A DNA stretch of 64,000 bases from the NCBI RefSeq assembly GCF_000236705.1, contig NC_016599.1, forward strand, positions 3,038,001-3,102,000. The letters are read 5' to 3'. Within the stretch, counting starts at the first letter, position 1. Every line of letters starts with the position of its first letter. This DNA is from Owenweeksia hongkongensis DSM 17368. Its GTDB lineage: Bacteria > Bacteroidota > Bacteroidia > Flavobacteriales > Schleiferiaceae. This document shows, one piece after another, positions 1 through 64,000 of the stretch. Below the pieces are notes generated by a model. The model saw nothing but the letters and a program-made list of their open reading frames with translations. It was not told the origin of the DNA and ran no database searches. The position numbers and the translations under genes are program-made.

Positions 1-1
1 T

Positions 2-1129
2 GTACATGTGAAGAGCGTACCATACTATGGAATGCTCGATGAGAATGTGGGCTACATTGTGCTTACAAGCTTTACCGATAAGGCAAGTAAAGAAGTGAAG
101 GCTGCATTGAAGGAGTTAAAAAAGGAAAACGAATTACAAGGTTTGGTTTTAGACTTAAGGGGTAACCCAGGAGGGTTGCTGAATGAGGCGGTAAACATCA
201 CCAACATTTTCATTGAAAAAGGAAAAGAGGTAGTAGATACCAAAGGGAAAATGGAAGAGTGGGAGAAAACCTATAAAACACTTAACAGCCCCGAGGATTT
301 GGAGATTCCAGTAGCCGTATTGATTAATAGAGGAAGTGCCTCCGCCTCTGAGATTGTATCTGGAACTCTTCAGGATTATGATAGAGCCGTAATTATTGGT
401 CAACGTAGTTATGGTAAAGGCCTGGTGCAGCAAACTCGCCAATTAAGTTATGGTGCACAATTAAAGGTAACTATAGCCAAATATTACACCCCAAGTGGAA
501 GATGTATTCAAGCTATTAATTACGCTGAGCGTGATGAAGAAGGTAGTGTAGTTAAAATTCCGGATTCACTGCGTACGCAGTTTACCACGGCTAATGGTCG
601 CCCTGTGTTTGATGGTGGAGGAATTGATCCTGATATAGAAATGGAGCCGGAAGATTTGAGCCCAATTATTATTTCACTCTATAAAGAAATGCTGCTGTTT
701 GACTGGGTTACTGAGTATGCCCGTTCGCATGAAAGCATTGCTCCCGCAAAGGAATTTGAGCTTAGTGATGCCGAATATGCATCATTTGTAAAATGGGTGG
801 AAGACAAGGATTTTCACTACGATACCGAAACAGAAAAGGCTCTTGAGAAGCTGGAGACTGCAGCAAAGGATGAGGCTTATTTTGCCGATTTACAATCGGA
901 AATTGAAGGGTTGAGAAAGAGATATGAGTCGAGACATAACAATGACTTGGAAGCAAATAAAGCTCAAATAAAGCGATTGCTGGAAGAGGAAATTGCTTCA
1001 AGGTATTATTATGATAGTGGAAGAATTGCCAACGCACTTCATTCTGATAAAGAAATAGCCAAAGCGCTGGAAGTACTTCAAGACAAGCAAACCTACCAAG
1101 GCGTGCTCACGGCTTCTGCTAAACAATAA
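2..1129 (+). CDS. C-terminal processing peptidase, S41 family (5' truncated by window edge)
   Basis: This is the 3' part of a CtpA/Prc-type serine protease. The reading frame is open to the window edge, so the GTG at 8 is not the true start; the signal sequence and most of the PDZ domain lie upstream. The tail-specific protease core is present. Counting from that GTG, GSASASE (residues 109-115) carries the presumed nucleophile S112, and YGKG carries K137 exactly 25 residues later, the Ser-Lys dyad spacing of this family. RGNPGG (51-56) is the usual strand/oxyanion region. The last ~150 residues are charged and helical, as in long Bacteroidota CtpA proteins. The family acts in the periplasm on C-terminal tails of proteins. 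Its transcript appears to end at a hairpin inside the convergent next gene. Confidence 0.93.
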   Translation, partial: VHVKSVPYYGMLDENVGYIVLTSFTDKASKEVKAALKELKKENELQGLVLDLRGNPGGLLNEAVNITNIFIEKGKEVVDTKGKMEEWEKTYKTLNSPEDLEIPVAVLINRGSASASEIVSGTLQDYDRAVIIGQRSYGKGLVQQTRQLSYGAQLKVTIAKYYTPSGRCIQAINYAERDEEGSVVKIPDSLRTQFTTANGRPVFDGGGIDPDIEMEPEDLSPIIISLYKEMLLFDWVTEYARSHESIAPAKEFELSDAEYASFVKWVEDKDFHYDTETEKALEKLETAAKDEAYFADLQSEIEGLRKRYESRHNNDLEANKAQIKRLLEEEIASRYYYDSGRIANALHSDKEIAKALEVLQDKQTYQGVLTASAKQ

Positions 1130-1149
1130 TTCAGAGTTACTAAATAACG

Positions 1150-2424
1150 TTAAGAGAGCTTGCTAAATGCAGGCTCTTCTTTTTTGAAAGCTACTTTTTC
1201 GCCCATGGCTAAGGCCAAAATATAAGTGCACCAAAAGGTAATAGCCAATTGTCGCTCAAACATGGCCTCGGTGAGCATACTGAGAAATATAAAAGTAGTA
1301 AGGATAAACAGGTGTGTGTCTTTTCTTTTAATGGCGATCCAAACGACTACTCCAAACATAGCCAAAAGAAAAAACGTTCCCGGAATTCCGGCTACTAGCT
1401 GAGTTTCCAGCAGTTGATTATGACTGTTAAACTTTTGGCTATGGCCAATTTTAAAACCATTTTCACGATATACTTCTAGCCTCTTTTTTCTTAGATCTCC
1501 ATAACCTACCCCAACTACAGGGTGTTCTTTGATTAGTTCTAAGCTATTTTCCCAAATAGCAAAGCGAATGGTGCTTCCTGTAAAGTCATTCGAGTCACCT
1601 GATAGCTCGTAATCTTCCACCGCAACTTTATTAAATCTGTTATACGGTGAATCCTTAAAAAAGAAAGCTAATACACCTAAAGAAAGGATTCCCAAACCTA
1701 AATAGATGGCCCAAGTAATAGATCTTGATTGTATGATTTTTAAGACTAAGTAAAGAAAGGCACAAAATACAAATGCGATTAGTATCATGCGGGATTGTAA
1801 TAGAAAGAGAACCCCTAAAAGCAGCACAATAGCTAAATAAAAGAAGAAACGCTTGGCCGAATGAATGGGTGCCACAAAAGGACTAGAGAATAAGGCAGCT
1901 CCAATAAGAAGTCCAAAATAACTGCGATGCATATACCCGTGAGTAAGAAAAGAAGCGTAATAATGATTAAATGCACGTAACTCCTCAATTCGGTTATGCT
2001 CTGCTAGTTGATTGTAGTTTTCAAATAGATTGATGGTAGAAAGAATCAGGAACACCACGCAAATCAAGACGGAACTATAGAAAAAGGCCGCTATTAGTTT
2101 CCTAAAAAAACTTCTGGTAAGTAGGGGCTGGAAAACCGTTAGGATGAATGGTAATAAAATGAAGCTGAGCTTATTTTGAACACCATTCAATACAGCAGTA
2201 AGGTCCGTGTTAATGAACAATCCGTTTAAATGAACTACAAAAAAACCAGCAAACAACCAGGGTAGAGGCTGCTTGTAATTTAGATTATAACCTTTGCTTA
2301 AAGCAAAACCAGCTAATATGACAAGGCATGAGGTGAATAAAGTGTAAAACACCGGGGGTAGGTATAGTGAACAAACCAACAGAGGAAAAAGTAACTGAAA
2401 TAGATTTTCTATTGATAGCTTCAT
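1150..2424 (-). CDS. O-antigen ligase/polymerase family membrane protein (Wzy_C)
   Basis: A 424-residue polytopic membrane protein with about ten hydrophobic helices and a large loop at roughly residues 255-345. That loop has the signature of WaaL/Wzy-type enzymes: an Arg in TIRFAIW (about 287), GVGYGD (305-310) and SHNQLLE (334-340) with the conserved His-Asn. Family members transfer or polymerise undecaprenyl-linked glycans on the periplasmic face, for example O-antigen onto lipid A core or glycans onto proteins. No other glycan genes are adjacent, so the substrate cannot be inferred. Its stop is close to the convergent S41 gene and its start is 8 bases after the dnaG stop, so it is probably cotranscribed downstream of dnaG. 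Confidence 0.85.
   Translation of the reverse strand: MKLSIENLFQLLFPLLVCSLYLPPVFYTLFTSCLVILAGFALSKGYNLNYKQPLPWLFAGFFVVHLNGLFINTDLTAVLNGVQNKLSFILLPFILTVFQPLLTRSFFRKLIAAFFYSSVLICVVFLILSTINLFENYNQLAEHNRIEELRAFNHYYASFLTHGYMHRSYFGLLIGAALFSSPFVAPIHSAKRFFFYLAIVLLLGVLFLLQSRMILIAFVFCAFLYLVLKIIQSRSITWAIYLGLGILSLGVLAFFFKDSPYNRFNKVAVEDYELSGDSNDFTGSTIRFAIWENSLELIKEHPVVGVGYGDLRKKRLEVYRENGFKIGHSQKFNSHNQLLETQLVAGIPGTFFLLAMFGVVVWIAIKRKDTHLFILTTFIFLSMLTEAMFERQLAITFWCTYILALAMGEKVAFKKEEPAFSKLS
1153..1186 (+). terminator. Rho-independent terminator of the S41 gene, inside the end of the convergent gene
   Basis: A ten-pair stem (arms about 1154-1162 and 1169-1178, loop TAAAT) is followed by a run of T on the + strand. 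It lies within the last codons of the leftward O-antigen ligase-like gene, so the same bases encode protein on the minus strand. Confidence 0.7.
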
Positions 2425-2432
2425 ATACTGTC

Positions 2433-4406
2433 TTATACTACTCGATTCAATTCTTTGTCGATTTGTGCCCTTAGTTGATTCAGCTTATTAAAAGTTTCAA
2501 TTTTACGCACCAATTCTTCAGCTACATTATCCGCATTTTTTAAGTCCGTCTGAATTTGACGAATTAGGTCACTTATACGCTTTTCCTTATAGCGCAAAAC
2601 TGCCTGAATAGTGTAGTTTTTTACAAAGGCATTTTTTTCGGGTACAAAAACTTTTTGACGCTGCCAGTCGTGCAGCTCATGCTTTTCGGTTACCAGATCC
2701 ACAACCACATTTACAATTTCTGACCCCTCTTTTCTTACAAAGTAATCCGAATTAAGAATTTGTCCATGATCATCAAAAGCCTTGGTGAAGCTTTCTAAAA
2801 TTTCATTAAAAGCTGAATTGTTAAATACAATCTCATCTACGGCAAGTTCACTCACTATGTATTCAGCTACTGTTTCTTGATCAAGCTCAGCTTCTTCATC
2901 TTCTTCATCTTCGTCTTCACTTTCGTGGAATGTGCATAAATGCTGGCCGTAATTTAGCAGAAGCCAACAAAGCGAACGCTCTTGCTCATAATGAGCAGTT
3001 GTAGTGATATCAATGGCAGATGGTGGTGCACTCTCATTTTCTACAACTTGAAGTCGGGCATTCGCTTTCTCTTCGCGTTGTTGTTCCTTCTCTTGGCGTA
3101 CAGCCACATTCTTCATTACCTGAGCAAGCTCTGTAAAAAGTATGCGCTCCTGCATTTGGAGCACGTGAGCACATTCCTGTATATAAGCATTTCGCTGTAG
3201 CGCATCAGGGATTACAGCAATACTTTCTACAATATCACGGGCGGCTTTAGATTTCTCTAGCGGATTACTGCCCGCTTCTTTGAGCAGAAGAGCAGCTTTA
3301 AATCGAAGGAAATCTTGTTTTTCCTCTTTTATATAATCTGTAAGCTCTGTAGAAGAAACTTTTTTTGCAAAGGAATCAGGGTCTTCACCATCAGGGAATA
3401 AAAGCACCTGAACGTTTAGACCTTCCTCAAGTATCATGTCTATTCCTCGCAAGGAAGCTTTGATACCTGCGCTATCGCCATCATATAGAATTGTCACATT
3501 CTTGGTATAGCGCTTTATAAGTACAATTTGGTCTTTGGTAAGAGATGTGCCCGAAGAGGCTACTACATTTTTTACTCCAGCTTGATTTAAGCTAATAACA
3601 TCTGTGTAGCCTTCTACAAGCAGACAGTTGTCTTGCTTGCTAAGTTCATTCTTAGCTTGAAAAATACCGTAGAGGGTTTTACTCTTGTGGTAAATTTCAC
3701 TTTCCGGACTGTTGAGGTACTTGGCAATTTTGGCGTCCTTCATTAAGGTACGTCCGCCAAAACCTAGTACCCGACCAGTATGGCTCAGAATCGGAAACAT
3801 TACCCTTCCGCGAAAGCGGTCTGTGGTGCGTCCATTGCTCTCTTTGGTTACCCCGGATTTTACTAAAAACTCAAGACTATACTGCTCCTTTTGGGCGGCT
3901 TTAGTAAAGGCTTCATATTCATTTGGGCTATAACCCAACTGAAACTTCTTGATGGTTTCTTCAGTAAAACCACGTTCCTTAAAATAACTTAGTCCAATAT
4001 TTTTACCTTCTTCACTCTTCCATAGTTGATCTTGAAAATAGCGGTTGGCAAATTCATTTACCAGATAAAGGCTTTCCTTTTCTGAGCGTTTTTGTTTCTG
4101 CTCATCGGTTTGACCAGTTTCTTCTACCTCAATATTATAGCGGGCAGCAAGCCATTTTAGGGCCTCGGGGTAGGAGTAGTGCTCATGCTCCATGAGGAAG
4201 CTTACCACATTACCACCCTTGCCACTACTAAAGTCTTTGTAAATCTGCTTGGCAGGAGAAACGATAAAAGAAGGTGTCTTTTCATTGACAAAAGGACTGA
4301 GCCCTTTGTAACTACTTCCTGCTTTTTTGAGGGTGACAAAATCAGCAATAACCTCCTCAATACGGGCGGTTTCAAAAATTTTATCAATGGATTCGTTGCT
4401 GATCAT
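2433..4406 (-). CDS. dnaG: DNA primase DnaG
   Basis: A 657-residue primase that makes RNA primers for replication. The N-terminal CHC2-type domain (about 1-100) keeps the fold motifs NEKTPSF (41-47) and GGN but lacks all four zinc ligands: the usual Cys/His/Cys/Cys positions are S37, V40, D58 and S61. The catalytic core has RFRGRVMFPI (197-206) and a Toprim domain with EGYTD (265-269) and DGD (309-311), the metal-binding acidic residues. A very acidic linker (about 505-520) precedes a helical C-terminal domain that would bind the replicative helicase. Loss of the zinc ligands looks like the Bacteroidota form of the enzyme, not damage, because the remainder is intact. A TAnnTTTG box lies about 20 bases upstream. 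Confidence 0.97.
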   Translation of the reverse strand: MISNESIDKIFETARIEEVIADFVTLKKAGSSYKGLSPFVNEKTPSFIVSPAKQIYKDFSSGKGGNVVSFLMEHEHYSYPEALKWLAARYNIEVEETGQTDEQKQKRSEKESLYLVNEFANRYFQDQLWKSEEGKNIGLSYFKERGFTEETIKKFQLGYSPNEYEAFTKAAQKEQYSLEFLVKSGVTKESNGRTTDRFRGRVMFPILSHTGRVLGFGGRTLMKDAKIAKYLNSPESEIYHKSKTLYGIFQAKNELSKQDNCLLVEGYTDVISLNQAGVKNVVASSGTSLTKDQIVLIKRYTKNVTILYDGDSAGIKASLRGIDMILEEGLNVQVLLFPDGEDPDSFAKKVSSTELTDYIKEEKQDFLRFKAALLLKEAGSNPLEKSKAARDIVESIAVIPDALQRNAYIQECAHVLQMQERILFTELAQVMKNVAVRQEKEQQREEKANARLQVVENESAPPSAIDITTTAHYEQERSLCWLLLNYGQHLCTFHESEDEDEEDEEAELDQETVAEYIVSELAVDEIVFNNSAFNEILESFTKAFDDHGQILNSDYFVRKEGSEIVNVVVDLVTEKHELHDWQRQKVFVPEKNAFVKNYTIQAVLRYKEKRISDLIRQIQTDLKNADNVAEELVRKIETFNKLNQLRAQIDKELNRVV

Positions 4407-4424
4407 GAATTAAAGTAGAACGGG

Positions 4425-4432
4425 CAAAATTA
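4425..4432 (-). promoter_or_regulatory. -7 promoter box (TAATTTTG) of dnaG
   Basis: On the minus strand this reads TAATTTTG followed by CCCG, matching the Bacteroidota -7 consensus TAnnTTTG. It lies 18 bases before the dnaG ATG. No clear -33 TTTG is seen at the right spacing. Confidence 0.55.
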
Positions 4433-4492
4433 CGGAATGAAATTGAGGCCTCGAAGTTTAGTTTTGAAGACTAAGACTTTGCCATAAGGAAA

Positions 4493-4523
4493 CAAAAAAG
4501 GTCAAGCTTTTTGGGCCTGACCT
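4493..4523 (-). terminator. Terminator downstream of the MscS-type gene
   Basis: On the minus strand AGGTCA pairs with TGACCT, extended by an inner GGC/GC pairing, and is followed by six T. It lies between the mscS-like stop and the dnaG promoter and would separate the two units. Confidence 0.75.
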
Positions 4524-4565
4524 CTTAATGCTAGAAGCTAAAATGGTTTCTAAAAGAAACTTTGC

Positions 4566-5390
4566 TTATGCTTTATTTTCTTGAAAAAGGTGCACATCGC
4601 GTTGTGGGAATGGAATACTAACTCCAGCCGCATCAAATGCTTTTTTCACTTTTTCATTCATATTGTTGTAAATATCCCAGAAGTCAGAACTCTTGGCCCA
4701 AGCTCTTACGTGGAAGTTTACGCTGCTATCGGCCAATTCTTCTAAGAAAATGTCAACACCTTTATCCTGCAATATGCGAGAGTCGCTCTCTACAATTTCT
4801 CGCAAAATTTTCTTCGCTTGATCGATGTCGTCTTCATAGCCAATACCAAAAGTCATGTCAATTCTACGTGTGTCATGGAAAGAATAGTTTTTCACGGCAT
4901 TGTTGGACAAGTCTCCGTTAGGTATTACTACTTCCTGATTTTGAGTGGTCGTAATGTAGGTGTAGAAAATTTGAATTTCTCGAACAGTTCCTGAGAAACC
5001 ATTAGCTTCAATAAAGTCACCTACTTTAAATGGCTTTAACAAAAGAATAAGAACTCCTCCAGCAAAATTCGCCAAGCTACCTTGCAGTGCCAAACCTACT
5101 GCCAAACCAGCGGCACCAAGTACTGCAACGAAGGAAGTCATTTCTACACCAACCATACTTGCAACAGTAATTACTAGCATAATGGTGAGCAATGCTTTTA
5201 TTATGGAGGCTAAAAAGGGACGAAGCGATGCATCCACATTGCGCTTCTCCATTGTGCGCGATACCGTTTTTACAATTTTTTTGATGAGCCAAAGGCCAAT
5301 TATTAAGACCAGAATGGCCAACAATAGACTTGCTCCGTACTCAATTACTAATCCTGAAACTTGCTCCCAGTAGGTTTGAAAATCTTCCAT
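4566..5390 (-). CDS. Small-conductance mechanosensitive channel (MscS family)
   Basis: Inner-membrane channel that releases solutes on hypo-osmotic shock. There are three N-terminal membrane helices. The third is glycine/alanine-rich (GAAGLAVGLALQGSLANFAG region) as in the MscS pore helix, followed by the beta domain with FKVGDFIE and VVIPNG and a cytoplasmic alpha/beta cage ending in an amphipathic segment. The start is set at the Met beginning MEDFQTYW because MscS proteins typically begin a short way before the first helix. An upstream Met at 5429 would add 13 residues with no homology-like features and cannot be excluded. The length (274 residues) is normal for the short MscS class. Confidence 0.92.
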   Translation of the reverse strand: MEDFQTYWEQVSGLVIEYGASLLLAILVLIIGLWLIKKIVKTVSRTMEKRNVDASLRPFLASIIKALLTIMLVITVASMVGVEMTSFVAVLGAAGLAVGLALQGSLANFAGGVLILLLKPFKVGDFIEANGFSGTVREIQIFYTYITTTQNQEVVIPNGDLSNNAVKNYSFHDTRRIDMTFGIGYEDDIDQAKKILREIVESDSRILQDKGVDIFLEELADSSVNFHVRAWAKSSDFWDIYNNMNEKVKKAFDAAGVSIPFPQRDVHLFQENKA

Positions 5391-5482
5391 GTGGTTTGAT
5401 AAAAATTTATGGTTTAAAATAATATTCAATTATAGGGCTCTAACGGCAAGAGTCCTAATTTGTGCATGAATTTTTGAAAATT

Positions 5483-6457
5483 CTACTTAGTTCGTGAAAT
5501 TACGTAGTAGGTAAGCTTTTGTAGAGAATCTTTGGCTATGCCTTCAGGAAATTCAGATAGAATGTCTAATGCTTTTTTATGATACTCATTCATCCTGGAA
5601 GTAGCGTAATCCATACCTCCAGTGGTTTTTACCATTTGCATCACCTGCTCCACTTTTTTGCGATCTCTATTATGGCGCTTTACCACATTTATCATAAAGC
5701 GCTTATCCTTTTTTGAAGAGTTCTGCAGAGCATAAATCAAGGGCAAAGTCATTTTTTGCTCCTTAATATCAATACCTGTTGGCTTACCAGTTTTAGCTTC
5801 GGTTTCGTAGTCAAAAAGGTCGTCCTTTATTTGAAAAGCAATTCCAAGGGCTTCACCAAAAGCTATCATTTTGTCAATAGTCTCTTGATCTTTAGTAACA
5901 GAAGCAGCACCAGTTCCACAGCAGGAAGCTATGAGGGATGCCGTTTTTTGACGAATAATTTCAAAGTAAATGTCCTCGGTAATATCAAGCCTTCTGGCTT
6001 TTTCTATTTGCAATAGTTCACCTTCGCTCATTTCGCGAACAGCCGTGCTTACAATTTTTAAAAGCTGGTATTCTTCGTGTTCTACAGAAAGTAGAAGGAC
6101 TTTAGAAAGCAGATAATCGCCAACCAAAACAGCAACCTTATTTTTCCAAAGAGCATTGAGCGAAAAGAAACCTCTGCGTTGGTCGGAGTCATCCACCACA
6201 TCATCATGAACCAAAGTTGCGGTGTGCATTAGTTCGATAAGCGCAGCTCCACGATAGGTGCTCTCATTGGTTTCGCCCAGCATTTTTGCCGTAAGGAAAA
6301 CGAGCATGGGGCGCAATTGCTTACCCTTTCGCTTTATGATATAATAAGTGATACGGTCCAGCAGGGCAACGTTGCTGGCCATGTAGCTTCTAAACTTGGG
6401 TTCAAAAGCATCCATCTCCTCCTTTATAGGAAGTTTTATTTGGTTTAAATCACTCAT
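5483..6457 (-). CDS. Polyprenyl diphosphate synthase (trans-isoprenyl, octaprenyl/heptaprenyl type)
   Basis: A 324-residue all-helical prenyltransferase that condenses isopentenyl diphosphate onto allylic diphosphates, most likely to build the menaquinone side chain. Both aspartate-rich motifs are intact: DDVVDD (85-90) with the following QRRG, and DDLFD (212-216). GKQLRP (45-50) gives the Lys-Arg pyrophosphate-binding site, and the third helix motif TGKPTGID is present. The product chain length cannot be read with confidence from the sequence. A -7 box lies 11 bases upstream of the ATG. It is separated from rlmN by 66 bases that contain the promoter, so it is probably its own transcription unit. 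Confidence 0.95.
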   Translation of the reverse strand: MSDLNQIKLPIKEEMDAFEPKFRSYMASNVALLDRITYYIIKRKGKQLRPMLVFLTAKMLGETNESTYRGAALIELMHTATLVHDDVVDDSDQRRGFFSLNALWKNKVAVLVGDYLLSKVLLLSVEHEEYQLLKIVSTAVREMSEGELLQIEKARRLDITEDIYFEIIRQKTASLIASCCGTGAASVTKDQETIDKMIAFGEALGIAFQIKDDLFDYETEAKTGKPTGIDIKEQKMTLPLIYALQNSSKKDKRFMINVVKRHNRDRKKVEQVMQMVKTTGGMDYATSRMNEYHKKALDILSEFPEGIAKDSLQKLTYYVISRTK

Positions 6458-6467
6458 TAATGGCGGC

Positions 6468-6475
6468 CAAAGGTA
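6468..6475 (-). promoter_or_regulatory. -7 promoter box (TACCTTTG) of the polyprenyl synthase gene
   Basis: Minus strand TACCTTTG followed by GCCGCC, 10 bases before the ATG. The box and its GCCGCC extension nearly repeat those of rlmN, 1.1 kb away. Confidence 0.6.
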
Positions 6476-6523
6476 GTATTAGATTTTCGAAGAGCATAGT
6501 CGGGAGACCGCAGTCCACAGATT

Positions 6524-7582
6524 TTATTCTGAAACGGTAGTTAGTTCATTCTTATTCGCCAATTGGCCACAAGCTGCATCAATATCTTTACCGCGGCTGC
6601 GTCTTATTTTGGCCACTATTCCGGCTTTCTCTAGTTCATTTACATACTGGTTGTAAACTTCTTCAGAGGCCTTTACAAAACGTTCGTCATCGGTAGGATT
6701 GTACTCTATCAGGTTTACTTTGCAGGGAATGTGGTTACAGAATTTTACCAAAGCAGCAATGTCCTCTGGCTGGTCATTCACACCTTTCCATACCACATAT
6801 TCGTAAGTTACCCTTTTCTTGGTTTTTTGGTACCAGTACTTTAGGGCTTCCGCCAAATCAGCCACCGGGTTTTTGAGGTTAATAGGCATTATGGTATCAC
6901 GTACCACATCTCTTGCCGAGTGCAGAGAAAGTGCCAGATTGAATTTTACTTCATCATCGGCCAGCTTTTTTATCATTTTGGCCAGACCTACCGTGCTTAC
7001 TGTAATTCTGCGTGGGGCCATGTTTAGCCCTTCCGGGGAAGTGATTTTCTCAATGGCATCCAGCACATTTTTATAGTTCATGAGCGGCTCGCCCATGCCC
7101 ATAAACACAATATTGGTAAGCGGACGATCAAAGAAGTTTTCAGCTTCATTCATCACGGCCACCACTTGATCGTAAATTTCATCAGCGTTGAGGTTGCGCA
7201 TACGCTTTAGCTGGCCGGTAGCACAAAAGTGACAATCCAAACTACAGCCAACCTGTGAAGAAACACAAGCCGTAATTCTTTTGTCGGTAGGAATAAGCAC
7301 AGACTCCACCACTTTGCCATCATACAAGCGCACGGCATTTTTGATAGTGCCATCATTGCTGCGCTGCATTTCATCCACACGTATATGGTTTATTACAAAC
7401 TCCTGCTGCATTTTCTCGCGAAGGGTAAGGCTGAGGTTTGTCATATCCTCAAAGGATTTTGCACCTTTTTTCCATAGCCATTCAAATACCTGAGTAGCTC
7501 TAAAGGCAGGTTCGCCAATGCTCTCAAAATATTCTTTCAACTGATCTCGGGTAAGGGCTCGTATGTCGCGCTTCTGTTCCAT
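6524..7582 (-). CDS. rlmN: Dual-specificity 23S rRNA/tRNA adenine-C2 methyltransferase RlmN
   Basis: A radical SAM enzyme that methylates C2 of A2503 in 23S rRNA and A37 in some tRNAs. The CxxxCxxC cluster ligands are C113, C117 and C120. The two mechanistic cysteines are present: C106 in ACVSSQVG and C338 in DAACGQL. MGMGEPL (161-167) and the SAM-binding SLHSA (219-223) are also intact. Length (352) is typical. The start at 7582 lies only a few bases after a strong -7 box, so the mRNA probably has a very short or absent leader. Confidence 0.97.
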   Translation of the reverse strand: MEQKRDIRALTRDQLKEYFESIGEPAFRATQVFEWLWKKGAKSFEDMTNLSLTLREKMQQEFVINHIRVDEMQRSNDGTIKNAVRLYDGKVVESVLIPTDKRITACVSSQVGCSLDCHFCATGQLKRMRNLNADEIYDQVVAVMNEAENFFDRPLTNIVFMGMGEPLMNYKNVLDAIEKITSPEGLNMAPRRITVSTVGLAKMIKKLADDEVKFNLALSLHSARDVVRDTIMPINLKNPVADLAEALKYWYQKTKKRVTYEYVVWKGVNDQPEDIAALVKFCNHIPCKVNLIEYNPTDDERFVKASEEVYNQYVNELEKAGIVAKIRRSRGKDIDAACGQLANKNELTTVSE

Positions 7583-7587
7583 GGCGG

Positions 7588-7595
7588 CAAAGGTA
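7588..7595 (-). promoter_or_regulatory. -7 promoter box (TACCTTTG) of rlmN
   Basis: Minus strand TACCTTTGCCGCC ends almost at the ATG. Only five bases separate the box from the start codon, so the transcript would begin at or next to the ATG. Confidence 0.6.
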
Positions 7596-7747
7596 CGTTA
7601 AGGTTTTGAGGTGAAATAAAAACTCTAAAATCTCAAGTTCCAGGTCTGAAATGGATATCCATAATGTCCAATCGGAATTCCAAGCTGTCGATTAAAACTC
7701 AACATGAGATTTGTATATATTTAGGAATTCCAATTCCATCCGTCATT

Positions 7748-8560
7748 ATGAGAAAACTTTTAGTTTCAATTGCATTCATCATTGGTCTTCATACCGCTAT
7801 TATAGCTCAAACCAAAGTAACTTTTTATACCACCTTAGGGAATTTTGATGTAGAAATGTATGACTCCCTGATGCCAATTACCGCAGGCAACTTTTTGACC
7901 TTGGTAAATTCAAAATACTATGATGGAGTGATTTTTCATAGGGTAATAAAAAACTTTGTGATTCAGGGAGGAGATCCTACTGGGACTGGATCGGGTGGTC
8001 CTGGTTATACAATTCCAGATGAATTTGATAGTACGGGAGTGCTTAGTAATACCATCCGCACCATTTCGATGGCTAATTCTGGGCCGAATTCGGGAGGGAG
8101 TCAGTTCTTTATAAACCTAAAAAACAATGCTTATCTGGATTATGACAAGGCACCTTTAACGAGCGCCCATCCCATTTTTGCAATAGTTCGTGATGGATGG
8201 AATATTGTTGATTCTATTGCGAATGTGTCCGTGAATTCGAGTGATAGGCCTATGCCCGATGTAGTGATGGATAGCGTTAGAGTAACTGGACGGTATTTGA
8301 GTAATCCTGAGATTAGTGTACATACAAATCAAATAGAAGTTTCTCCCAATCCATTTATGCGTGAAATAAAATTATCAGGAGTAGAATTAAGGGAGTTGAA
8401 AGCTATATCCATTTATTCCGTTGATGGCGTTCTTGTAAAGGAAATTGTTAACCCTCAGTCGCTCACTATTTCTATGGACGTTTCTGCCGGTACTTATATG
8501 ATTCACACCTTGTATAAAAATGGCAGGCAGGGAATGGGGAAGGTTGTGAAGAGTGATTAG
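7748..8560 (+). CDS. Secreted cyclophilin-type peptidylprolyl isomerase with type IX (type A) sorting domain
   Basis: A 270-residue exported protein. Residues 1-20 form a signal peptide ending before QTKVTF. The cyclophilin domain (about 22-190) has FHRVIKNFVIQGGDP (63-77) with catalytic Arg65 and Gln73, and SGGSQFFI. The C-terminal ~75 residues are a beta-rich Por/type A sorting domain: VSPNPF, a central YSVDG and a final TYMIHT strand with a short basic tail. The protein is therefore expected to cross the outer membrane through T9SS and fold proline-containing surface or secreted proteins. The start is the ATG that opens the signal peptide; a Met at 7664 would add 28 residues in front of it. 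Two GGAATTCCAA sites lie upstream. Confidence 0.92.
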   Translation: MRKLLVSIAFIIGLHTAIIAQTKVTFYTTLGNFDVEMYDSLMPITAGNFLTLVNSKYYDGVIFHRVIKNFVIQGGDPTGTGSGGPGYTIPDEFDSTGVLSNTIRTISMANSGPNSGGSQFFINLKNNAYLDYDKAPLTSAHPIFAIVRDGWNIVDSIANVSVNSSDRPMPDVVMDSVRVTGRYLSNPEISVHTNQIEVSPNPFMREIKLSGVELRELKAISIYSVDGVLVKEIVNPQSLTISMDVSAGTYMIHTLYKNGRQGMGKVVKSD

Positions 8561-8585
8561 TCCTGAAAGGAGCCGAAGGGCAAAA

Positions 8586-8756
8586 TCCGAAACTTTAAAC
8601 TCTAAATCCGAAGTTTTAAACTCGAAACAAATTCAAAAAAAGGGAAATTCACAAACTACAAACCATCACCCTTCGATACAACCTCCCTTTAGTCGGTCAC
8701 TCAGGATGACATCCTGTTGAAAATTCGTAAATCTAAAATCCCAAATCAAAAATCGG
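8586..8756. repeat. Intergenic repeat-like segment (short direct repeats and a palindrome)
   Basis: The spacer contains two copies of AATCCGAAnnTTTAAACTC about 21 bases apart (near 8585 and 8606). It also has a GTCACTCAGGATGAC-type stretch with the inverted repeat CAGGAT-GAC-ATCCTG (8702-8716), and an A/T-rich AAATCnnAAATC run. Segments of this kind (TTCGATAC...TCACTCAGGATGACA) look like dispersed intergenic repeats of bacterial chromosomes. Copy number cannot be judged from one window. Confidence 0.4.
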
Positions 8757-10115
8757 TCATATCCCGAAGCTTAGCTCAAACACCGCTCCTTCGTTTTCTT
8801 TGGATTGAACGTGGATGCGACCCTTGTGTAGCTGCATTATGTTTTTAGAAAGGGTAAGTCCAATGCCGCTACCATTTTTTCTGGTAGAGAAGAAGGGGAT
8901 AAATATGGAGTGAAGAATATCTTCTTTAATGCCCGGGCCATTGTCTTTTACAGTAATTACTATTGCTGTGCTTTCCATTTTGGCGCTTAGTATTATTTCA
9001 TCTCCTTTGCCAGCTTCCATGGCGTAAAGCGCATTTCCGATAAGGTTAATGAGCACTTGCTCCACCATTTTTTTATCGGCTCGTAAGGCCAATCTGTTGT
9101 GCAGCAAATCCTTTTTCAAACTCACTTTCTTTTTGTTGGCTTGCCCTTGCATCAGATGCATTACCGTGTCAAAAAGTTCTTCAATTGAAAACACTTCAAA
9201 ATTGGGGGCGGGCAGCTTGGTGAGTTTTCGGTATTCATCCACAAAGTTGAGCATGCCCCGGCTTCTACGGATGATGGTATTGAGGGCGAGAATAATGTCG
9301 TCAATAGTTTCGGTAGAAATTTGATCTCTGGTAAGAGGTTTCCCGGATTCATCGGTGAGCAAATCTTTTATGGTTTCTGATAGCGATGTAACTGGGGTTA
9401 CCGAATTCATTACCTCATGAGCCAAAATTCTAATGAGCTTATGCCAGGCATCAATCTCTTTTTGCTCTATTTCATTTTTCAAATCATTGAAAGAAATAAG
9501 GCGGTAATTAGTGCCCATTAGCGAAATATGATCGAGGTCGAGATAGTATTCACGAATGCCTTGCCCGCTGTCCAATTCTATTAGTTTTCGCCCTTCAAAT
9601 TTGAAATCGCCCAAAGCTTGACTAAAAGCGGGTTTTTTCTTTTGCAGCATTTCCCAGCTATGAAAATGCGGAATGCTCAGCATACTCTGTGCTGCCTGAT
9701 TGATGAGCATAATACCTCCATGATGATCCACAATTATAATCCCAAGGCGAAGGTGGTCCAGCGCCAATTTCAAAAGTTCCGATTGACTCTCACGCTGAGC
9801 CTTGCTGGTTTTTACCTTTTCAATAATATTCACGAAGCTTTCGTCCAGCTCACGAAATGAGCCGCCCAAGCTTTTGTTATTAAAGCTCACAGAAAAATCA
9901 TTGTAGTTGAGAGCATCAAAAAAGCGCTTCAACTCACGGTTTACTTTGGAAGCAAAATAGATGAGTTCCGTTATCTGAGCTATCAACAGAAGCGCTAGCA
10001 AAATTTGTGTAAACAGCAAGTGATGGTCAAACAGAAACCACGCTGAAAGCAGCACATTCGCAGCTATTAGCAATATGCGCAGTGATATGAGAAGGGCAAA
10101 TCTTTTAGAGGCCAT
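8757..10115 (-). CDS. Sensor histidine kinase (NtrB/NtrY-like), partner of the sigma-54 regulator
   Basis: Two short N-terminal membrane helices (about 5-29 and 33-55) with almost no periplasmic loop suggest sensing within the membrane or cytoplasm. A PAS-like domain follows at about 110-215. The dimerisation/phosphoacceptor helix has H233 in AHEVMNSVTP. The ATPase domain has N361 in NLIGNAL, DNGPGI (391-396) and GSGIGL (415-420). The HEVMNS form of the H-box is typical of kinases paired with NtrC-type regulators. Its 5' end overlaps the regulator's 3' end by 11 bases, so the two are translated from one leftward transcript. Confidence 0.93.
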   Translation of the reverse strand: MASKRFALLISLRILLIAANVLLSAWFLFDHHLLFTQILLALLLIAQITELIYFASKVNRELKRFFDALNYNDFSVSFNNKSLGGSFRELDESFVNIIEKVKTSKAQRESQSELLKLALDHLRLGIIIVDHHGGIMLINQAAQSMLSIPHFHSWEMLQKKKPAFSQALGDFKFEGRKLIELDSGQGIREYYLDLDHISLMGTNYRLISFNDLKNEIEQKEIDAWHKLIRILAHEVMNSVTPVTSLSETIKDLLTDESGKPLTRDQISTETIDDIILALNTIIRRSRGMLNFVDEYRKLTKLPAPNFEVFSIEELFDTVMHLMQGQANKKKVSLKKDLLHNRLALRADKKMVEQVLINLIGNALYAMEAGKGDEIILSAKMESTAIVITVKDNGPGIKEDILHSIFIPFFSTRKNGSGIGLTLSKNIMQLHKGRIHVQSKENEGAVFELSFGI

Positions 10116-11466
10116 GCTTTTCCATTCTTCGGTATAATGCCGCCCGGGTCAACCCCAAATCTTTGGCCGCTTTTGAAATGTTTCCACGATTTTTATCCAA
10201 GGCTTTTAGCACATAATGTTTCTCCATTTCTTCCAAATTTAATCCATTCGGTTGTGTGTCTGTATTGTTATTTAGGTGCAAACCTAATTGCTCAATGTAT
10301 GGTCCTTCAGCCAAAATAACCGAGCGTTCTACTGTGTGTTCCAATTCTCTGATATTTCCGGGCCAATGGTACTGATACAATTCGTCCATCGATGCAGGGC
10401 TGAATCGCAAATTACTTTTGTGATACTTGCGGCAAAATTTTTCTAAAAAGCGAACAGCTAAAATGGGAATGTCTTCCTGCCTTTCCCTTAGCGGTGGAAT
10501 TTGAATTTCAACCGTGTTTATTCGGTACAATAAATCTTGCCTAAACTGATGGTCGTTCACCATTTGGTGAATAGGCATATTGGTGGCGCTTATAAGGCGA
10601 ACATCAATTTCGCGTTCGCGGTTTTCGCCCAAGCGGGTGGCTTTTCTATTTTGTAAAACAGTAAGAAGTTTGGATTGCAGGGCCATATCCAGGTTTCCAA
10701 TTTCATCGAGAAAAAGTGTGCCTTCATTGGCGGTTTCAAATCGCCCGGCCTTATCATCCTTAGCATCGGTAAAGGCGCCTTTTTTGTGCCCAAAAAGTTC
10801 GCTTTCAAAAAGACTGTGGCTTATTGCACCAAGGTCTACGGTTATAAAGGAGTTTTTATTGCGGCCAGACATTCTATGAGCAGCTAAAGCCAATACGCTT
10901 TTCCCCGTTCCATTTTCGCCAAGCAATAAAATATTAGCATCGGTGGCGGCTACCTTTTCCAGCGTTCGCATCAGGTTTTGCATGGCTGGAGATTTCGATA
11001 TGAAATCCTCATTTTTTATGGCAATGCTGTCTTCTAGGGTGGTTTTGGTTTGTTCCAGCTGCTCTACTTTTTTGCGCTCACGGCTAAATTTCAAAGCAGT
11101 CCCGATGGTGCTTAGTAGCTTTTCATTGGTCCAAGGTTTTAGTACAAAATCATAAGCACCGCTCTTTATAGCCTGAACGGCAATTTCCACTTCTCCATAG
11201 GCCGTCATCAAAATTACCTGCGTCTCGGGGCTTACCTCTTTTATGTGTTTTAGCCAATAAATTCCTTCACGGCCATCATTCACACCTCGTTGAAAATTCA
11301 TGTCCAAAAGGATGAGGTCCGGTTGATACTTGGTTAAAAAGCTATTGATTTCTCGCGGATCAGAAGCGGTATGCACATTACTGTAATGCTGCTTCAATAG
11401 GAGTCGGGCGCTGGTGAGTATATCCTCATCATCGTCAACTATAAGTATGCAGTAACTCTTTTCCAT
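10105..11466 (-). CDS. Sigma-54-dependent two-component response regulator (NtrC class)
   Basis: A 453-residue activator with three domains. The receiver (1-120) has D11-D13, phosphoacceptor D55, T88 and K110. The AAA+ sigma-54 activation domain has Walker A GENGTGKS (183-190), GAFTDA (230-235) and Walker B LFLDEIG (251-257). A Fis-type helix-turn-helix spans about 410-453. The sigma-54 contact loop reads GAFTDA, not GAFTGA. The gene diverges from a small exported protein with a candidate -24/-12 promoter and lies near an ABC transporter pair, the likely targets. Confidence 0.95.
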   Translation of the reverse strand: MEKSYCILIVDDDEDILTSARLLLKQHYSNVHTASDPREINSFLTKYQPDLILLDMNFQRGVNDGREGIYWLKHIKEVSPETQVILMTAYGEVEIAVQAIKSGAYDFVLKPWTNEKLLSTIGTALKFSRERKKVEQLEQTKTTLEDSIAIKNEDFISKSPAMQNLMRTLEKVAATDANILLLGENGTGKSVLALAAHRMSGRNKNSFITVDLGAISHSLFESELFGHKKGAFTDAKDDKAGRFETANEGTLFLDEIGNLDMALQSKLLTVLQNRKATRLGENREREIDVRLISATNMPIHQMVNDHQFRQDLLYRINTVEIQIPPLRERQEDIPILAVRFLEKFCRKYHKSNLRFSPASMDELYQYHWPGNIRELEHTVERSVILAEGPYIEQLGLHLNNNTDTQPNGLNLEEMEKHYVLKALDKNRGNISKAAKDLGLTRAALYRRMEKHGL

Positions 11467-11577
11467 GAGGTTAAAGTAACAAAAGGTGTTCGGTACCGCA
11501 CAAGCGGGTGTTCGATAATGAACATTGTTTTTTTAGCACTAAAAATTAAACCACTGAAAACCAGTGTAAAAAGTTTG

Positions 11578-11593
11578 AGGCATAGCATGTGCC
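11578..11593 (+). promoter_or_regulatory. Candidate sigma-54 (-24/-12) promoter
   Basis: AGGCAT, five bases, then TGCC gives GG (11579-11580) and GC (11591-11592) separated by exactly 10 bases, the invariant sigma-54 spacing. Agreement with TGGCAC-N5-TTGC is partial (GGCA and TGC match). It lies about 32 bases upstream of the ATG at 11625 and next to a sigma-54 activator gene. Confidence 0.45.
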
Positions 11594-11624
11594 ATTAACT
11601 AATCACGAAAACTGAAACATAAAA

Positions 11625-11987
11625 ATGAATAACATGAAAAACATAAAAATGATGGCCTTGGCGCTACTTCTGGTTGGCCTCACCGGAGTAGCCAAAGCCG
11701 AGGGGGAAACTCCCGACAAGGCTTTAAGAACAGAAGCAAAGATGAAGTCTGAATTGTGTTTGCGCATTTCTAGCTTACAGCTAGCAGATTTTAACCTTGA
11801 GGATGAAACTGTAGATATTCACTTTCAGTGCAATGCGGAAGGCGAAGTTATAGTCCATAGCGTAGATGGTGTAAGCTGTGTTGTATCAGAATATGTTGCT
11901 AACAAGCTCAAAGGTCATAAAATGTATGTGGATGAAAATCTACAAAATGCCACACATCATGTAGAAGTGAGATATGTGGTGATTTAA
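11625..11987 (+). CDS. Small exported protein of unknown function, candidate sigma-54 target
   Basis: A 120-residue protein with a signal peptide ending near VAKAEG (residues 18-27), so the mature form is about 95 residues. I do not recognise a family. The mature part looks like one small alpha/beta domain with alternating hydrophobic residues (VDIHFQC, EVIVHSV, HHVEVRYVVI) and three cysteines (in ELCLR, FQCNA and VSCVV). The fold resembles the short TonB-C-like or energy-coupling periplasmic domains found next to sensor systems, but this is only a shape impression. It diverges from the response regulator gene, and a second in-frame ATG lies three codons in. Confidence 0.75.
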   Translation: MNNMKNIKMMALALLLVGLTGVAKAEGETPDKALRTEAKMKSELCLRISSLQLADFNLEDETVDIHFQCNAEGEVIVHSVDGVSCVVSEYVANKLKGHKMYVDENLQNATHHVEVRYVVI

Positions 11988-12293
11988 TGAAGAATCCAAA
12001 AAATCCCGAATAAGCTGTGAATCAGCGGAGTTCTTTTAGCGTTGGAAAAAAATTGGTTGTTTAATTTCAAGTTCAAGTAGCAGAATTTTAGGGTTAATCG
12101 GTTATCCTCCAACACTTTTTTCGGGATTTTTTTAAAATAAATGTTTGCCTATTTAGAAAATCAATGGAACGGGGTTTTTTTTGTAGTTCCATCTATACGA
12201 ATGGTGTGAAGTCATAAAATTAGGTTAATGAATAAATGCTGTATTAAAATCAGTACTTCAACCATCTATAATTGAATTTAATGTTTTGAGAAA
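11988..12293. other. Gene-free spacer with a 13-bp perfect inverted repeat
   Basis: 306 bases without a credible gene. AAAAAATCCCGAA (11998-12010) is exactly complementary to TTCGGGATTTTTT (12120-12132). Inside it GTTGGA and TCCAAC (around 12040 and 12109) pair again, so the ~135-base stretch could fold into a long two-step hairpin that ends in a T-run. It could be the terminator region of the upstream gene, a small RNA, or the remnant of a mobile element. Confidence 0.5.
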
Positions 12294-12515
12294 ATGAAAG
12301 AAAACAGAAAGCAAACCTTTTTACTTGTTGTGGGAATCATTTGTCTTCCGCTAACTTTATATAAATATTATACTGTGGGGCATTCGGATGTTAAATATTT
12401 GGTTGGTGTTGTTGTAAGCATATGGCTCATTTACGATTATTATATCTATAAAATGAATAAACCCCATATCCTGGAAACTTTAAAAGGAAACTTCAGAAAA
12501 GGGGACTTTGAATAA
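12294..12515 (+). CDS. Small membrane protein, unknown function
   Basis: A 73-residue ORF with two hydrophobic segments (about 9-27 and 33-50) separated by a short tyrosine-rich turn, and a lysine/glycine-rich C-terminus. It would be a two-helix inner-membrane hairpin protein. It lies alone between two inverted-repeat-rich spacers. It has an AT-rich leader and no Shine-Dalgarno sequence, as is normal here. No family is recognised. Protein-like composition and the membrane pattern support a real gene, but short length and isolation leave doubt. Confidence 0.55.
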   Translation: MKENRKQTFLLVVGIICLPLTLYKYYTVGHSDVKYLVGVVVSIWLIYDYYIYKMNKPHILETLKGNFRKGDFE

Positions 12516-12938
12516 TGAAGTAGAAGGAAAATTTTTTTAATTATTGCTGACTAAAAACCATAAAGCTAATTCCTTAGGCAAGTTTGAGATTAAATAAAAA
12601 AACAATAAGACACATAAAAATGGCTATTAATAATTGCTTGTTATCGATTATTTCGGAAAGTCTGAAAAGGTTTTCAGTTTTACAGTTAAATGCACATCAT
12701 TTAACTACTTATAGCCGAGATTCATTCGTATGGTAAAATAAATAGCTCTTTAGTGTCCTGTCATTTAGTTTGTCAGATGTCCTATGTGGAAGACGTTTGA
12801 GAGATTAAATGGAGAACTACCCTCGGCAAAACCATTTTCTCCCTGTAGGTGAATTTTGTGTTAAACGTTAAATTGCCGAGGGTTTTCTTATGCCTTATCT
12901 TAAAGCCCGAATTTGAAACTCGAAGCACTAAATAGCAA
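12516..12938. other. Gene-poor spacer with an 11-bp inverted repeat and a possible 20-codon mini-ORF
   Basis: 423 bases with no normal gene. ACCCTCGGCAA (12819-12829) is exactly complementary to TTGCCGAGGGT (12873-12883), with 43 bases between and TTTTC after it. A 20-codon ATG...TAA frame (12809-12871) is almost coextensive with the hairpin, which could be a leader/attenuator ahead of the ABC operon, a terminator, or chance. No good TAnnTTTG or -24/-12 site was found just before 12939. Confidence 0.4.
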
Positions 12939-13622
12939 ATGATAAACCTGCATCACATTTCCAAGATTTATAAAAGTAACTCGGTAGAAACTCATGCCTT
13001 GAGTAATGTCAGTCTCGAAGTTGCTGAGGGCGAGTTTGTTTCTATAATGGGCCCCAGCGGGTGTGGAAAAACAACCTTGCTAAATATCATGGGCCTCTTG
13101 GATGGCTTTGATCAAGGGCTTTACGTTTTTGATAGTACTGATGTAAAAAAGCTAAATGAGAAAAGTAGGGTGAAGCTTCGTAAGTCTAATATTGGCTTCA
13201 TCTTTCAAAATTTCAACCTCCTTGACGATCTCACCGTTTTTGAAAATATAGAATTACCGCTTGTTTACCTTGGCGTAAAAGCAGCTGAACGCAGGGAGCG
13301 TGTAAAGCAGGTTTTACACCAAATTGCTTTAGGCCACCGTATGGATCACTTCCCACATCAACTATCCGGAGGGCAGCAACAAAAAGTGGCTATTGGCCGC
13401 GCGATTGTTTCTAAGCCGCGAATTATTTTGGCTGATGAGCCCACAGGAAATCTAGACTCAGCACAGGGCAACGAAATAATGGAAACGCTGAGTAGCCTCA
13501 ACGAGGCAGGAACTACCTTGGTGATGGTGACGCACAGTATGAATGATGCGTCATACAGCAATCGCATTGTGAAATTAATGGACGGACAAATTGTAGCAGA
13601 AAAGGCATTGTTGCATGCGTAG
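12939..13622 (+). CDS. ABC transporter ATP-binding protein (LolD/MacB type)
   Basis: A 227-residue ATPase of the FtsE/LolD/MacB group. Walker A is GPSGCGKTT (38-46), the Q-loop is Q90, the signature is LSGGQ (142-146), Walker B is IILADEP (162-168) and the switch is H199. Proteins of this group drive mechanotransmission across the envelope, not classical import. It overlaps the permease gene by 8 bases, so the two form one complex. The location next to a kinase/sigma-54 regulator pair suggests induction by envelope or antimicrobial stress, which is inference. Confidence 0.95.
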   Translation: MINLHHISKIYKSNSVETHALSNVSLEVAEGEFVSIMGPSGCGKTTLLNIMGLLDGFDQGLYVFDSTDVKKLNEKSRVKLRKSNIGFIFQNFNLLDDLTVFENIELPLVYLGVKAAERRERVKQVLHQIALGHRMDHFPHQLSGGQQQKVAIGRAIVSKPRIILADEPTGNLDSAQGNEIMETLSSLNEAGTTLVMVTHSMNDASYSNRIVKLMDGQIVAEKALLHA

Positions 13623-16029
13623 CCTTAGATTAAAATTTGCACTACGGGCCTTGTGGAAAAACAAGCTTTATGCAGGGCTCAATATTCTCGGTTTGGCCAT
13701 CGGTCTGGCGGTCAGTATTATCATTTATTTGTACTTACAAAGTGAGCTGAGTTATGATAAAAATGTGGATGATTACCGTGACATTTACCGCATTGAGTCT
13801 GAGTTTGACCTAAACAATAAGCGTGAGCAATTTGCAGGGACCAGCCTGAGTTTGGGGCCACTTTTGGCAGAAGAATTTGATTATGTAAATAATTATACCC
13901 GACTCCATCACATAGAGGTGAATGTGCTTTTTCAATATGAGGATAAGCGCTTTTATGAAGAAAATATAGCGGTGGCCGACAGCCATTTCTTTGAGGTTTT
14001 CAAAGTTCCATTTTTAGCAGGAGAGCATGGCCACTGCCTTGCTGATCCTTACACTATAGTTGTGACACAATCATTTGCAGAAAGGTATTTTGGCAATGAA
14101 AATCCTATCGGAAAAGTGATCAGCACCAATAATCACGATTATACCATCACGGGTTTGATGGAAAATTGGCCTGCAAACACTCATCATAAATTTGATGCCG
14201 TGCTCAGCGCATTTTATGACCCCATAGAGAGAGAAACACAAATCCAGACTCTTTGGAATGTGGAGGCTTACACTTTCGTGGAAGTGGACGGATCAACTGA
14301 AGCCATTCATTTGGAAGAAGACTTCGTGGATTTTTACGATAAGTACATGAAGGAAGTGGGAGAGAATTTTGGAGGTTTTTATGACATCACACTTACTCGA
14401 CTCGATAATATCCACTTTGGCAGAAACCTGCAATATGACCGAGCTCGCGGTGATGTATCTTACCTATATGCCTTTGGTGGAATCGGAATTTTGATATTGA
14501 TACTTGCCTGTATAAACTATATAAACATGGCCACAGCGCGTGGTTTGGAGCGGGTGAAGGAAGCCGGAATGCGAAAAATACTGGGTAGTAGCTCGGCTGA
14601 AATCCGTAGCCTGATATTTTTTGAATCTGTGCTTTTGAGTTTGCTAGCACTCTTCCTTGCTTTTGTTATGGTGGAGGTGGTTTTTGAGCTTACACCATTC
14701 AATACTATCCTTAACAAGGATTTGGCGCTTGACTTTGAAAGATTTCCTGCACTGTGGTGGTTGCCGCTGGTTTTGGCGGTGGCAGTTGGATTGCTGAGCG
14801 GTTTGTATCCAGCCATTAACATGAGCAAGGTTCCTGCTATGGCGGCCATTCGAGGAGGTTATAAGTCTGCTCCACATAGTATTTGGATGCGAAAAAGTTT
14901 GGTGGGATTCCAATTTTGTATTTCCGTAGCCGTGGTGATTACAGCTCTGCTGATGTACCGTCAGATGGAGTATGTGCGTACCAAGGATTTAGGTTTTAAT
15001 AAGGAAGACATCATCCTTATTCCGATAAGGGATAGGGACAGTACCCTCGAGGCGCAAATTCCGCTTTTGCGAAAGCAGCTTGGTAAATTGAAGGAAGTGA
15101 TTGCTACTTCTCATGCCACCCGTGTTCCTGGTAGTGATTTGGAAAGAACTCTCATGAGTATAGAGGATGAGGATGGGGAGTTTGCAAAAGGTGTGGTGGA
15201 TATGATGCGGGTGGGTCTTAATTATATGCCCACCATGGAAATTGAAGTATTGGATGGTCGTGATTTTAATAAAAGTGATTTTGGCGCAAGCCGGCAAAAA
15301 GTGCTGGTAAATGAGGAGTTGCTGACTTACATGAATTGGAAGGATGCCAAAGGGAAGTTGCTAAAGTGGGGATATGATGAAGATGGGGTGGAGCTCTACG
15401 AAATGGAAGTAATTGGGGTGGTAGAGAATTTTAATTCACACTCCTTGCATGATGCCATTGAGCCCACGGTAATCTTACTTCAGGAGGATAATTACGGTGT
15501 GATGCACGTACGCGTGGACAGCGAAGATTTGGTGTCCGCAGTGAATAAGATTGAGAAAATATGGAGCCGGGCTGATCCGAATAATCCTTTTCAGTTTTCC
15601 TTTTTGAATAAAGACCTAATGAAATTGTATGAAAATGAACACCGCCAAAGTCGATTGATTTTATACCTCACGTACTTGGCAATTTTCATCAGTTTCCTTG
15701 GATTAACGGGTTTGGCTTCTTTCACTACCAATTTGCGTACACGTGAAATTGGCATCCGAAAAGTGCTGGGTGCCGATGTGTATCAAATGGTGAATTTGAT
15801 CTTTAGAGAGATGTTGACATTAATTATTTTATCCGTGCTTTTGGCGGTACCACTGGCTTATGGGCTTATTACAGTTTGGTTAGACGGATTTGCATACTCC
15901 GCTCAATTAGATCCTTTTATCTTCGCGATTTCTGTGGCACTTGCGGTGCTGCTGGCCTATCTTATTGTAACCTACCATTCTGTAAAGGTGGCGCGTGGCA
16001 ATCCGGTGGATATTCTCAAATATGAATAA
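13615..16029 (+). CDS. ABC transporter permease with two FtsX units (MacB-like)
   Basis: An 804-residue permease. A first helix (about 20-44) precedes a large periplasmic MacB_PCD-like domain (about 45-285) and three helices (about 287-400) with the cytoplasmic RVKEAGMRKILGSS coupling motif. A second unit follows: a helix at about 430-450, a periplasmic domain to about 675, and three C-terminal helices with the parallel TREIGIRKVLGA motif. The duplicated 4-helix layout is the common Bacteroidota form in which both halves of the dimer are fused. It works with the ATPase encoded immediately upstream. No HlyD or TolC partner is present nearby, so efflux through an outer-membrane channel is not implied. 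Confidence 0.94.
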   Translation: MRSLRLKFALRALWKNKLYAGLNILGLAIGLAVSIIIYLYLQSELSYDKNVDDYRDIYRIESEFDLNNKREQFAGTSLSLGPLLAEEFDYVNNYTRLHHIEVNVLFQYEDKRFYEENIAVADSHFFEVFKVPFLAGEHGHCLADPYTIVVTQSFAERYFGNENPIGKVISTNNHDYTITGLMENWPANTHHKFDAVLSAFYDPIERETQIQTLWNVEAYTFVEVDGSTEAIHLEEDFVDFYDKYMKEVGENFGGFYDITLTRLDNIHFGRNLQYDRARGDVSYLYAFGGIGILILILACINYINMATARGLERVKEAGMRKILGSSSAEIRSLIFFESVLLSLLALFLAFVMVEVVFELTPFNTILNKDLALDFERFPALWWLPLVLAVAVGLLSGLYPAINMSKVPAMAAIRGGYKSAPHSIWMRKSLVGFQFCISVAVVITALLMYRQMEYVRTKDLGFNKEDIILIPIRDRDSTLEAQIPLLRKQLGKLKEVIATSHATRVPGSDLERTLMSIEDEDGEFAKGVVDMMRVGLNYMPTMEIEVLDGRDFNKSDFGASRQKVLVNEELLTYMNWKDAKGKLLKWGYDEDGVELYEMEVIGVVENFNSHSLHDAIEPTVILLQEDNYGVMHVRVDSEDLVSAVNKIEKIWSRADPNNPFQFSFLNKDLMKLYENEHRQSRLILYLTYLAIFISFLGLTGLASFTTNLRTREIGIRKVLGADVYQMVNLIFREMLTLIILSVLLAVPLAYGLITVWLDGFAYSAQLDPFIFAISVALAVLLAYLIVTYHSVKVARGNPVDILKYE

Positions 16030-16048
16030 TTATAAAATGAATTAATAG

Positions 16049-17902
16049 ATGAAGTTTTTTCAAACAGTCCTTTTTACTGTTTTTGTGGCGGGCAGTGCCT
16101 TAGCGCAAGATTTTGCTCCTTTTCAAAATGAGGAGAATTATCAGGTATATATGGATTTAAAAGCCGTTACCAATGATGAGTTGCCTGTAGAAATTGTGCC
16201 GCCCTTGCTTAGTGCCGACAGTATAGAGTTTCAGATGCCGAGAATTGTACCCGGTACCTATGACGTACATAACTACGGTCGCTTTGTGCAAAATTTTAAA
16301 GCACTAAACTCAAAAGGGGAGGAGCTAAAAGCACGCAGATTGGATGATAACCGATGGATGATTTTAAATGCCAGCAAGCTTTATAAAATCACTTACACCA
16401 TTGAGGATACTTATGATTATGAAGAATCAACGGGTATTTTTGAACCAGCAGGCACCAGCGTAGAAGACAGTGTTTTTCTACTAAATAACTTTGGATTTGT
16501 AGGTTACCTAAAAGGAATGGATGACATGCCTTTTGAACTTACCGTAAATAAGATTGAAGGCTTTTATGGAAGTACTTCGCTAGTTGGTGATCTGGGAGAA
16601 AGTCAGGATGTTTTCGAAATTGAAAACTACTTCACTCTTCACGATAATCCTATAATGTACTGCGTGCCAGATACAGCAACTCGTATGGTGGGAGGGGCTG
16701 AGGTTTTGGTTTCGCTTTACAGCCCAAATAATGTGGTGAGTGCTGATGAATGTATGAAGCACATCTCCGAGGTACTGGACGCTACAGCTGATTATTTGGG
16801 AGGAACCCTTCCGGTAGAAAAATATGCCGTACTAATTTATTGTGTACCTCTAGAAGAGGCAGGCAGCAGCTATGGCGCCTTGGAGCACCACACGAGTACG
16901 GTACTTTATATGCCGGAGTTTGATGGCGAGAGATTTTATTCAGGTGTAAGAGATATCACTGCCCATGAGTTTTTTCACATCATCACACCTTTGAATATTC
17001 ACTCGGAAATGATCAATGACTTTAATTTTATTGATCCGGAAATGTCGGAGCATATCTGGCTTTACGAAGGAGTTACAGAATACAACAGCCACTTGGTGCA
17101 AGCTCGTTCAGGAATATACGACCTTACTGAATTCACAGAAGTACTTAAGGATAAACTGGATCAGGCGGATGGCTTTAATACTGATATCCCATTGACGATT
17201 GCCAGTAAGTTTACTCTAGATTTCTTTAAGGACGAATACATGAATTTTTACCAAAAGGGAGCTTTGGCGGGAATGTGTGTAGACCTAAAGTTAATGGAGC
17301 TTTCTAATGGAGAATACCGATTGGTGGATTTGCTAAAGGAGCTTGGTGACATGTATGGCCCAGATACTTTCTTTGTAGATGAAAATCTTTTTGAAATTAT
17401 TACAGAACACACATACCCGGAAATGCGCGAGTTTTTTGCTCGCCATTTTGAGGGAGCTGAACCATTGCCTTACGCTGAACTATTTGAAACAGTCGGTTTT
17501 AGCTACTGGGAAGAGCTGGAAATTGAGCAGCTTACATTGGGGAATGTAGAGTTAGGTTTCAACTTTGAAACAGGTAGATTGAAGATTGAGGAAACTCAAG
17601 AGATGGACGAGTTTGGAAAAGAAATGGGTTGGATGCCCGGTGATGAGATTATGGAGTTTAACGGACAGCCAGTAGATTTGGCTACCATTAGTGATGTGAT
17701 GGGAGATTTTTATGAAAATACCCAAGTAGGTGATAAAGTAGAAATATTGGTGGCTCGCCCACAGGAGGATGGTGAGTATAAGGAGAAAAAGCTGAAGGCT
17801 AAGGCACAGCTTGGTACTTACATCGAGCAAAACATTTTACAGGCCAATCCTAATCCAACCCCAGAGCAAATCGAAAGACGTAAGCTTTGGATCAATCAAT
17901 AA
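16049..17902 (+). CDS. Exported M61-family (glycyl aminopeptidase-like) metallopeptidase with PDZ domain
   Basis: A 617-residue protein with a signal peptide (1-19, cut before QDFAPF). The M61 catalytic domain holds the zinc motif HEFFH (306-310) and the third ligand E340 in LYEGVTEY. An N-terminal beta domain occupies about 20-230, and a PDZ domain lies near 500-590 (PGDEIMEFNGQPV region). M61 enzymes remove N-terminal Gly/Ala from peptides, here probably in the periplasm. It starts 19 bases after the permease stop and 30 bases before the M13 gene, so the run from 12939 to 19969 may be one operon. Confidence 0.93.
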   Translation: MKFFQTVLFTVFVAGSALAQDFAPFQNEENYQVYMDLKAVTNDELPVEIVPPLLSADSIEFQMPRIVPGTYDVHNYGRFVQNFKALNSKGEELKARRLDDNRWMILNASKLYKITYTIEDTYDYEESTGIFEPAGTSVEDSVFLLNNFGFVGYLKGMDDMPFELTVNKIEGFYGSTSLVGDLGESQDVFEIENYFTLHDNPIMYCVPDTATRMVGGAEVLVSLYSPNNVVSADECMKHISEVLDATADYLGGTLPVEKYAVLIYCVPLEEAGSSYGALEHHTSTVLYMPEFDGERFYSGVRDITAHEFFHIITPLNIHSEMINDFNFIDPEMSEHIWLYEGVTEYNSHLVQARSGIYDLTEFTEVLKDKLDQADGFNTDIPLTIASKFTLDFFKDEYMNFYQKGALAGMCVDLKLMELSNGEYRLVDLLKELGDMYGPDTFFVDENLFEIITEHTYPEMREFFARHFEGAEPLPYAELFETVGFSYWEELEIEQLTLGNVELGFNFETGRLKIEETQEMDEFGKEMGWMPGDEIMEFNGQPVDLATISDVMGDFYENTQVGDKVEILVARPQEDGEYKEKKLKAKAQLGTYIEQNILQANPNPTPEQIERRKLWINQ

Positions 17903-17932
17903 TTTTTTAGTCAGAATTTAGATCAATTTATT

Positions 17933-19969
17933 ATGAATAAAAGAGTACTAGTGGCTGCAATGTCAGTCGTAGTCGTGGCTTGTCAACAGCCAGAAGTTGT
18001 AGAAGAAACTCCAAAAAAGTTAGGTTTTAACCTTGCAGATTTGGACACCACGGTAGACCCGTGTGATGATTTTTACCAATATGTAGCCGGTGGCTGGATG
18101 AAGAATAATCCAATCCCTGGTACTGAATCTCGTTGGGGAAATTTCAACATTTTGGTAGAAGAAAATAACGCTAAGGTGAGAGGTTTGTTGGATAGCGTAA
18201 GCGCTGCCGGAGATCTTAAAAAAGGAGAGTATGATCAATTGGTAGGTGATTTTTATACATCAGCCATGGATTCAGCTGCGGTGGAAGCAAAAGGTATTGA
18301 GCCGCTTCGCCCGTTTTTTAACCTGATTGATGGTTTCAACACCAATGAAGATTATTATCTATCAATGGCTGATTTGAAACTTAGAGGAATCAGAGGTCCG
18401 TGGTCATCAGGTGTAACAGTGGATGATAAAAACTCAAGTGCCTATATTTTTCAGGTTTCACAAAGTGGATTAGGCCTGCCTGACCGTGATTATTACTTGA
18501 AAGAAGATTCAGCTTCTCAATTTATTCAGCAGGAATATCGCAAGCATATTGCTGAAATGCTAGCATTAAGTGGTGTTCAAAATTCAGAAGAGAAAGCGGC
18601 TAAAGTGTATGACCTGGAAAAGGCAATTGCCCAAATTCAAATGAGCCGTGTGGACAGACGTGTGCCTGAAAATGTATACAACAAAATGTCACGGGAGCAG
18701 ATTGTGGCTTTGGCCCCGGCTTTAAAACTGGATGCTTATTTTAATGGCCTTAATGTGAAATTTGACTCGGCAATTGTTGCTCAGCCAGATTATATGAAAG
18801 CCATTGGTGGTGTGCTAAATAATACATCGATTGAAACAATTAAGGCTTACGCCAAATGGCATTTGGTGCACGGGGCATCAGAGTTTTTGCCACATGCTTT
18901 TGTGCAATCAGATTTTAACTTTTACAATAAAACCTTGAGCGGAAGCAAAGAAATGAAGCCTAGGTGGAGAAGGTCTTTGAACACCATAAATAGTGGACTT
19001 GGTGAGCAATTGGGTCACCTTTTTGTAGATCGTTATTTCCCTGAATCTTCAAAGGCTGCTTTGGAAAAAATGGTGGAGGATTTACGTTCGGCTTACCGTG
19101 TGCGCATTGAGGGATTGGAATGGATGAGCGATTCTACTAAAGAAAAGGCTTTGACAAAACTGGAAGCCTTTAACTATAAAATTGGCTATCCAAACAAGTG
19201 GAAAGATTATGGTGATTTAGATATTACTGCGGATAATTTATTCCAAAATGGAGTGAACTTATCTGCGTATGGCATTAAGGAAAACCTTGAAAAACTAGGA
19301 AAGCCAGTAGATAAAGATGAGTGGTTTATGCCGGCTCATATCGTAAATGCTTACTACAGTCCTTCTTACAATGAAATTGTATTTCCAGCAGGAATTTTAC
19401 AACCTCCATTTTTTGACCCTAATGGTGATGATGCCATAAACTACGGAGCTATTGGTGGTGTGATTGGGCATGAGTTTACTCACGGGTTTGATGATAGAGG
19501 TCGCAAATACAATGCTTTTGGAAACTTGGCTAACTGGTGGAATAAACTGGATATGCAGCGTTTTGAAAAGCGCACCGACAGAATGGTGAGTCAGTATGGA
19601 GAATACCAACCTTTGAAAGAAGTGTTTGTAAATGGTCGCCTTACTTTAGGTGAAAATATTGCCGACCTTGGTGGCTTGACTTTGGCGTATTACGCTTACA
19701 AAATGTCGCATGTAGATGGCAAAGATGAGCCAGCTCCAATTGATGGATACACTTGGCAGCAACGCATTTTTATGGGCTGGGGGCAAGTTTGGTCTTCTAA
19801 TCAAACGGATGAATACTTGGGCAACCAAGTGGTGACTGATCCCCACTCGCCTGCTGCCTACCGTGTAAATGGCCCGATGAGCAACATGCCCGAGTTTAAA
19901 GCAGCTTGGGGATGTGAAGATGGTGACGCCATGGTGCGTCCAGATTCTGTGAAGGTTACCATCTGGTAA
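17933..19969 (+). CDS. M13-family (neprilysin/PepO) metalloendopeptidase, lipoprotein
   Basis: A 678-residue enzyme with a lipoprotein signal (VVVAC, lipid-bearing C17). The N-terminal M13 domain begins at DPCDDFYQY. The catalytic C-terminal domain has HEFTH (513-517) with zinc ligands H513 and H517 and general base E514, then ENIAD (574-578) with third ligand E574. The C-terminus ends in KVTIW as usual for the family. It would cut short peptides on the periplasmic side or outer membrane. Its last codons and terminator are echoed 4.5 kb downstream after the RCC1 gene. Confidence 0.95.
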   Translation: MNKRVLVAAMSVVVVACQQPEVVEETPKKLGFNLADLDTTVDPCDDFYQYVAGGWMKNNPIPGTESRWGNFNILVEENNAKVRGLLDSVSAAGDLKKGEYDQLVGDFYTSAMDSAAVEAKGIEPLRPFFNLIDGFNTNEDYYLSMADLKLRGIRGPWSSGVTVDDKNSSAYIFQVSQSGLGLPDRDYYLKEDSASQFIQQEYRKHIAEMLALSGVQNSEEKAAKVYDLEKAIAQIQMSRVDRRVPENVYNKMSREQIVALAPALKLDAYFNGLNVKFDSAIVAQPDYMKAIGGVLNNTSIETIKAYAKWHLVHGASEFLPHAFVQSDFNFYNKTLSGSKEMKPRWRRSLNTINSGLGEQLGHLFVDRYFPESSKAALEKMVEDLRSAYRVRIEGLEWMSDSTKEKALTKLEAFNYKIGYPNKWKDYGDLDITADNLFQNGVNLSAYGIKENLEKLGKPVDKDEWFMPAHIVNAYYSPSYNEIVFPAGILQPPFFDPNGDDAINYGAIGGVIGHEFTHGFDDRGRKYNAFGNLANWWNKLDMQRFEKRTDRMVSQYGEYQPLKEVFVNGRLTLGENIADLGGLTLAYYAYKMSHVDGKDEPAPIDGYTWQQRIFMGWGQVWSSNQTDEYLGNQVVTDPHSPAAYRVNGPMSNMPEFKAAWGCEDGDAMVRPDSVKVTIW

Positions 19970-20036
19970 TCCTTTTTAGAATTGTATAAAATGGAGCGGC
20001 AGCTTTCCTAAGGGAGAGCTGCCGCTTTATTTTGTT
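19950..20036 (+). repeat. Left copy of a ~80-base direct repeat (M13 3' end plus terminator)
   Basis: This segment covers the last codons of the M13 gene (KVTIW, TAA) and the downstream hairpin. It aligns with 24524-24604 over TCTGGTARTCCTTTYTAGRATT, a shared ATAAAATG and the AGCGGCAG...CTGCCGCT stem, with scattered substitutions. Confidence 0.65.
19995..20036 (+). terminator. Terminator of the M13 peptidase gene
   Basis: Ten-pair stem AGCGGCAGCT (19995-20004)/AGCTGCCGCT (20017-20026), 12-base loop, then TTATTTTGTT. Confidence 0.85.
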
Positions 20037-20156
20037 GAACGTACTTGGATTAAACTCAAGTTGCGGGTGTTCCAGATGCGAAGTTGAAGGGGGAGGAGTT
20101 GTGTTTTAGAAATTCCTTACATTCGAAAACCCTTTGACTTAAAACTTGCATAAACC

Positions 20157-20900
20157 ATGAAAAATTGTTACCCCCCCCTGTTCTACAGGAACCTGTTAGC
20201 TTTAAAGCTATTTTTCACTCTTAACCTTGTCATGTTTTTCTGCTCACCTACAAATGCCCAATCAGAGCATGAAACAGCAGTATTCAATGGAACAACTTAT
20301 TACAAAGTATCGGGAAGCTATTATTTACTTGACAATATCGGTCAGGAATTAATTCCGATTAGCTCTTCCAAAATCACATTGAAATATCAGGCGGGAGTTA
20401 CTCAAACCCAGATTGAATCAGTTGAGTCTTCATTTAACCTTTCTTTTGAAAGAAAGGCTATGACCGGGTGGTATGATTATGAATTGAATTCCAGTACTGA
20501 CTTAATTGAGCAAGTAACTAACCTGCAAGCCTCAGAGTTTGTTAAACTAGTCGAAGTATGCGGGCCAATACAATTTCAAATAGTGCCCAATGATAGCCTC
20601 GCTTTTCATGCACCCACACAGACATGGTATAATTGGGGTATACCTCAAACAGAATTGGATGATGCCTGGAATAAAACCAAAGGAGACCCTTCAATTGTTG
20701 CAGCATTTATAGATACGGGTGTTGATTGGTGGCATGAAGATTTTGCTCAAGCCACGGGTACGTCAGGGACGTTTTGGTTAAACACTGCTGAAGATGACTG
20801 GTTAGATCCAAACGACCCCAACAGCGGAGATAGTATTGATAATGACGGAAACGGGTTTATTGATGACTGGAGAGGTTGGAATTTTTTTTCACAACAATAA
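20157..20900 (+). pseudogene. N-terminal part of a type IX-secreted subtilase (S8), ended by frameshift
   Basis: Codes a signal peptide (through TNAQ, about residue 35), an N-terminal prodomain-like region and the start of the subtilisin domain with catalytic D186 in FIDTGVDW. The frame continues to DDWRGWNFF, then hits T8 (20882-20889) and stops at 20900. Reading on after dropping one T gives GWNFFHNNNNVADD followed by HGTGVAGI, the expected S8 sequence, so this and the next ORF are one gene. A C8 tract (20171-20178) occupies codons 5-8, which is unusual in this moderate-GC DNA. The gene is either truly inactivated, phase variable, rescued by slippage, or affected by a homopolymer sequencing error. 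Confidence 0.85.
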
Positions 20901-23133
20901 TAATGTAGCTGATGACACCACCACTAATGCACACGGGACGGGAGTGGCAGGAATATTGGGTGCAAGGAGCAATAATTATATTGGTATTGCAGGAGTATCA
21001 GGTGGGTGGGGTAGCATCGATGGTGTAAAAGTAATGAATGTCAAGATGGGAGAGCCAGGAGTGGCAAATATTAATGCCAATGCCAACGCGTTGGACGATG
21101 CCATTGTGTATGCAGTAGAAAATGGAGCGCATATTTTGAACATGTCTTTGAGGGTTAGTACAAATTTTGTTTCTATAAATGAAGCTATTGAATTTGCTTA
21201 CAATGACTCAAACTGTGTACTGGTAGCTGGTTCAGGCAATCACACAGGCACAGCGAATCCTGTAGATTACCCTGCAAACAACCCATTGGTAATATCAGTT
21301 GCTTCCACTAACACTCAAGACAGAACGGAAAATTGTGGTACCGGTCCTGACCTTGATTTAGGAGCCCCTGGTATTTCAGTACCTATGCTAAAGGTTAATG
21401 ATGAATATGAAATTAATAGGGCTACTTCTACAGCATCCCCCTTTGCCGCAGGTATTGCAGGCCTTATGCTCTCCATAAACCCCTGCCTCGACAATGAAGA
21501 AGTGGGTAATGTGCTTAAAAGAAGAGCCGATCAGGTACATAAAAACAATCCCATTAATCCCTACAATTACAATACTGTTCAAACAAAAACAGGGCATTCA
21601 AATATGGCGGGCTACGGCCGTGTAAACGCTAAACGAGCCGTAAACACAGCCGAGGCCATGAAGAAAAACACCTTGGATTTGTACATCAAAGACCATTACA
21701 GTGATTTTGGATTCCCACAGAGTTACCCTGACACTTCACGCTTTGATGATTGGTCAGACATCTGGGTGCGAAACCAAGCCGATGGTAGAGATAGTCTTCA
21801 AATGGAAGAAATAGAATACTCTTCTGCCAGCCCGGCTTACGTGTATGTAAGGGTGCGCAACAAAAGTTGTGTAGCCTCCAATGGTTCAGACACCCTCAAT
21901 TTGTATTGGACTAAATCATCTTCAGGCAATTCGTGGCCTCAAAACTGGGATGGAACGGACACTACCGTAGGAAATATTATCGGGAGCGTGCGGATACCGC
22001 CACTGGCTGCGGGTGAGGATAGCATTTTTGAATTTCCCTGGACCATTGTTCCTCAAAATGTAAACCATTGGGGAATATGCCTTATGGCCCGTATTGCTTC
22101 ATCTGCCGACCCCATTGTCCCCAATCCCGACCTCTCTGTTGAGATACGGAGTAACAATAACATTGCCGCCCGAAATCTTAAGGTGATGGATATTTTTCCG
22201 GGCAGAGAGCATCCCTATTTCGAGGGGAAAGAATATCCTTATGGAATAAAAATTTTGTCGGGCACTTTTGCCAATACGCCAGCGCTGCCCGTAGAATTAC
22301 GGTTTGATGTGCCCTATGGAATTACAGGAGGCACTTTGGTAGAAGAAGCCGAAATCAAGCTTTTTTTGAGTGAGGAGCTTTGGCAAATATTTTTGAATAC
22401 TTCGTCAAGCGACAGAGAAGGGATAGATGTGGTAGGCGAAAAAGAATTGCTGATTACCTCGCCTCATGCCCGAATACGAAATCTGATATTTGATGAAAAT
22501 GAACGGCATTGGTTCTTTTTTGGCTTCAACTTTTTGACCGAAGAAGTAACCGAAACCTACAGCTATCGCTATCATATCACGGAGCTGATTGACAATGAAA
22601 TAAAGGGGTCGATGAACTTTAACATAAACCGTGAACCACGCGAAGAGTTTGAAGCGGATGCTGGGCCCGATCAATACATTTACCAAGGGCAAAGTACACA
22701 GGCACAAGCAGTAGATATTAATGAAAATGCCACCTACAATTGGTATGACAGCAGCGATAGTTTAATTTATTCGGGCAAAACCCCTACGCTATCACCCACC
22801 GTTACCGAACAGTACAAGTTGGAAGTAATAGCCGAGGCTGACCTGTATAAAGATTATGATGAAATGGTGGTGCAAGTAAACCCTTATGCTATTACGGCAC
22901 TCAACCCAAATCCTGCCTCTACCAACCTTACCATTGATTATGATGCTGATGAAGCCAACTCAGCCTACCTGATTGTACAACCTGTAGTTGGCGGGGGGAG
23001 CAATAATTATATTATCAGTACCTCCCAAAATCAGACTTCGATAAACGTGAGTTCATACGCACCCGGAGTGTATGCCATACTGTTGGTGTGTGATGGCATA
23101 GTGGTGGATTCTGAAATGTTAACGATTCAATAA
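20836..23133 (+). pseudogene. C-terminal part of the frameshifted subtilase, with type IX sorting domain
   Basis: Continues the S8 domain in the +1 frame. Genuine homology begins near 20883; the codons before it overlap the upstream ORF out of phase. Catalytic His is at 20932-20934 in AHGTGVAGI, the oxyanion Asn is probably within the GSGNHTG segment, and catalytic Ser is at 21427-21429 in ATSTASPFAAG. Beta-sandwich domains follow (about 21700-22650), then a PKD/Ig-like segment (DAGPDQYIYQGQ) and a C-terminal type A-like sorting domain (LNPNPASTNLTI ... GVYAILLV). Joined with the upstream piece the protein would be about 990 residues and secreted by T9SS. The RCC1 gene starts 8 bases after its stop. 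Confidence 0.85.
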
Positions 23134-23141
23134 AGAAAGTC

Positions 23142-24524
23142 ATGAAGAAGTTTATTGTCATAGTTACAATGTTTTGTGGTATTTCGGTATGCAAGGCACA
23201 AAGAATTGATGGAGGAGGAGGACACGGTATTGTTAAGTGTAAAGATGGATATGCCTATACAGCAGGGTATAATGATAAAGGGCAACTTGGTATAGGTAGC
23301 TCGTCATCGGAATTTACTTTTACACAAGTAGCTGGTCTGTCACTAATTACGGACGTGGCAGCAGGTGCTGAACATACGTTGGCACTTGATACAGGCGGCA
23401 ATGTTTGGGCTTGGGGTGATAACTCGTATGGTCAATTATGTGACAGTTCATATGTGAACCGAATTATGCCTCACAGAGTTGCCGGAGCTGATAAAATCTT
23501 ATCCATAAGTGCAGGCTGGCGCTTTTCTTTGTATTTACGAGAAGATAGCACGGTATGGGCTGGAGGTGAAAATACAAACGGTCAAGTAGGTACACAGTCA
23601 CCTCCATATTCGGTTAATTATCTACGTCAAATTTCAAATCTCAGTGACGTTATTGCGATTTCGGCTGGTTTCAATCATTGTTTAGTATTAGAGGCAGATG
23701 GTAGCGTGTGGAGTTGGGGTTTTAATAGCTACGGACAACTTGGAGATGGGACAACAAATACCAGTATTATTCCTGTACAGGTTCAGGGTCTCAATAGTAT
23801 TGTTGCTATTGAAGCTGGGTGGAGTGTTTCGTATGCGATTAAAAATGATGGAACTTTATGGTCATGGGGAGCTAATTATCATGGCCAATTGGGGACAGGA
23901 AGCCTTATGGGATCCGGTGTAACTTCCTCCCCTCAATTAGTTGTGGGTTTGGATAGCGTATCAATGATAAGATCAGATGTTGATTTTACATTAGCTCTGA
24001 AGGAAAAAGGAAGTCTTTGGGCTTGGGGTAAAAATTTTCACGGCCAGCTTGGGGATAGCACAAAAGCTGATAGAAACATACCCACAAAAGTAAAGAACCT
24101 CGGCAGCGTTGTTGATGTTGGGGTAGGGTCGGCAGTAGGATATGCTATTAATTCTGTAGGAGAAATTTATTCATGGGGAGCCGGTCCAGAAGGAGCTCTT
24201 GCATCAGATACAATCACCCAAAAACTCACTCCATCATCCATCACACCCATAGCTTGTAACCCTGTTGTTTCCATATACGAGCAAAAAGCCCACAAGACAA
24301 GTATAAAAGTTTACCCGAACCCCACCCGTGGTTTTGTAATAATGGAAGGAACTGAGGGCACTAAAATTGAATCTGTTGAAGTGTATAATACCACCGGGAT
24401 TTCTGTAATGAAAGTGATAGAGCCGGAAAATCGTATTGATATTTCGGGTTTGCCCAAAGGCATTTACTTCATACAATGTGAGGTAGATGGTGAGGTAGTG
24501 GTACAGAAAATTATGAAGGAATGA
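23142..24524 (+). CDS. RCC1-repeat beta-propeller protein with type IX (type A) sorting domain
   Basis: A 460-residue exported protein with a signal peptide (1-19, ending CKAQ). It has about seven RCC1-type repeats of ~50 residues, visible as recurring VWAWGDNSYGQL, VWSWGFNSYGQL and LWAWGKNFHGQL motifs, predicting a seven-bladed propeller. The last ~75 residues are a type A sorting domain (VYPNPTRG, GIYFIQ, then a KIMKE basic tail). Propellers of this class bind proteins or ligands; no enzymatic residues are seen. It follows the subtilase by 8 bases in the same orientation and both carry T9SS tails, so they are probably cotranscribed and cosecreted. Confidence 0.93.
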   Translation: MKKFIVIVTMFCGISVCKAQRIDGGGGHGIVKCKDGYAYTAGYNDKGQLGIGSSSSEFTFTQVAGLSLITDVAAGAEHTLALDTGGNVWAWGDNSYGQLCDSSYVNRIMPHRVAGADKILSISAGWRFSLYLREDSTVWAGGENTNGQVGTQSPPYSVNYLRQISNLSDVIAISAGFNHCLVLEADGSVWSWGFNSYGQLGDGTTNTSIIPVQVQGLNSIVAIEAGWSVSYAIKNDGTLWSWGANYHGQLGTGSLMGSGVTSSPQLVVGLDSVSMIRSDVDFTLALKEKGSLWAWGKNFHGQLGDSTKADRNIPTKVKNLGSVVDVGVGSAVGYAINSVGEIYSWGAGPEGALASDTITQKLTPSSITPIACNPVVSIYEQKAHKTSIKVYPNPTRGFVIMEGTEGTKIESVEVYNTTGISVMKVIEPENRIDISGLPKGIYFIQCEVDGEVVVQKIMKE

Positions 24525-24604
24525 AGGAAGTCACTTTCTGGTAGTCCTTTCTAGGATTTGATAAAATGAGCGGCAGTTTTCGAAAGAAAGCTGCCGCTTT
24601 TTGT
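24524..24604 (+). repeat. Right copy of the direct repeat: remnant of a second M13 3' end plus terminator
   Basis: Right after the RCC1 stop, one frame reads K-E-V-T-F-W-stop (24524-24544), the hallmark end of M13 peptidases (compare KVTIW-stop at 19969). It is followed by the same spacer and hairpin family as 19970-20036. It looks like the leftover tail of a duplicated M13 gene. Confidence 0.6.
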
Positions 24605-24605
24605 G
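24569..24605 (+). terminator. Terminator after the RCC1 gene (GAAA tetraloop)
   Basis: A 13-pair stem (24569-24581/24586-24598, one G-T pair) closed by a C-GAAA-G tetraloop and followed by TTTTTG. Very strong. Confidence 0.9.
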
Positions 24606-24652
24606 TGGCGTTGTCTGTGACTTTGGTTACCAAAACCATTTGCCGAAAATCT

Positions 24653-24660
24653 TACTTTTG
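24653..24660 (+). promoter_or_regulatory. -7 promoter box (TACTTTTG) of the rhodanese/thioredoxin cluster
   Basis: Matches TAnnTTTG and lies 24 bases upstream of the ATG at 24685, immediately after a strong terminator, so it is a plausible operon promoter. A -33 TTTG at ideal spacing is not evident. Confidence 0.5.
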
Positions 24661-24684
24661 AATTCTCAAAAAAATAATAGAAGA

Positions 24685-24966
24685 ATGAAATCATTAAGTG
24701 AACTAATAAACGATCCGGCTACTCACCTTATAGATGTGCGCGAGCCTTATGAAGTGGATGAAGTAAGTGTGGATGGTGCTGAGAATATCCCAATGGGAGA
24801 TGTAGCGGATGAGCTGGAGAAGTTTAAAAGCATGGAAGGAAACATAGTGGTATTCTGCCGCTCGGGTGGTCGTAGTGCCAGCGTAATGCAGTTTTTGCAA
24901 CAAAACGGTGTAGAGAATGTTACCAACGGTGGTGGATATGCTGATGTTCAGGCTCACCAAAAATAA
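24685..24966 (+). CDS. Rhodanese-like domain protein (cytoplasmic)
   Basis: A 93-residue single-domain rhodanese (GlpE/PspE size). Key motifs are LIDVREPYEVDEV near the N-terminus and the active-site loop CRSGGRSA with C58. Such proteins carry persulfide sulfur on the loop cysteine. The start is the ATG at 24685; upstream in-frame codons from 24601 run through the terminator T-run and the -7 box and cannot be coding. It is the first gene of a three-gene thiol cluster, with a lipoprotein rhodanese and a thioredoxin downstream. Confidence 0.93.
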   Translation: MKSLSELINDPATHLIDVREPYEVDEVSVDGAENIPMGDVADELEKFKSMEGNIVVFCRSGGRSASVMQFLQQNGVENVTNGGGYADVQAHQK

Positions 24967-24988
24967 AATCACGTTAAAAATATACAAC

Positions 24989-25372
24989 ATGAAAAAGTTA
25001 GTGTATCTAATGTTTCCAATGCTGGTTTTTATGGCATCATGTGGAGCTCAGAGTACTGGTGATAAGGATGTGACCGTGGCTGAGGCTCGGGAAATGATAA
25101 AGGACGATAAAGTTGTAATCATTGACGTGCGCACACCCGAAGAGTACGAAAAAGGACATCTGGAAGGGGCCACTTTGATTAACTTCTTTGGTGATGACTT
25201 CGATCAAAAAATTGCAGAGCTTCCTAAAGATCAGGAATACTTGGTGTACTGTCATTCTGGAAACAGGAGCGGAAAGGCAGTAAAGAAAATGGAGGAAGCT
25301 GGCTTCACTAATACTCACAACATGACAGGTGGCTGGTCTAGCTGGTCTGCTGAGGTAGAAAGTAAAAAGTAA
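24989..25372 (+). CDS. Rhodanese-like lipoprotein
   Basis: A 127-residue protein with a lipoprotein signal (VFMASC, lipid-bearing C18), placing the domain on the periplasmic side. The rhodanese domain has [15 protein letters not shown] and active loop CHSGNRSG with C88. It is preceded by 22 bases after the cytoplasmic rhodanese, and its TAA overlaps the thioredoxin ATG by one base. Starting at 24917 would add 24 residues in front of the signal peptide and is rejected. Confidence 0.93.
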
Positions 25373-25665
25373 TGGCTGGATTTAAAGAAATTATCAATTC
25401 AGATAAGCCAGTGCTGATTGACTTTTTTGCAGAATGGTGCGGCCCTTGCAAAACCTTGGCGCCTATTCTCAAAGATGTAAAGCAGCAGCTTGGGGATTCT
25501 GTAAAAGTGATAAAGATAGATGTGGATAAAAACCCACAATTGGCTGGAAGCCTAAATGTACAAGGTGTACCCACTTTGATGATTTATAAAGATGGCCAAA
25601 TGAAGTGGCGACAAAGCGGGGTGCTTCCTGCTGCTCAGATCGTCAATCAAATTAAGAATGCATAA
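25372..25665 (+). CDS. Thioredoxin
   Basis: A 97-residue cytosolic-type thioredoxin fold with active site WCGPC (C23, C26), preceded by the usual DFFAE strand, and the cis-proline in GVPTLM. It has no signal peptide. It overlaps the upstream rhodanese stop by one base (TAATG), implying translational coupling. A thiol-disulfide oxidoreductase coexpressed with two rhodaneses suggests the thioredoxin reduces rhodanese persulfides, which is inference. Confidence 0.95.
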
Positions 25666-26283
25666 TTAAAGGGCTTCCATCCGGAAGCCTTTTTCTTTTA
25701 GGTATTCCAAGGTTTTGGGAAGGGCTATTTGTAAGCGTGGCCAAGCCTTTACACTGTCGTGAAAAACGATAATAGACCCAGGTTGTATGTGTTTAACCAC
25801 ATTTTGATAACATCGCTCACCATCGATGGAAGTATCAAAGTCACCACTCAAAATGTCCCACATTATAATGTTATAATCCTGTTTTAAGGCTTTGGCTTGT
25901 GACTTTTTTATTCTGCCATAAGGCGGACGAAAAAGTTTAGTGTCAGCAAGTAGATCCTGGCAAGCTTTTACATTTTCCAAGTAATCCTTGGTAGTGTGCT
26001 TCCAGCCATTGAGGTGATTGGAGGTGTGGTTGCCAATGCTATGTCCAGCGTCTTTTAGCTGCTGATATACACTCGGGTTGTCGGCTACATTTTTTCCGAT
26101 AAGGAAAAATGTGCCCAAGGCCTGGTGCTTTGCCAATTGCTCTATTACCCAATTAGTGATTTCTGGAGTCGGGCCATCATCAAAAGTTAGGTATACTACC
26201 TTGTCCATTGCTGGTATTTCCCAGGTTAGGTTTGGATAAATAGCCCTTAGCCACCAAGGGGATTTGATCAGGTAGTTTCGCAT
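25666..26283 (-). CDS. Polysaccharide deacetylase (NodB/CE4 family)
   Basis: A 205-residue NodB-domain protein. It has TFDDGPTP (33-40) with catalytic Asp35 and metal ligand Asp36, and HTSNH (86-90) giving the HxxxH zinc ligands. RPPYGR and a C-terminal FHDS motif are also present. It removes N-acetyl groups from a surface or wall polysaccharide such as peptidoglycan or chitin-like glycan. No cleavable signal peptide is obvious; the N-terminus is hydrophobic only in part, so export is uncertain. It converges on the thioredoxin gene with no gap. Confidence 0.93.
   Translation of the reverse strand: MRNYLIKSPWWLRAIYPNLTWEIPAMDKVVYLTFDDGPTPEITNWVIEQLAKHQALGTFFLIGKNVADNPSVYQQLKDAGHSIGNHTSNHLNGWKHTTKDYLENVKACQDLLADTKLFRPPYGRIKKSQAKALKQDYNIIMWDILSGDFDTSIDGERCYQNVVKHIQPGSIIVFHDSVKAWPRLQIALPKTLEYLKEKGFRMEAL
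25668..25697 (+). terminator. Terminator of the thioredoxin operon, inside the convergent deacetylase gene
   Basis: Stem with core GGCTTCC (25672-25678)/GGAAGCC (25683-25689), loop ATCC, extended by A-T pairs and followed by a T-run. It lies entirely within the last codons of the leftward polysaccharide deacetylase gene. Confidence 0.8.
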
Positions 26284-26308
26284 CGTGTAAAATTAGGTGA
26301 AAACAAAA

Positions 26309-26333
26309 AAAACTCCGTACTGGGCGGAGTTTT
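26309..26333 (-). terminator. Terminator between the lipoprotein and the deacetylase genes
   Basis: Nine-pair stem AAAACTCCG/CGGAGTTTT with a 7-base loop. The + strand A8 upstream becomes a T-run on the minus strand, so it ends the leftward lipoprotein transcript. Confidence 0.8.
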
Positions 26334-26350
26334 AGCAAATTGAATTTGAT

Positions 26351-26719
26351 TTAGTTTTTCTTTCCCTTCCAGGTTCCTTCAAAATCTTCACCGATATGAT
26401 TCCAGGTCCCAGACATGGAGTTTCCACTAGCTTGTCCAACAAATCGAATCCGATTTCCGAATAGTTCTACTGTGGCATCCACAGCACCAGATTTACTGAT
26501 TTCTCCCTCTCCTGAAAATGTGAAGAACGGAACAGAATCTGAAACAGCGGTTCCTTCTGCCTTGCCTTCATCATCAATATTTATAGTCCAACTTCCTGTG
26601 TCGTCTCCAGTATAGGTCCCTGACCAGTTTCCTTCATACTCCTTGTACTCCGATTTTTTACAAGAAAATAGTAGGGTAGAAACAGTGAAGAGTGCTAGGA
26701 TTGCTTTATTGAATTTCAT
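26351..26719 (-). CDS. Small lipoprotein, beta-rich, unknown function
   Basis: A 122-residue protein with a lipoprotein signal (LLFSC, C20). The mature part (about 100 residues) is glycine-rich and beta: alternating WSGTYTGDD, GSWTINID, GRAxGT-like and FEGTWKGKK motifs, resembling the small lipocalin-like or META-like beta barrels common in Bacteroidota. The start is the ATG at 26719; upstream Met codons overlap the DUF2723 terminator region. The gene is flanked by terminators and so is its own unit. Function is unknown. Confidence 0.8.
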   Translation of the reverse strand: MKFNKAILALFTVSTLLFSCKKSEYKEYEGNWSGTYTGDDTGSWTINIDDEGKAEGTAVSDSVPFFTFSGEGEISKSGAVDATVELFGNRIRFVGQASGNSMSGTWNHIGEDFEGTWKGKKN

Positions 26720-26759
26720 TTTTAATGAGGTTTTAGTTTGATACAAAGAAAAATAAAAA

Positions 26760-26780
26760 AGCCCCGCAAAATGCGAGGCT
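26760..26780 (-). terminator. Terminator of the DUF2723 gene
   Basis: Hairpin AGCC-C-CGCA/TGCG-A-GGCT with one C-A mismatch, followed on the minus strand by T6. Confidence 0.65.
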
Positions 26781-26804
26781 CTCATATAAAATAGATGTTC
26801 TTAA

Positions 26805-29800
26805 CTATGCCATCCCTAGCGGTCTCAACGCAGCCTGATAGCGTTTAAAAAATTCAGTATCCTGCATCTGCTGCATGTTTTTGCCTTGATATTCATATTG
26901 CTGAACCATACGAATCAACATTTGGTAGTAACTAGCTGCAGAGCGAGTTTCCTGCTGTACTTTAGCGCGGTCGTCACCTTTAAACTGCTGATAGTAGGCA
27001 AGCTCTTCATCTAGCCTGTCGGCAAAAAGATCAACAATTGCACGTGCCTTTTCAGTTGCACCAGCTTTGTAGTATCCTTCAATCATACTAAAGATAAAGT
27101 AGTTTAATTCAAACTTCTCTTCAGGCATAATTTCCATACCTCTATCAAGCACCTCAATAGCTTTCTCTTTTTCACCTTCGTCCACAAGTTGATTTGCTAA
27201 TCGTCCAAATGTATTTCTAAGGTTATAAGAAAGTCTGCGGTTGGTTTCGTCCAAATATACCCCAGGAACTTCCATATTTCCATACTCAAAGTTGTTCATC
27301 AGGTTATTATACATGATGTCAGTATTGGGCTTTCCAAAGTCAGTAGAACCTTTAGGCGTTTCATTTTTTACAGGAACAAAACGGTAAGCCAATCCTTCAA
27401 GTTGGAAGTAATCTTCTAGCCAAAAGAAGGATTTGCTACTGTTTCCTACAGTTACACTAAAGTATATAGGGCGAGACCAGTCGTTATTTGCAATAAGGTC
27501 TACCACCATTATGTCTCTTTTAGAAAGCAACTGAGCATTTAGATCCCAATCGATATAATCCAAAATACGGCTGGTATCTTTTTCAGAAACCACATTATTG
27601 GCCAATACTTCACTTTTGTCAATGTCTACACGTACCTGCTTGGTAGGGTAGTATTGAAGCTGGTTTTCACCGTATTTGAATCGTGTACTAGGATCATCAC
27701 TCTTAATCCACTTGATTAAGTCTTCAACGCGCCATCTTCCTTTTACGCGAGGATCTTCGCGGAAGTAAACTACATCGCGAGTTCCTTGCTTGTATTGATC
27801 GTGTTCAAAGCTAAATGGAACCGGAGCGGCTTCATAAGCAGCACGTTTCATTTGGTCGATATACCAGTCTGTGTTCAAAAGACTAAGGTTTACAATACGC
27901 ACATCAGTACGATAGCCTTCTATTTCCTGGATATACCAAAGCGGGAAGGTGTCATTATCACCATTTGTAAATAGTATAGCATTTGGCGCACAAGAGTCTA
28001 GATACGCTTTTGCAATATCTCTCGCGGTATATCTATTAGAGCGGTCGTGGTCATCCCAGTTTTCTTTGGCCATTATGGCTGGCACTAAAAGTAAGCAGAG
28101 CGCTGAGGTAGCAATTGCACTTCCATTGCCTTTAAACTTCTTGGCCAAGATTTCATAAATAGCTTGAACGCCAAGACCAATCCATATAGCAAATGCATAG
28201 AATGATCCAACAAATGCATAATCACGTTCACGAGGTTCAAAGGGTTTGTGGTTGGTGTATATCACAATCGCAATACCCGTCATCAGGAAAAAGAGCGTAA
28301 CCACCCAGGCATCTTTCCAATCTCGCTTAAAGTGGAAATAGAGACCAATAATTCCTAAAATAAATGGAAGGAAATAGTAAGTATTTCGTGCAGGGCTATT
28401 TCTATCGTGATATGGGAGATTGCTCTGGGGTCCTAAGCGAATGGCATCTATAAAATCGATACCGCTTAGCCAGTTCCCTTGAGTTACCTCATAATGGTGC
28501 TGGTCATCATTTTGGCGCCCGGCAAAGTTCCACATAAAATAGCGCCACCACATGTGGCCGATTTGATAGTCAAAGAAGAATTTTAGATTTTGACCAAAGG
28601 TGGGCTTCTTCTCTTTATTCTTTATACCTGCAATTTGCATGTAGTTTTTGATGTGCCCGGGATCATCACTCCACATACGTGGGAAAAATCCAGTGTGACT
28701 TTTTGCAAAGTTTCTTACACTTCCTTTTCTGTCGTCAGAAACAACATATTTACCCGCTTCTTCGTCTTTTTCGTAAATGGGTGTACCATCAGTAAAAGGG
28801 GTTCTTTGATCCAAAGGAGCGTTAAAGTACTGACCATACATTACTGGCCAATCTCCGTATTGATCACGGTTATAATAGGCCAAAAGTGAAAGTGCATCTT
28901 CCGGGTTGTTTTCGTCAATTGGCGTGTTTGCATTAGAGCGTATAGCCAGAGTAACAAAGGTTGAATACCCGATGATGATAAAAAGTATTGAAAGAATAAG
29001 GGTATTCCACAAAGGGAGCTCTTTTTTGCGGGTAGAAATCAATCCAAAGCCAAATGCTGCTGTAAGTATCAGTAGCATAAAGATGGTTCCTGTATTAAAT
29101 GGAAGGCCGATTGAGTTTACAAAAAAGATTTCCAGTTTACCAAAACTGTTTAGAATAAGCGGAATGATAACGGCAAACACTACACCTAGCACCACTACTG
29201 CGATGGCATTGTAAAGTATAAACTGACGCATGTTTTCTACTTCTTTATTTTTAAAGAAATAAATCATCACGATAGCTGGAATGGTAAGGAATACAAGAAT
29301 GTGAACACCAATAGAAAGTCCAGTCATGTAGGCGATAAAAATCAACCAACGTCCAGCCTTCGGGCTTTTCTCCACTTCATTTTCCCATTTTAGAATGGCC
29401 CAAAAAGCAATGGCCGTAAATAGGGAAGACATGGCATACACTTCACCTTCTGCAGCTGAAAACCAAAAACTGTCGCTAAAAGTGTAGGCAAGTGCACCAA
29501 CAGCACCTGCGCCAAATATAGAAATCATGCGTGCTTGGGTAAGCTCACCATGATGTTTGGAGAATTTTTTGCCTAATGCAGTAATGGTCCAAAACAGGAA
29601 AAGAATGGTAAAAGCACTACTAAGTCCAGAAACCATATTCACCATATAGGCTTGTTGTGTCACATCGCCAAAGGCAAATTGCGCAAAAAAGTTACCCATA
29701 AGCTGAAAGAAAGGAGCGCCTGGAGGGTGTCCTACTTGGAGCTTTACAGCGGTTGAAATATATTCGCCACAGTCCCAGAAACTGGCGGTGGGCTCTAGGG

Positions 29801-29879
29801 TAGAAACGTAAGTGAATGCTGCGATTGCAAATACGATCCAACCGATGAGGTTGTTGAGTTTAGAATAATTCTCCTGCAT
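26805..29879 (-). CDS. DUF2723 (TMEM260-like) protein O-mannosyltransferase-type membrane protein
   Basis: A 1024-residue membrane protein of the DUF2723 family, widespread in Bacteroidota and related to the human O-mannosyltransferase TMEM260. The N-terminus has TLEPTASFWDCGEY near the first helix, the conserved acidic (DCGE) start of GT-C glycosyltransferases. It is followed by about twelve helices, a long luminal/periplasmic part with GPQSNLPYHDRNSP, and a C-terminal TPR-like region (about 900-1010). GT-C enzymes transfer a sugar from a polyprenol carrier to exported proteins. The start is the Met of MQENYSK, chosen because the upstream 17 residues are atypical. Confidence 0.93.
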   Translation of the reverse strand: MQENYSKLNNLIGWIVFAIAAFTYVSTLEPTASFWDCGEYISTAVKLQVGHPPGAPFFQLMGNFFAQFAFGDVTQQAYMVNMVSGLSSAFTILFLFWTITALGKKFSKHHGELTQARMISIFGAGAVGALAYTFSDSFWFSAAEGEVYAMSSLFTAIAFWAILKWENEVEKSPKAGRWLIFIAYMTGLSIGVHILVFLTIPAIVMIYFFKNKEVENMRQFILYNAIAVVVLGVVFAVIIPLILNSFGKLEIFFVNSIGLPFNTGTIFMLLILTAAFGFGLISTRKKELPLWNTLILSILFIIIGYSTFVTLAIRSNANTPIDENNPEDALSLLAYYNRDQYGDWPVMYGQYFNAPLDQRTPFTDGTPIYEKDEEAGKYVVSDDRKGSVRNFAKSHTGFFPRMWSDDPGHIKNYMQIAGIKNKEKKPTFGQNLKFFFDYQIGHMWWRYFMWNFAGRQNDDQHHYEVTQGNWLSGIDFIDAIRLGPQSNLPYHDRNSPARNTYYFLPFILGIIGLYFHFKRDWKDAWVVTLFFLMTGIAIVIYTNHKPFEPRERDYAFVGSFYAFAIWIGLGVQAIYEILAKKFKGNGSAIATSALCLLLVPAIMAKENWDDHDRSNRYTARDIAKAYLDSCAPNAILFTNGDNDTFPLWYIQEIEGYRTDVRIVNLSLLNTDWYIDQMKRAAYEAAPVPFSFEHDQYKQGTRDVVYFREDPRVKGRWRVEDLIKWIKSDDPSTRFKYGENQLQYYPTKQVRVDIDKSEVLANNVVSEKDTSRILDYIDWDLNAQLLSKRDIMVVDLIANNDWSRPIYFSVTVGNSSKSFFWLEDYFQLEGLAYRFVPVKNETPKGSTDFGKPNTDIMYNNLMNNFEYGNMEVPGVYLDETNRRLSYNLRNTFGRLANQLVDEGEKEKAIEVLDRGMEIMPEEKFELNYFIFSMIEGYYKAGATEKARAIVDLFADRLDEELAYYQQFKGDDRAKVQQETRSAASYYQMLIRMVQQYEYQGKNMQQMQDTEFFKRYQAALRPLGMA

Positions 29880-30038
29880 TGTCAGAATTTTATGTGGAGT
29901 GGCGAATTTATAAAAATAAGGGTACGGCAAATCTCAAAATACTGTTAAACACACTTAATTATATGTGAAGGTGCTTTTTTACCTTTTTTGTAAATTTATG
30001 GGGTCAATAAAAAAGAGTTAAAAAATTAAAGGCAAATG

Positions 30039-30069
30039 TTTGGTAGTTTCAAAAGGCTGCTTATTTTTG
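30039..30069 (+). promoter_or_regulatory. Promoter of tRNA-Gln (TTTG-N19-TAnnTTTG)
   Basis: TTTG (30039-30042), exactly 19 bases, then TATTTTTG (30062-30069), the textbook primary-sigma promoter of Bacteroidota. The box continues with CCGCCC. The tRNA starts 18 bases downstream, leaving a short 5' leader. Confidence 0.85.
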
Positions 30070-30086
30070 CCGCCCAATTCAACGGA

Positions 30087-30158
30087 TGCCCTATCGTCTA
30101 ATTGGCAGGACAGCGGTTTTTGGTACCGTCAGTCGAGGTTCGAGTCCTCGTGGGGCAA
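30087..30158 (+). tRNA. tRNA-Gln (anticodon TTG)
   Basis: Cloverleaf drawn by hand: acceptor stem TGCCCTA/TGGGGCA (seven pairs with one T-G), anticodon stem GCGGT/ACCGT around the loop TTTTGGT so the anticodon is TTG, and T arm CGAGG-TTCGAGT-CCTCG. The discriminator is A; the CCA end is not encoded (ACT follows). Confidence 0.96.
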
Positions 30159-30166
30159 CTTCCACA

Positions 30167-30200
30167 AAGCCTGAAGCAAAAGCTTCAGGCTTTTTTGTTT
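30167..30200 (+). terminator. Terminator of tRNA-Gln
   Basis: Eleven-pair stem AAGCCTGAAGC/GCTTCAGGCTT with an AAAA loop and a TTTTTGTTTT tail. Confidence 0.92.
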
Positions 30201-30333
30201 TCTATCGTTTTACAGTCTGCTCAGTCAAATCTCCCATTAGTCGATAGAAATCTTATACTTGTCTAATTTCGCTTTTATCGTGTCTTATTATTTTTCACTT
30301 TTGATGTGCTAACCCCTAAAAATCTAAATTGTC

Positions 30334-30672
30334 ATGAACACATTGAATCTGAAGTGGCTTCGCCTTGAGCTAAAAAATGAAGAGGCACTTTCTAGTCGTT
30401 ATTCCATCATTCACACGCAGTTTGCGAGGTATTCATATCTAATAGAAGAAGGATATATTCTAGGGATTTTTAATGCCAGCAATTACGAAAAAGATATTCC
30501 TCATGGCGTTATGTATATCCAAACGGATAGTCCTGAGTTTTATCAAGCGTGCATCTCTAATTACAGTAATGATTTTCACGTTTCAGAGCTTACTCCATTT
30601 TTTAGCTTACCTACCAATTATAGATTGGCACTTGGTGTAAGTGTAACTTTCAAAAATCAACATTCGGCATAG
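30334..30672 (+). CDS. Unrecognised 112-residue protein
   Basis: A soluble 112-residue ORF with balanced composition and no signal peptide or membrane helix. It starts MNTLNLKWLRLELK and has aromatic-rich stretches (FARYSYLIEEGY, FYQACISNYSNDF). No family is recognised. It lies between the tRNA-Gln terminator and a hybrid kinase, with 175 bases upstream that hold a 9-bp inverted repeat. No promoter box was found. It is likely a real gene from its codon use and length but could be lineage specific. Confidence 0.6.
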   Translation: MNTLNLKWLRLELKNEEALSSRYSIIHTQFARYSYLIEEGYILGIFNASNYEKDIPHGVMYIQTDSPEFYQACISNYSNDFHVSELTPFFSLPTNYRLALGVSVTFKNQHSA

Positions 30673-30708
30673 GGGTGCAGAAGGAGGTGTGTTAACTCAG
30701 GGTTTACC

Positions 30709-30736
30709 TTGGCTTAATGTAAGATCGGTAGTTTCG
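30709..30736 (+). promoter_or_regulatory. Probable promoter of the hybrid kinase gene
   Basis: TTG (30709-30711), 17 bases, then TAGTTTCG (30729-30736), one base off TAnnTTTG. An inverted repeat (30730-30739/30749-30758) starts inside the box and may be a 5' hairpin or an operator. Confidence 0.45.
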
Positions 30737-30767
30737 CGAAGAATACTCTCGTGAAACTCTTTACTCT

Positions 30768-33002
30768 ATGAAAAAACTGAAGCGGTTCCTCCGCTCGTTT
30801 CGCGTACGCGTGCTTATGAGTTTTGTAACGCTTAAGCTTATTTTGCTTGTTTGGGTGGTTGCATACATTCATATCGATGCCAGGCAAAACTCTTTAGCTT
30901 CTTTATCAAAAAGCTTTGATACACTTGAACAAGCATTTATTGCTAGCAATGTAGGTTTTCAAAGTTTTCTACTTTCTGGATATCGTGAAGATGACTTTCA
31001 TCTTACGGGATTTTCGAAGGGGATTGATGACTACATAGCACAGCAGGATTTGCAAACTGATTCCTTGCGTCAAATGATTTATGCATTTGAGGACAATGAT
31101 CTTTCCGGTGAAAATAATCTGTGTACGTTAATTGTGATGAATCAAAACCTTAAGAAGTCGTTAATGACGCTCAAGGGTTTGTACTTAAAAAGAGGATACG
31201 TGGATTATGGAGCTGAAGGTGATATGCGTTTAGTGGCGCATGCTCTCGAAGACTCTACTTCTTTAGCTAAGGAGCAGATACTTCAGCTAAGAAGACATGA
31301 AAAGGATTATTTGTTGAGAGGCAAAATGGAGTATGTGGAGGCTTTTAATTTTTTAATAAATAAGTTGAAAAATAATGTTCCCATAAGCAGTAAAGCTAAG
31401 AATGACCTGCAATCCTATCAAAGAATGTTTAATCATTTTGTGGGGGTGGAAACAGCTTTGGGCGCACACCAAAATACTGGAGCTTATAATGATGTAAGGG
31501 TTCAAATTGATTCCATAACTCGAGCCCAAAAGATGTTAAAGGAAATGGTGGAATCTCAGATAAAAGCCATGTCAGCTGACTTCAAGCGCATGCTTTGGCA
31601 GGTATCATTGGTTGCTGTTGTACTTGCTCTTGTGTTGAGTATTTATTTTTCTTCAATGCTTACTGAGGATATTAGAGTTCTTAATTCAAGGGTTTTTGCT
31701 TTCAAAAAATCAATGTTTAAAACGGTCCCACCGGCTATTGACGATGCTAGAAGTCTCGAAGTAGGGTATCTAAATAAGAATTTAGACGGCATGATGAAGG
31801 AGCTGAGTTTTACCTTAAAAAGTTTGAAGGTTGATAAGGTGCGTGCGGAGGAAATGTCAAAGCAGAAAACCCTCTTTTTGACAAATATGAGTCATGAAAT
31901 ACGTACGCCCCTCAATGGAATAACTGGGATGCTTCATGTTTTAAAATCTACAAACCTTACTGATGAACAGCTGGAGCAGATTGAAATAATGGATTACTCC
32001 GCCAACCATCTAATGGAGCTTGTTAATATGATTCTTGATCAATCAAAAATCAATGCAGGACAGATGAAGGTTGAGAAGGTGGAGTTTGATCTGGATGGGG
32101 ATATTAAAAAGCTTAAAAAAATATTTGAACACAAATGTGGAGAAAAAGGCTTAAGCATAAATGTGGAGTTGAAAGGCGATACTAGTCACAAATTGGTTGG
32201 AGATCCTTTGCGCTTGCAGCAGGTTTTAATTAATCTGGTGAATAATGGTATCAAGTTCACCGATTATGGTGGAATTGAAATAAAGATAAGTGAGGAGAGT
32301 AATGATGGAAAGCATCAAGTTTTAAAATTTGAAGTAAGGGATACGGGGATTGGAATTGAGCAGGATCAGCTTGCTCGCATATTTGAAGCGTTTGAACAGT
32401 CTGATAGTTCCATTACACGAAAGTACGGTGGCACTGGGCTTGGGTTGGCGATTTCAAGTGACCTTGTAAAGTTGATGGGCGGTGAACTTAGAGCTACAAG
32501 TGAGGAGGGGAAGGGATCAGTTTTCTTTTTTACGCTAAGATTTGAGCTTGGCGCTGAAAAGAAAATATATGCACCGAGCCTCACTAAAACTGAAGCATTG
32601 AGGAACGAGGTGCAAACACCCAAAATATTGCTAGCAGAAGATAATATTGTGAATCAAAAAGTGCTAACTCTCATGATAACCCAAATGGGAATAGAGGTGG
32701 TGCTTGCGGATAATGGAGAGGAAGCAGTATCTAAATTTATGGAGGAGGATTTTGACATTGTTTTGATGGATTTACAAATGCCAAAGATGGATGGTTTGGA
32801 AGCTATGCGTTGTATAAAACAATCCAACAAATATATTAATAAGCCTGTGCCTGTTGTGGCCGTTACTGCCAATGCGTTTAGCGAAGACCGAATGAGAGCA
32901 TTGCAGGCAGGCATGGATGATTATTTATCAAAACCAGTAAAACCCGCAGATCTCAAGGGACTTTTGGTAAAGTATTTACAATCCTCAACCCTCGTGGTTT
33001 AG
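30768..33002 (+). CDS. Hybrid sensor histidine kinase/response regulator
   Basis: A 744-residue membrane kinase. The helix near residues 15-33 and a second near 278-298 bound a ~245-residue periplasmic all-helical sensor region (no known domain recognised). The HisKA helix has H376 in MSHEIRTPLNG, and the ATPase domain has NLVNNGIKF, DTGIGI and GTGLGL boxes. A C-terminal receiver has phosphoacceptor D668 in LMDLQMPKMDG and ends near SKPVKP. There is no DNA-binding domain, so output requires a phosphotransfer partner elsewhere or acts through the receiver. It stands alone, not beside a regulator. Confidence 0.95.
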   Translation: MKKLKRFLRSFRVRVLMSFVTLKLILLVWVVAYIHIDARQNSLASLSKSFDTLEQAFIASNVGFQSFLLSGYREDDFHLTGFSKGIDDYIAQQDLQTDSLRQMIYAFEDNDLSGENNLCTLIVMNQNLKKSLMTLKGLYLKRGYVDYGAEGDMRLVAHALEDSTSLAKEQILQLRRHEKDYLLRGKMEYVEAFNFLINKLKNNVPISSKAKNDLQSYQRMFNHFVGVETALGAHQNTGAYNDVRVQIDSITRAQKMLKEMVESQIKAMSADFKRMLWQVSLVAVVLALVLSIYFSSMLTEDIRVLNSRVFAFKKSMFKTVPPAIDDARSLEVGYLNKNLDGMMKELSFTLKSLKVDKVRAEEMSKQKTLFLTNMSHEIRTPLNGITGMLHVLKSTNLTDEQLEQIEIMDYSANHLMELVNMILDQSKINAGQMKVEKVEFDLDGDIKKLKKIFEHKCGEKGLSINVELKGDTSHKLVGDPLRLQQVLINLVNNGIKFTDYGGIEIKISEESNDGKHQVLKFEVRDTGIGIEQDQLARIFEAFEQSDSSITRKYGGTGLGLAISSDLVKLMGGELRATSEEGKGSVFFFTLRFELGAEKKIYAPSLTKTEALRNEVQTPKILLAEDNIVNQKVLTLMITQMGIEVVLADNGEEAVSKFMEEDFDIVLMDLQMPKMDGLEAMRCIKQSNKYINKPVPVVAVTANAFSEDRMRALQAGMDDYLSKPVKPADLKGLLVKYLQSSTLVV

Positions 33003-33095
33003 CTTTTAGCTAAAGCTCACAAATAAGTACACCAGAAAGTCTGACTTTACTTGCGGTCTTGCTAAATTCGCGCCTCAATAGATTTTAGCAGCGTT

Positions 33096-35885
33096 ATGGA
33101 TTACAATTTTCAGGAAATAGAGAAGAAGTGGCAGGAATACTGGGCAAAGAACAGTTCGTTTAAAGCGGAAGAAAGCTCTGAAAAACCTAAGTACTATGTG
33201 TTGGATATGTTCCCTTACCCATCTGGGGCGGGTTTGCACGTAGGTCACCCACTAGGTTACATTGCTTCTGATATTGTATCTCGCTACAAGCGTCACAAAG
33301 GTTTTAATGTATTGCACCCCATGGGCTACGATTCTTTTGGACTGCCAGCTGAGCAATACGCTATCCAAACAGGGCAGCACCCTGCGATTACCACCGAAGA
33401 AAATATTAAGCGCTATCGCCAACAGTTAGATCAAATCGGATTTTCATTTGATTGGTCGCGTGAGGTGCGTACTTCTGACCCTAACTTTTACAAGTGGACA
33501 CAGTGGATTTTCCTCCAGCTTTTTAATAGTTGGTATGATGCTGCTGCAGATTCTGCAAAATCCATAGAAACCTTGGTTCAGCAATTTGAAAGCAAGGGTA
33601 GTGAAGGTATAAATGCTGTTACTTCAAATGAAGAAGGCTTTACAGCTGAAGCTTGGAATGCGCTAAGTGATATTCAAAAAGAAGAAATACTTCAAAAGTA
33701 TAGATTGGCTTACAGGGCTGAATCTACGGTAAACTGGTGCCCAGCTTTGGGAACTGTGTTGGCCAATGATGAAGTGAAGGATGGCCTTAGTGAACGCGGA
33801 GGACATCCCGTGGTCCAAAAGAAAATGATGCAATGGAGCTTGCGAATTACGGCTTACGCTCAACGTTTGTTGGACGGTCTGAATGAAATCGATTGGTCAG
33901 AATCGTTGAAAGAATCACAGCGTAATTGGATTGGAAGATCCGAAGGAGCGAGTGTACATTTTGCATTAAAAGATAGAGAAGAGAAAATTGAGGTTTTCAC
34001 CACCCGACCTGACACCATTTTTGGCGTAAGCTTTATGGTGCTGGCGCCCGAAAACCCATTGGTTGATGAAATTACTACTGAAGCTTACAGAAGCTCAGTG
34101 GATAAATATAAAGTACAGGCAGCTAAGAAAAGTGAGCGAGATAGACTTGCTGATGTGAAAACCGTAAGCGGTCAATTTACCGGTGCTTACGCTGTGCATC
34201 CCTTTAGCGGGAAAGAATTGCCGATCTGGATTGGTGACTATGTTTTGGCTTCTTACGGAACAGGTGCAGTGATGTCCGTTCCGGCTCATGATAGTCGTGA
34301 TTATGCTTTTGCAAAATATTTTGATCTACCTATTTTACCAGTAGTGGAAGGTGGAGATGTTTCTAAAGAATCTTACGATGCCAAAGAAGGAAAAGTGATA
34401 AACTCTGATTTCCTGAATGGCCTTGACGTAAAAGAAGCGGTGGCAAAAGCTATTGCCAAAATTGAAGAAGAAGGTTTAGGAAAAGGTAAAGTAAACTTCC
34501 GTTTGCGTGATGCGATTTTTGGTCGTCAACGTTACTGGGGAGAGCCGATTCCTGTGTATTATAAAGATGGTGTGCCGCATTCTGTAAAGCAAGAACATTT
34601 GCCGCTGGAGCTTCCTCAGGTGGATGCGTATTTACCAACCGAAGATGGTGAGCCGCCTTTGGCTCGCGGCCAAAACTGGAATTACGACCCTGAAAAAGGA
34701 GTAGTGGCCAATGGGGAAGGATATCCACTAGAACAAACTACGATGCCAGGTTGGGCAGGTAGTAGTTGGTACGATTTGCGCTACATGGATCCCTTTAACA
34801 CAGATGCCCCGGTAAGCGAAAAAGCCGATGACTATTGGCAAAATGTAGATTTATACATTGGTGGTAGCGAGCATGCCACAGGTCACCTTTTGTACACGCG
34901 TTTTTGGCATAAGTTTTTGAAAGATCAGGGAATCATTTCTCAAAATGAGCCTTTCAAAAAGTTGATCAATCAAGGAATGATTTTAGGAACTTCTGCCTTC
35001 GCTTACCGTGTAGAGGGTCAAAATAAGTTTGTTTCCAGAGGTCTTAGAAAGGATTATAAAACTGTTCCAGTTCACGTAGATGTGAATACGGTAAATGCTT
35101 CTGATGAGATGGATGTTGATGCTTTCAAACTTTGGAGAGATGATTTGGCTGGAGCTGAATTTGTTTCGGAAAACGGAAAATTCCTGGTAGGGCGCGAGGT
35201 AGAGAAAATGTCCAAATCAAAATACAATGTGGTAAATCCTGATGATATCATTGAGCAATACGGTGCAGATACCTTGCGTATGTATGAAATGTTCCTTGGG
35301 CCATTGGAGCAATCTAAGCCATGGAATACTGCTGGTATCACTGGGGTTCATGGTTTCTTAAAAAAGCTTACCCGCCTTTATAAAAATGAAGCAGACTGGA
35401 ACATTAGCGATGAAAAAGCTGATGATAAAGAGTTAAAAGCGCTTCACGTTTTGATTAAAAAGGTAAATGAAGATATTGAGGCATTCAGCTTTAATACTTC
35501 AGTAAGTGCTTTTATGATTTGTGTAAACGAGCTTGGTGCACTTAAGTGCAATAAGCTCGAAATATTAGAACCACTAGCTGTGCTTATTTCTCCTTTTGCT
35601 CCGCATTTAGCCGAAGAACTCTGGACTGGCTTGGGGCATGAGGGTGGTATTTCTGTAGTACCATTCCCAATTCATAACGAAGACTACCTTACGGAGAATA
35701 GCTTTGAATACCCAGTTGCCTTTAATGGTAAAATGAGGTTCAAAGAAGAGCTTTCTTTGGAGATGGCCAAGGATGCTGTAGAAAAACACATTATGGGTTT
35801 AGAAAAAACAGCAACATATTTAGATGGTAAATCACCTAAAAAGGTGATTGTTGTGCCAGGTAAAATTGTAAATATCGTAATGTAG
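33096..35885 (+). CDS. leuS: Leucyl-tRNA synthetase
   Basis: A 929-residue class I synthetase that charges tRNA-Leu. The HIGH-type motif is HVGH (48-51) in [17 protein letters not shown], and KMSKS is at 704-708. The CP1 editing domain between them contains TTRPDTIFG, and the C-terminal anticodon-binding domain ends normally. It is longer than E. coli LeuS (860) because of an insertion at about residues 145-200, a known feature of Bacteroidota enzymes. A weak TAAATTCG box lies about 30 bases upstream. Confidence 0.97.
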
Positions 35886-36040
35886 ATTTATAACTTTATT
35901 TAAACATTTTAAATCTAAATTACTGAGCGGCAATAGGTTTTGATATTTGTTTATCGCGTTGTCTCACAGTGTTTTAAAGTTTGTTTTTTCATGATTTAAG
36001 TTGGATTTTTGAGCGTGCTAAATTGCTCTGAACAGCATTC

Positions 36041-36277
36041 ATGAAAAAACCGCTCAACTTAAGTTCATCAGAATCAAAAGCTACCCTTCGGTTTAATATT
36101 AAGGAGAGTGTGAAGATTGTGATTAAGTTTTTGGGAATCACTACTTGGATAGTAATATTCGCAATGACTTTACTTGAGATTAAGCAATACTATAATATTG
36201 ATGTAATTCCTGGAGTAAATACCTCCATCGAGGATTTACATAGTGCAGTGTTTAGCGGTGTTTCAAAGTTTTTCTAG
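36041..36277 (+). CDS. Small one-helix membrane protein (paralog A)
   Basis: A 78-residue protein with a basic/amphipathic N-terminus, a single membrane helix (about 28-50), then an E-[IV]-K-x-Y-[YF]-NIDxIPG motif and a short C-terminal helix. It is clearly homologous to the next gene over the helix and the motif. No family is recognised and no signal peptidase site is present. Topology by the positive-inside rule places the N-terminus in the cytoplasm and the NIDxIPG tail outside. No RBS is seen, as usual here. Confidence 0.72.
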   Translation: MKKPLNLSSSESKATLRFNIKESVKIVIKFLGITTWIVIFAMTLLEIKQYYNIDVIPGVNTSIEDLHSAVFSGVSKFF

Positions 36278-36365
36278 TATTTTTTTTCGGTTTTGGACTG
36301 GTGGTTTTTTCGATAAGATGTTAGTTATTTCGTTGTGGCACAGTCTGAATGAGTGTTAATAATAC

Positions 36366-36373
36366 TATCTTTG
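36366..36373 (+). promoter_or_regulatory. -7 promoter box (TATCTTTG) of paralog B
   Basis: TATCTTTG matches TAnnTTTG exactly and lies 19 bases before the TTG start at 36393. It supports that start and shows paralog B has its own promoter. Confidence 0.55.
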
Positions 36374-36392
36374 AACAGCAAAACAAACACAA

Positions 36393-36641
36393 TTGAATTC
36401 ATCAGTTTCACATAAAGTTTCTTCAAAGACGGAAGTATCCGTAAACGAAGAGCAGGATAGAAAGCTTATTTTTTGGGAGACGGTAAATATTGTGTTTAAA
36501 ACAACAGGTGTGGTTACTTGGTTTTGTATTCTGCTTCTCACAGTTTTGGAGGTTAAGCGTTATTTTAATATTGACTTTATCCCGGGCTATAACAGCGCTG
36601 TGGACGATGTTTATAATGCTGTAAGGGCGGCAATCTTCTAG
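36393..36641 (+). CDS. Small one-helix membrane protein (paralog B, TTG start)
   Basis: An 82-residue protein, tandem paralog of the gene at 36041. The aligned core reads TTW...LLEIKQYYNIDVIPGVN in A and VTW...VLEVKRYFNIDFIPGYN in B. The N-terminal ~25 residues are charged and unrelated between the two. The start is TTG because the frame has no upstream ATG: a TGA at 36372 closes it and the -7 box overlaps it, so only a short leader is possible. Function is unknown. Confidence 0.7.
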   Translation: MNSSVSHKVSSKTEVSVNEEQDRKLIFWETVNIVFKTTGVVTWFCILLLTVLEVKRYFNIDFIPGYNSAVDDVYNAVRAAIF

Positions 36642-36703
36642 CTAAAACTTTCATTCTACTTACTTGGCACTCATTTTGTATTTTTCATGTAAAATGAAAC
36701 TAC

Positions 36704-37516
36704 ATGAAGTTGCTAACTCTTTTAATTCCTTTTTTCTTTTTACCCTTTAATGTTGCAGATGGCGGTGATGCTACCTTAGCTAGCGAGCAGCCTGCTTTAC
36801 GCGAGATTTCCAATAATGCTTTTAATAAAGGGGAATATCTAAAATATAGAATCCATTACGGTATCATTGATGCAGGTATCGCTGAACTTAGCGTAAAAGA
36901 TATCACTAGTAAAAACGGGCGACAGGTTTACCATATGGTAGGTAAGGGTAGAACTACTGGAATGGCGGAATGGTTTTTTAAAACCAGAGACATATATGAA
37001 ACCTATATTGATGCAAAGGCCATAGTACCATGGGAGTTTGTGAGAGATGTGGATGAAGGAGGATATAAAATTAAGCGTCATGTATTATTCGATCATGATG
37101 CCAATACCGCAAAAGATATTCTAGAGAAAAAGCCGAAGGACTATAATGTACCTGAAAATGTGCAGGATATTTTAAGTGCTTTTTATTATGCTCGCTGTGC
37201 TGAAACTGAAAATATGAAGCCAGGAGATATGTTGCCCATAGAGATCTTTATGGATCATGAGATTTTTCCTTTTCAACTTAAGTATCTAGGAACCGAAAGG
37301 ATGAAAACCGAATGGGGTTATATTGATTGTAAGAAATTAATTCCTGTAGTGCAAGAAGGGCGTGTGTTTAGAGAAGAAGAAGGTCTCACTCTATGGGTAA
37401 CCAATGATGCTAACAAGATTCCAATCCGGCTTGAGGCAAAGCTTGCTGTGGGTAGTATAAAGATGGATTTGATGGACTTTAGGAATATCCGAAATCCATT
37501 GCAGTTCAAAAAATAA
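36704..37516 (+). CDS. DUF3108 family exported protein
   Basis: A 270-residue protein with a signal peptide (1-18, ending FNVADGG). It matches the DUF3108 layout: the opening GEYLKYRIHYGIIDAGIAEL, a central YETYID and EFVRDVDEGGYKIKRH, and a C-terminal GGxMKMDL-like end. Proteins of this family are periplasmic beta-structured lipid-binding-like domains associated with outer-membrane biogenesis; the function is not established. It follows the small paralogs by about 60 bases in the same direction. Confidence 0.88.
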   Translation: MKLLTLLIPFFFLPFNVADGGDATLASEQPALREISNNAFNKGEYLKYRIHYGIIDAGIAELSVKDITSKNGRQVYHMVGKGRTTGMAEWFFKTRDIYETYIDAKAIVPWEFVRDVDEGGYKIKRHVLFDHDANTAKDILEKKPKDYNVPENVQDILSAFYYARCAETENMKPGDMLPIEIFMDHEIFPFQLKYLGTERMKTEWGYIDCKKLIPVVQEGRVFREEEGLTLWVTNDANKIPIRLEAKLAVGSIKMDLMDFRNIRNPLQFKK

Positions 37517-37552
37517 GATTCTTTAATTTGCCGCCCCTTAAAAGCACACGTT

Positions 37553-38530
37553 ATGGATATTAATGAAGAAATCAATCAGCGCATAGATTTACTTGCGAAA
37601 AAGTATCATGCCAGCGGGCAGGAATTAGTAGCCTACCTGGATGGCTTGCTGTACGCTGATTACAACACATATTGGGACTATATTCACCTCGATACACTTC
37701 TTAGTCTTCAAACTCCTAAAACGCAGTTTCCGGATGAGGAGATTTTCATCATGTATCATCAAATCACCGAGCTATATTTTAAGCTTTCTCTTCATGAAAT
37801 GAGGCAGCTTTCTGAAAAGGAAGATTTGACAGTTGATTTTTTTGAAGCCAGGCTAAAGCGCATCAATAGATACTTTAGCGCACTCACCCATTCTTTTGGA
37901 GTGATGGAGAAAGGGATGGATCGTGAGGACTTCTTGAAGTTTAGAATGTCACTCATTCCAGCAAGTGGATTTCAATCAGCACAATATCGCAAGATTGAAA
38001 TATGTGCTACTGATATGATTAATCTGGTAAATAAGGATTTGCGGGAGGAAATGCGGGTGAACGATGCTGGCATTGAGGAGATGTACGATAAAATTTACTG
38101 GAAATGGGGCGCGACAATTGATAAGACTGGCGAAAAAACTCTTACCCTGAGACAGTTTGAAAGGAAGTATACGGAGGAGCTTATTCGTTTAGCAAACAAT
38201 GCTAAAGGAGTAAATCTCTGGCAGCTTTATAAGCGATTTAAAGAAGAGGGAAAAAACCATGAAGGAATAGAGGAGCAACTAAAAGCCCTTGACCTTAATG
38301 TAAATGTAAATTGGCCTTTACAACATTACCGAACCTCTGTGGCTTATCTGGCCCAGCGTCCGCATGATGTAAGTAGCACCGGGGGAACCAACTGGCAAAA
38401 GTATTTGCCACCACGTTTTCAAAAACGAATTTTTTACCCTGAGCTTTGGACTGGTAAAGAGAAGGAAGAGTGGGGTAAAAAATGGGTAACGGACGTGCTT
38501 TCCGAATACGGTCCTAAGGCAAATAAATAG
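37553..38530 (+). CDS. Tryptophan 2,3-dioxygenase family protein
   Basis: A 325-residue heme dioxygenase-family protein. It has the YIHLDTLLSLQ and HQITELYFKLSLHEM helices of the family (with HEM corresponding to the HEL of characterised enzymes). A His in LQHYRTSVAYL (H258) aligns with the proximal heme ligand. The usual GTGGSSG loop is replaced by SSTGGTNW. Canonical enzymes open the indole ring of tryptophan to N-formylkynurenine. The divergence near the heme pocket means substrate specificity should not be assumed. A near-consensus TTAATTTG box followed by CCGCCCC lies about 22 bases upstream. No other kynurenine genes are nearby. Confidence 0.88.
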   Translation: MDINEEINQRIDLLAKKYHASGQELVAYLDGLLYADYNTYWDYIHLDTLLSLQTPKTQFPDEEIFIMYHQITELYFKLSLHEMRQLSEKEDLTVDFFEARLKRINRYFSALTHSFGVMEKGMDREDFLKFRMSLIPASGFQSAQYRKIEICATDMINLVNKDLREEMRVNDAGIEEMYDKIYWKWGATIDKTGEKTLTLRQFERKYTEELIRLANNAKGVNLWQLYKRFKEEGKNHEGIEEQLKALDLNVNVNWPLQHYRTSVAYLAQRPHDVSSTGGTNWQKYLPPRFQKRIFYPELWTGKEKEEWGKKWVTDVLSEYGPKANK

Positions 38531-38582
38531 TATCGAAGCTTTTAAGGATCTAACCCTCTGTTAATAAGAAAGTAAGAATTCA

Positions 38583-38590
38583 TACATTTG
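38583..38590 (+). promoter_or_regulatory. -7 promoter box (TACATTTG) of the M23 peptidase gene
   Basis: Exact TAnnTTTG match 36 bases upstream of the ATG. No -33 TTG at the usual distance. Confidence 0.5.
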
Positions 38591-38626
38591 CTCACTGTCA
38601 CACATTTGAATTAATTTTTTAGCACA

Positions 38627-39946
38627 TTGATGAAGAAGAAAATCACGCTGTTTGCCGTGCTTGTAGCCGTAATTGTCGCGGGTATATATTTCACTAAGTT
38701 TTATTTAAGTAAAGATCTTGCTGCTCGTCCACAAGATGTGGCTGTGGACACCACTGACGTAAAGGAATTAACCCCGATGGTTTATCGTTTTGGTCTTCCA
38801 GTTGATTCATTTGAAGTGCTAGAAGGTGTAGTGAAAAATGGTGAGAGTTTTGGTAACATTCTTTTGGCCAATGGAGTGGGGTACAGTGTTATCAATAAAA
38901 TTGCTACAGATTTTAAAGATGTTTTTGATGTAAGATGGTTGCGAAGTGGAAAGCCTTACTCACTTTTTTGCGAAAGCAATGACAGCAGTCGTGTTGCCAA
39001 ATACATGGTGTATCAGTCTTCAGCTGTGGAGTATTATGTATTCGATTTGCAGGATTCGGTAAATGTGTATTCTGGTAAAAAAGATGTGACCACAAAGGTG
39101 CATGAAGTATCTGGCGAAATTAATTCATCGCTTTATCAAACTCTCGTAGAGAAAGGAGCTTCAGTAGGAATTGCAATGAAATTGGCCGATGTATATGCCT
39201 GGAGTATTGACTTTTTTAGAATTCAAAAAGGGGATTATTTCAAAGTGATTTATGAAGAGAAATATATTGACGACACTGTGAATGTTGGTGTAGGGCGAAT
39301 TATCGCGGCTGATTTTAATCACGGAGGTACATCGTTTTATGCTTTTCATTTTGATCGTCCTGATGAAAATTACTCTGATTATTTTGATGAAAATGGAAAG
39401 ACTTTGAGAAAAGCCTTTTTGAAAGCACCTCTTGATTTTTATCGTATTTCCAGTCGCTATAATCCTAAGCGTTTTCATCCTGTGCAGAAGCGATGGAAAG
39501 CTCACTTAGGGACGGATTATGCTGCACCAACCGGGACCCCAATTATGGCTACAGCCGATGGTGAGGTGATTGCTGCGGCTTATACACGTGGTAACGGTAA
39601 CTACGTAAAAGTTCGTCATAACTCTACTTATACTACGCAGTACCTGCACATGAGTAAGTTTGCCAAAGGCACCAAGAAGGGTAGAATTGTAAAGCAAGGA
39701 GATATAATTGGTTACGTTGGTAGTACTGGTTTAGCCACTGGTCCTCACGTGTGTTACCGTTTTTGGAAAAACGGAAAGCAAGTAGATCCGTACAGTCAAA
39801 AGTTGCCAGAAGCAGATCCAATCAAGGAAAAGTACAAAGCCGATTACGAGGCCCAAATGACGGTATTAAAAGCACGTTTGGACAAATTACCTGTAGAAGG
39901 TGCCGAGACGGATCCCGAGATTCATTTGGCTTCAGTTGGTGGGTAG
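38627..39946 (+). CDS. M23-family metalloendopeptidase (peptidoglycan DD-endopeptidase type)
   Basis: A 439-residue protein with an N-terminal membrane anchor (about 5-25) and an OapA/LysM-like middle region. The M23 lysostaphin-type domain follows, with zinc motif H293-x3-D297 (HLGTD), then H341 in QYLHMS. The usual GPHLHxE motif reads GPHVCYRF, so the second His of HxH is C376. Cysteine can bind zinc, so activity is likely preserved; this form seems characteristic of Bacteroidota. It hydrolyses peptide crosslinks in the wall. It converges on recJ with 3 bases between the genes. Confidence 0.93.
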   Translation: MMKKKITLFAVLVAVIVAGIYFTKFYLSKDLAARPQDVAVDTTDVKELTPMVYRFGLPVDSFEVLEGVVKNGESFGNILLANGVGYSVINKIATDFKDVFDVRWLRSGKPYSLFCESNDSSRVAKYMVYQSSAVEYYVFDLQDSVNVYSGKKDVTTKVHEVSGEINSSLYQTLVEKGASVGIAMKLADVYAWSIDFFRIQKGDYFKVIYEEKYIDDTVNVGVGRIIAADFNHGGTSFYAFHFDRPDENYSDYFDENGKTLRKAFLKAPLDFYRISSRYNPKRFHPVQKRWKAHLGTDYAAPTGTPIMATADGEVIAAAYTRGNGNYVKVRHNSTYTTQYLHMSKFAKGTKKGRIVKQGDIIGYVGSTGLATGPHVCYRFWKNGKQVDPYSQKLPEADPIKEKYKADYEAQMTVLKARLDKLPVEGAETDPEIHLASVGG

Positions 39947-39949
39947 TTT

Positions 39950-41668
39950 CTAAAGCTCTTCTGTTAACTTAATATCTTTCAATCGTATTTGTAATGTAAC
40001 CTTTCCGTTGAAATGATTTTCTTCGATGTGGTAAGCTATGGATATTGGTTTTCCTGATTGGAGTAGAGGCAGCTTGTCGGCCATTCCAAACCCTATTCCT
40101 GTAAAACTTATTCCTGAAGAAGGGTCTTTGAGTACAACTCTTAAATGAGTGCCATCGCCACCAACTGGTTTGCTAAAGCCAGTATCCGAAAGATTGTCGG
40201 TTCTAAAAGTTGGCTGCATATTGGCAGGGCCAAAGGGTGCAAATTGCTTTAGCACATTATAAAACTTGTCGGTTAATTCTGGGAAAGTGACAGTGGCGTC
40301 AATTTCAATTTCTGGTGTACGTTGCTCCGGCTTTATGGTAGATTTTACCACTTCCTCAAACTTATCCTTAAACTCTTGAAACTTGTCTACAGGCAAAGTC
40401 ATTCCTGCAGCATACATGTGTCCTCCAAATTGCTCTAAAATGTCGCTACAACTATCCAAGGCATTGTATACATCAAAACCTTTTACCGAGCGGGCAGAGC
40501 CAGCAAGCACGCCTTTACTTTCAGTAAATACCACGGTGGGTCGATAGTAGTTTTCGATAAGGCGAGAAGCCACAATTCCGATAACTCCTTTGTGCCAATC
40601 CTTTTCAAAAACTACGGTGCTATATCGATCGGTTTCATCAAGGTCTTGTATCATTTTTAGGGCAGACTGAGTGATTGAACCATCTAATTCTTTACGTTCA
40701 TTATTATGATCATTTATAGTTTTAGAGAGCTCTTCGATCACAGCTGGATCTTCTCCAGTAAGAAGCTCTACGGCAAGGTGACCATGAGAAATTCTGCCTG
40801 CAGCATTTATTCTTGGCCCCAGCAAAAACACCACATCTGTGATGGTCATGGTAATGTCTTTTTTGCCTGCAAGGTCTTTTAGAAGAGCAATCCCTGGTCG
40901 GGGCTGCTCATTTATCAACTTAAGGCCATAAAAAGCTAATACACGATTTTCACCATTTATGGGAACAATGTCGGCACCTATGCTTATCGCTAAAAGGTCA
41001 AGCAGGCACGTCCATTCGGAATCGGGAAGTTCCCATTTTTTACAAAGGGCCTGTACTAATTTGAAGCCCACACCACAGCCGCTCAATTCATCAAAAGGAT
41101 AATTGCAGTCCTCTCGTTTGGGATCGAGAACAGCAACGGCCTCAGGTATTTTATCTCCCGGAAGATGATGATCACCAATTATGAAATCAATCCCTTTGGA
41201 GGAGGCATATTCTACTTTGTCAATGGCTTTTATCCCACAATCCAAGGCGATAATCAGGCTGATGTCATTGTCTGCTGCATAATCAATTCCAGCAGTAGAA
41301 ACGCCATAGCCTTCTTTATATCGATCGGGGATGTAAGTGTCTAAATGCGGGTAGTGATTTTTTAGAAAGGAATGAACTAAAGAAACAGCTGTGGTGCCAT
41401 CTACATCGTAATCTCCATAAATTAAAATACGCTCCTCATTCTTAATTGCTTTTTCGATACGCTCCACGGCTTTGTCCATATCCTTCATTAGAAAAGGATC
41501 ATGAAGAGAACTTAAGTTGGGGCGAAAAAAAACCTTGGCAGCGTCAAAATCATGAATATCGCGTTGTGCTAATAATCCACATAAGGTGGGATTTATACCT
41601 AATTGTTGTTGTAGGTTTTGAGTGGTTTTAGCGGAAGCTTTGGGTGCGTTCGTCCAACGATAGTTCAT
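39950..41668 (-). CDS. recJ: Single-strand-specific 5'-3' exonuclease RecJ
   Basis: A 572-residue DHH-family nuclease used in recombination and mismatch repair. Motifs: I GDYDVDGT (85-92) with metal ligands D86, D88 and D90, II LDCG, III DHHLPG (166-171), then the DHHA1 domain with GRISHG and GGHMYAAG. The C-terminal OB-fold (about 460-572) is present. Length is normal. It is downstream of the uspA terminator, with 92 bases between the genes. Confidence 0.96.
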   Translation of the reverse strand: MNYRWTNAPKASAKTTQNLQQQLGINPTLCGLLAQRDIHDFDAAKVFFRPNLSSLHDPFLMKDMDKAVERIEKAIKNEERILIYGDYDVDGTTAVSLVHSFLKNHYPHLDTYIPDRYKEGYGVSTAGIDYAADNDISLIIALDCGIKAIDKVEYASSKGIDFIIGDHHLPGDKIPEAVAVLDPKREDCNYPFDELSGCGVGFKLVQALCKKWELPDSEWTCLLDLLAISIGADIVPINGENRVLAFYGLKLINEQPRPGIALLKDLAGKKDITMTITDVVFLLGPRINAAGRISHGHLAVELLTGEDPAVIEELSKTINDHNNERKELDGSITQSALKMIQDLDETDRYSTVVFEKDWHKGVIGIVASRLIENYYRPTVVFTESKGVLAGSARSVKGFDVYNALDSCSDILEQFGGHMYAAGMTLPVDKFQEFKDKFEEVVKSTIKPEQRTPEIEIDATVTFPELTDKFYNVLKQFAPFGPANMQPTFRTDNLSDTGFSKPVGGDGTHLRVVLKDPSSGISFTGIGFGMADKLPLLQSGKPISIAYHIEENHFNGKVTLQIRLKDIKLTEEL

Positions 41669-41707
41669 GGTTGTGAATTTGCGAAACTCTAAGATAAGGG
41701 ATAAAAA

Positions 41708-41739
41708 AAGGAGAGACCAACAATTGTGAGTCTCTCCTT
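41708..41739 (-). terminator. Terminator of the maeB-uspA unit
   Basis: Ten-pair stem AAGGAGAGAC/GTCTCTCCTT with a 12-base loop. On the minus strand it is followed by T7. Confidence 0.87.
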
Positions 41740-41760
41740 AAGTCAAAAATATATTTGATT

Positions 41761-42567
41761 CTATTTTGGTTCGTGTAGAGCCAACATAGGAATATTAGTA
41801 TGGTAGGCAAGCTTTGAGGTAAGGCTGCTGCGGAATAGTCCTTCAAAGAAACCATAACGCTTGGTGATTGCTGTTACCATGTCTGCATTTTTACTCTGGC
41901 AATATTCCAAAATATCCTTGTCCAGATTATCTTTTTGAGCCAATACAGCATAGCTGTGAGGTACATCGCTAAGATGGGTTTCCAAAAAGTCACGGCTGCC
42001 TTCTTTTACGCCACGGTCATCCTGAAAATGCAGGATGTTAATTTTAGCTCCGTAAATATTTGCGAAGGCTTTTAACCTCAATAATGGACGTTCTTTTTTG
42101 CGAAGATCCATGTCGGTGGCTAGCACAATGTTTTTAATTTCCTTTACCTGAGAGTTTGGAGGAATTACTAAAACAGGAGTGTCAATGTTTTGAATAACAG
42201 AAGCCGCATTACTACCAATCAAAAGCTCTTCGATGCCGCTCGCGCCTTTGGTTCCAAGCACTACAATGTCAATATTATGTTTTTCACACAGCTCTTTACT
42301 CAGTCGGATAGGGTTGCCCAAGCTAACCTGCGTTTGAAAATCTACACCGGAAGAGGATAAAACTTTAGCCTCAAATTCTTGCATGTGCTTGTGTGCAATG
42401 TCTTTCATTTCATGAAGCAATGAAGTGGTCATGCTACGTTCAGAATAAGGCACGTCATAGGCATGAAAAGCTACAATGCTACCCTTGGTGCGTTTTGCAA
42501 TATCAATGGCAAACTCGGCTGCCAATTCAGCATTTTCGGAGAAATCGGTTGGGAATAATACTTTCAT
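41761..42567 (-). CDS. Universal stress protein with two tandem Usp domains
   Basis: A 268-residue protein made of two Usp (Rossmann-like) repeats, about 1-140 and 145-268. The first opens KVLFPTDFSENA and contains LGTKGASGIEELLIGSNAA, a G-2x-G-9x-G(S)-type nucleotide loop. The second opens IVLATDMDL and its loop is degenerate. Only 2 bases separate its ATG from the maeB stop upstream, so it is translated in an operon with malic enzyme, linking stress adaptation to carbon flux. Confidence 0.93.
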   Translation of the reverse strand: MKVLFPTDFSENAELAAEFAIDIAKRTKGSIVAFHAYDVPYSERSMTTSLLHEMKDIAHKHMQEFEAKVLSSSGVDFQTQVSLGNPIRLSKELCEKHNIDIVVLGTKGASGIEELLIGSNAASVIQNIDTPVLVIPPNSQVKEIKNIVLATDMDLRKKERPLLRLKAFANIYGAKINILHFQDDRGVKEGSRDFLETHLSDVPHSYAVLAQKDNLDKDILEYCQSKNADMVTAITKRYGFFEGLFRSSLTSKLAYHTNIPMLALHEPK

Positions 42568-42569
42568 TT

Positions 42570-44849
42570 TTACTTAGAAGATTTTGTTTTTCGCGTTTGT
42601 GCATCTACCGAAGCTAAGGTAATCATATTCACAATTTCGCGCACGCTACTTCCCATTTGTAAAATGTGTGCTGGCTTTCGTATTCCGATCAAAACGGGGC
42701 CTAAAGCTTCAGCGGCACCCTGTGATTGAAGCATTTTGTAAGCAATATTTCCTGCAGCAAGATTTGGGAAAATAAAAGTGTTTGGCTTGAATTTTACCAA
42801 ATCACTGAATGGAAAAGTTTCGTTGAGAAGTTCATTGTTCAAAGCAAAGTTGGCTTGCATTTCCCCATCCACAATTAGGTCTGGATGATCTCTTCTCAAA
42901 ATCGCAGTGGCCTTTTGCATTTTCACGGCCTCTGGCTGGTTTGAAGACCCAAAATTACTGTAAGACAGTAGAGCAATTTTAGGTTTTACATTTATCCTTT
43001 TTAAGATGGTGGCTGCTTCTAGTGTTATGTCCACAATTTCTTCGGCCGTTGGGTTTTCATTAATGGTGGTATCAGCAAAAAACATCGGTCCCTTTTTGGA
43101 AAGCATGATGTACATACCCGATACTTTTTTTGTATCAGCATCTGTTCCTATAAGTTCAAATAGAGGCTTCAATACCTCGGTATATTTTCGGGTTAAACCC
43201 GAAACAAAGGCATCAGCTTCCCCAGCTTCAAGCATTGCTGCACCAAAATAATTTCTATCTCTAACCTGTTTACGAGCATCAAAAAGTGTAACTCCTTTTC
43301 GCTTGCGCTTTTCAAATAGTAACTGAGCATATTTTTCTGAGAGGTCTGGACTATCAAATGTGTCAAGTATAGGAAGGTCTTCGATGCCTAGATTGTGCTC
43401 TTTTATCAATCTTTCTATAATCTCTCTCTTCCCTAGAAGTATTGGTTTCGCCAGATTTTCTTCCACCGCAATTTGAGCAGCTTTTAGCACTTTCAGGTTA
43501 TCACCTTCAGCAAGCACTACGCGCTGTGGTTTGCTGCGTGCTTTTTCTTGTGCTAAGCGAATAAATTTGTCATCACGACTCAGTCTGCTGATGAGTTCTT
43601 CTTTATAACTATCCCAATCTTCAATATGAATTCGAGCAACGCCACTGTCCATTGCGGCTTTGGCTACAGCTGGAGATACTTTGTATATAAGACGAGGGTC
43701 AAATGGTTTTGGAATGATATAATCTTTCCCAAACTGCATGTTATCCTGATTGTAGGCCATGTTTACTATTTCGGGAACAGGCTCTTTTGCTAACTCAGCA
43801 ATAGCATGAACAGCAGCCAATTTCATTTCCTCATTTATTTTCTTGGCACGAACGTCAAGAGCTCCTCTAAAGATAAAAGGGAAGCCAAGCACGTTATTCA
43901 CCTGATTAGGATTGTCAGATCGGCCGGTAGCCATTATGATATCCTTGCGTGCGGATGTTGCTTCTTTGTAGCTTATTTCTGGATCAGGGTTTGCTAAAGC
44001 AAAAACCACTGGGTTTTTAGCCATGGACTTTACCATCTTTTGGCTCACTACACCACCTTTAGAAAGCCCTACAAATACATCAGCATCCTTAATGGCGTCT
44101 TCTAAGGTTTCGAAATTGGTGTCTGCTATAAATTGTTTTTTCTCTTCCGTAAGATTTGTGCGCGATTTGCTAATAACTCCTTTGCTGTCGCACATTATAA
44201 GGTTTTCGGGCTTTACACCACAAGAAATATAAAGCTTTGCGCAACTGATGGCACTGGCTCCGGCTCCATTAAAAACTACGCGAACATCTTCGATGTTTTT
44301 ATCTACAAGCTCAAGTGAGTTGAGAAGTGCCGCAGCGGTAATAATAGCCGTTCCATGCTGGTCGTCATGCATTATGGGAATGTCCAATTGTTCCTTCAGC
44401 CTTTGCTCGATTTCAAAGCATTCTGGTGCACTGATGTCTTCAAGGTTTATTCCACCAAAAGTTGGCTCCAAAGCTTTTACCGTTTGTATAAAAAGTTCAG
44501 GGTCTTTTGCATTAAGCTCAAGATCGAAAACATCGATGTCTGCAAATATTTTGAAAAGAACGCCCTTGCCTTCCATTACGGGTTTACTGGCTTCCGGGCC
44601 AATATCTCCCAGACCTAAAACAGCGGTACCATTAGAAATTACTGCAACCAAGTTTCCTTTAGCAGTGTATTTAAACACATCGTCCTTATTGTTGCTAATG
44701 GCTAAGCAGGGATCTGCAACGCCAGGGGAGTAAGCTATGGAAAGGTCTCGCTGGCTATTACTTGGTTTAGTAGGAATCACCTCGATCTTTCCTGGGCGGC
44801 CTTCACTATGGTAGTCGAGTGCATCTTGCCTTTTGATTTTCTTGGGCAT
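42570..44849 (-). CDS. maeB: NADP-dependent malic enzyme with phosphate acetyltransferase-like C-terminal domain
   Basis: A 759-residue MaeB-type protein. The N-terminal half (about 1-425) oxidatively decarboxylates malate to pyruvate: [16 protein letters not shown], then a dinucleotide-binding VFNGAGASA and GLSKGGVV. The C-terminal half (about 430-750) resembles phosphate acetyltransferase but in this family acts as a regulatory acetyl-CoA-binding domain, not an enzyme. Length and layout match MaeB. It probably supplies NADPH. It is followed by uspA after 2 bases. Confidence 0.96.
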
Positions 44850-44906
44850 GATTGTATATTTTTAGTAAAACTAAATTCTTAAAAAGAGGAAATGATTTGA
44901 AGATTC

Positions 44907-46112
44907 TTAATACAGAAAGTTGTTGAATGGAAAGCGAATAGCGTGCAATTCGGCTACCACTTCATAGATTCTGTGTTTAAGGTCTTCAATGTTTTCACGC
45001 TCAGTGGCGGAAATGAAAACAACATTTTTATCAGACTTTCCAAACCATGTGCGCTTCCAGTCATCCAAAGTATAATTGGCTTTGGTGGCAGGGCTCAGGT
45101 CATCTTCATCTTTTACCTCGTATGAGTATTGGTCAATTTTATTGAATACCATCATTACAGTTTTGTCAGCAATGTTGGGGTCAATATCCTTGATGGTATT
45201 ATTTACGGTTTCAATGTGCTCTTCAAAGTTTGGGTGGGAAATATCAACCACATGAATCAACACATCTGACTCACGAACCTCGTCAAGAGTAGATTTAAAA
45301 GATTCCACCAATTGAGTAGGAAGTTTTCTAATAAATCCTACGGTATCCGTAAGTAAGAAGGGGAGGTTTTCTAAAACTACTTTTCTAACTGTGGTATCTA
45401 AGGTTGCGAAGAGCTTATTCTCAGCAAATACCTCTGATTTGCTCAAAAGATTCATCAAAGTGGATTTGCCAACGTTGGTATATCCTACCAAAGCTACACG
45501 TATAAGCGAGCCCCGGTTTCCACGCTGAATAGCCATTTGTTTATCAATCTTCTTTAGCTTGTCTTTTAGCAAAGAGATTTTATCACGAATTATTCTTCGG
45601 TCAGTTTCAATTTCACGTTCACCAGGACCTTTCATACCAATACCCCCTTTTTGCTTACTAAGGTGTGTCCACATATTAGTAAGACGAGGCAGTAAATATT
45701 GATATTGGGCTAACTCAACTTGGGTACGTGCGTAAGAAGTAACAGCGCGTGATGCAAAAATATCAAGAATCAGGTTGGTTCTATCTAATACTTTACATTC
45801 AAATATCTTCTCAATGTTTTTCAACTGAGAAGGGGAAAGCTCATCATCAAAAATGGCGATGTCGATATTCTCAGACTTTACGAATGAGGCTATTTCTTCA
45901 ATCTTTCCAGAGCCCAACAGAGTTTTTGGATTTGGTTTATCCAGCTTCTGCCAAAAGCGTTTTACACAAATAGCTCCGGCCGTATCTGCCAAAAACTCCA
46001 GCTCATCCATATATTCACCGAGTTTTTCCTCAGGCTGAAACTGAGTGATCACCCCAATAAGGACAGCCTTTTCGGGTTCGGTGCTAAGGTTTTTCTTTTT
46101 TGATTCTATCAT
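44907..46112 (-). CDS. hflX: Ribosome-associated GTPase HflX
   Basis: A 401-residue GTPase with the HflX N-terminal domain (about 10-190, with LGSGKIEEI and the GPGEREIETDRR linker) and the G domain. G1 is GYTNVGKST (210-218), G2 is around DTT, G3 is DTVGFI and G4 is NKID. It splits or rescues stalled 70S ribosomes under stress. It starts 6 bases after the stop of the small membrane protein gene upstream, so it probably belongs to that operon. Confidence 0.96.
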   Translation of the reverse strand: MIESKKKNLSTEPEKAVLIGVITQFQPEEKLGEYMDELEFLADTAGAICVKRFWQKLDKPNPKTLLGSGKIEEIASFVKSENIDIAIFDDELSPSQLKNIEKIFECKVLDRTNLILDIFASRAVTSYARTQVELAQYQYLLPRLTNMWTHLSKQKGGIGMKGPGEREIETDRRIIRDKISLLKDKLKKIDKQMAIQRGNRGSLIRVALVGYTNVGKSTLMNLLSKSEVFAENKLFATLDTTVRKVVLENLPFLLTDTVGFIRKLPTQLVESFKSTLDEVRESDVLIHVVDISHPNFEEHIETVNNTIKDIDPNIADKTVMMVFNKIDQYSYEVKDEDDLSPATKANYTLDDWKRTWFGKSDKNVVFISATERENIEDLKHRIYEVVAELHAIRFPFNNFLY

Positions 46113-46118
46113 AGAAAT

Positions 46119-46553
46119 CTATGCGGGCCAAACGTTCCATGGGATTCTAACTAAAGCTAAAATTAAGGCGATAGCAAAGAAAATTGCCACGGTCTTAAAT
46201 TTTGCGGAAGACATTTCTTTACGCTTAGCTTTTGAATACCCAATTGTGATTAATACAATAGCAACAAGCATAGTCAGCGGATGTTCGACAGCATACAATC
46301 TATTTGTAGCATCACTCATGGTAGTTTCTGCTGTAAGTGCAGCTTTGCTCACAGGGCTAATAAAGTAAAGTACTAAGCCAAAAACGAATTGCAGATGCGC
46401 AAGAATGAGCGTAATAAGCGAAAGGCGTTTGTCAGCAGCCGTGTAAGCGCTGCCTTTAGACATTTTTATGGCAAAGATTATTATGGTAATAACCAGTGCA
46501 GCCATTAATAAATAAGGTAAAAAAGAATGGAGGTGTTTAAATCCTGTATACAT
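46119..46553 (-). CDS. Four-helix membrane protein, unknown function
   Basis: A 144-residue protein with four hydrophobic segments (about 8-26, 43-63, 85-105, 120-140). Histidines lie at the first helix (KHLHSF), before helix 3 and in AVEHPLTM, spaced like a small heme- or quinone-binding membrane protein, but no family is certain. The start is MYTGFKHLH. A Met 7 codons upstream is unlikely because a TAnnTTTG box (46572-46579) overlaps it. It lies just upstream of hflX. Confidence 0.78.
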   Translation of the reverse strand: MYTGFKHLHSFLPYLLMAALVITIIIFAIKMSKGSAYTAADKRLSLITLILAHLQFVFGLVLYFISPVSKAALTAETTMSDATNRLYAVEHPLTMLVAIVLITIGYSKAKRKEMSSAKFKTVAIFFAIALILALVRIPWNVWPA

Positions 46554-46571
46554 CAAAAGTAAATTTTGACG

Positions 46572-46579
46572 CAAATGTA
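46572..46579 (-). promoter_or_regulatory. -7 promoter box (TACATTTG) of the four-helix protein/hflX unit
   Basis: Minus-strand TACATTTGCG matches TAnnTTTGC and leaves a leader of about 12 bases before the ATG at 46553. It lies between this gene and the upstream PH-like gene. Confidence 0.5.
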
Positions 46580-46583
46580 CAGA

Positions 46584-47084
46584 TTAACTCAACTCAAGCT
46601 TTTGCTCTTTTTCAATCTCTACATTTTGTTGGCGGATATTTTCCAAAGAGTTTACTACGTAGTTCAACTTTTGCATAGGCACAAAGGTTAAGTTGAACTT
46701 GCGAATACGCTGAACACCGTGCTGCGTAGCTAGTGATATAGTAAGTTTTTTAGAAAGTAAGCCCTTGGTGAATTCGTAATCGTAAATAATACGTTTTGGA
46801 AATTCATAGCGAGTTTGCGCAGGTGCTTTGAAAGAGCCAAAGATCAATGATTTGGAGTGAATATGTATGATTTCATACTCATCTTCATAACTAAAATAAT
46901 TGATTCGAATACTTGCTAATAATAGGATACCAACTGCAGCAATTATTCCTGGCGTATGATTAACGAAATAGTCGCTAATTGAACCATTAATCTGGGAAAA
47001 AATTATATCTGAAACGAGAATTAATATTAGGAATAACAACAAAATACGCCACATTAAGAAATAGGCTTTGTTACTTACAATCAT
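46584..47084 (-). CDS. Membrane protein with PH-like (bPH2/YdbS-type) layout
   Basis: A 166-residue protein with two N-terminal membrane helices (about 9-28 and 38-58). A soluble, beta-rich segment follows, with YEDEYEIIHIHSKSL, EFPKRIIYDYEF and QRIRKFNLT, resembling bacterial PH domains. The last ~25 residues are a charged helix. The function is unknown. A -7 box lies 26 bases upstream at 47111. Confidence 0.72.
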   Translation of the reverse strand: MIVSNKAYFLMWRILLLFLILILVSDIIFSQINGSISDYFVNHTPGIIAAVGILLLASIRINYFSYEDEYEIIHIHSKSLIFGSFKAPAQTRYEFPKRIIYDYEFTKGLLSKKLTISLATQHGVQRIRKFNLTFVPMQKLNYVVNSLENIRQQNVEIEKEQKLELS

Positions 47085-47110
47085 AATCTTTGTCTTAAGT
47101 TTTCGTAACG

Positions 47111-47118
47111 CAAAAGTA
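47111..47118 (-). promoter_or_regulatory. -7 promoter box (TACTTTTG) of the PH-like gene
   Basis: Minus-strand TACTTTTGCG, exact TAnnTTTG, 26 bases upstream of the ATG. Confidence 0.5.
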
Positions 47119-47269
47119 TTAAGACGTAATTAATATCCTACTGTTAAACTTAGAATTTGACAACTTTAACATTTCGGTTTTAGTCCATAAAAGTCGCTAT
47201 AAAATCTTAAGTATTGGATTAACAGTTAATTGTGTTGTTTCAAATTTTAAACATGAAAAAACCCCCGAA

Positions 47270-47295
47270 TTAGTATTCGAGGGTTCAAGTTTTGG
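47270..47295 (-). terminator. Terminator after the coiled-coil lipoprotein gene
   Basis: Stem AACCC-C-CGAAT/ATTCG-A-GGGTT with a TAGT loop and one mismatch, followed on the minus strand by T6. Confidence 0.75.
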
Positions 47296-47305
47296 TCAGC
47301 TAAAA

Positions 47306-48175
47306 CTAATCAACCAAAACCACGAGATACTTAGAGGCTTTCCAGAAAGTTTCTGGCTTAGTAATCTCAAGGCTACTTACCTTATCCTCAGCTTTATTCC
47401 ACTTATATGAGTCAGATGGGTGGTTACTCACCAACTTCACATCTTTGTCTTCTGCATCTAAAGGGATTATGGTTGTTTTACGAATGTCAATTTTGGTGAA
47501 GTAATCACGGTTAAAATCTTCTGCAATGGTTTTGGTGCTTCCAATTCCGATAATTCCCCCTTTGCGGTCAACTACATCATTTTCTTGAAGATCCTTATAA
47601 GTCCCTACAGCATAGTAAGCTGAATTTAGGTCCTCGGTCTGTTCTTCAATTCTTTGTTGTTGTTTCTTAGACGTTGCAGACAAAGTGTCAAGCTTGGAAT
47701 TTAGCTTGTTCATCTCAAAGTTTTGAGCCGCCAAGTTTTCTTTCAACTCTAAAACTTGGTTGTCTTTGGTCTCAATTTCTTTGTTGAGATTAGCAACCAT
47801 CTTCTTGAACTTACCTACTTCATAGCTATATCTCTGTAGCTTATCATTAAGGTCTGCAATGGTCTTTTTGTTTTGAGATAGAAGTTCATTAATTACTTCA
47901 ACGTCTTCAAGTACTTCGTCCCTCATACTTTGAGAGTTTTCCATACCGCCTTCTTGAGCTTCTTTTATACTCTCTTCTTTCTCACGAATTCTGGCTAGGT
48001 TTTCCTGAATTTGCGAAAAGGAGCTTACGAAATCATTGATTAAAGAATCTTGCTGTTGATTCTCCATCGATAACTGTTCATTCTCGGTTTTAAGACGCGT
48101 GTTTTCTTCTTTTACCCCTTGGTTGCAAGCGATAAGAAGAGGAAAAGCAGCGGCTGCAATCATTAACTTTCTCAT
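47306..48175 (-). CDS. Coiled-coil lipoprotein (Cbp1-like adhesin family)
   Basis: A 289-residue protein with a lipoprotein signal (LLIAC, C17). A long charged coiled coil runs from about 20 to 190, with heptad-rich Glu/Leu/Lys/Gln stretches. A C-terminal compact domain of ~100 residues starts near SAYYAVGTY. This layout matches proteins annotated in Bacteroidota as Cbp1 family collagen-binding adhesins, although binding has been shown only for a few of them. The likely role is a surface- or periplasm-facing structural or stalk protein. It carries its own terminator. Confidence 0.82.
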   Translation of the reverse strand: MRKLMIAAAAFPLLIACNQGVKEENTRLKTENEQLSMENQQQDSLINDFVSSFSQIQENLARIREKEESIKEAQEGGMENSQSMRDEVLEDVEVINELLSQNKKTIADLNDKLQRYSYEVGKFKKMVANLNKEIETKDNQVLELKENLAAQNFEMNKLNSKLDTLSATSKKQQQRIEEQTEDLNSAYYAVGTYKDLQENDVVDRKGGIIGIGSTKTIAEDFNRDYFTKIDIRKTTIIPLDAEDKDVKLVSNHPSDSYKWNKAEDKVSSLEITKPETFWKASKYLVVLVD

Positions 48176-48384
48176 GGTTTTGAATTTTTATTAAACAGGT
48201 TGAAGATAAAGGAAAATCATGCCTGCCAAATGGGGTAGGTATCTCCGTGATTCAAAATGAGGGTAATTAATTGATAAGCAGTCTTTTAAATTTTATCTAT
48301 GAAAAGCTAAACCATGTTTTGGCTCTAAAAACTGTTTCTTAGCTGGAGCACTTTGAGGAAAATATCCTCACCAATTTGAGGCTT

Positions 48385-50010
48385 TTATTGATTGTTTCTG
48401 AAGTAATTTATTAGTCCAGCGGTTGAAGAATCATGAATTGTAAGAGGACTTTCATCTTTTAGTTTTGGTAAAATGGATTTTGCTAAAGATTTGCCAAGCT
48501 CTACACCCCACTGGTCAAAAGAGAAAATATTCCAAATGACACCTTGAGTAAAAATCTTGTGCTCATAGCAAGCTATGAGTTTGCCTAAACTTTCTGGTGT
48601 AAGTTTAGGGGCAACTATTGAAGTTGTTGGTTTATTGCCATCAAATACTTTAAACGGAATAAGGTTCTCGGCTACATTTTCACTTTCCAGTTCACCTTTG
48701 GTTTTCCCTTTCATTAAGGCTTCGGTTTGCGCAAAAAAGTTGGACATCAACTTTTGGTGATGATCTGGTTTGTCATAATTTGACTGGGCAAAACCTATAA
48801 AGTCGCATGGAATGAGTCGGGTTCCTTGATGGATTAGTTGAAAGAAAGCATGCTGACCATTTGTTCCAGGTTGCCCCCAAATAATAGGTCCTGTTTGATA
48901 GTCGATTTTCTTCCCATTTCTATCTACACTTTTGCCATTACTTTCCATATTCCCTTGTTGGAAATATGCAGCAAATCGATGCATATTTTGATTGTAGGGA
49001 ATTATTGCCTCTGATTCACTATTCCAAAAGTTAGTGTACCAAATGCCAATGGCCGCCATTAGTACAGGAGCATTTTCATGAAAACTTGCTGTTGTGAAAT
49101 GTTTGTCCATTTCAAAAGCTCCTTTAAGTAAGGCTTCAAAATTTTCATATCCTAAACCACAGCAAAGTGAAAGACCGATAGGAGACCAAAGTGAGTACCT
49201 TCCTCCAACCCAATCCCAAAAGCCAAACATGTTTTCTATGTCAATACCAAAGTCTTCAACAGCGGTTTGGTTAGTGCTTACAGCCACAAAGTGTTTTGAT
49301 ACATCGGATTGTTTCCCTCCATTTTGCAAAAACCAAACCTTTGCGCTATTGGCATTAGTCATGGTTTCTTGGGTGGTAAAGGTTTTGGAGGCAATTATAA
49401 AAAGTGTGGTCTCGGGATTTAGATTTTTAATCTTCTCGAACAAATGAGCTGCATCCACATTAGAGACGAAGTGGCAAGCAATATGATTAATTTGATATGG
49501 GCTGAGCGCGTCATATACCATGGATGGTCCAAGACTTGATCCACCGATTCCAATATTTACAATATCCGAGATTTTTTTATCGGAATAACCTTTCCACTCA
49601 CCACTAATTATCCTTTTTGAAAAGGATTTCATCTTATCACGAAGGGCCTGTACCTCAGGCATAACGTCTACTCTGTCAACTATTATGGGTTGGGCATCAA
49701 AATTGCGTAATGCTGTGTGCAAAACGGCACGACCTTCCGTTTCATTGATTTTTTTTCCTTCAAATTGTGCTTTGATAGCTTCGGGCAAACCGCACTCATC
49801 AAAGAGTTCTTTTAGGAGTTTTAGCGTTTTTTTGGTGATAATATTCTTAGAGAAGTCAAATAGAATGCCTTCAGCTTCCAAAGAAAATTCCTTGAAACGG
49901 ATAGAATCATTAAGGAACCAATCGCGCATGTGCTGAGTAGATAACTCAGATTGGTGGTCCTTAAGCTGTTGCCAAACGTTAGTTTGTGTAGGGTTAGTTC
50001 TTGGTAGCAT
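48385..50010 (-). CDS. pgi: Glucose-6-phosphate isomerase
   Basis: A 541-residue enzyme that interconverts glucose-6-phosphate and fructose-6-phosphate. Motifs: [20 protein letters not shown], the family signature region VGGRYSLWS, catalytic Glu in the NMESNGKSV stretch and the [11 protein letters not shown] segment. The start is the ATG at 50010. The GTG at 50019 would lie nearly at the transcript start because the -7 box is only 9 bases upstream of it. Length is normal for the E. coli-like class. Confidence 0.96.
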
Positions 50011-50027
50011 AAATAGCACTATTTTCG

Positions 50028-50035
50028 CAAAAATA
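50028..50035 (-). promoter_or_regulatory. -7 promoter box (TATTTTTG) of pgi
   Basis: Minus-strand TATTTTTGCG, exact TAnnTTTG, 17 bases before the ATG at 50010. It decides between the GTG and ATG starts. Confidence 0.55.
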
Positions 50036-50095
50036 GTTTTTGATTGTGAACGGAATCGAAATCATACAGGGATAAATATTATTAAATTTTTTAGA

Positions 50096-51199
50096 ATGAG
50101 CAGTACAATTGCTACAGTTAGATTTCCTCGACCGAATAAAGAATCGTTTAGAACCATCCTTTCTAAGCGTGTGAAGGAATATTTTGAGGAGAATGAAATC
50201 TCAAGCAAAGCGAATGGAAAAATGGTTATTAAGACCATTGGAATGTTGTCTTTGTATTTTGTTCCTTACATATTAATGTTAACCTTAAACCCTGGTGTTT
50301 GGGGTGTTTTGGGGCTCTTTTTTATTATGGGCTTCGGTATGTCAGGTATCGGAATGGGCGTAATGCACGATGCTATCCATGGAGCTTATGCTTCTAACAG
50401 ACATGTAAATCGTTGGTTGGGCGCAACTATCTATTTGATTAGCGGAAACGCAGCAAACTGGAGAGTGCAACATAATATACTTCACCACACATTTACCAAT
50501 ATAGAAGGAATGGATGAGGATATGGAAAGCTCAGGTCTTATTAGAATGCATCCTTCTCAGGAATGGAAAAAGATGCACAAGTTTCAGGTTTGGTATACTC
50601 CTTTAGTGTATGGTATACTTACGTTAAATTGGGTTACGGCAAAAGATTTTAAGCAACTTATAAAATACTACAAGCGTGGTGTAGGTGGTCATTCTGCTGA
50701 AAGCATAAAGAAGGAGTGGGTAATTTTGATCTTCACGAAGATTCTTTACTTCACATTATTTATGGCGCTTCCACTTATATTGGTGCCGGTTGCATGGTAC
50801 TGGATTATTCTGGGATTTGTAATTATGCACGTTACTTCAGGTATCATTTTGAGCTTTGTATTTCAGCTAGCCCACATGGTAGAAGGTGTAGAAAACATGC
50901 CTATGCCAGAGAATGGAATGGCCGAAGATGAATGGATGGAGCACCAGTTGAGAACAACAGCAGATTTCGCTAGAGGTAATAAACTTATCAATTGGTACGT
51001 AGGTGGATTGAACTATCAAGTGGAGCACCATTTGTTCCCCACTATTTGTCATATTCACTACCCAGCTATTTCTGAAATAGTGAAGAAAACGGCAGCCGAG
51101 TTTGACTTGCCGTATAAAGAATATAGAAGATTATCAGATGCATTAGGAGCGCATATGCGCCACCTTGCAGCTATGGCTCAAGAGCCAAAAATGGCTTAG
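50096..51199 (+). CDS. Membrane fatty acid desaturase (front-end/acyl-lipid type)
   Basis: A 367-residue di-iron desaturase. Three histidine boxes: HDAIH (91-95), HNILHH (126-131) and QVEHH (308-312). The Q-x2-HH third box is characteristic of front-end/linoleoyl-type desaturases. Membrane helices lie at about 45-90 and 215-265. It inserts a cis double bond into membrane acyl chains and would adjust fluidity, for example in the cold. The 3' end overlaps the convergent NifU-like gene by 4 bases, with a small hairpin across both stops. Confidence 0.94.
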   Translation: MSSTIATVRFPRPNKESFRTILSKRVKEYFEENEISSKANGKMVIKTIGMLSLYFVPYILMLTLNPGVWGVLGLFFIMGFGMSGIGMGVMHDAIHGAYASNRHVNRWLGATIYLISGNAANWRVQHNILHHTFTNIEGMDEDMESSGLIRMHPSQEWKKMHKFQVWYTPLVYGILTLNWVTAKDFKQLIKYYKRGVGGHSAESIKKEWVILIFTKILYFTLFMALPLILVPVAWYWIILGFVIMHVTSGIILSFVFQLAHMVEGVENMPMPENGMAEDEWMEHQLRTTADFARGNKLINWYVGGLNYQVEHHLFPTICHIHYPAISEIVKKTAAEFDLPYKEYRRLSDALGAHMRHLAAMAQEPKMA

Positions 51200-51205
51200 C
51201 CATTT
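51189..51205. other. Hairpin spanning the overlapping convergent stop codons
   Basis: AAATGGC-TTA-GCCATTT is a perfect seven-pair hairpin that contains the stop codons of both convergent genes. It has only a short T tract on either side, so it is at best a weak two-way terminator. Confidence 0.45.
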
Positions 51206-51837
51206 ACAGCTTCCACGGTACGAATCTGTCCCGGAAGCATTTCTTGTAGTAAGTTCTGGATGCCTTGTTTCAATGTCATAGTTGAAGAAGGGCATCCGGA
51301 GCATGCTCCCTGAAGCAGAACTTTCACTGCGCCATCCTCATACTTTAAGAATTTAATGTTACCACCATCTGAAGCTACAGCTGGTTTAACGTACTCATCA
51401 AGAAGAGAGGCGATTTTCTTTTCAATTTCCTCCCATTCAGCAGGGTCTTTTTCGTCTGGATGGGCTACGCTGCTTGAGCTTTCTGAAGTTCCAGCTTCAG
51501 TGCTGTCTTCAGCTTGAGCCGAATAACTTGCGCTAAGCACTTCATTGCCGTTGGCTAAAAATTCTCTCAGCATTTCACGAACCTCCATGGTTACATCTTC
51601 CCACTCTACGATGTCATATTTTGTAATGGCCACATAATTGCCAGAAATGAATACCTCTTTCACAAAAGGGAAGTGGAAAAGTTTTACAGCTAGAGGTGAA
51701 GGTTGTGCTTCCTCAATATTTTTGAACTCTACCATATCTTGCTCAATAAGCCTCTTGTTGGCTACAAACTTCAATACAGCAGGGTTTGGAGTCATTTCTC
51801 CGTAAATGCTTACTGGCACCTTTTTCATTTCTTCCAT
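51196..51837 (-). CDS. NifU-like iron-sulfur cluster scaffold protein (Nfu type)
   Basis: A 213-residue two-domain protein. The N-terminal Nfu_N domain opens PVSIYGEMTPNPAVLKF. A Ser/Glu-rich linker (about 100-125) leads to the C-terminal NifU domain with the cluster-binding CxxC (C179, C182) in GACSGCPSS. It receives and delivers 4Fe-4S clusters. The start is set at 51837 (MEEMKK) because a TATCTTTG box at 51853-51860 overlaps the ORF start at 51855 and puts the transcript start downstream of it. Confidence 0.94.
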   Translation of the reverse strand: MEEMKKVPVSIYGEMTPNPAVLKFVANKRLIEQDMVEFKNIEEAQPSPLAVKLFHFPFVKEVFISGNYVAITKYDIVEWEDVTMEVREMLREFLANGNEVLSASYSAQAEDSTEAGTSESSSSVAHPDEKDPAEWEEIEKKIASLLDEYVKPAVASDGGNIKFLKYEDGAVKVLLQGACSGCPSSTMTLKQGIQNLLQEMLPGQIRTVEAVNG

Positions 51838-51852
51838 GGCAAATAATTTTTG

Positions 51853-51860
51853 CAAAGATA
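51853..51860 (-). promoter_or_regulatory. -7 promoter box (TATCTTTG) of the NifU-like gene
   Basis: Minus-strand TATCTTTGCA, exact TAnnTTTGC, 15 bases before the ATG. Confidence 0.6.
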
Positions 51861-51871
51861 CAAGGCAATAG

Positions 51872-51898
51872 TTGCATCGAGCATTCTAATTACTTTTG
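51872..51898 (+). promoter_or_regulatory. Promoter of the gamma-carbonic anhydrase gene
   Basis: TTG (51872-51874), 16 bases, TACTTTTG (51891-51898). The ATG follows 27 bases later. It runs divergently from the NifU-like promoter 30 bases away. Confidence 0.6.
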
Positions 51899-51925
51899 TT
51901 TGACAATTCATAAGAATAATCAATA

Positions 51926-52438
51926 ATGGCGATAGTAAAAGAAGTAAACGGCAAGAGACCAACAATGGGTAAGGACTGTTTTATAGCAGAAAATGCAACC
52001 CTACTTGGTGATATTCAAATGGGTGATGAGTGCAGTATTTGGTATGGAGCGGTGGTTCGTGGTGACGTGCATTATGTGAAAATGGGAAACAAAGTGAACG
52101 TTCAGGATAATGCGACCTTGCATTGTACCTACCAAAAGCATCCTCTTAATATTGGTAATAATGTTTCCATCGGGCACAATGCTATTGCACATGGTTGCAC
52201 CATTCATGATAATGTACTGATAGGAATGGGCGCGATAGTGATGGATGCTTGTGTTGTAGAAAGCAATTCAATAGTCGCTGCTGGGGCCGTGGTGTTGGAA
52301 GGCACACACATTGAATCGGGAAGCATTTATGCAGGAGTGCCTGCCAAAAAAGTAAAGGACATTACCCCTGAGCTAATTTCTGGTGAGATTGACCGTATAG
52401 CCAATAACTATGTAATGTATAGTGGTTGGCTTAAATAG
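51926..52438 (+). CDS. Gamma-type carbonic anhydrase-like protein (left-handed beta-helix)
   Basis: A 170-residue left-handed beta-helix protein with hexapeptide repeats and the three zinc histidines of the gamma class: H66 (TLHCTYQ), H84 and H89 (GHNAIAHG, H-x4-H). Many homologues in this family (YrdA/PaaY-like) lack measurable carbonic anhydrase activity, so the function is only probable. It is separated from the convergent S41 gene by one base, with no clear terminator. Confidence 0.93.
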   Translation: MAIVKEVNGKRPTMGKDCFIAENATLLGDIQMGDECSIWYGAVVRGDVHYVKMGNKVNVQDNATLHCTYQKHPLNIGNNVSIGHNAIAHGCTIHDNVLIGMGAIVMDACVVESNSIVAAGAVVLEGTHIESGSIYAGVPAKKVKDITPELISGEIDRIANNYVMYSGWLK

Positions 52439-52439
52439 G

Positions 52440-53450
52440 TTACTCTAATACCCTTAGTGCCGTTTCTAAAATATCGTCCTTGCCTTCGGCCATTCGCGCT
52501 TCAGTATTGTGTGCTACTACATCAGGGGGGATACCCATTTCTATGTCATAATAGGAATTAGCGTCAATAGGGATAAGTGAGCGAGTTGCCGAGAAGCGGT
52601 AGGTCCATCCATTAGGCAATTCGCTATCTACAGGAATTCCACCGCCACCACCGGTTTGATCTCCTATTAAAGTGATATTATCAAATGGATACAATATAGC
52701 CGCAAAGGTATTGGTGGCAGAATAGCATCGCCTGTTGATGAGTACGGCTACCTCGCCATCATAGTGAGCGTAGGAGGTGGCTGGTCTTAATGTGTAGCTT
52801 AAAGAATTGCCAAAATCATCACGGCCAGGGCCCATTTTCTCAGAGGTGATAAGCACTTGCTTTTCAGAGTCAATTAGACTTTGTGCCAAAATAAAGGCAT
52901 TATTTAGTACACCTCCTCCGTTATTACGCACATCAAAAATTAGCCCTTTGGTCCCTTTCATATAGTTGATTGCAGCATTCAAATTTTCTACACTAAACCC
53001 AGAGGAAAAGCTTTCATAATAAATATACCCTATAGAGTCGATAATGGTGTATTTCAAACCACCTGCAATACGATAGTCATCTTTGAGGTAGTTGCGCTCC
53101 AATACTTCGTAATCAAAATTGTCAGGAAATCCCAAGTACCAATTCCAGTTTCTGCTTAGGTTAAATGGTGATACTAAATTCACGTGACCGTCTTCCAGGT
53201 CGTAAAGCATACTGTCCATTATGGTAAATAAATCAGTGTTGCTTATATCGTCAGTTACCATTGGTTCGTAGTGGTTTCGGATACTGTCCCAATTGATGTT
53301 TTTCAATCCCAAAAAGCTGTATTTCTCATTTATGGTATTCCACAAAATGTCAAAATTTTCTTGAGGGTTATCCGCGGGGTTGTCATCCATCATCATTTTT
53401 TCGCATGAAGCGAAAAGTGGAAGCAACAATAGAAGTATATACTTTTTCAA
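52440..53450 (-). CDS. S41-family peptidase, lipoprotein (TSP-type without Lys dyad)
   Basis: A 336-residue lipoprotein (LFASC, C16). The S41 core has DGHV with H89, FDVRNNGGG (172-180) and RRCYSATNTF with the presumed nucleophile S244, followed by GDQTGGGGG. There is no YGKG lysine, so it belongs to the non-CtpA branch (Tricorn/IRBP-like), in which Ser acts with other residues. There is no PDZ domain. Its start overlaps the upstream outer-membrane gene by 4 bases (ATGA), so it is cotranslated. The substrate is unknown. Confidence 0.92.
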   Translation of the reverse strand: MKKYILLLLLPLFASCEKMMMDDNPADNPQENFDILWNTINEKYSFLGLKNINWDSIRNHYEPMVTDDISNTDLFTIMDSMLYDLEDGHVNLVSPFNLSRNWNWYLGFPDNFDYEVLERNYLKDDYRIAGGLKYTIIDSIGYIYYESFSSGFSVENLNAAINYMKGTKGLIFDVRNNGGGVLNNAFILAQSLIDSEKQVLITSEKMGPGRDDFGNSLSYTLRPATSYAHYDGEVAVLINRRCYSATNTFAAILYPFDNITLIGDQTGGGGGIPVDSELPNGWTYRFSATRSLIPIDANSYYDIEMGIPPDVVAHNTEARMAEGKDDILETALRVLE

Positions 53451-54205
53451 AACTTAAATACGGTTGAGATGGATAATTGATGTGTGGCAATCTGCACCTT
53501 GTTTAGTAGGTCTAGTTGAGAGTAATCCCAGTTATAGCTAAGGCGCAGTTGATTCCCGCCTTTCAAAGTCCATATTAGGTCTGCCCTGGAGTCGATTGTA
53601 TAGTAATCTCCCCAAAAGGCAAATCCCTTGTTGCTAATCTGTTCATTAAGAAAAGGTTTTACATAACCAGGCCGGAGGTAATATGTGCCAAAAGGTAAAC
53701 CTAGTTGATAGTTAAATGTAAAGTTTTTGCTGAAAAACTCAAATGGCTTTTGCACTGAGATGATAGGTCCAAAGGAAAATAAGCCTGTGTAGTTCACACT
53801 ACTATTTCCGTAGCGACTGTGTTCGCGATAGTCCCAAGTGTTGTGGGAAAGAATACCAGCAAAAATCGTCCAATCATTTTTGGTGTAAATGCGCCTTGAC
53901 AGATGATATGTGGCACGACCCAGAATTGTGAGTGTATTTCTATACCCACTTTCAGGGTTTACATCAGGGTATTGTTGACCCGCAAGACCTGCAATGTCAA
54001 GCATACTGATCCACTTTTCATTTTGGTAATAATAACCGATGCCAATTCGGCCTAAATTTCCGGAGTAACTAACTGGAGAAAGAGATACATCTTTTACTGT
54101 TTCAAAACCATAGCCCAAACTAAAAGGCATGTAGTGGCCTGCGGGCTGAGCTTTGACGATAAGACAGAAAAAGGTAAATGTGAAAGTGAGGAATAATGTC
54201 TTCAA
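53447..54205 (-). CDS. Predicted outer-membrane beta-barrel protein, unknown
   Basis: A 252-residue protein with a signal peptide (1-19, ending IVKAQ). The mature part has alternating aromatic/polar strands (IGIGYYYQNEKWISML, RATYHLSRRIYTKND, ...) and ends with an aromatic residue (STVFKF), the classic C-terminal beta-strand of outer-membrane barrels. No family is recognised. It is cotranscribed with the S41 lipoprotein, suggesting a protease-barrel partnership. Confidence 0.78.
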   Translation of the reverse strand: MKTLFLTFTFTFFCLIVKAQPAGHYMPFSLGYGFETVKDVSLSPVSYSGNLGRIGIGYYYQNEKWISMLDIAGLAGQQYPDVNPESGYRNTLTILGRATYHLSRRIYTKNDWTIFAGILSHNTWDYREHSRYGNSSVNYTGLFSFGPIISVQKPFEFFSKNFTFNYQLGLPFGTYYLRPGYVKPFLNEQISNKGFAFWGDYYTIDSRADLIWTLKGGNQLRLSYNWDYSQLDLLNKVQIATHQLSISTVFKF

Positions 54206-54217
54206 TTACAGGTGTCT

Positions 54218-54243
54218 AAGATTATGGCAACGAATATAATCTT
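54218..54243. other. Inverted repeat between the barrel gene and the type B domain gene
   Basis: AAGATTAT/ATAATCTT, eight pairs around a 10-base loop. It is not followed by a T-run on the minus strand; it may be an operator or a weak terminator. Confidence 0.35.
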
Positions 54244-54272
54244 AAAATGGAAATCCGAGAAAATGGTTTCGA

Positions 54273-54698
54273 TTAACGGATAACTACAACGGTACCTTGA
54301 TTCTTAAACTCTTCAATTTCTTGAGATCCTTGAAGGGTTTTTACTTTAGCATAAGCGGCCCACATGTACACTCCCTGTAGTACTTCTTTACCGTCAGCGG
54401 TGCCATCCCAAGCAGTGCCTTTTTCCATTGAGTTAGTCTCATAAATAAGGCGCCCCCAGCGATCAAATATTTTCATATTGAATTCGAGCACTTGGCAATT
54501 TTCGCCATGCTTTACTTCAAATAGGTCATTAATATTATCTCCATTGGGAGTAAAAGCATTGGGGATAAATACATTACAAAACATTGTACTCCCCGCAGAA
54601 TTTAGATTGGGAGTTGAAATTCCTTTTTGCGCAGAAGCTTGATTAAAGCTAAGTGTGAGCGTAGTTATAAAGGCGAGTATGTATCCTAGGCGTTTCAT
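54273..54698 (-). CDS. Nearly free-standing type B T9SS (gliding/CHU_C) C-terminal domain
   Basis: A 141-residue protein: signal peptide (1-23, ending ASAQ), about 20 residues, then a complete type B sorting domain: IPNAFTPNGDNINDLFEV, IFDRWGRLIYE and a final GTVVVIR. Normally this domain is the tail of a large secreted protein; here it forms nearly the whole product. It may be the remnant of a larger gene, a small cargo, or a regulator or adaptor of the T9SS. A TATATTTG box lies just upstream at 54709-54716. Confidence 0.85.
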   Translation of the reverse strand: MKRLGYILAFITTLTLSFNQASAQKGISTPNLNSAGSTMFCNVFIPNAFTPNGDNINDLFEVKHGENCQVLEFNMKIFDRWGRLIYETNSMEKGTAWDGTADGKEVLQGVYMWAAYAKVKTLQGSQEIEEFKNQGTVVVIR

Positions 54699-54708
54699 AG
54701 TATGGTAA

Positions 54709-54716
54709 CAAATATA
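54709..54716 (-). promoter_or_regulatory. -7 promoter box (TATATTTG) of the type B domain gene
   Basis: Exact TAnnTTTG match on the minus strand, 10 bases before the ATG. Confidence 0.45.
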
Positions 54717-54841
54717 GACAAATACTCTATAAAAACTGTACCACTGCTTTAAGGACAGGGAGGTACTTATTAAAGGGTGCTTGTGACCTACTTTGCGATG
54801 AGTAAGTCAAATTTAATGCAATACGCGGTAGAGCGAATTTT

Positions 54842-57337
54842 CTATTTTCCACCCTCATCATCTTCCTCTCCAAACAGATCAAACTGAATGCCCGAGTCAT
54901 CTTCTTTAGTCTCTTTTTCTTCTTTCTGAAAAATTTGCTTCAACTCCTGTTTCTGATTTTTTAAATCCTGATTGATGGACTTGCTAATGTTTTTGCGGTC
55001 AAGTGTGATGGAAGGGTCATCCACGGACCCCGTCATTTTGATGTAAATATTAGGATCGTCATCGCCTTCTACTACGGTTAGGTGGCTGTCAAATTCGGAT
55101 TGCTTCCTTTTTTTCTTCCTGCTATTAAAAAGTACATCAGATAGTTTTAATCTAATAGAATAGTTAATAGTATTGTCAAAACCATGGCTACCCTCTATTC
55201 CCATATCCAATACGTTGCTGCTAATGTTCATTTTTGGAATGATGATTTGAGAATTGCGAATACTTATATTGTTTTCAAGTTTGGCAAAATGAACATCACG
55301 TAATTCATCAATTGAGGCGAAGTCTGATAGTGCAAGTAGAGGGTCAAAGTTCTTGAGGTTTCCATTCTGAATTTCAAGATTTGAGGTCATCTCGATAGTA
55401 GAGATATCAATCTCTAGGGAGGGAGCCATTTTTGAAAGATACTGTACACTTAAGTTAGCTGTGCCATATAAGTTATCAGAGGCAATCACGGTTTGTCCAA
55501 AGTTTTTGAAGCTTTCAAATAACTTGTGAATATCTATGCTTTTTCCATTTAAGCTAGCTGCCAATATGTACATCTGCAGGTTTCGCGTGTCGATGGTAAA
55601 CTGCCCATTATATGATCCGTCATTGGCATTGAGTAAAATGTCTTTTCCTCTTATCACACCACCTTTTACTTGAAGTTGTCCCTGTATTCCTGTCGCATCA
55701 AAGTTTTCAAAATGAAATTTATCCACTTTAAGGTCTAAATCAAGGTCTAGGTTTTTTACAAAGCTCACATCATAGTCATCGTCTGCATTTTTTGATTTGC
55801 TTGTTCCCAAAAGGAAGTCTTCCATATTTAGCTCTTTGGAGCGAACACGGGTGTCTATGCGTAATCGTTGATCTTTGAAGTAAATGAAGTTTAACACGTT
55901 GGCAAATGTTCCTTCCAGAAATATATCAGACTGCCCCGTTTTGAACGAGAAGCTATTTACCCGAAGGTCATTGCCCGCAAATGCAAGGTTTCCATTTAGG
56001 TTTTCAATTTTTTTGTCCGCACCTTTAAAAGCGAAAGAAATATTTTCCAGACCCAATTTTCCGCTGGCTTTTGCCCGTTTCAGTTCTTCTGGTTTTATGT
56101 TGGTCAATGATTTGAATTTGTTTTCAAAATGGAGATCAACAATGGCCTTTCCTGAAGCTTCCGTAATAGTGTCAATAGGAACAAAAATCAACCATTCGCT
56201 AATGTCCAGGTCGCTTTTTAAGTTGAGAATAATTCCTGGTTGAGTAAGATCATTTATGTCTAGTGTTCCTGATATTTTTCCGGTTTTACCTTCTGCTGAA
56301 AATTCAGAAATATGTAGATGATCTCTATTGTTTTTCAGGGTGTAAACCCCACGAGAATTAACTTTCGAAATGCTGCTTTTTTGAATTCCTGTTAAGAGGG
56401 CATCTTTGGTGCTAAAGGCCACATTTAGATGTGGTTTTTGGTTAGTTTCAAAAATTCCGGTAAAATCTACACTACCTCGCCCTGTGATTGTGATAGTAGG
56501 GTGTGAATACCATGATTGTTGTTTTGTTAAAGCTTGTAATTCTTTTAAGTTCCCATTGCTTAAAGAAGCTTTTATGGTAGTTTTTTCTTCAACTATGGAC
56601 GTGCTAAAGCTTATGTTTTGGTTGTCAAGTTTTAGAACTCCATTGGTAATGCTGAGGCTTTGTTCGGAGCTATCTAGATTTCCCGATAAGGTGAAATAAG
56701 GGCGTGCATTTAACTGACTTATGTAGGTGCTATCATTGTAAGATAGAGAGTGAATTTTAAGCTCACCTTCATTGGTAATGCTAAAATTTTTTGGTGTGAA
56801 AGTTCCTTTTAGTGTTAGCGAAGAAATATGACCGCGCGTTACTAGGTTTGCAGATCCTTCAGTTTGCAGAGCTTTAAAGTTTTTGAAATTTACTTGCTCA
56901 AGTGTAAAGACAGAAGACGAACTGCTGGAGGTGTCTTTTTTCCAAATTTCATAATTAGGCTTTCCATTTGCCGGTCGTAAAATATGTAGAGTACCATCAC
57001 TAAGTGAAATTTGGCGTATGCTTAAATCATCAGAAATAGCATTCCAGAGATCAAACTCAAAGTACATTTCTTTGGCATAAAGTAAGGTGTCTTGCTCGCT
57101 GGCCTGAGCTCCCCTGCAGTATACATTTGTGAATTTAAGCGAAGCATAAGGGAATTTGCGAAGCGAGACGTCAATGTCTTCTACATCAACAGGCACATCC
57201 AAAAGCTTATTGGCCTCTGTTAGCACGACAGATTGAATTCTATCGCGATTAGCATAAAGCACAGCAGCGAAGGCAATAATTAAAAGAAGAAAAAGGCCCA
57301 GGGCCCAAATAAGAAGACGAAAAATCTTTTTCTTCAT
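54842..57337 (-). CDS. AsmA-like family protein
   Basis: An 831-residue protein with one N-terminal membrane helix (about 5-28). A long repeating-beta-groove region follows, with the AsmA opening NRDRIQSVVLTEANKLLDVPVDVEDIDVSL, and an AsmA-2 region near the C-terminus (AEIDI-type strands). Proteins of this family form bridges that move phospholipids or LPS components between the membranes, or support outer-membrane protein assembly. The C-terminal ~70 residues are charged and rich in Glu/Lys. It stands alone. Confidence 0.9.
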   Translation of the reverse strand: MKKKIFRLLIWALGLFLLLIIAFAAVLYANRDRIQSVVLTEANKLLDVPVDVEDIDVSLRKFPYASLKFTNVYCRGAQASEQDTLLYAKEMYFEFDLWNAISDDLSIRQISLSDGTLHILRPANGKPNYEIWKKDTSSSSSSVFTLEQVNFKNFKALQTEGSANLVTRGHISSLTLKGTFTPKNFSITNEGELKIHSLSYNDSTYISQLNARPYFTLSGNLDSSEQSLSITNGVLKLDNQNISFSTSIVEEKTTIKASLSNGNLKELQALTKQQSWYSHPTITITGRGSVDFTGIFETNQKPHLNVAFSTKDALLTGIQKSSISKVNSRGVYTLKNNRDHLHISEFSAEGKTGKISGTLDINDLTQPGIILNLKSDLDISEWLIFVPIDTITEASGKAIVDLHFENKFKSLTNIKPEELKRAKASGKLGLENISFAFKGADKKIENLNGNLAFAGNDLRVNSFSFKTGQSDIFLEGTFANVLNFIYFKDQRLRIDTRVRSKELNMEDFLLGTSKSKNADDDYDVSFVKNLDLDLDLKVDKFHFENFDATGIQGQLQVKGGVIRGKDILLNANDGSYNGQFTIDTRNLQMYILAASLNGKSIDIHKLFESFKNFGQTVIASDNLYGTANLSVQYLSKMAPSLEIDISTIEMTSNLEIQNGNLKNFDPLLALSDFASIDELRDVHFAKLENNISIRNSQIIIPKMNISSNVLDMGIEGSHGFDNTINYSIRLKLSDVLFNSRKKKRKQSEFDSHLTVVEGDDDPNIYIKMTGSVDDPSITLDRKNISKSINQDLKNQKQELKQIFQKEEKETKEDDSGIQFDLFGEEDDEGGK

Positions 57338-57404
57338 GAGTAAAGTAAATGCTTGTTTAAATAGTGAACGTTGAGAGTTGGAAGTAAGTTTATTTTAGAT
57401 GAAT

Positions 57405-57433
57405 TAAAAAAGCCTCCATGTGTGTGGAGGCTT
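57405..57433 (-). terminator. Terminator of the 78-residue protein gene
   Basis: Nine-pair stem AAGCCTCCA/TGGAGGCTT with a 6-base loop. On the minus strand it is followed by T6. Confidence 0.87.
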
Positions 57434-57456
57434 GTAAAAATGAACTGGCAACTCGA

Positions 57457-57693
57457 TTAACCTTTGTTAACTGAGTAACCATGTTTTTTAAGAAACTCAA
57501 TTTTTTCAGCAATCACCTTTTTAGAACGCTTCTTCATTTCTTTCTCAATTCCCTTAGTCAATCCATCCAATTCTTCTTCGGATAGTTTTCCTAAAAATTG
57601 ACTTGCAAACAACGCCTTTAGGGTTTTATTGTTATTCTGATTTTCTCTAATGGTGCTGACTAAAACACCAGGGGTTACTTTTCCTTTTGCCAT
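57457..57693 (-). CDS. Small basic helical protein, unknown
   Basis: A 78-residue protein with the pattern ...LSEEELDGLTKGIEKEMKKRSKKVIAEK. It is helical, lysine-rich and without a signal peptide or membrane helix. No family is recognised; the basic composition might suit nucleic-acid or ribosome binding, which is only inference. It has its own terminator and a length and codon use like a real gene. Upstream DNA is AT-rich. Confidence 0.7.
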   Translation of the reverse strand: MAKGKVTPGVLVSTIRENQNNNKTLKALFASQFLGKLSEEELDGLTKGIEKEMKKRSKKVIAEKIEFLKKHGYSVNKG

Positions 57694-57770
57694 TTGTGTG
57701 TGATTTTAAAAACTAATTGTAATTCTTCTTAACAAAAATAGTACAATAAATTTAAGATAAAATCTACTAA

Positions 57771-58616
57771 CTATTTCATCCTTAAAAAGTTCACTTCTTT
57801 TGGACTTAGTTTTCTCCACTGTCCTCTATTCAAAGTCTTCTTTGTTAATCCTGCAAAGTACACTCTATCAAGCTTTACCACCTCATATCCAAGGTGTTCA
57901 AATATTCTTCTTACAATTCTATTACGTCCACTATGAAGAGTTACCCCTACGTTATGGTGCCCTTTTCCTTCGATGAATGAAATCTCATCAACCTGAATTG
58001 GGCCATCTTCTAGTGTTAATCCAGACTGAATTTTAGAGAAGTCTGCATTAGTAAGTTTGTTATCCAGAGTTACTTGATAGATTTTTCGAGCACCACTTGA
58101 AGGGTGCATTAAAGTGGCCGCCATGTCACCATCATTGGTAAACAAAAGCACTCCGGTAGTTTTTCGGTCAAGTCTTCCTACTGGGTAAAGTCTCTCTGGG
58201 CCCGCGTTTGCGATAAGCTCCATTACGGTTTTACGCGCGTGAGGGTCATCCATAGTGGTGATAAAACCTTTTGGTTTATTGAGCACTAGGTATACTTTCT
58301 TCTCTTCACGAAGCATTTCGCCATTAAAGCTTACTTCGTCACCAGGCTTCACTTTGTAGCCCATTTCGGTCACTACTTTGCCGTTTACTTCTACGGTTCC
58401 AGCTTTTATTAGGTTGTCAGCTTCACGTCTGGAAGCAACACCAGCAGTAGCTAGATATTTATTGAGGCGAATAAGATCGGAACCTTCGCCTGCTGGCTTG
58501 GGAGCAGCTGGTGCTTGTGGCTTTGTATTTTTACGTGGCTTGCTAAAGCGTGGCTTTTTTGCACTGTCCGGGCGTGAATTTGTTTTACGTCCTGGCCCTT
58601 TCTTTCCTCTGTTCAT
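57771..58616 (-). CDS. Pseudouridine synthase, RsuA/RluB family
   Basis: A 281-residue protein. A basic, Pro/Lys-rich N-terminal extension (1-45) precedes an S4 RNA-binding domain (about 48-95, RLNKYLATAGVASRREAD) and the RsuA-type catalytic domain with D150 in PVGRLDRKTTG, followed by LLLFTNDG and the HSGRNRIVRR motif. It converts a specific uridine in rRNA to pseudouridine, likely in 23S rRNA as for RluB. The basic tail at the N-terminus is typical of Bacteroidota members. The exact target is not certain. Confidence 0.94.
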   Translation of the reverse strand: MNRGKKGPGRKTNSRPDSAKKPRFSKPRKNTKPQAPAAPKPAGEGSDLIRLNKYLATAGVASRREADNLIKAGTVEVNGKVVTEMGYKVKPGDEVSFNGEMLREEKKVYLVLNKPKGFITTMDDPHARKTVMELIANAGPERLYPVGRLDRKTTGVLLFTNDGDMAATLMHPSSGARKIYQVTLDNKLTNADFSKIQSGLTLEDGPIQVDEISFIEGKGHHNVGVTLHSGRNRIVRRIFEHLGYEVVKLDRVYFAGLTKKTLNRGQWRKLSPKEVNFLRMK

Positions 58617-58662
58617 CGATCAATAAAATTTTCGCAAAAGTACAGAGAATTAGCACGCAAGG

Positions 58663-59016
58663 TCAAGGGTAGAATGCTTCAGGAATATGTTCGAGTAAAA
58701 ACTTGGGTTCAATGACAATTGAAATGATGTCGAAGCGTGTGTCTTTGTTGGTGGGAAAAAGCTCCAAATAGCGATTGGCGGCACGTATCAGGTGTTTTTG
58801 TTTCGCTTTGCTCACGAATTCTTCCGGGCTTCCAAAGGCATCATTGCTTCTGGTTTTTACCTCTACCATCACAATCCACTCATCATTTTCGGCAATTATG
58901 TCTATTTCAGCTTTCACAAAACGCCAATTACGCTCCTTTATCCGGTAGCCCTTTTTTATTAAAAAGTTTACCGCTTCATCTTCACCTCGTGCTCCAAGTT
59001 CGTTGTGATCAGCCAT
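58663..59016 (-). CDS. YraN family (UPF0102) endonuclease-like protein
   Basis: A 117-residue protein with the restriction-endonuclease-like fold: GEDEAV, NWRFVKAEIDIIAEND and VEVKTRSND, giving a GE...EID...EVK-type metal site. Function is proposed in DNA or RNA cleavage but not proven. It starts about 4 bases from the LD-carboxypeptidase gene stop. Confidence 0.9.
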   Translation of the reverse strand: MADHNELGARGEDEAVNFLIKKGYRIKERNWRFVKAEIDIIAENDEWIVMVEVKTRSNDAFGSPEEFVSKAKQKHLIRAANRYLELFPTNKDTRFDIISIVIEPKFLLEHIPEAFYP

Positions 59017-59019
59017 AGG

Positions 59020-59910
59020 CTAAAAGTACAAACTTGAATTTTCTGAAACATTAAGCTTTACTTCTCTGCCCATTATCAAAGAGCGGTTATCTGCTACATG
59101 ACCAGCCGGAAAACCAAAGCAAACTGGAAAATCATATTCAGCAAAGTGATCTCGGATTATCTCATCAGCTGTTTTTCCAAAAGGAATAGTGTTGTCATTC
59201 ATGTCGCTCATGCCGCCAACAATCACTCCAGCTAAATTTTCAAAATACCCGTTTCGCTTCAGGTTGTACATCATCCTATCAATATGATATAGATACTCAT
59301 CTAGGTCTTCTATAAATAAAATAGCCCCCTCAGTTTGCAAAGCTGTGTTTGATCCGGTTTGGCTGTAAAGCATGGATAGGTTTCCACCATTAAGTTTTCC
59401 TTCAGCTACACCTTTCTTATTATAAGGATGTGATTCGAAATTATATGCAAGAGATTTCCCCATAAGAGCGTCAAACAAACCATCCAGAGCTTCGGGCGTG
59501 TTGGTGGTAAAGTTTACCGGCATGGTGCTGTGCAAAGATTCGACACCAAGATTACAAAGCTTATTGTGTAAAACAGTTACATCACTGTATCCACAAATCC
59601 ACTTTGGAGAATTTGCAAATCGACTAAAATCTACTTTGTCAATAATGCGCACTGTGCCATAACCACCGCGAGCGCATAGTATAGCTTTCACTTTAGGATT
59701 GTCCATGCAGTCCTGTAAGTCTTCGGCTCTTTGGGTATCGCTTCCGCTAAATTGATTTTCTTCTTCAAACAAATTTTTGCCAAAAAGAACCTTGAATCCG
59801 CGTTTGGTTATTTCCGCTACAGCGGGCTCCAATTCTTCTCTCGAAATTTTGCGAGCGGTAGATATTATGGCAATGGTATCGCCTGATTTTAATGCAGGAG
59901 GTGTGATCAA
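59020..59910 (-). CDS. LD-carboxypeptidase (S66 family, muramoyltetrapeptide carboxypeptidase)
   Basis: A 296-residue serine peptidase that trims the terminal D-Ala of recycled murein tetrapeptides. The nucleophile S109 lies in GYSDVTVL, with CARGGYG before it, a Glu in [15 protein letters not shown] and the His in [10 protein letters not shown]. These fit the Ser-His-Glu triad of S66. Acting in the cytoplasm, it supports peptidoglycan recycling. The start codon overlaps the pdxJ stop by 4 bases, so it is cotranslated. Confidence 0.94.
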
Positions 59911-60632
59911 CGGCTAGCGTTTTCTAATTTTCTACGATACTGCTGGATGGTGTTTTCCAAACCAAAATATAGCGCGTCAGAAATCAAAGCATGACCTATA
60001 GATACTTCTAACAGTCCGGGCACATTTGCTGCGAAGTACTCCAGATTTTCTAAACTCAAATCATGACCAGCATTAACACCAAGACCTAAACTGTTGGCGA
60101 TTTCTGCCGCATAGGTATAGGGTGCTACAGCGTTTTCAGGGTCTCGGCTATAGCCATTGGCGTAGTCTTCAGTATAAAGTTCTATTCTATCAGCGCCCAA
60201 ATCTGCAGCGCCTTGAATATAATCTTCGTTGCACTCAATAAATAAGGATACACGAATGTCATTTTCTTTAAAAGTAGCGATTACGTCTTTCAGCATTTCT
60301 GCATGAGCGATTGTGTCCCAGCCTGCATTGGAGGTAAGTACATCGGGCCCATCGGGAACTAAAGTTACCTGTGTAGGTTTATTATCAAGTACTAACTTGA
60401 TGAAGTCTTCGGATGGGTAACCCTCAATGTTGTACTCGGTGGTTACAATTTTTTTAAGGTCATATACGTCATTATAACGTATGTGTCTTTCGTCAGGTCG
60501 GGGGTGAATGGTGATGCCTTGTGCTCCAAAGGATTCACAATCGGTGGCAACCTGTACCAGGTTTGGCACATCGCCTCCACGTGCATTCCGCAGGGTGGCG
60601 ATTTTATTGATATTTACGCTCAGTTTTGTCAT
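59907..60632 (-). CDS. pdxJ: Pyridoxine 5'-phosphate synthase PdxJ
   Basis: A 241-residue TIM-barrel enzyme that condenses 1-deoxyxylulose 5-phosphate with 3-amino-2-oxopropyl phosphate in the DXP-dependent pyridoxal phosphate pathway. Motifs: [21 protein letters not shown] at the N-terminus, [12 protein letters not shown] and GVNAGHDLS. The start is the ATG at 60632 (MTKLSV); the ATG three codons upstream is less typical. A -7 box (TATATTTG on the minus strand, 60639-60646) lies just upstream. Confidence 0.95.
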
Positions 60633-60638
60633 ACCGAG

Positions 60639-60646
60639 CAAATATA
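60639..60646 (-). promoter_or_regulatory. -7 promoter box (TATATTTG) of pdxJ
   Basis: Exact TAnnTTTGC on the minus strand, 6 bases from the ATG and 6 bases from the divergent CBS-gene box. Confidence 0.5.
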
Positions 60647-60652
60647 AAACCT

Positions 60653-60660
60653 TAGTTTTG
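60653..60660 (+). promoter_or_regulatory. -7 promoter box (TAGTTTTG) of the CBS-ACT gene
   Basis: TAGTTTTGCC, exact TAnnTTTGC, ends 3 bases before the ATG at 60664. Start codons at 60664 and 60670 are both possible, so the mRNA may be leaderless. Confidence 0.5.
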
Positions 60661-60663
60661 CCT

Positions 60664-61335
60664 ATGTATATGAAGGTAGAAAAACATTTATTGAACGACT
60701 TGAAACCACTGAATCAGAGTGAGAAAGTGGTAGATATATTAGATGCCATGGAGGAGCTTAAGTTTTCGCACCTTCCTGTGGTGGATGATGAGCGTTTGTA
60801 TTTGGGAGTGATTTGTGAAGATGATCTTCTCGAAGTTTCAAATGAAGACGATACCTTGGCTAAGCACCTTCGCTTGCTAAAGGCTTACCGTATAAGTTCG
60901 GATGCTGATATGTTTGAAGCCATAAGGATAATAGGTGAAGGCAATCTCAGTTTGCTGCCGGTGGTAGACGCCAAAAATAACTATCGAGGATATATTGCTA
61001 CTTCAGAGCTTTTGCAGGATGTGGGCCGTGAGTTGACATTTAAAGAGCCTGGTGGAGTACTTGTTTTAAGCATTCCTGTTCGCGATTATCAGCTTACGCA
61101 AATAGCTCAAATTGTAGAGTCAGAAGATGCTAAGGTTATTGGGTTTCACCTTTCGGAAGACACTGAGCAGGAAAAGCTTTTGGTGGCGTTAAAAATCAAT
61201 CAGACAGATTTGGATAGAATCGTAAAATCGTTTCAGCGATATAATTATAATGTAGTCGAAGTTTTCCATCAAAGCCTTTTTGATGATTCTCTGGAAGATC
61301 GCTATCAGTCATTTATGAAGTACCTAAATATTTGA
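60664..61335 (+). CDS. CBS domain pair plus ACT-like domain protein (AcuB-like)
   Basis: A 223-residue soluble protein with two CBS motifs in the first ~125 residues ([17 protein letters not shown] and [20 protein letters not shown]). A C-terminal ACT-like domain of ~85 residues contains [14 protein letters not shown] and VVEVFHQ. CBS pairs bind adenine nucleotides and ACT domains bind amino acids, so it is likely a metabolic sensor. The start is 60664, with 60670 as alternative; longer upstream frames run back through pdxJ and are rejected. It is the first gene before nadK, 3 bases apart. Confidence 0.85.
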
Positions 61336-61338
61336 TAA

Positions 61339-62217
61339 ATGAAGGTTGCTGTTTTTGGAAAAGTGATCAATGCGGAAACTAAGCCGTTTATAGAAAATCT
61401 TTATCAGGAGCTTCTGAATATCGGTGCTGAAATTTGTGTGTTCCGAAAGTTGAATCAGTTCATTCAGGAGCATTGCGATATTGATATTCAGTTTGATGAA
61501 TTTAACTCTCATCAAGATATTCTCGATTACAATCCTGACTTTTTAATTACAGCCGGAGGTGATGGTACTATTCTAGATGCCGTAACATTCATCCGTGATT
61601 CAGGAATCCCCATTTTAGGGATAAACACGGGGCGTCTGGGTTTTTTAAGTAATGTAAGTCGAGAGGAAATTTCCAAAGCTATTACAGCACTACAAGAAGG
61701 CGAATACTCTTTGGATGAGAGAAATTTACTGGAGGTGAGTTCGAATGCTTTGGATCTGGACTTGAACTTTGCTTTGAATGAAGTGACCGTTTCCCGTAAG
61801 GATACCACCGCCATGGTTACTATCCATACATGGATAAATGGAGATTACCTAAATAGCTATTGGGCTGATGGGCTAATAGTAGCTACCCCAACGGGAAGTA
61901 CAGGCTATTCATTGAGTTGTGGAGGGCCTATTATTATGCCCGGATCAGAAAGTTTTGTGATAACTCCAATCGCCCCGCACAATCTAAACGTGCGTCCCTT
62001 CGTTATTCCCAACAATATGGAAATAAAGATGAAGGTGGAGGGGCGAGAAAAGTTGTGCTTAGTAAGTTTAGACTCTAGAATTTATAGTGTGCCATCAGGC
62101 TCTGAGCTTACCATGAAGTTGGGACGTTTTAAAATCAAATTGGTGAAAACCGAGATACAGGATTTTCCAACAACACTGCGCAACAAGCTCTTGTGGGGGC
62201 TCGACAAAAGGAATTGA
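61339..62217 (+). CDS. nadK: NAD kinase
   Basis: A 292-residue kinase that phosphorylates NAD to NADP. It has GGDGT (73-77, catalytic D75), then NTGRLGFL, NEVTVSR and GSTGYSLSCGG, the complete signature set. Length is normal. It starts 3 bases after the CBS-ACT stop, so it is the second gene of that operon. Confidence 0.96.
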   Translation: MKVAVFGKVINAETKPFIENLYQELLNIGAEICVFRKLNQFIQEHCDIDIQFDEFNSHQDILDYNPDFLITAGGDGTILDAVTFIRDSGIPILGINTGRLGFLSNVSREEISKAITALQEGEYSLDERNLLEVSSNALDLDLNFALNEVTVSRKDTTAMVTIHTWINGDYLNSYWADGLIVATPTGSTGYSLSCGGPIIMPGSESFVITPIAPHNLNVRPFVIPNNMEIKMKVEGREKLCLVSLDSRIYSVPSGSELTMKLGRFKIKLVKTEIQDFPTTLRNKLLWGLDKRN

Positions 62218-62248
62218 TTTACACACCCTTACCCTCTATCTAATTGAT

Positions 62249-62256
62249 TATATTTG
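62249..62256 (+). promoter_or_regulatory. -7 promoter box (TATATTTG) upstream of the DUF6089 gene
   Basis: Exact TAnnTTTG followed by CCC, 16 bases before the ATG. It suggests a second promoter for the outer-membrane assembly genes within the operon. Confidence 0.55.
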
Positions 62257-62272
62257 CCCTCATTTTTAATAA

Positions 62273-63091
62273 ATGAATAGTAAAGGTTTCATTCTCAAAA
62301 TATTAGCTGTTTTTTTCAGTCTATCATTAAAAGCCCAATACTCTGAAGTTGGTGTTTTTGGTGGTGGTACTAATTTTATTGGCGATGTAGGCGATTATGG
62401 CTTTCATCTTCCAAAGGATTTTTCAGCAGGTATATTTTACAGATATAATTTTAATAGACACTGGGCCATCCGTGTACAGGGTACTTATGGACGTATCCGT
62501 AATGCTGATAGCTTGAGTGATTTTGCTGATCGTTTAAACCGAAACCTAAGTTTTGAGTCAGAGATTTGGGAAGGTTATGCAGCCCTGGAATTTAACTTTT
62601 TAGAATTTGAGCCTGGTACTAAGCGCAATCATACACCGTACGTGATGGGAGGTTTTGGAATGTTTTCATTTAATCCAATTACGGAGTATCAGGGCGAAAT
62701 GTATGAGTTGCGCGAGTTGGGTACCGAAGGACAAAATTCACGTGCCACTAATAAAGGATTTTATGCTGAGGCTTCTAGTTTTTTCATTTTTGGGATGGGG
62801 TATAAATGGGCCATTGGCGATTTTACCAGCATAGGTTTTGAAGCCACATTTAGAAGTACCAATACGGATTATTTGGATGATGTGAGTGGTAAGTATGCTG
62901 ACCCGGATGCAATAGAATTAGCTCATGGAGAAGTGGCTGCTGCACTTAGTGATAGAAGCCTAAGTCAGAATAATACGGAAAATAATTACAGAGGGAATCC
63001 TGATACTGATGACTGGTATATTTTTACAGGAATCACAATACAGTTTAAGTTTGGCGAATTGTATGAAAAATGCACAAACTTTATTAGGTAG
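62273..63091 (+). CDS. DUF6089 family outer-membrane beta-barrel protein
   Basis: A 272-residue exported protein with a signal peptide (1-21, ending LKAQY). The family opens SEVGVFGGGTNFIGDVGDYGF, and beta-strand-rich stretches follow to ITIQFKFGE near the end. Family members sit next to uppS and bamA across Flavobacteriia, so a role in outer-membrane biogenesis is suspected but unproven. Its stop abuts the uppS ATG directly. Confidence 0.9.
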   Translation: MNSKGFILKILAVFFSLSLKAQYSEVGVFGGGTNFIGDVGDYGFHLPKDFSAGIFYRYNFNRHWAIRVQGTYGRIRNADSLSDFADRLNRNLSFESEIWEGYAALEFNFLEFEPGTKRNHTPYVMGGFGMFSFNPITEYQGEMYELRELGTEGQNSRATNKGFYAEASSFFIFGMGYKWAIGDFTSIGFEATFRSTNTDYLDDVSGKYADPDAIELAHGEVAAALSDRSLSQNNTENNYRGNPDTDDWYIFTGITIQFKFGELYEKCTNFIR

Positions 63092-63835
63092 ATGAGCTTA
63101 AAGGACCAATTGATAAAAGATAAGTTGCCGCAGCATGTGGCAATAATTATGGACGGCAATGGCCGCTGGGCCAAGAAGAAAGGTTTTCTGAGGGCCATAG
63201 GTCATGAGAATGGAGTTTCTGCTCTGCGCAATGCCACTACTACCTGTGCTGGTTTGGGTATCCCATACCTTACTGTTTATGCTTTTTCAAGCGAAAATTG
63301 GAACCGCCCGAAAAAAGAAGTAAACACCTTGATGAGTCTTTTGGTGTCAAGTCTTAAAAAGGAACTAAAGACTTTGGAAAAGAATAACATCAGACTAAAG
63401 GCAATTGGCAACTTACAAACATTACCGGATAAGTGTCAGAGAGAGCTTAAAGAGGTGATGGATAAAACAGCCGGCCACAAGCACATGACCCTTACTTTGG
63501 CTTTGAGCTATGGTTCAAAGGAAGAAATATTGACAGCCACCAAAAATATTGCCCAACGGGTAAAGGATGGTGAAATTGGTGTGGATGAAATTGATGCGGA
63601 GATGATTGATGCCAATCTTTATACGGCTGATATGCCCGACCCGGACTTGCTTATTCGCACCAGTGGGGAGAATAGAATTAGCAATTTTTTGCTTTGGCAA
63701 ATTGCTTATTCTGAGCTCTTTTTTAGTGACAAACTTTGGCCCGACTTCGGTGAAGAAGATTTTTACGGTGCCCTATTGAACTACCAAAACCGCGAAAGAC
63801 GATTTGGTAAAATCAGTGAACAAATAAACTCCTGA
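63092..63835 (+). CDS. uppS: Isoprenyl transferase (undecaprenyl diphosphate synthase)
   Basis: A 247-residue cis-prenyltransferase that makes undecaprenyl diphosphate, the lipid carrier for peptidoglycan and O-glycans. Motifs: MDGNGRWAKKKG with catalytic D21, FSSENWNRP and IRTSGENRISNFLLW. Length is normal. It begins right after the DUF6089 stop and 5 bases separate its stop from bamA. Confidence 0.96.
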   Translation: MSLKDQLIKDKLPQHVAIIMDGNGRWAKKKGFLRAIGHENGVSALRNATTTCAGLGIPYLTVYAFSSENWNRPKKEVNTLMSLLVSSLKKELKTLEKNNIRLKAIGNLQTLPDKCQRELKEVMDKTAGHKHMTLTLALSYGSKEEILTATKNIAQRVKDGEIGVDEIDAEMIDANLYTADMPDPDLLIRTSGENRISNFLLWQIAYSELFFSDKLWPDFGEEDFYGALLNYQNRERRFGKISEQINS

Positions 63836-63840
63836 GTTGA

Positions 63841-64000
63841 ATGCGTAGAATCCTACTAGGTCTGTTTTTGACCTTAAGTCTATTTGAGCCGATATATGCC
63901 CAAATTAGTACCGACAAAAAACTCAATGAACTTTCCATATCTAGTCCAAAGGAATACGAGATTGGTGGTATTACCATTACTGGTTCTGAGAATTTGGACA
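63841..64000 (+). CDS. bamA: BamA outer-membrane assembly protein, 5' end (truncated by window edge)
   Basis: The first 53 codons only. A signal peptide (about 1-20, ending IYAQ) is followed by EYEIGGITITGSENLD, the opening of POTRA domain 1. Gene order uppS-bamA is conserved in Bacteroidota, which supports the call. The rest lies outside the window. Confidence 0.82.
   Translation, partial: MRRILLGLFLTLSLFEPIYAQISTDKKLNELSISSPKEYEIGGITITGSENLD

Follow-up and report, generated by a model that had tools for sequence, protein, structure and literature searches.

A predicted sigma-54 two-component locus with two structured RNAs and a candidate susC antisense seed in Owenweeksia hongkongensis and its relatives

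Introduction

In the Enterobacteriaceae, the NtrC-type two-component system QseE/QseF (GlrK/GlrR) activates a small-RNA gene, glmY, with the aid of sigma-54 and upstream sites. The system is tied to cell-envelope homeostasis, has the periplasmic lipoprotein QseG as a partner and, in Proteus mirabilis, shares one operon with glmY (PMC6075780, PMC8745638). As far as the available parts of these sources describe QseEF-GlmY, the locus analyzed here is similar in that a sigma-54 two-component locus would drive a small RNA with a link to the envelope; its small exported protein (SEP) can be set beside QseG by description only. It differs in having other RNAs, which lack an Rfam match, a predicted target in susC, and an ABC transporter downstream.

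The FopS sRNAs of Bacteroides thetaiotaomicron comprise 14 members, each about 65-70 nt long and made from sigma-ABfr promoters. They respond to bile salts, bind susC mRNAs near the start codon and repress the translation of SusC (PMC11697453). One of the RNAs described below, RNA2, is likewise predicted to pair near a susC start codon, a likeness drawn from the available description of FopS and not from alignment. However, only one or two seed-bearing RNAs occur per genome here, and the promoter is of the sigma-54 type and belongs to a two-component locus. Rfp36 of Flavobacterium psychrophilum is a putative regulatory RNA under a sigma-54-type (SM4) promoter; SM4 genes in that species include envelope-stress functions, and the available part of the source states no two-component link for the RNA (PMC9723704). 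Compared by description, it shares with the present RNAs a flavobacterial host and a sigma-54-type promoter, which is a predicted one here.

Two further systems share parts of the arrangement. In Vibrio, the sigma-54 response regulator LuxO drives several RNAs, the Qrr RNAs, that share a seed, but that system serves quorum sensing, has other targets and is not known to include an ABC transporter or exported protein. In the enterobacterial ZraPSR system, sigma-54 two-component genes are divergent from the gene for a small exported protein; the SEP, in contrast, is modelled as an alpha/beta, TonB/TolA-like protein, and the conserved output of the present locus is predicted to be RNA. No published description of this circuit was found in the open-licence literature.

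Locus organization and the signalling genes

The window, a 64,000-nucleotide stretch of the O. hongkongensis DSM 17368 genome, encodes on its minus strand a histidine kinase of 452 aa (8757..10115; weak PAS, H-box His233, HATPase_c) and an NtrC-type response regulator of 453 aa (10105..11466). The layout proposed in the initial annotation holds in each particular: the two genes overlap by 11 bases, the regulator is NtrC-type by its domains, a 120-residue protein with a signal-like start is encoded divergently, and an ABC transporter pair with a duplicated FtsX permease follows. The tandem operators, the two structured RNAs and the 601-bp insertion between those RNAs were absent from that annotation. 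Both RNAs sit between the small open reading frame and the ABC genes.

The receiver (Asp55), sigma-54 AAA+ and Fis-type HTH domains of the regulator all score above Pfam cut-offs. Its Walker A motif is GENGTGKS, and where GAFTGA was looked for, its loop reads GAFTDA, a variant that is common and functional. Genome-wide, there is one match to the sigma-54 DNA-binding domain and there are six strong sigma-54 activator domains. Orthologues of the regulator (at least 62% identity) are present in 20 of 88 family genomes; those compared are 62-76% identical to the protein in the window, except for that of genome G026, at 99%.

BceS-type intramembrane-sensing kinases have two transmembrane helices joined by a very short extracellular loop and adjoin an FtsX-type ABC transporter. 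The kinase described here has two hydrophobic segments (residues ~4-30 and ~31-58) with almost no loop between them, and ABC genes are present at the locus, as in BceS-type sensors; the resemblance is one of topology only. The transporter consists of an ATPase (12939..13622, plus strand), for which the best NCBIfam models, DarD and L_ocin_972_ABC, are both below cut-off, and an 804-aa duplicated MacB_PCD/FtsX permease (13615..16029, plus strand), which is ADOP/DarB-like, also below cut-off. Assignment as a darobactin exporter was rejected, with DarD at 286.5 of 375 bits and DarB at 162.5 of 700, under the NCBIfam cut-offs.

Tandem operators and the sigma-54 promoter

Upstream of the regulator lie two palindromic candidate operators (upstream activating sites) of the form TGTTCG-N4-CGAACA, TGTTCGGTACCGCACA at 11487..11502 and TGTTCGATAATGAACA at 11509..11524 (no strand assigned), the second starting 22 bp after the first. 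Every one of the 20 family genomes that encode an orthologue of the regulator has such a pair, 22 bp apart. It scores 19-23 of 24 at these loci, which none of 200 shuffles per locus attained, and 22 is the best spacing in 20/20 when spacings of 17-40 are tried. The palindrome by itself is not enriched in the O. hongkongensis genome (49 places with at most two mismatches vs 222 for the reversed control), but the only 22-bp tandem pair among them is at this locus. From this position and co-occurrence, we infer that the neighboring regulator binds these predicted operators.

Downstream of the operators, the GG-N10-GC motif to which the initial annotation had pointed (11579-11592) is found inside a -24/-12 element, AGGCATAGCATGTGCC, at 11578..11593 on the plus strand. 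GG-N10-G[C/T/A] follows the operators in 20/20 loci, with GC as the -12 dinucleotide in 15 and GT or GA in five. Its distance from the operators is largely conserved: 14 loci have the element at 54 bp and two at 53 bp, which makes 16 of 20 at 53-54 bp, against 0.20 expected from shuffles. The other four have it at 65 bp (one locus) or 87 bp (three loci), distances that equal 54 plus 11 and 33. A TAnnTTTG promoter, the competing possibility named earlier, has no exact match in 19 of 20 loci within 120 nt downstream of the operators (140 nt for one locus). Just past the predicted start near 11604 there is a conserved transcript 5' element (11607..11626, plus strand; consensus GAAAACTAAARCRTAAAAAT), the core of which is matched in 14 of 20 loci, eight of them without the small open reading frame.

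In the matrix scan that had been suggested as a check, the site taken as a single sequence does not clearly exceed chance, ranking 49th of about 128,000 window positions with a sigma-54 matrix that was written from consensus frequencies and whose ranks are only indicative; it is the comparison among loci that supports it. The same DNA ranks 4th on the minus strand, and it may be that the element serves the minus-strand regulator operon, or both strands, with the operators used for autoregulation. The higher score there is attributable to the near symmetry of GGC...GCC. Some relatives share this symmetry (for example L082, L083, L084, L085 and L087), but L027, L028, L032, L080, L081 and L086, among others, lack it, and in these the plus-strand form nonetheless keeps its distance from the operators. 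Minus-strand use would also place the operators downstream of the start, and the conserved 5' element begins where a plus-strand transcript is expected. We regard this reading as very improbable. By comparison across the 20 loci, the proposed -24/-12 site is a well-supported candidate, and so is a predicted sigma-54 two-component circuit that directs transcription of the plus strand.

The small exported protein

The first gene after the promoter in the window encodes the SEP (11625..11987, plus strand; 120 aa), which has a signal-like N-terminal segment. An AF2 model of the protein is alpha/beta, with the order helix-strand-strand-helix-strand, and residues 33-120 are modelled as resembling a TonB/TolA C-terminal domain. 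In a VIA comparison, C-terminal domains of TonB, FusB or TolA fill the top 23 rows at Z 5.6-7.7, and the row after them drops to 4.2, while the best Foldseek match has an E value of 3.1e-3, with none at E<=0.001. A Pfam search gave no match, TonB_C included. The SEP was not taken to be a TonB protein: its 120 residues comprise a signal-like segment, a short linker and the domain, and not the N-terminal anchor and proline-rich linker architecture. ZraP, a helical metal-binding repeat protein that forms a helical hairpin, was rejected on the missing Pfam match and the modelled fold.

The initial annotation had offered the exported protein as a possible sensor, periplasmic buffer or output of an envelope-stress circuit. 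The protein could indeed be the real output, as a ZraP/CpxP-like buffer or sensor partner, with the RNAs as ordinary 3' untranslated structure and terminators; the divergent kinase and regulator genes recall zraSR-zraP, and the SEP comes first after the promoter in the nine of 20 regulator genomes where it was detected. However, it was not detected in the other 11, where the regulator and its operators are retained together with the promoter and RNA1. Furthermore, its sequence is 21-38% identical among relatives (G026, at 98%, is not counted) where the cores of RNA1 and RNA2 are nearly invariant, and the modelled fold is unlike the ZraP hairpin. This explanation is therefore unlikely, and the SEP is probably not the chief output. 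The earlier proposal is supported in part: there is predicted sigma-54 two-component control, and an envelope role fits the predicted target, the outer-membrane importer SusC.

RNA1

RNA1 (11999..12133, plus strand) is a predicted structured RNA with a core hairpin, GTTCAAGTAGCAG, and a closing terminator-like stem and U-run. It is kept, at 124-165 nt, in 20/20 regulator genomes along with the promoter. Covariance model R3 finds it in 19, and the variant carried by the 20th was seen by eye; model R1, run on all 88 family genomes, missed the three g13 genomes and G024. A search with R3 of 395 genomes of the order, a set not certain to include all 88 family genomes, gave beyond the locus only marginal matches (four places in three genomes outside the family, E 0.014-0.073), which were rejected, with none of ten locus proteins nearby.

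Within the compensatory stems, both sides have changed in 9 of 34 pairs vs 2.6 in shuffles. Stem P3 was excluded from the RNA1 models, since MAFFT alignments of the whole RNA misplaced it, and was tested apart on 14 of the 20 loci, omitting L025 and L082 as near-duplicates and L030, L031, L202 and L206 as divergent; its arms average -15.8 kcal/mol with their own partner vs -6.9 across genera. In Rfam (release 15), window positions 11400-13100 give one match, to SNORD63, which is below cut-off (E 0.84) and overlaps neither RNA, and there is no match at E<=0.1 in L027, L030, L032, L198, L199, L202 or L081. Within the scope of that release and the open-licence literature, RNA1 and RNA2 appear to be previously undescribed structured RNAs.

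A target for RNA1 was sought by full complementarity to TTCTGCTACTTGAA (at most one mismatch) in 18 genomes, which gave 53 places; 18 of these are RNA1 itself, and the remaining 35 are fewer than the 59 given by the reversed control. Among 115 start regions of its own genome, the best partner of whole RNA1 is the start of the regulator gene (z -3.0), and susC reaches z -1.8; neither was counted as a target. RNA1 is well supported, by conservation and covariation, as an independently conserved structured RNA.

One possible mode of action is in cis. RNA1, and RNA2 with it, may be conditional terminators of the ABC operon, where a ligand or protein on the invariant RNA1 core would permit polymerase passage. 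In 20/20 genomes, RNA1 is placed after the promoter and ahead of the ABC ATPase gene, and its core is aptamer-like, with near-invariant loops within covarying stems. In G022 (L088), about 31 nt separate the end of the RNA1 U-run from the ABC start codon, which gives scant space for a second promoter. On the other hand, no U-run follows RNA1 in the two g13 loci whose full sequence was read, and Rfam offers no matching family, whether a riboswitch or of another kind. The cis reading is a serious contender, although RNA2, considered next, fits it poorly, and we give it somewhat less than even weight.

RNA2 and its predicted susC target

RNA2 (12817..12887, plus strand) is a hairpin with a terminator-like stem. 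It carries a candidate antisense seed, GTAGGTGAATTTTGTGTTAAACGTTA (12845..12870, plus strand; core 12854-12868), which is the reverse complement of a susC start region save for a one-base gap and one change. In eight of the nine family genomes with the exact seed, one susC gene has the seed's exact reverse complement 9-10 nt ahead of its ATG; the exception is G005, where RNA2 is present and the exact susC motif is absent. The 15-mer, ACGTTTAACACAAAA, occurs at 22 places in these nine genomes (nine RNA2 loci, eight susC start regions and five RNA3 loci) and is absent from the other 79 of the 88. Its reversed control occurs nowhere in those nine and once in another genome. Such a match to susC elsewhere in the genome is not explained by a purely cis element, and it counts against the conditional-terminator reading.

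The RNA2 loop ranks susC first among 115 start regions of its own genome (z -6.4), and pairing computed in eight genomes spans 17-24 contiguous nucleotides of the susC leader, just before the start codon. In a whole-RNA duplex test against 261 control start regions, susC was equalled by one or two controls in two of the eight genomes. The near invariance of the seed means that cross-genome pairing runs are often as long as those within a genome, and seed-target covariation is accordingly weak. A possible helix joining the RNA2 seed to the SEP leader, judged by eye, was rejected because it is broken in L026.

RNA2 was not found by model R2 in genus g7 (seven genomes), G022, G024 or G030, and for that reason the conserved core of the predicted circuit is RNA1, not susC repression. 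Variant forms of the seed are noted for G024, G028 and G030. The gap between RNA1 and RNA2 is 10-82 nt in some other genomes and 683 nt in O. hongkongensis, owing to a 601-bp insertion (12143..12743, no strand assigned) with 10-bp TAAAATAAAT repeats at its ends and an open reading frame at 12294-12515, so that co-transcription is doubtful there. The near-identical G026 lacks the insertion.

In five genomes, the seed is repeated at an unlinked RNA-like locus, RNA3. A sigma-54-like promoter (GGYAY-N6-TG[C/A]) precedes the seed in 5/5, with a chance of 0.001-0.006 each in shuffles. The RNA3 loci are without the operators, and a link to this regulator is therefore unsupported.

A model for the circuit

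We consider it likely that the locus encodes a local envelope-signalling circuit with noncoding RNAs as its principal outputs and with RNA2 repressing susC. The intramembrane-type kinase would phosphorylate the NtrC-type regulator, which would occupy the two palindromic operators on one DNA face and activate sigma-54 polymerase at the -24/-12 site. The predicted plus-strand transcript would include the optional exported TonB-C-like protein and then RNA1, with read-through into RNA2 and some ABC-transporter mRNA where the RNA1-RNA2 gap is 10-82 nt. RNA2 would then pair with the susC mRNA leader and block translation, and envelope stress, the presumed signal, may in this way lead to less SusCD importer being made.

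A more elaborate scheme, which we hold to be rather doubtful, would shut off TonB-dependent import at two levels. A single sigma-54 transcript would yield both an antisense RNA that stops SusC synthesis and a free periplasmic TonB-C-like decoy that occupies TonB boxes, and RNA1 would represent a new class of riboregulator that sets read-through to RNA2 and the ABC transporter.

The exact seed-target pair, the conserved operators and the natural variants without the SEP, RNA2 or RNA3 make each step of the likely circuit testable. If true, it would unite features so far described apart, in the enterobacterial QseEF-GlmY system and in the FopS RNAs of Bacteroides, and it would provide, in marine Bacteroidota, a full path from a membrane kinase through operators and a sigma-54 promoter to a noncoding RNA and an outer-membrane importer.

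Gene order and the kinase

All genes and coordinates of the initial annotation proved correct on re-examination. The kinase (8757-10115) and the regulator (10105-11466) lie on the minus strand, their frames overlapping by 11 bases as it had reported. They diverge from a 120-residue small exported protein, SEP (11625-11987), an ABC ATPase (12939-13622) and an FtsX permease (13615-16029). Contig extent permitting, the relatives examined retain the arrangement kinase-regulator, promoter, (SEP), ABC ATPase, FtsX permease, and M61 and M13 peptidase genes are often found 3' of it. In the genus g13 (loci L030, L031 and L206), two tandem permease genes follow the ATPase, versus one in the window. An orthologue of the regulator is present in 20 of the 88 family genomes (identity at least 62%, E < 1e-178); in the window, its sigma-54 contact loop reads GAFTDA, not GAFTGA.

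Two hydrophobic segments, with hardly any loop separating them, are found in the kinase, as in the five relatives inspected. Intramembrane-sensing kinases that partner FtsX-type ABC transporters (Bce-like) share such a two-segment topology. Given this likeness, it may be that the signal, possibly envelope stress, arrives via the ABC transporter, and a phosphorelay would then carry it from kinase to regulator.

Operators and the predicted sigma-54 promoter

The GG-N10-GC element at 11579-11592, proposed previously as a -24/-12 site, is present as described. With an approximate promoter matrix, it reaches an unremarkable rank of 49 in the window when read on the plus strand. The near-symmetry of the motif gives the minus strand a better rank, 4; one sequence is not decisive. 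DNA upstream of the regulator orthologues was read in all 20 loci, two of which (L025 and L082) are near-duplicates of others. Two 16-bp palindromes resembling TGTTCG-N4-CGAACA are found in every one. The pairs were first scored at 22-bp spacing only; when spacings of 17-40 were tried, 22 was best in 20/20 loci, with 19-23 of 24 positions matching, and no pair was equalled in shuffles (200 per locus, 20 loci). The palindrome itself is not enriched in the window's own genome (49 places, versus 222 for a reversed control), and among those 49 listed places, with at most two mismatches, the tandem pair occurs only here.

Downstream of these operators, the spacing to a GG-N10-G[C/T/A] element is 54 bp in 14 of the loci, 53 bp in two, 65 bp in one and 87 bp in three; shuffling predicts 0.20 of 20 loci at 53-54 bp. 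The loci with 65 and 87 bp each had two candidate elements, and those also reading GGCAC and TTG were picked; these two distances exceed 54 by 11 and 33 bp, each a whole number of helical turns. The -12 GC is retained in 15 of the 20 loci, with GT in L026, L030 and L088 and GA in L031 and L206. Just downstream of the expected start, a block, GAAAACTAAARCRT, is matched in 14 of the 20, eight of which lack the small ORF. From this comparison, the candidate site of the initial annotation is a well-supported predicted sigma-54 promoter directed to 11625. The regulator would bind the upstream DNA and transcription would start from this promoter.

RNA1

After SEP lies RNA1 (11999-12133, plus strand), a closed structure of 124-165 nt (135 in the window) made up of P1, one small hairpin, P3 and the core hairpin, which carries GTTCAAGTAGCAG...TAGGGTT. 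P1 is terminator-like with a U-run, g13 loci excepted. RNA1 begins about 40 nt past the -12 element in six of seven genomes of the genus g7, and about 110 nt past it in G019. Across 14 sequences, 97% of cells pair. Both-side changes occur in 9 of 34 pairs (mean 2.6 in 500 shuffles, none reaching 9), in an alignment that was fitted to the tested structure and hence is biased in its favour; shifting the pairing partners reduces the count. The P3 arms vary between genera but pair, with a mean of -15.8 kcal/mol for own partners (n=14) and -6.9 kcal/mol across genera (n=140, best -14.7).

The RNA1 core pattern (21 fixed bases) occurs at 10 loci in GTDB 220 contigs, labelled Owenweeksia, Cryomorphaceae, Phaeocystidibacter, or just Bacteroidia/Flavobacteriia. 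The search model R1 detects RNA1 in 16 of the 88 family genomes, and likewise in 16 among the 395 order genomes. The core model R3 finds it in 19 family genomes, each of which has the regulator, and gives marginal matches in three others; G024, the 20th regulator genome, has a variant core by eye. RNA1 is single-copy in each genome. RNA1 is kept without RNA2 and SEP, which makes it, rather than control of susC, the circuit's most conserved output. The strongest rival reading is a cis role of RNA1 for the ABC operon.

Whole RNA1 pairs best with the start region of its own regulator (window 11466; z -3.0 among 115 start regions), perhaps by chance. Five of the seven g7 genomes (L081, L082, L084, L085 and L087) show by eye a very short, conserved hydrophobic ORF (e.g. 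MIILVFLIFIGVLISKLF) downstream of RNA1 and directly 5' of the ABC gene.

RNA2 and its predicted target

A second hairpin, RNA2 (12817-12887, plus strand; 71 nt), follows RNA1 at a distance of 10-82 nt in those nine relatives that have coordinates for both. In the window the gap is 683 nt and holds a 601-bp insertion (12143-12743), with 10-bp TAAAATAAAT direct repeats at its ends, bearing a 73-residue hydrophobic ORF (12294-12515), and missing from the near-identical genome G026. The RNA2 model, R2, is strong in eight genomes, seven of whose sequences built it, and weak in two g13 loci (E 0.23 and 0.24); it finds no RNA2 in seven g7 loci, G022, G024 or G030. By eye, hairpins whose loops are changed stand in its place in both G024 and G030: TTTGAGTTAACGT in G024 (L202), where RNA1 is also divergent, and TTGAGTGTTAAACGTG in G030 (L206), unlike its g13 relatives. 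Nine genomes carry the loop TTTTGTGTTAAACGT exactly, and G028 has it with one base different.

R2 also gives two further weak places in the window's genome (E 0.08 and 0.96), one being the reverse complement of a SusC/RagA gene leader (L114). The exact seed 15-mer occurs at 22 places in nine of the 88 family genomes and is absent from the remaining 79; the reversed 15-mer has one match, in G087. All 13 places outside RNA2 were read: eight are susC start regions (G000, G026, G027, G003, G004, G023, G029 and G031), with the motif ending 9-10 nt 5' of the ATG, and five belong to a second, RNA-like locus termed RNA3. The exact susC motif was not found in G005, where RNA2 is present, nor the exact target 15-mer in G030. 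From N-terminal similarity we take the eight susC genes to be one orthologous gene. In O. hongkongensis it encodes 1100 residues, exceeds the TIGR04056 cut-off and has a SusD-like gene after it; the neighbours, common to all three loci inspected, are, in our assignment, O-antigen-ligase-like, RNase HII-like and EF-P-like. Contiguous pairing, G-U allowed, spans 17-24 nt in each genome. Against 115 start regions, the RNA2 loop ranks susC first (z -6.4; next -2.4). In whole-RNA2 duplexes, susC is better than all 261 control regions in six of the eight genomes; in G026 one control region does at least as well, and in G029 two do. RNA2 would repress susC.

RNA3 repeats the seed in G000, G026, G003, G004 and G023, with an ordinary terminator hairpin downstream on the same strand; an aldehyde-dehydrogenase-like ORF is close by in all but one of the five 3-kb loci. 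GGYAY-N6-TG[C/A] lies 47-58 nt 5' of the seed in all five (shuffle chance 0.001-0.006 each), a count in which G000 and G026 are close relatives. No operators like those of RNA1 were seen upstream in the five loci, and RNA3 may hence depend on a different activator. The site of such an activator is possibly the inverted repeat GAAATTT-TGAC-AAATTTC, found 5' of RNA3 in G000 and G026 (L157/L158).

The exported protein

SEP is detected in nine of the 88 family genomes, each carrying the regulator, and not in the 11 other regulator genomes (seven g7, G022, G005, G024 and G030); G005 has an 82-residue ORF in its place. The window's protein has no Pfam or NCBIfam match. An AlphaFold model from eight sequences has a mean pLDDT of at least 90 in each ten-residue block from residue 41 on. 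Each of the 23 highest VIA matches is a C-terminal domain of TonB, FusB or TolA, with Z 5.6-7.7 and 74-85 residues; the row after them has Z 4.2, and the Foldseek top match is a TonB domain (E 3.1e-3). These Z values, all below 8, are modest, but the matches agree throughout. The presence of a soluble TonB-C-like domain next to an RNA predicted to act against a TonB-dependent importer hints at a shared purpose but does not prove one. G004 has a SEP paralogue (L033:9418-9765) in a 19-kb stretch where no other protein of the locus is encoded.

Relation to known systems

The computational evidence comprises a conserved promoter with operators, two structured RNAs, and seed-target complementarity by the start codon. 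In enterobacteria, glmY is activated by QseF from sigma-54 promoters via upstream sites (PMC6075780), Bacteroides susC start regions are blocked by FopS RNAs (PMC11697453), and F. psychrophilum has a putative RNA, Rfp36, whose promoter is of the sigma-54 type (PMC9723704). The predicted sigma-54 promoter and upstream sites resemble QseF-glmY, the predicted pairing of RNA2 at the susC start region resembles FopS, and a predicted RNA under a sigma-54-type promoter resembles Rfp36. The DNA of RNA1 and RNA2 has no match in Rfam. The locus thus joins elements of the QseF-glmY, FopS and Rfp36 kind, with RNAs outside the Rfam families.
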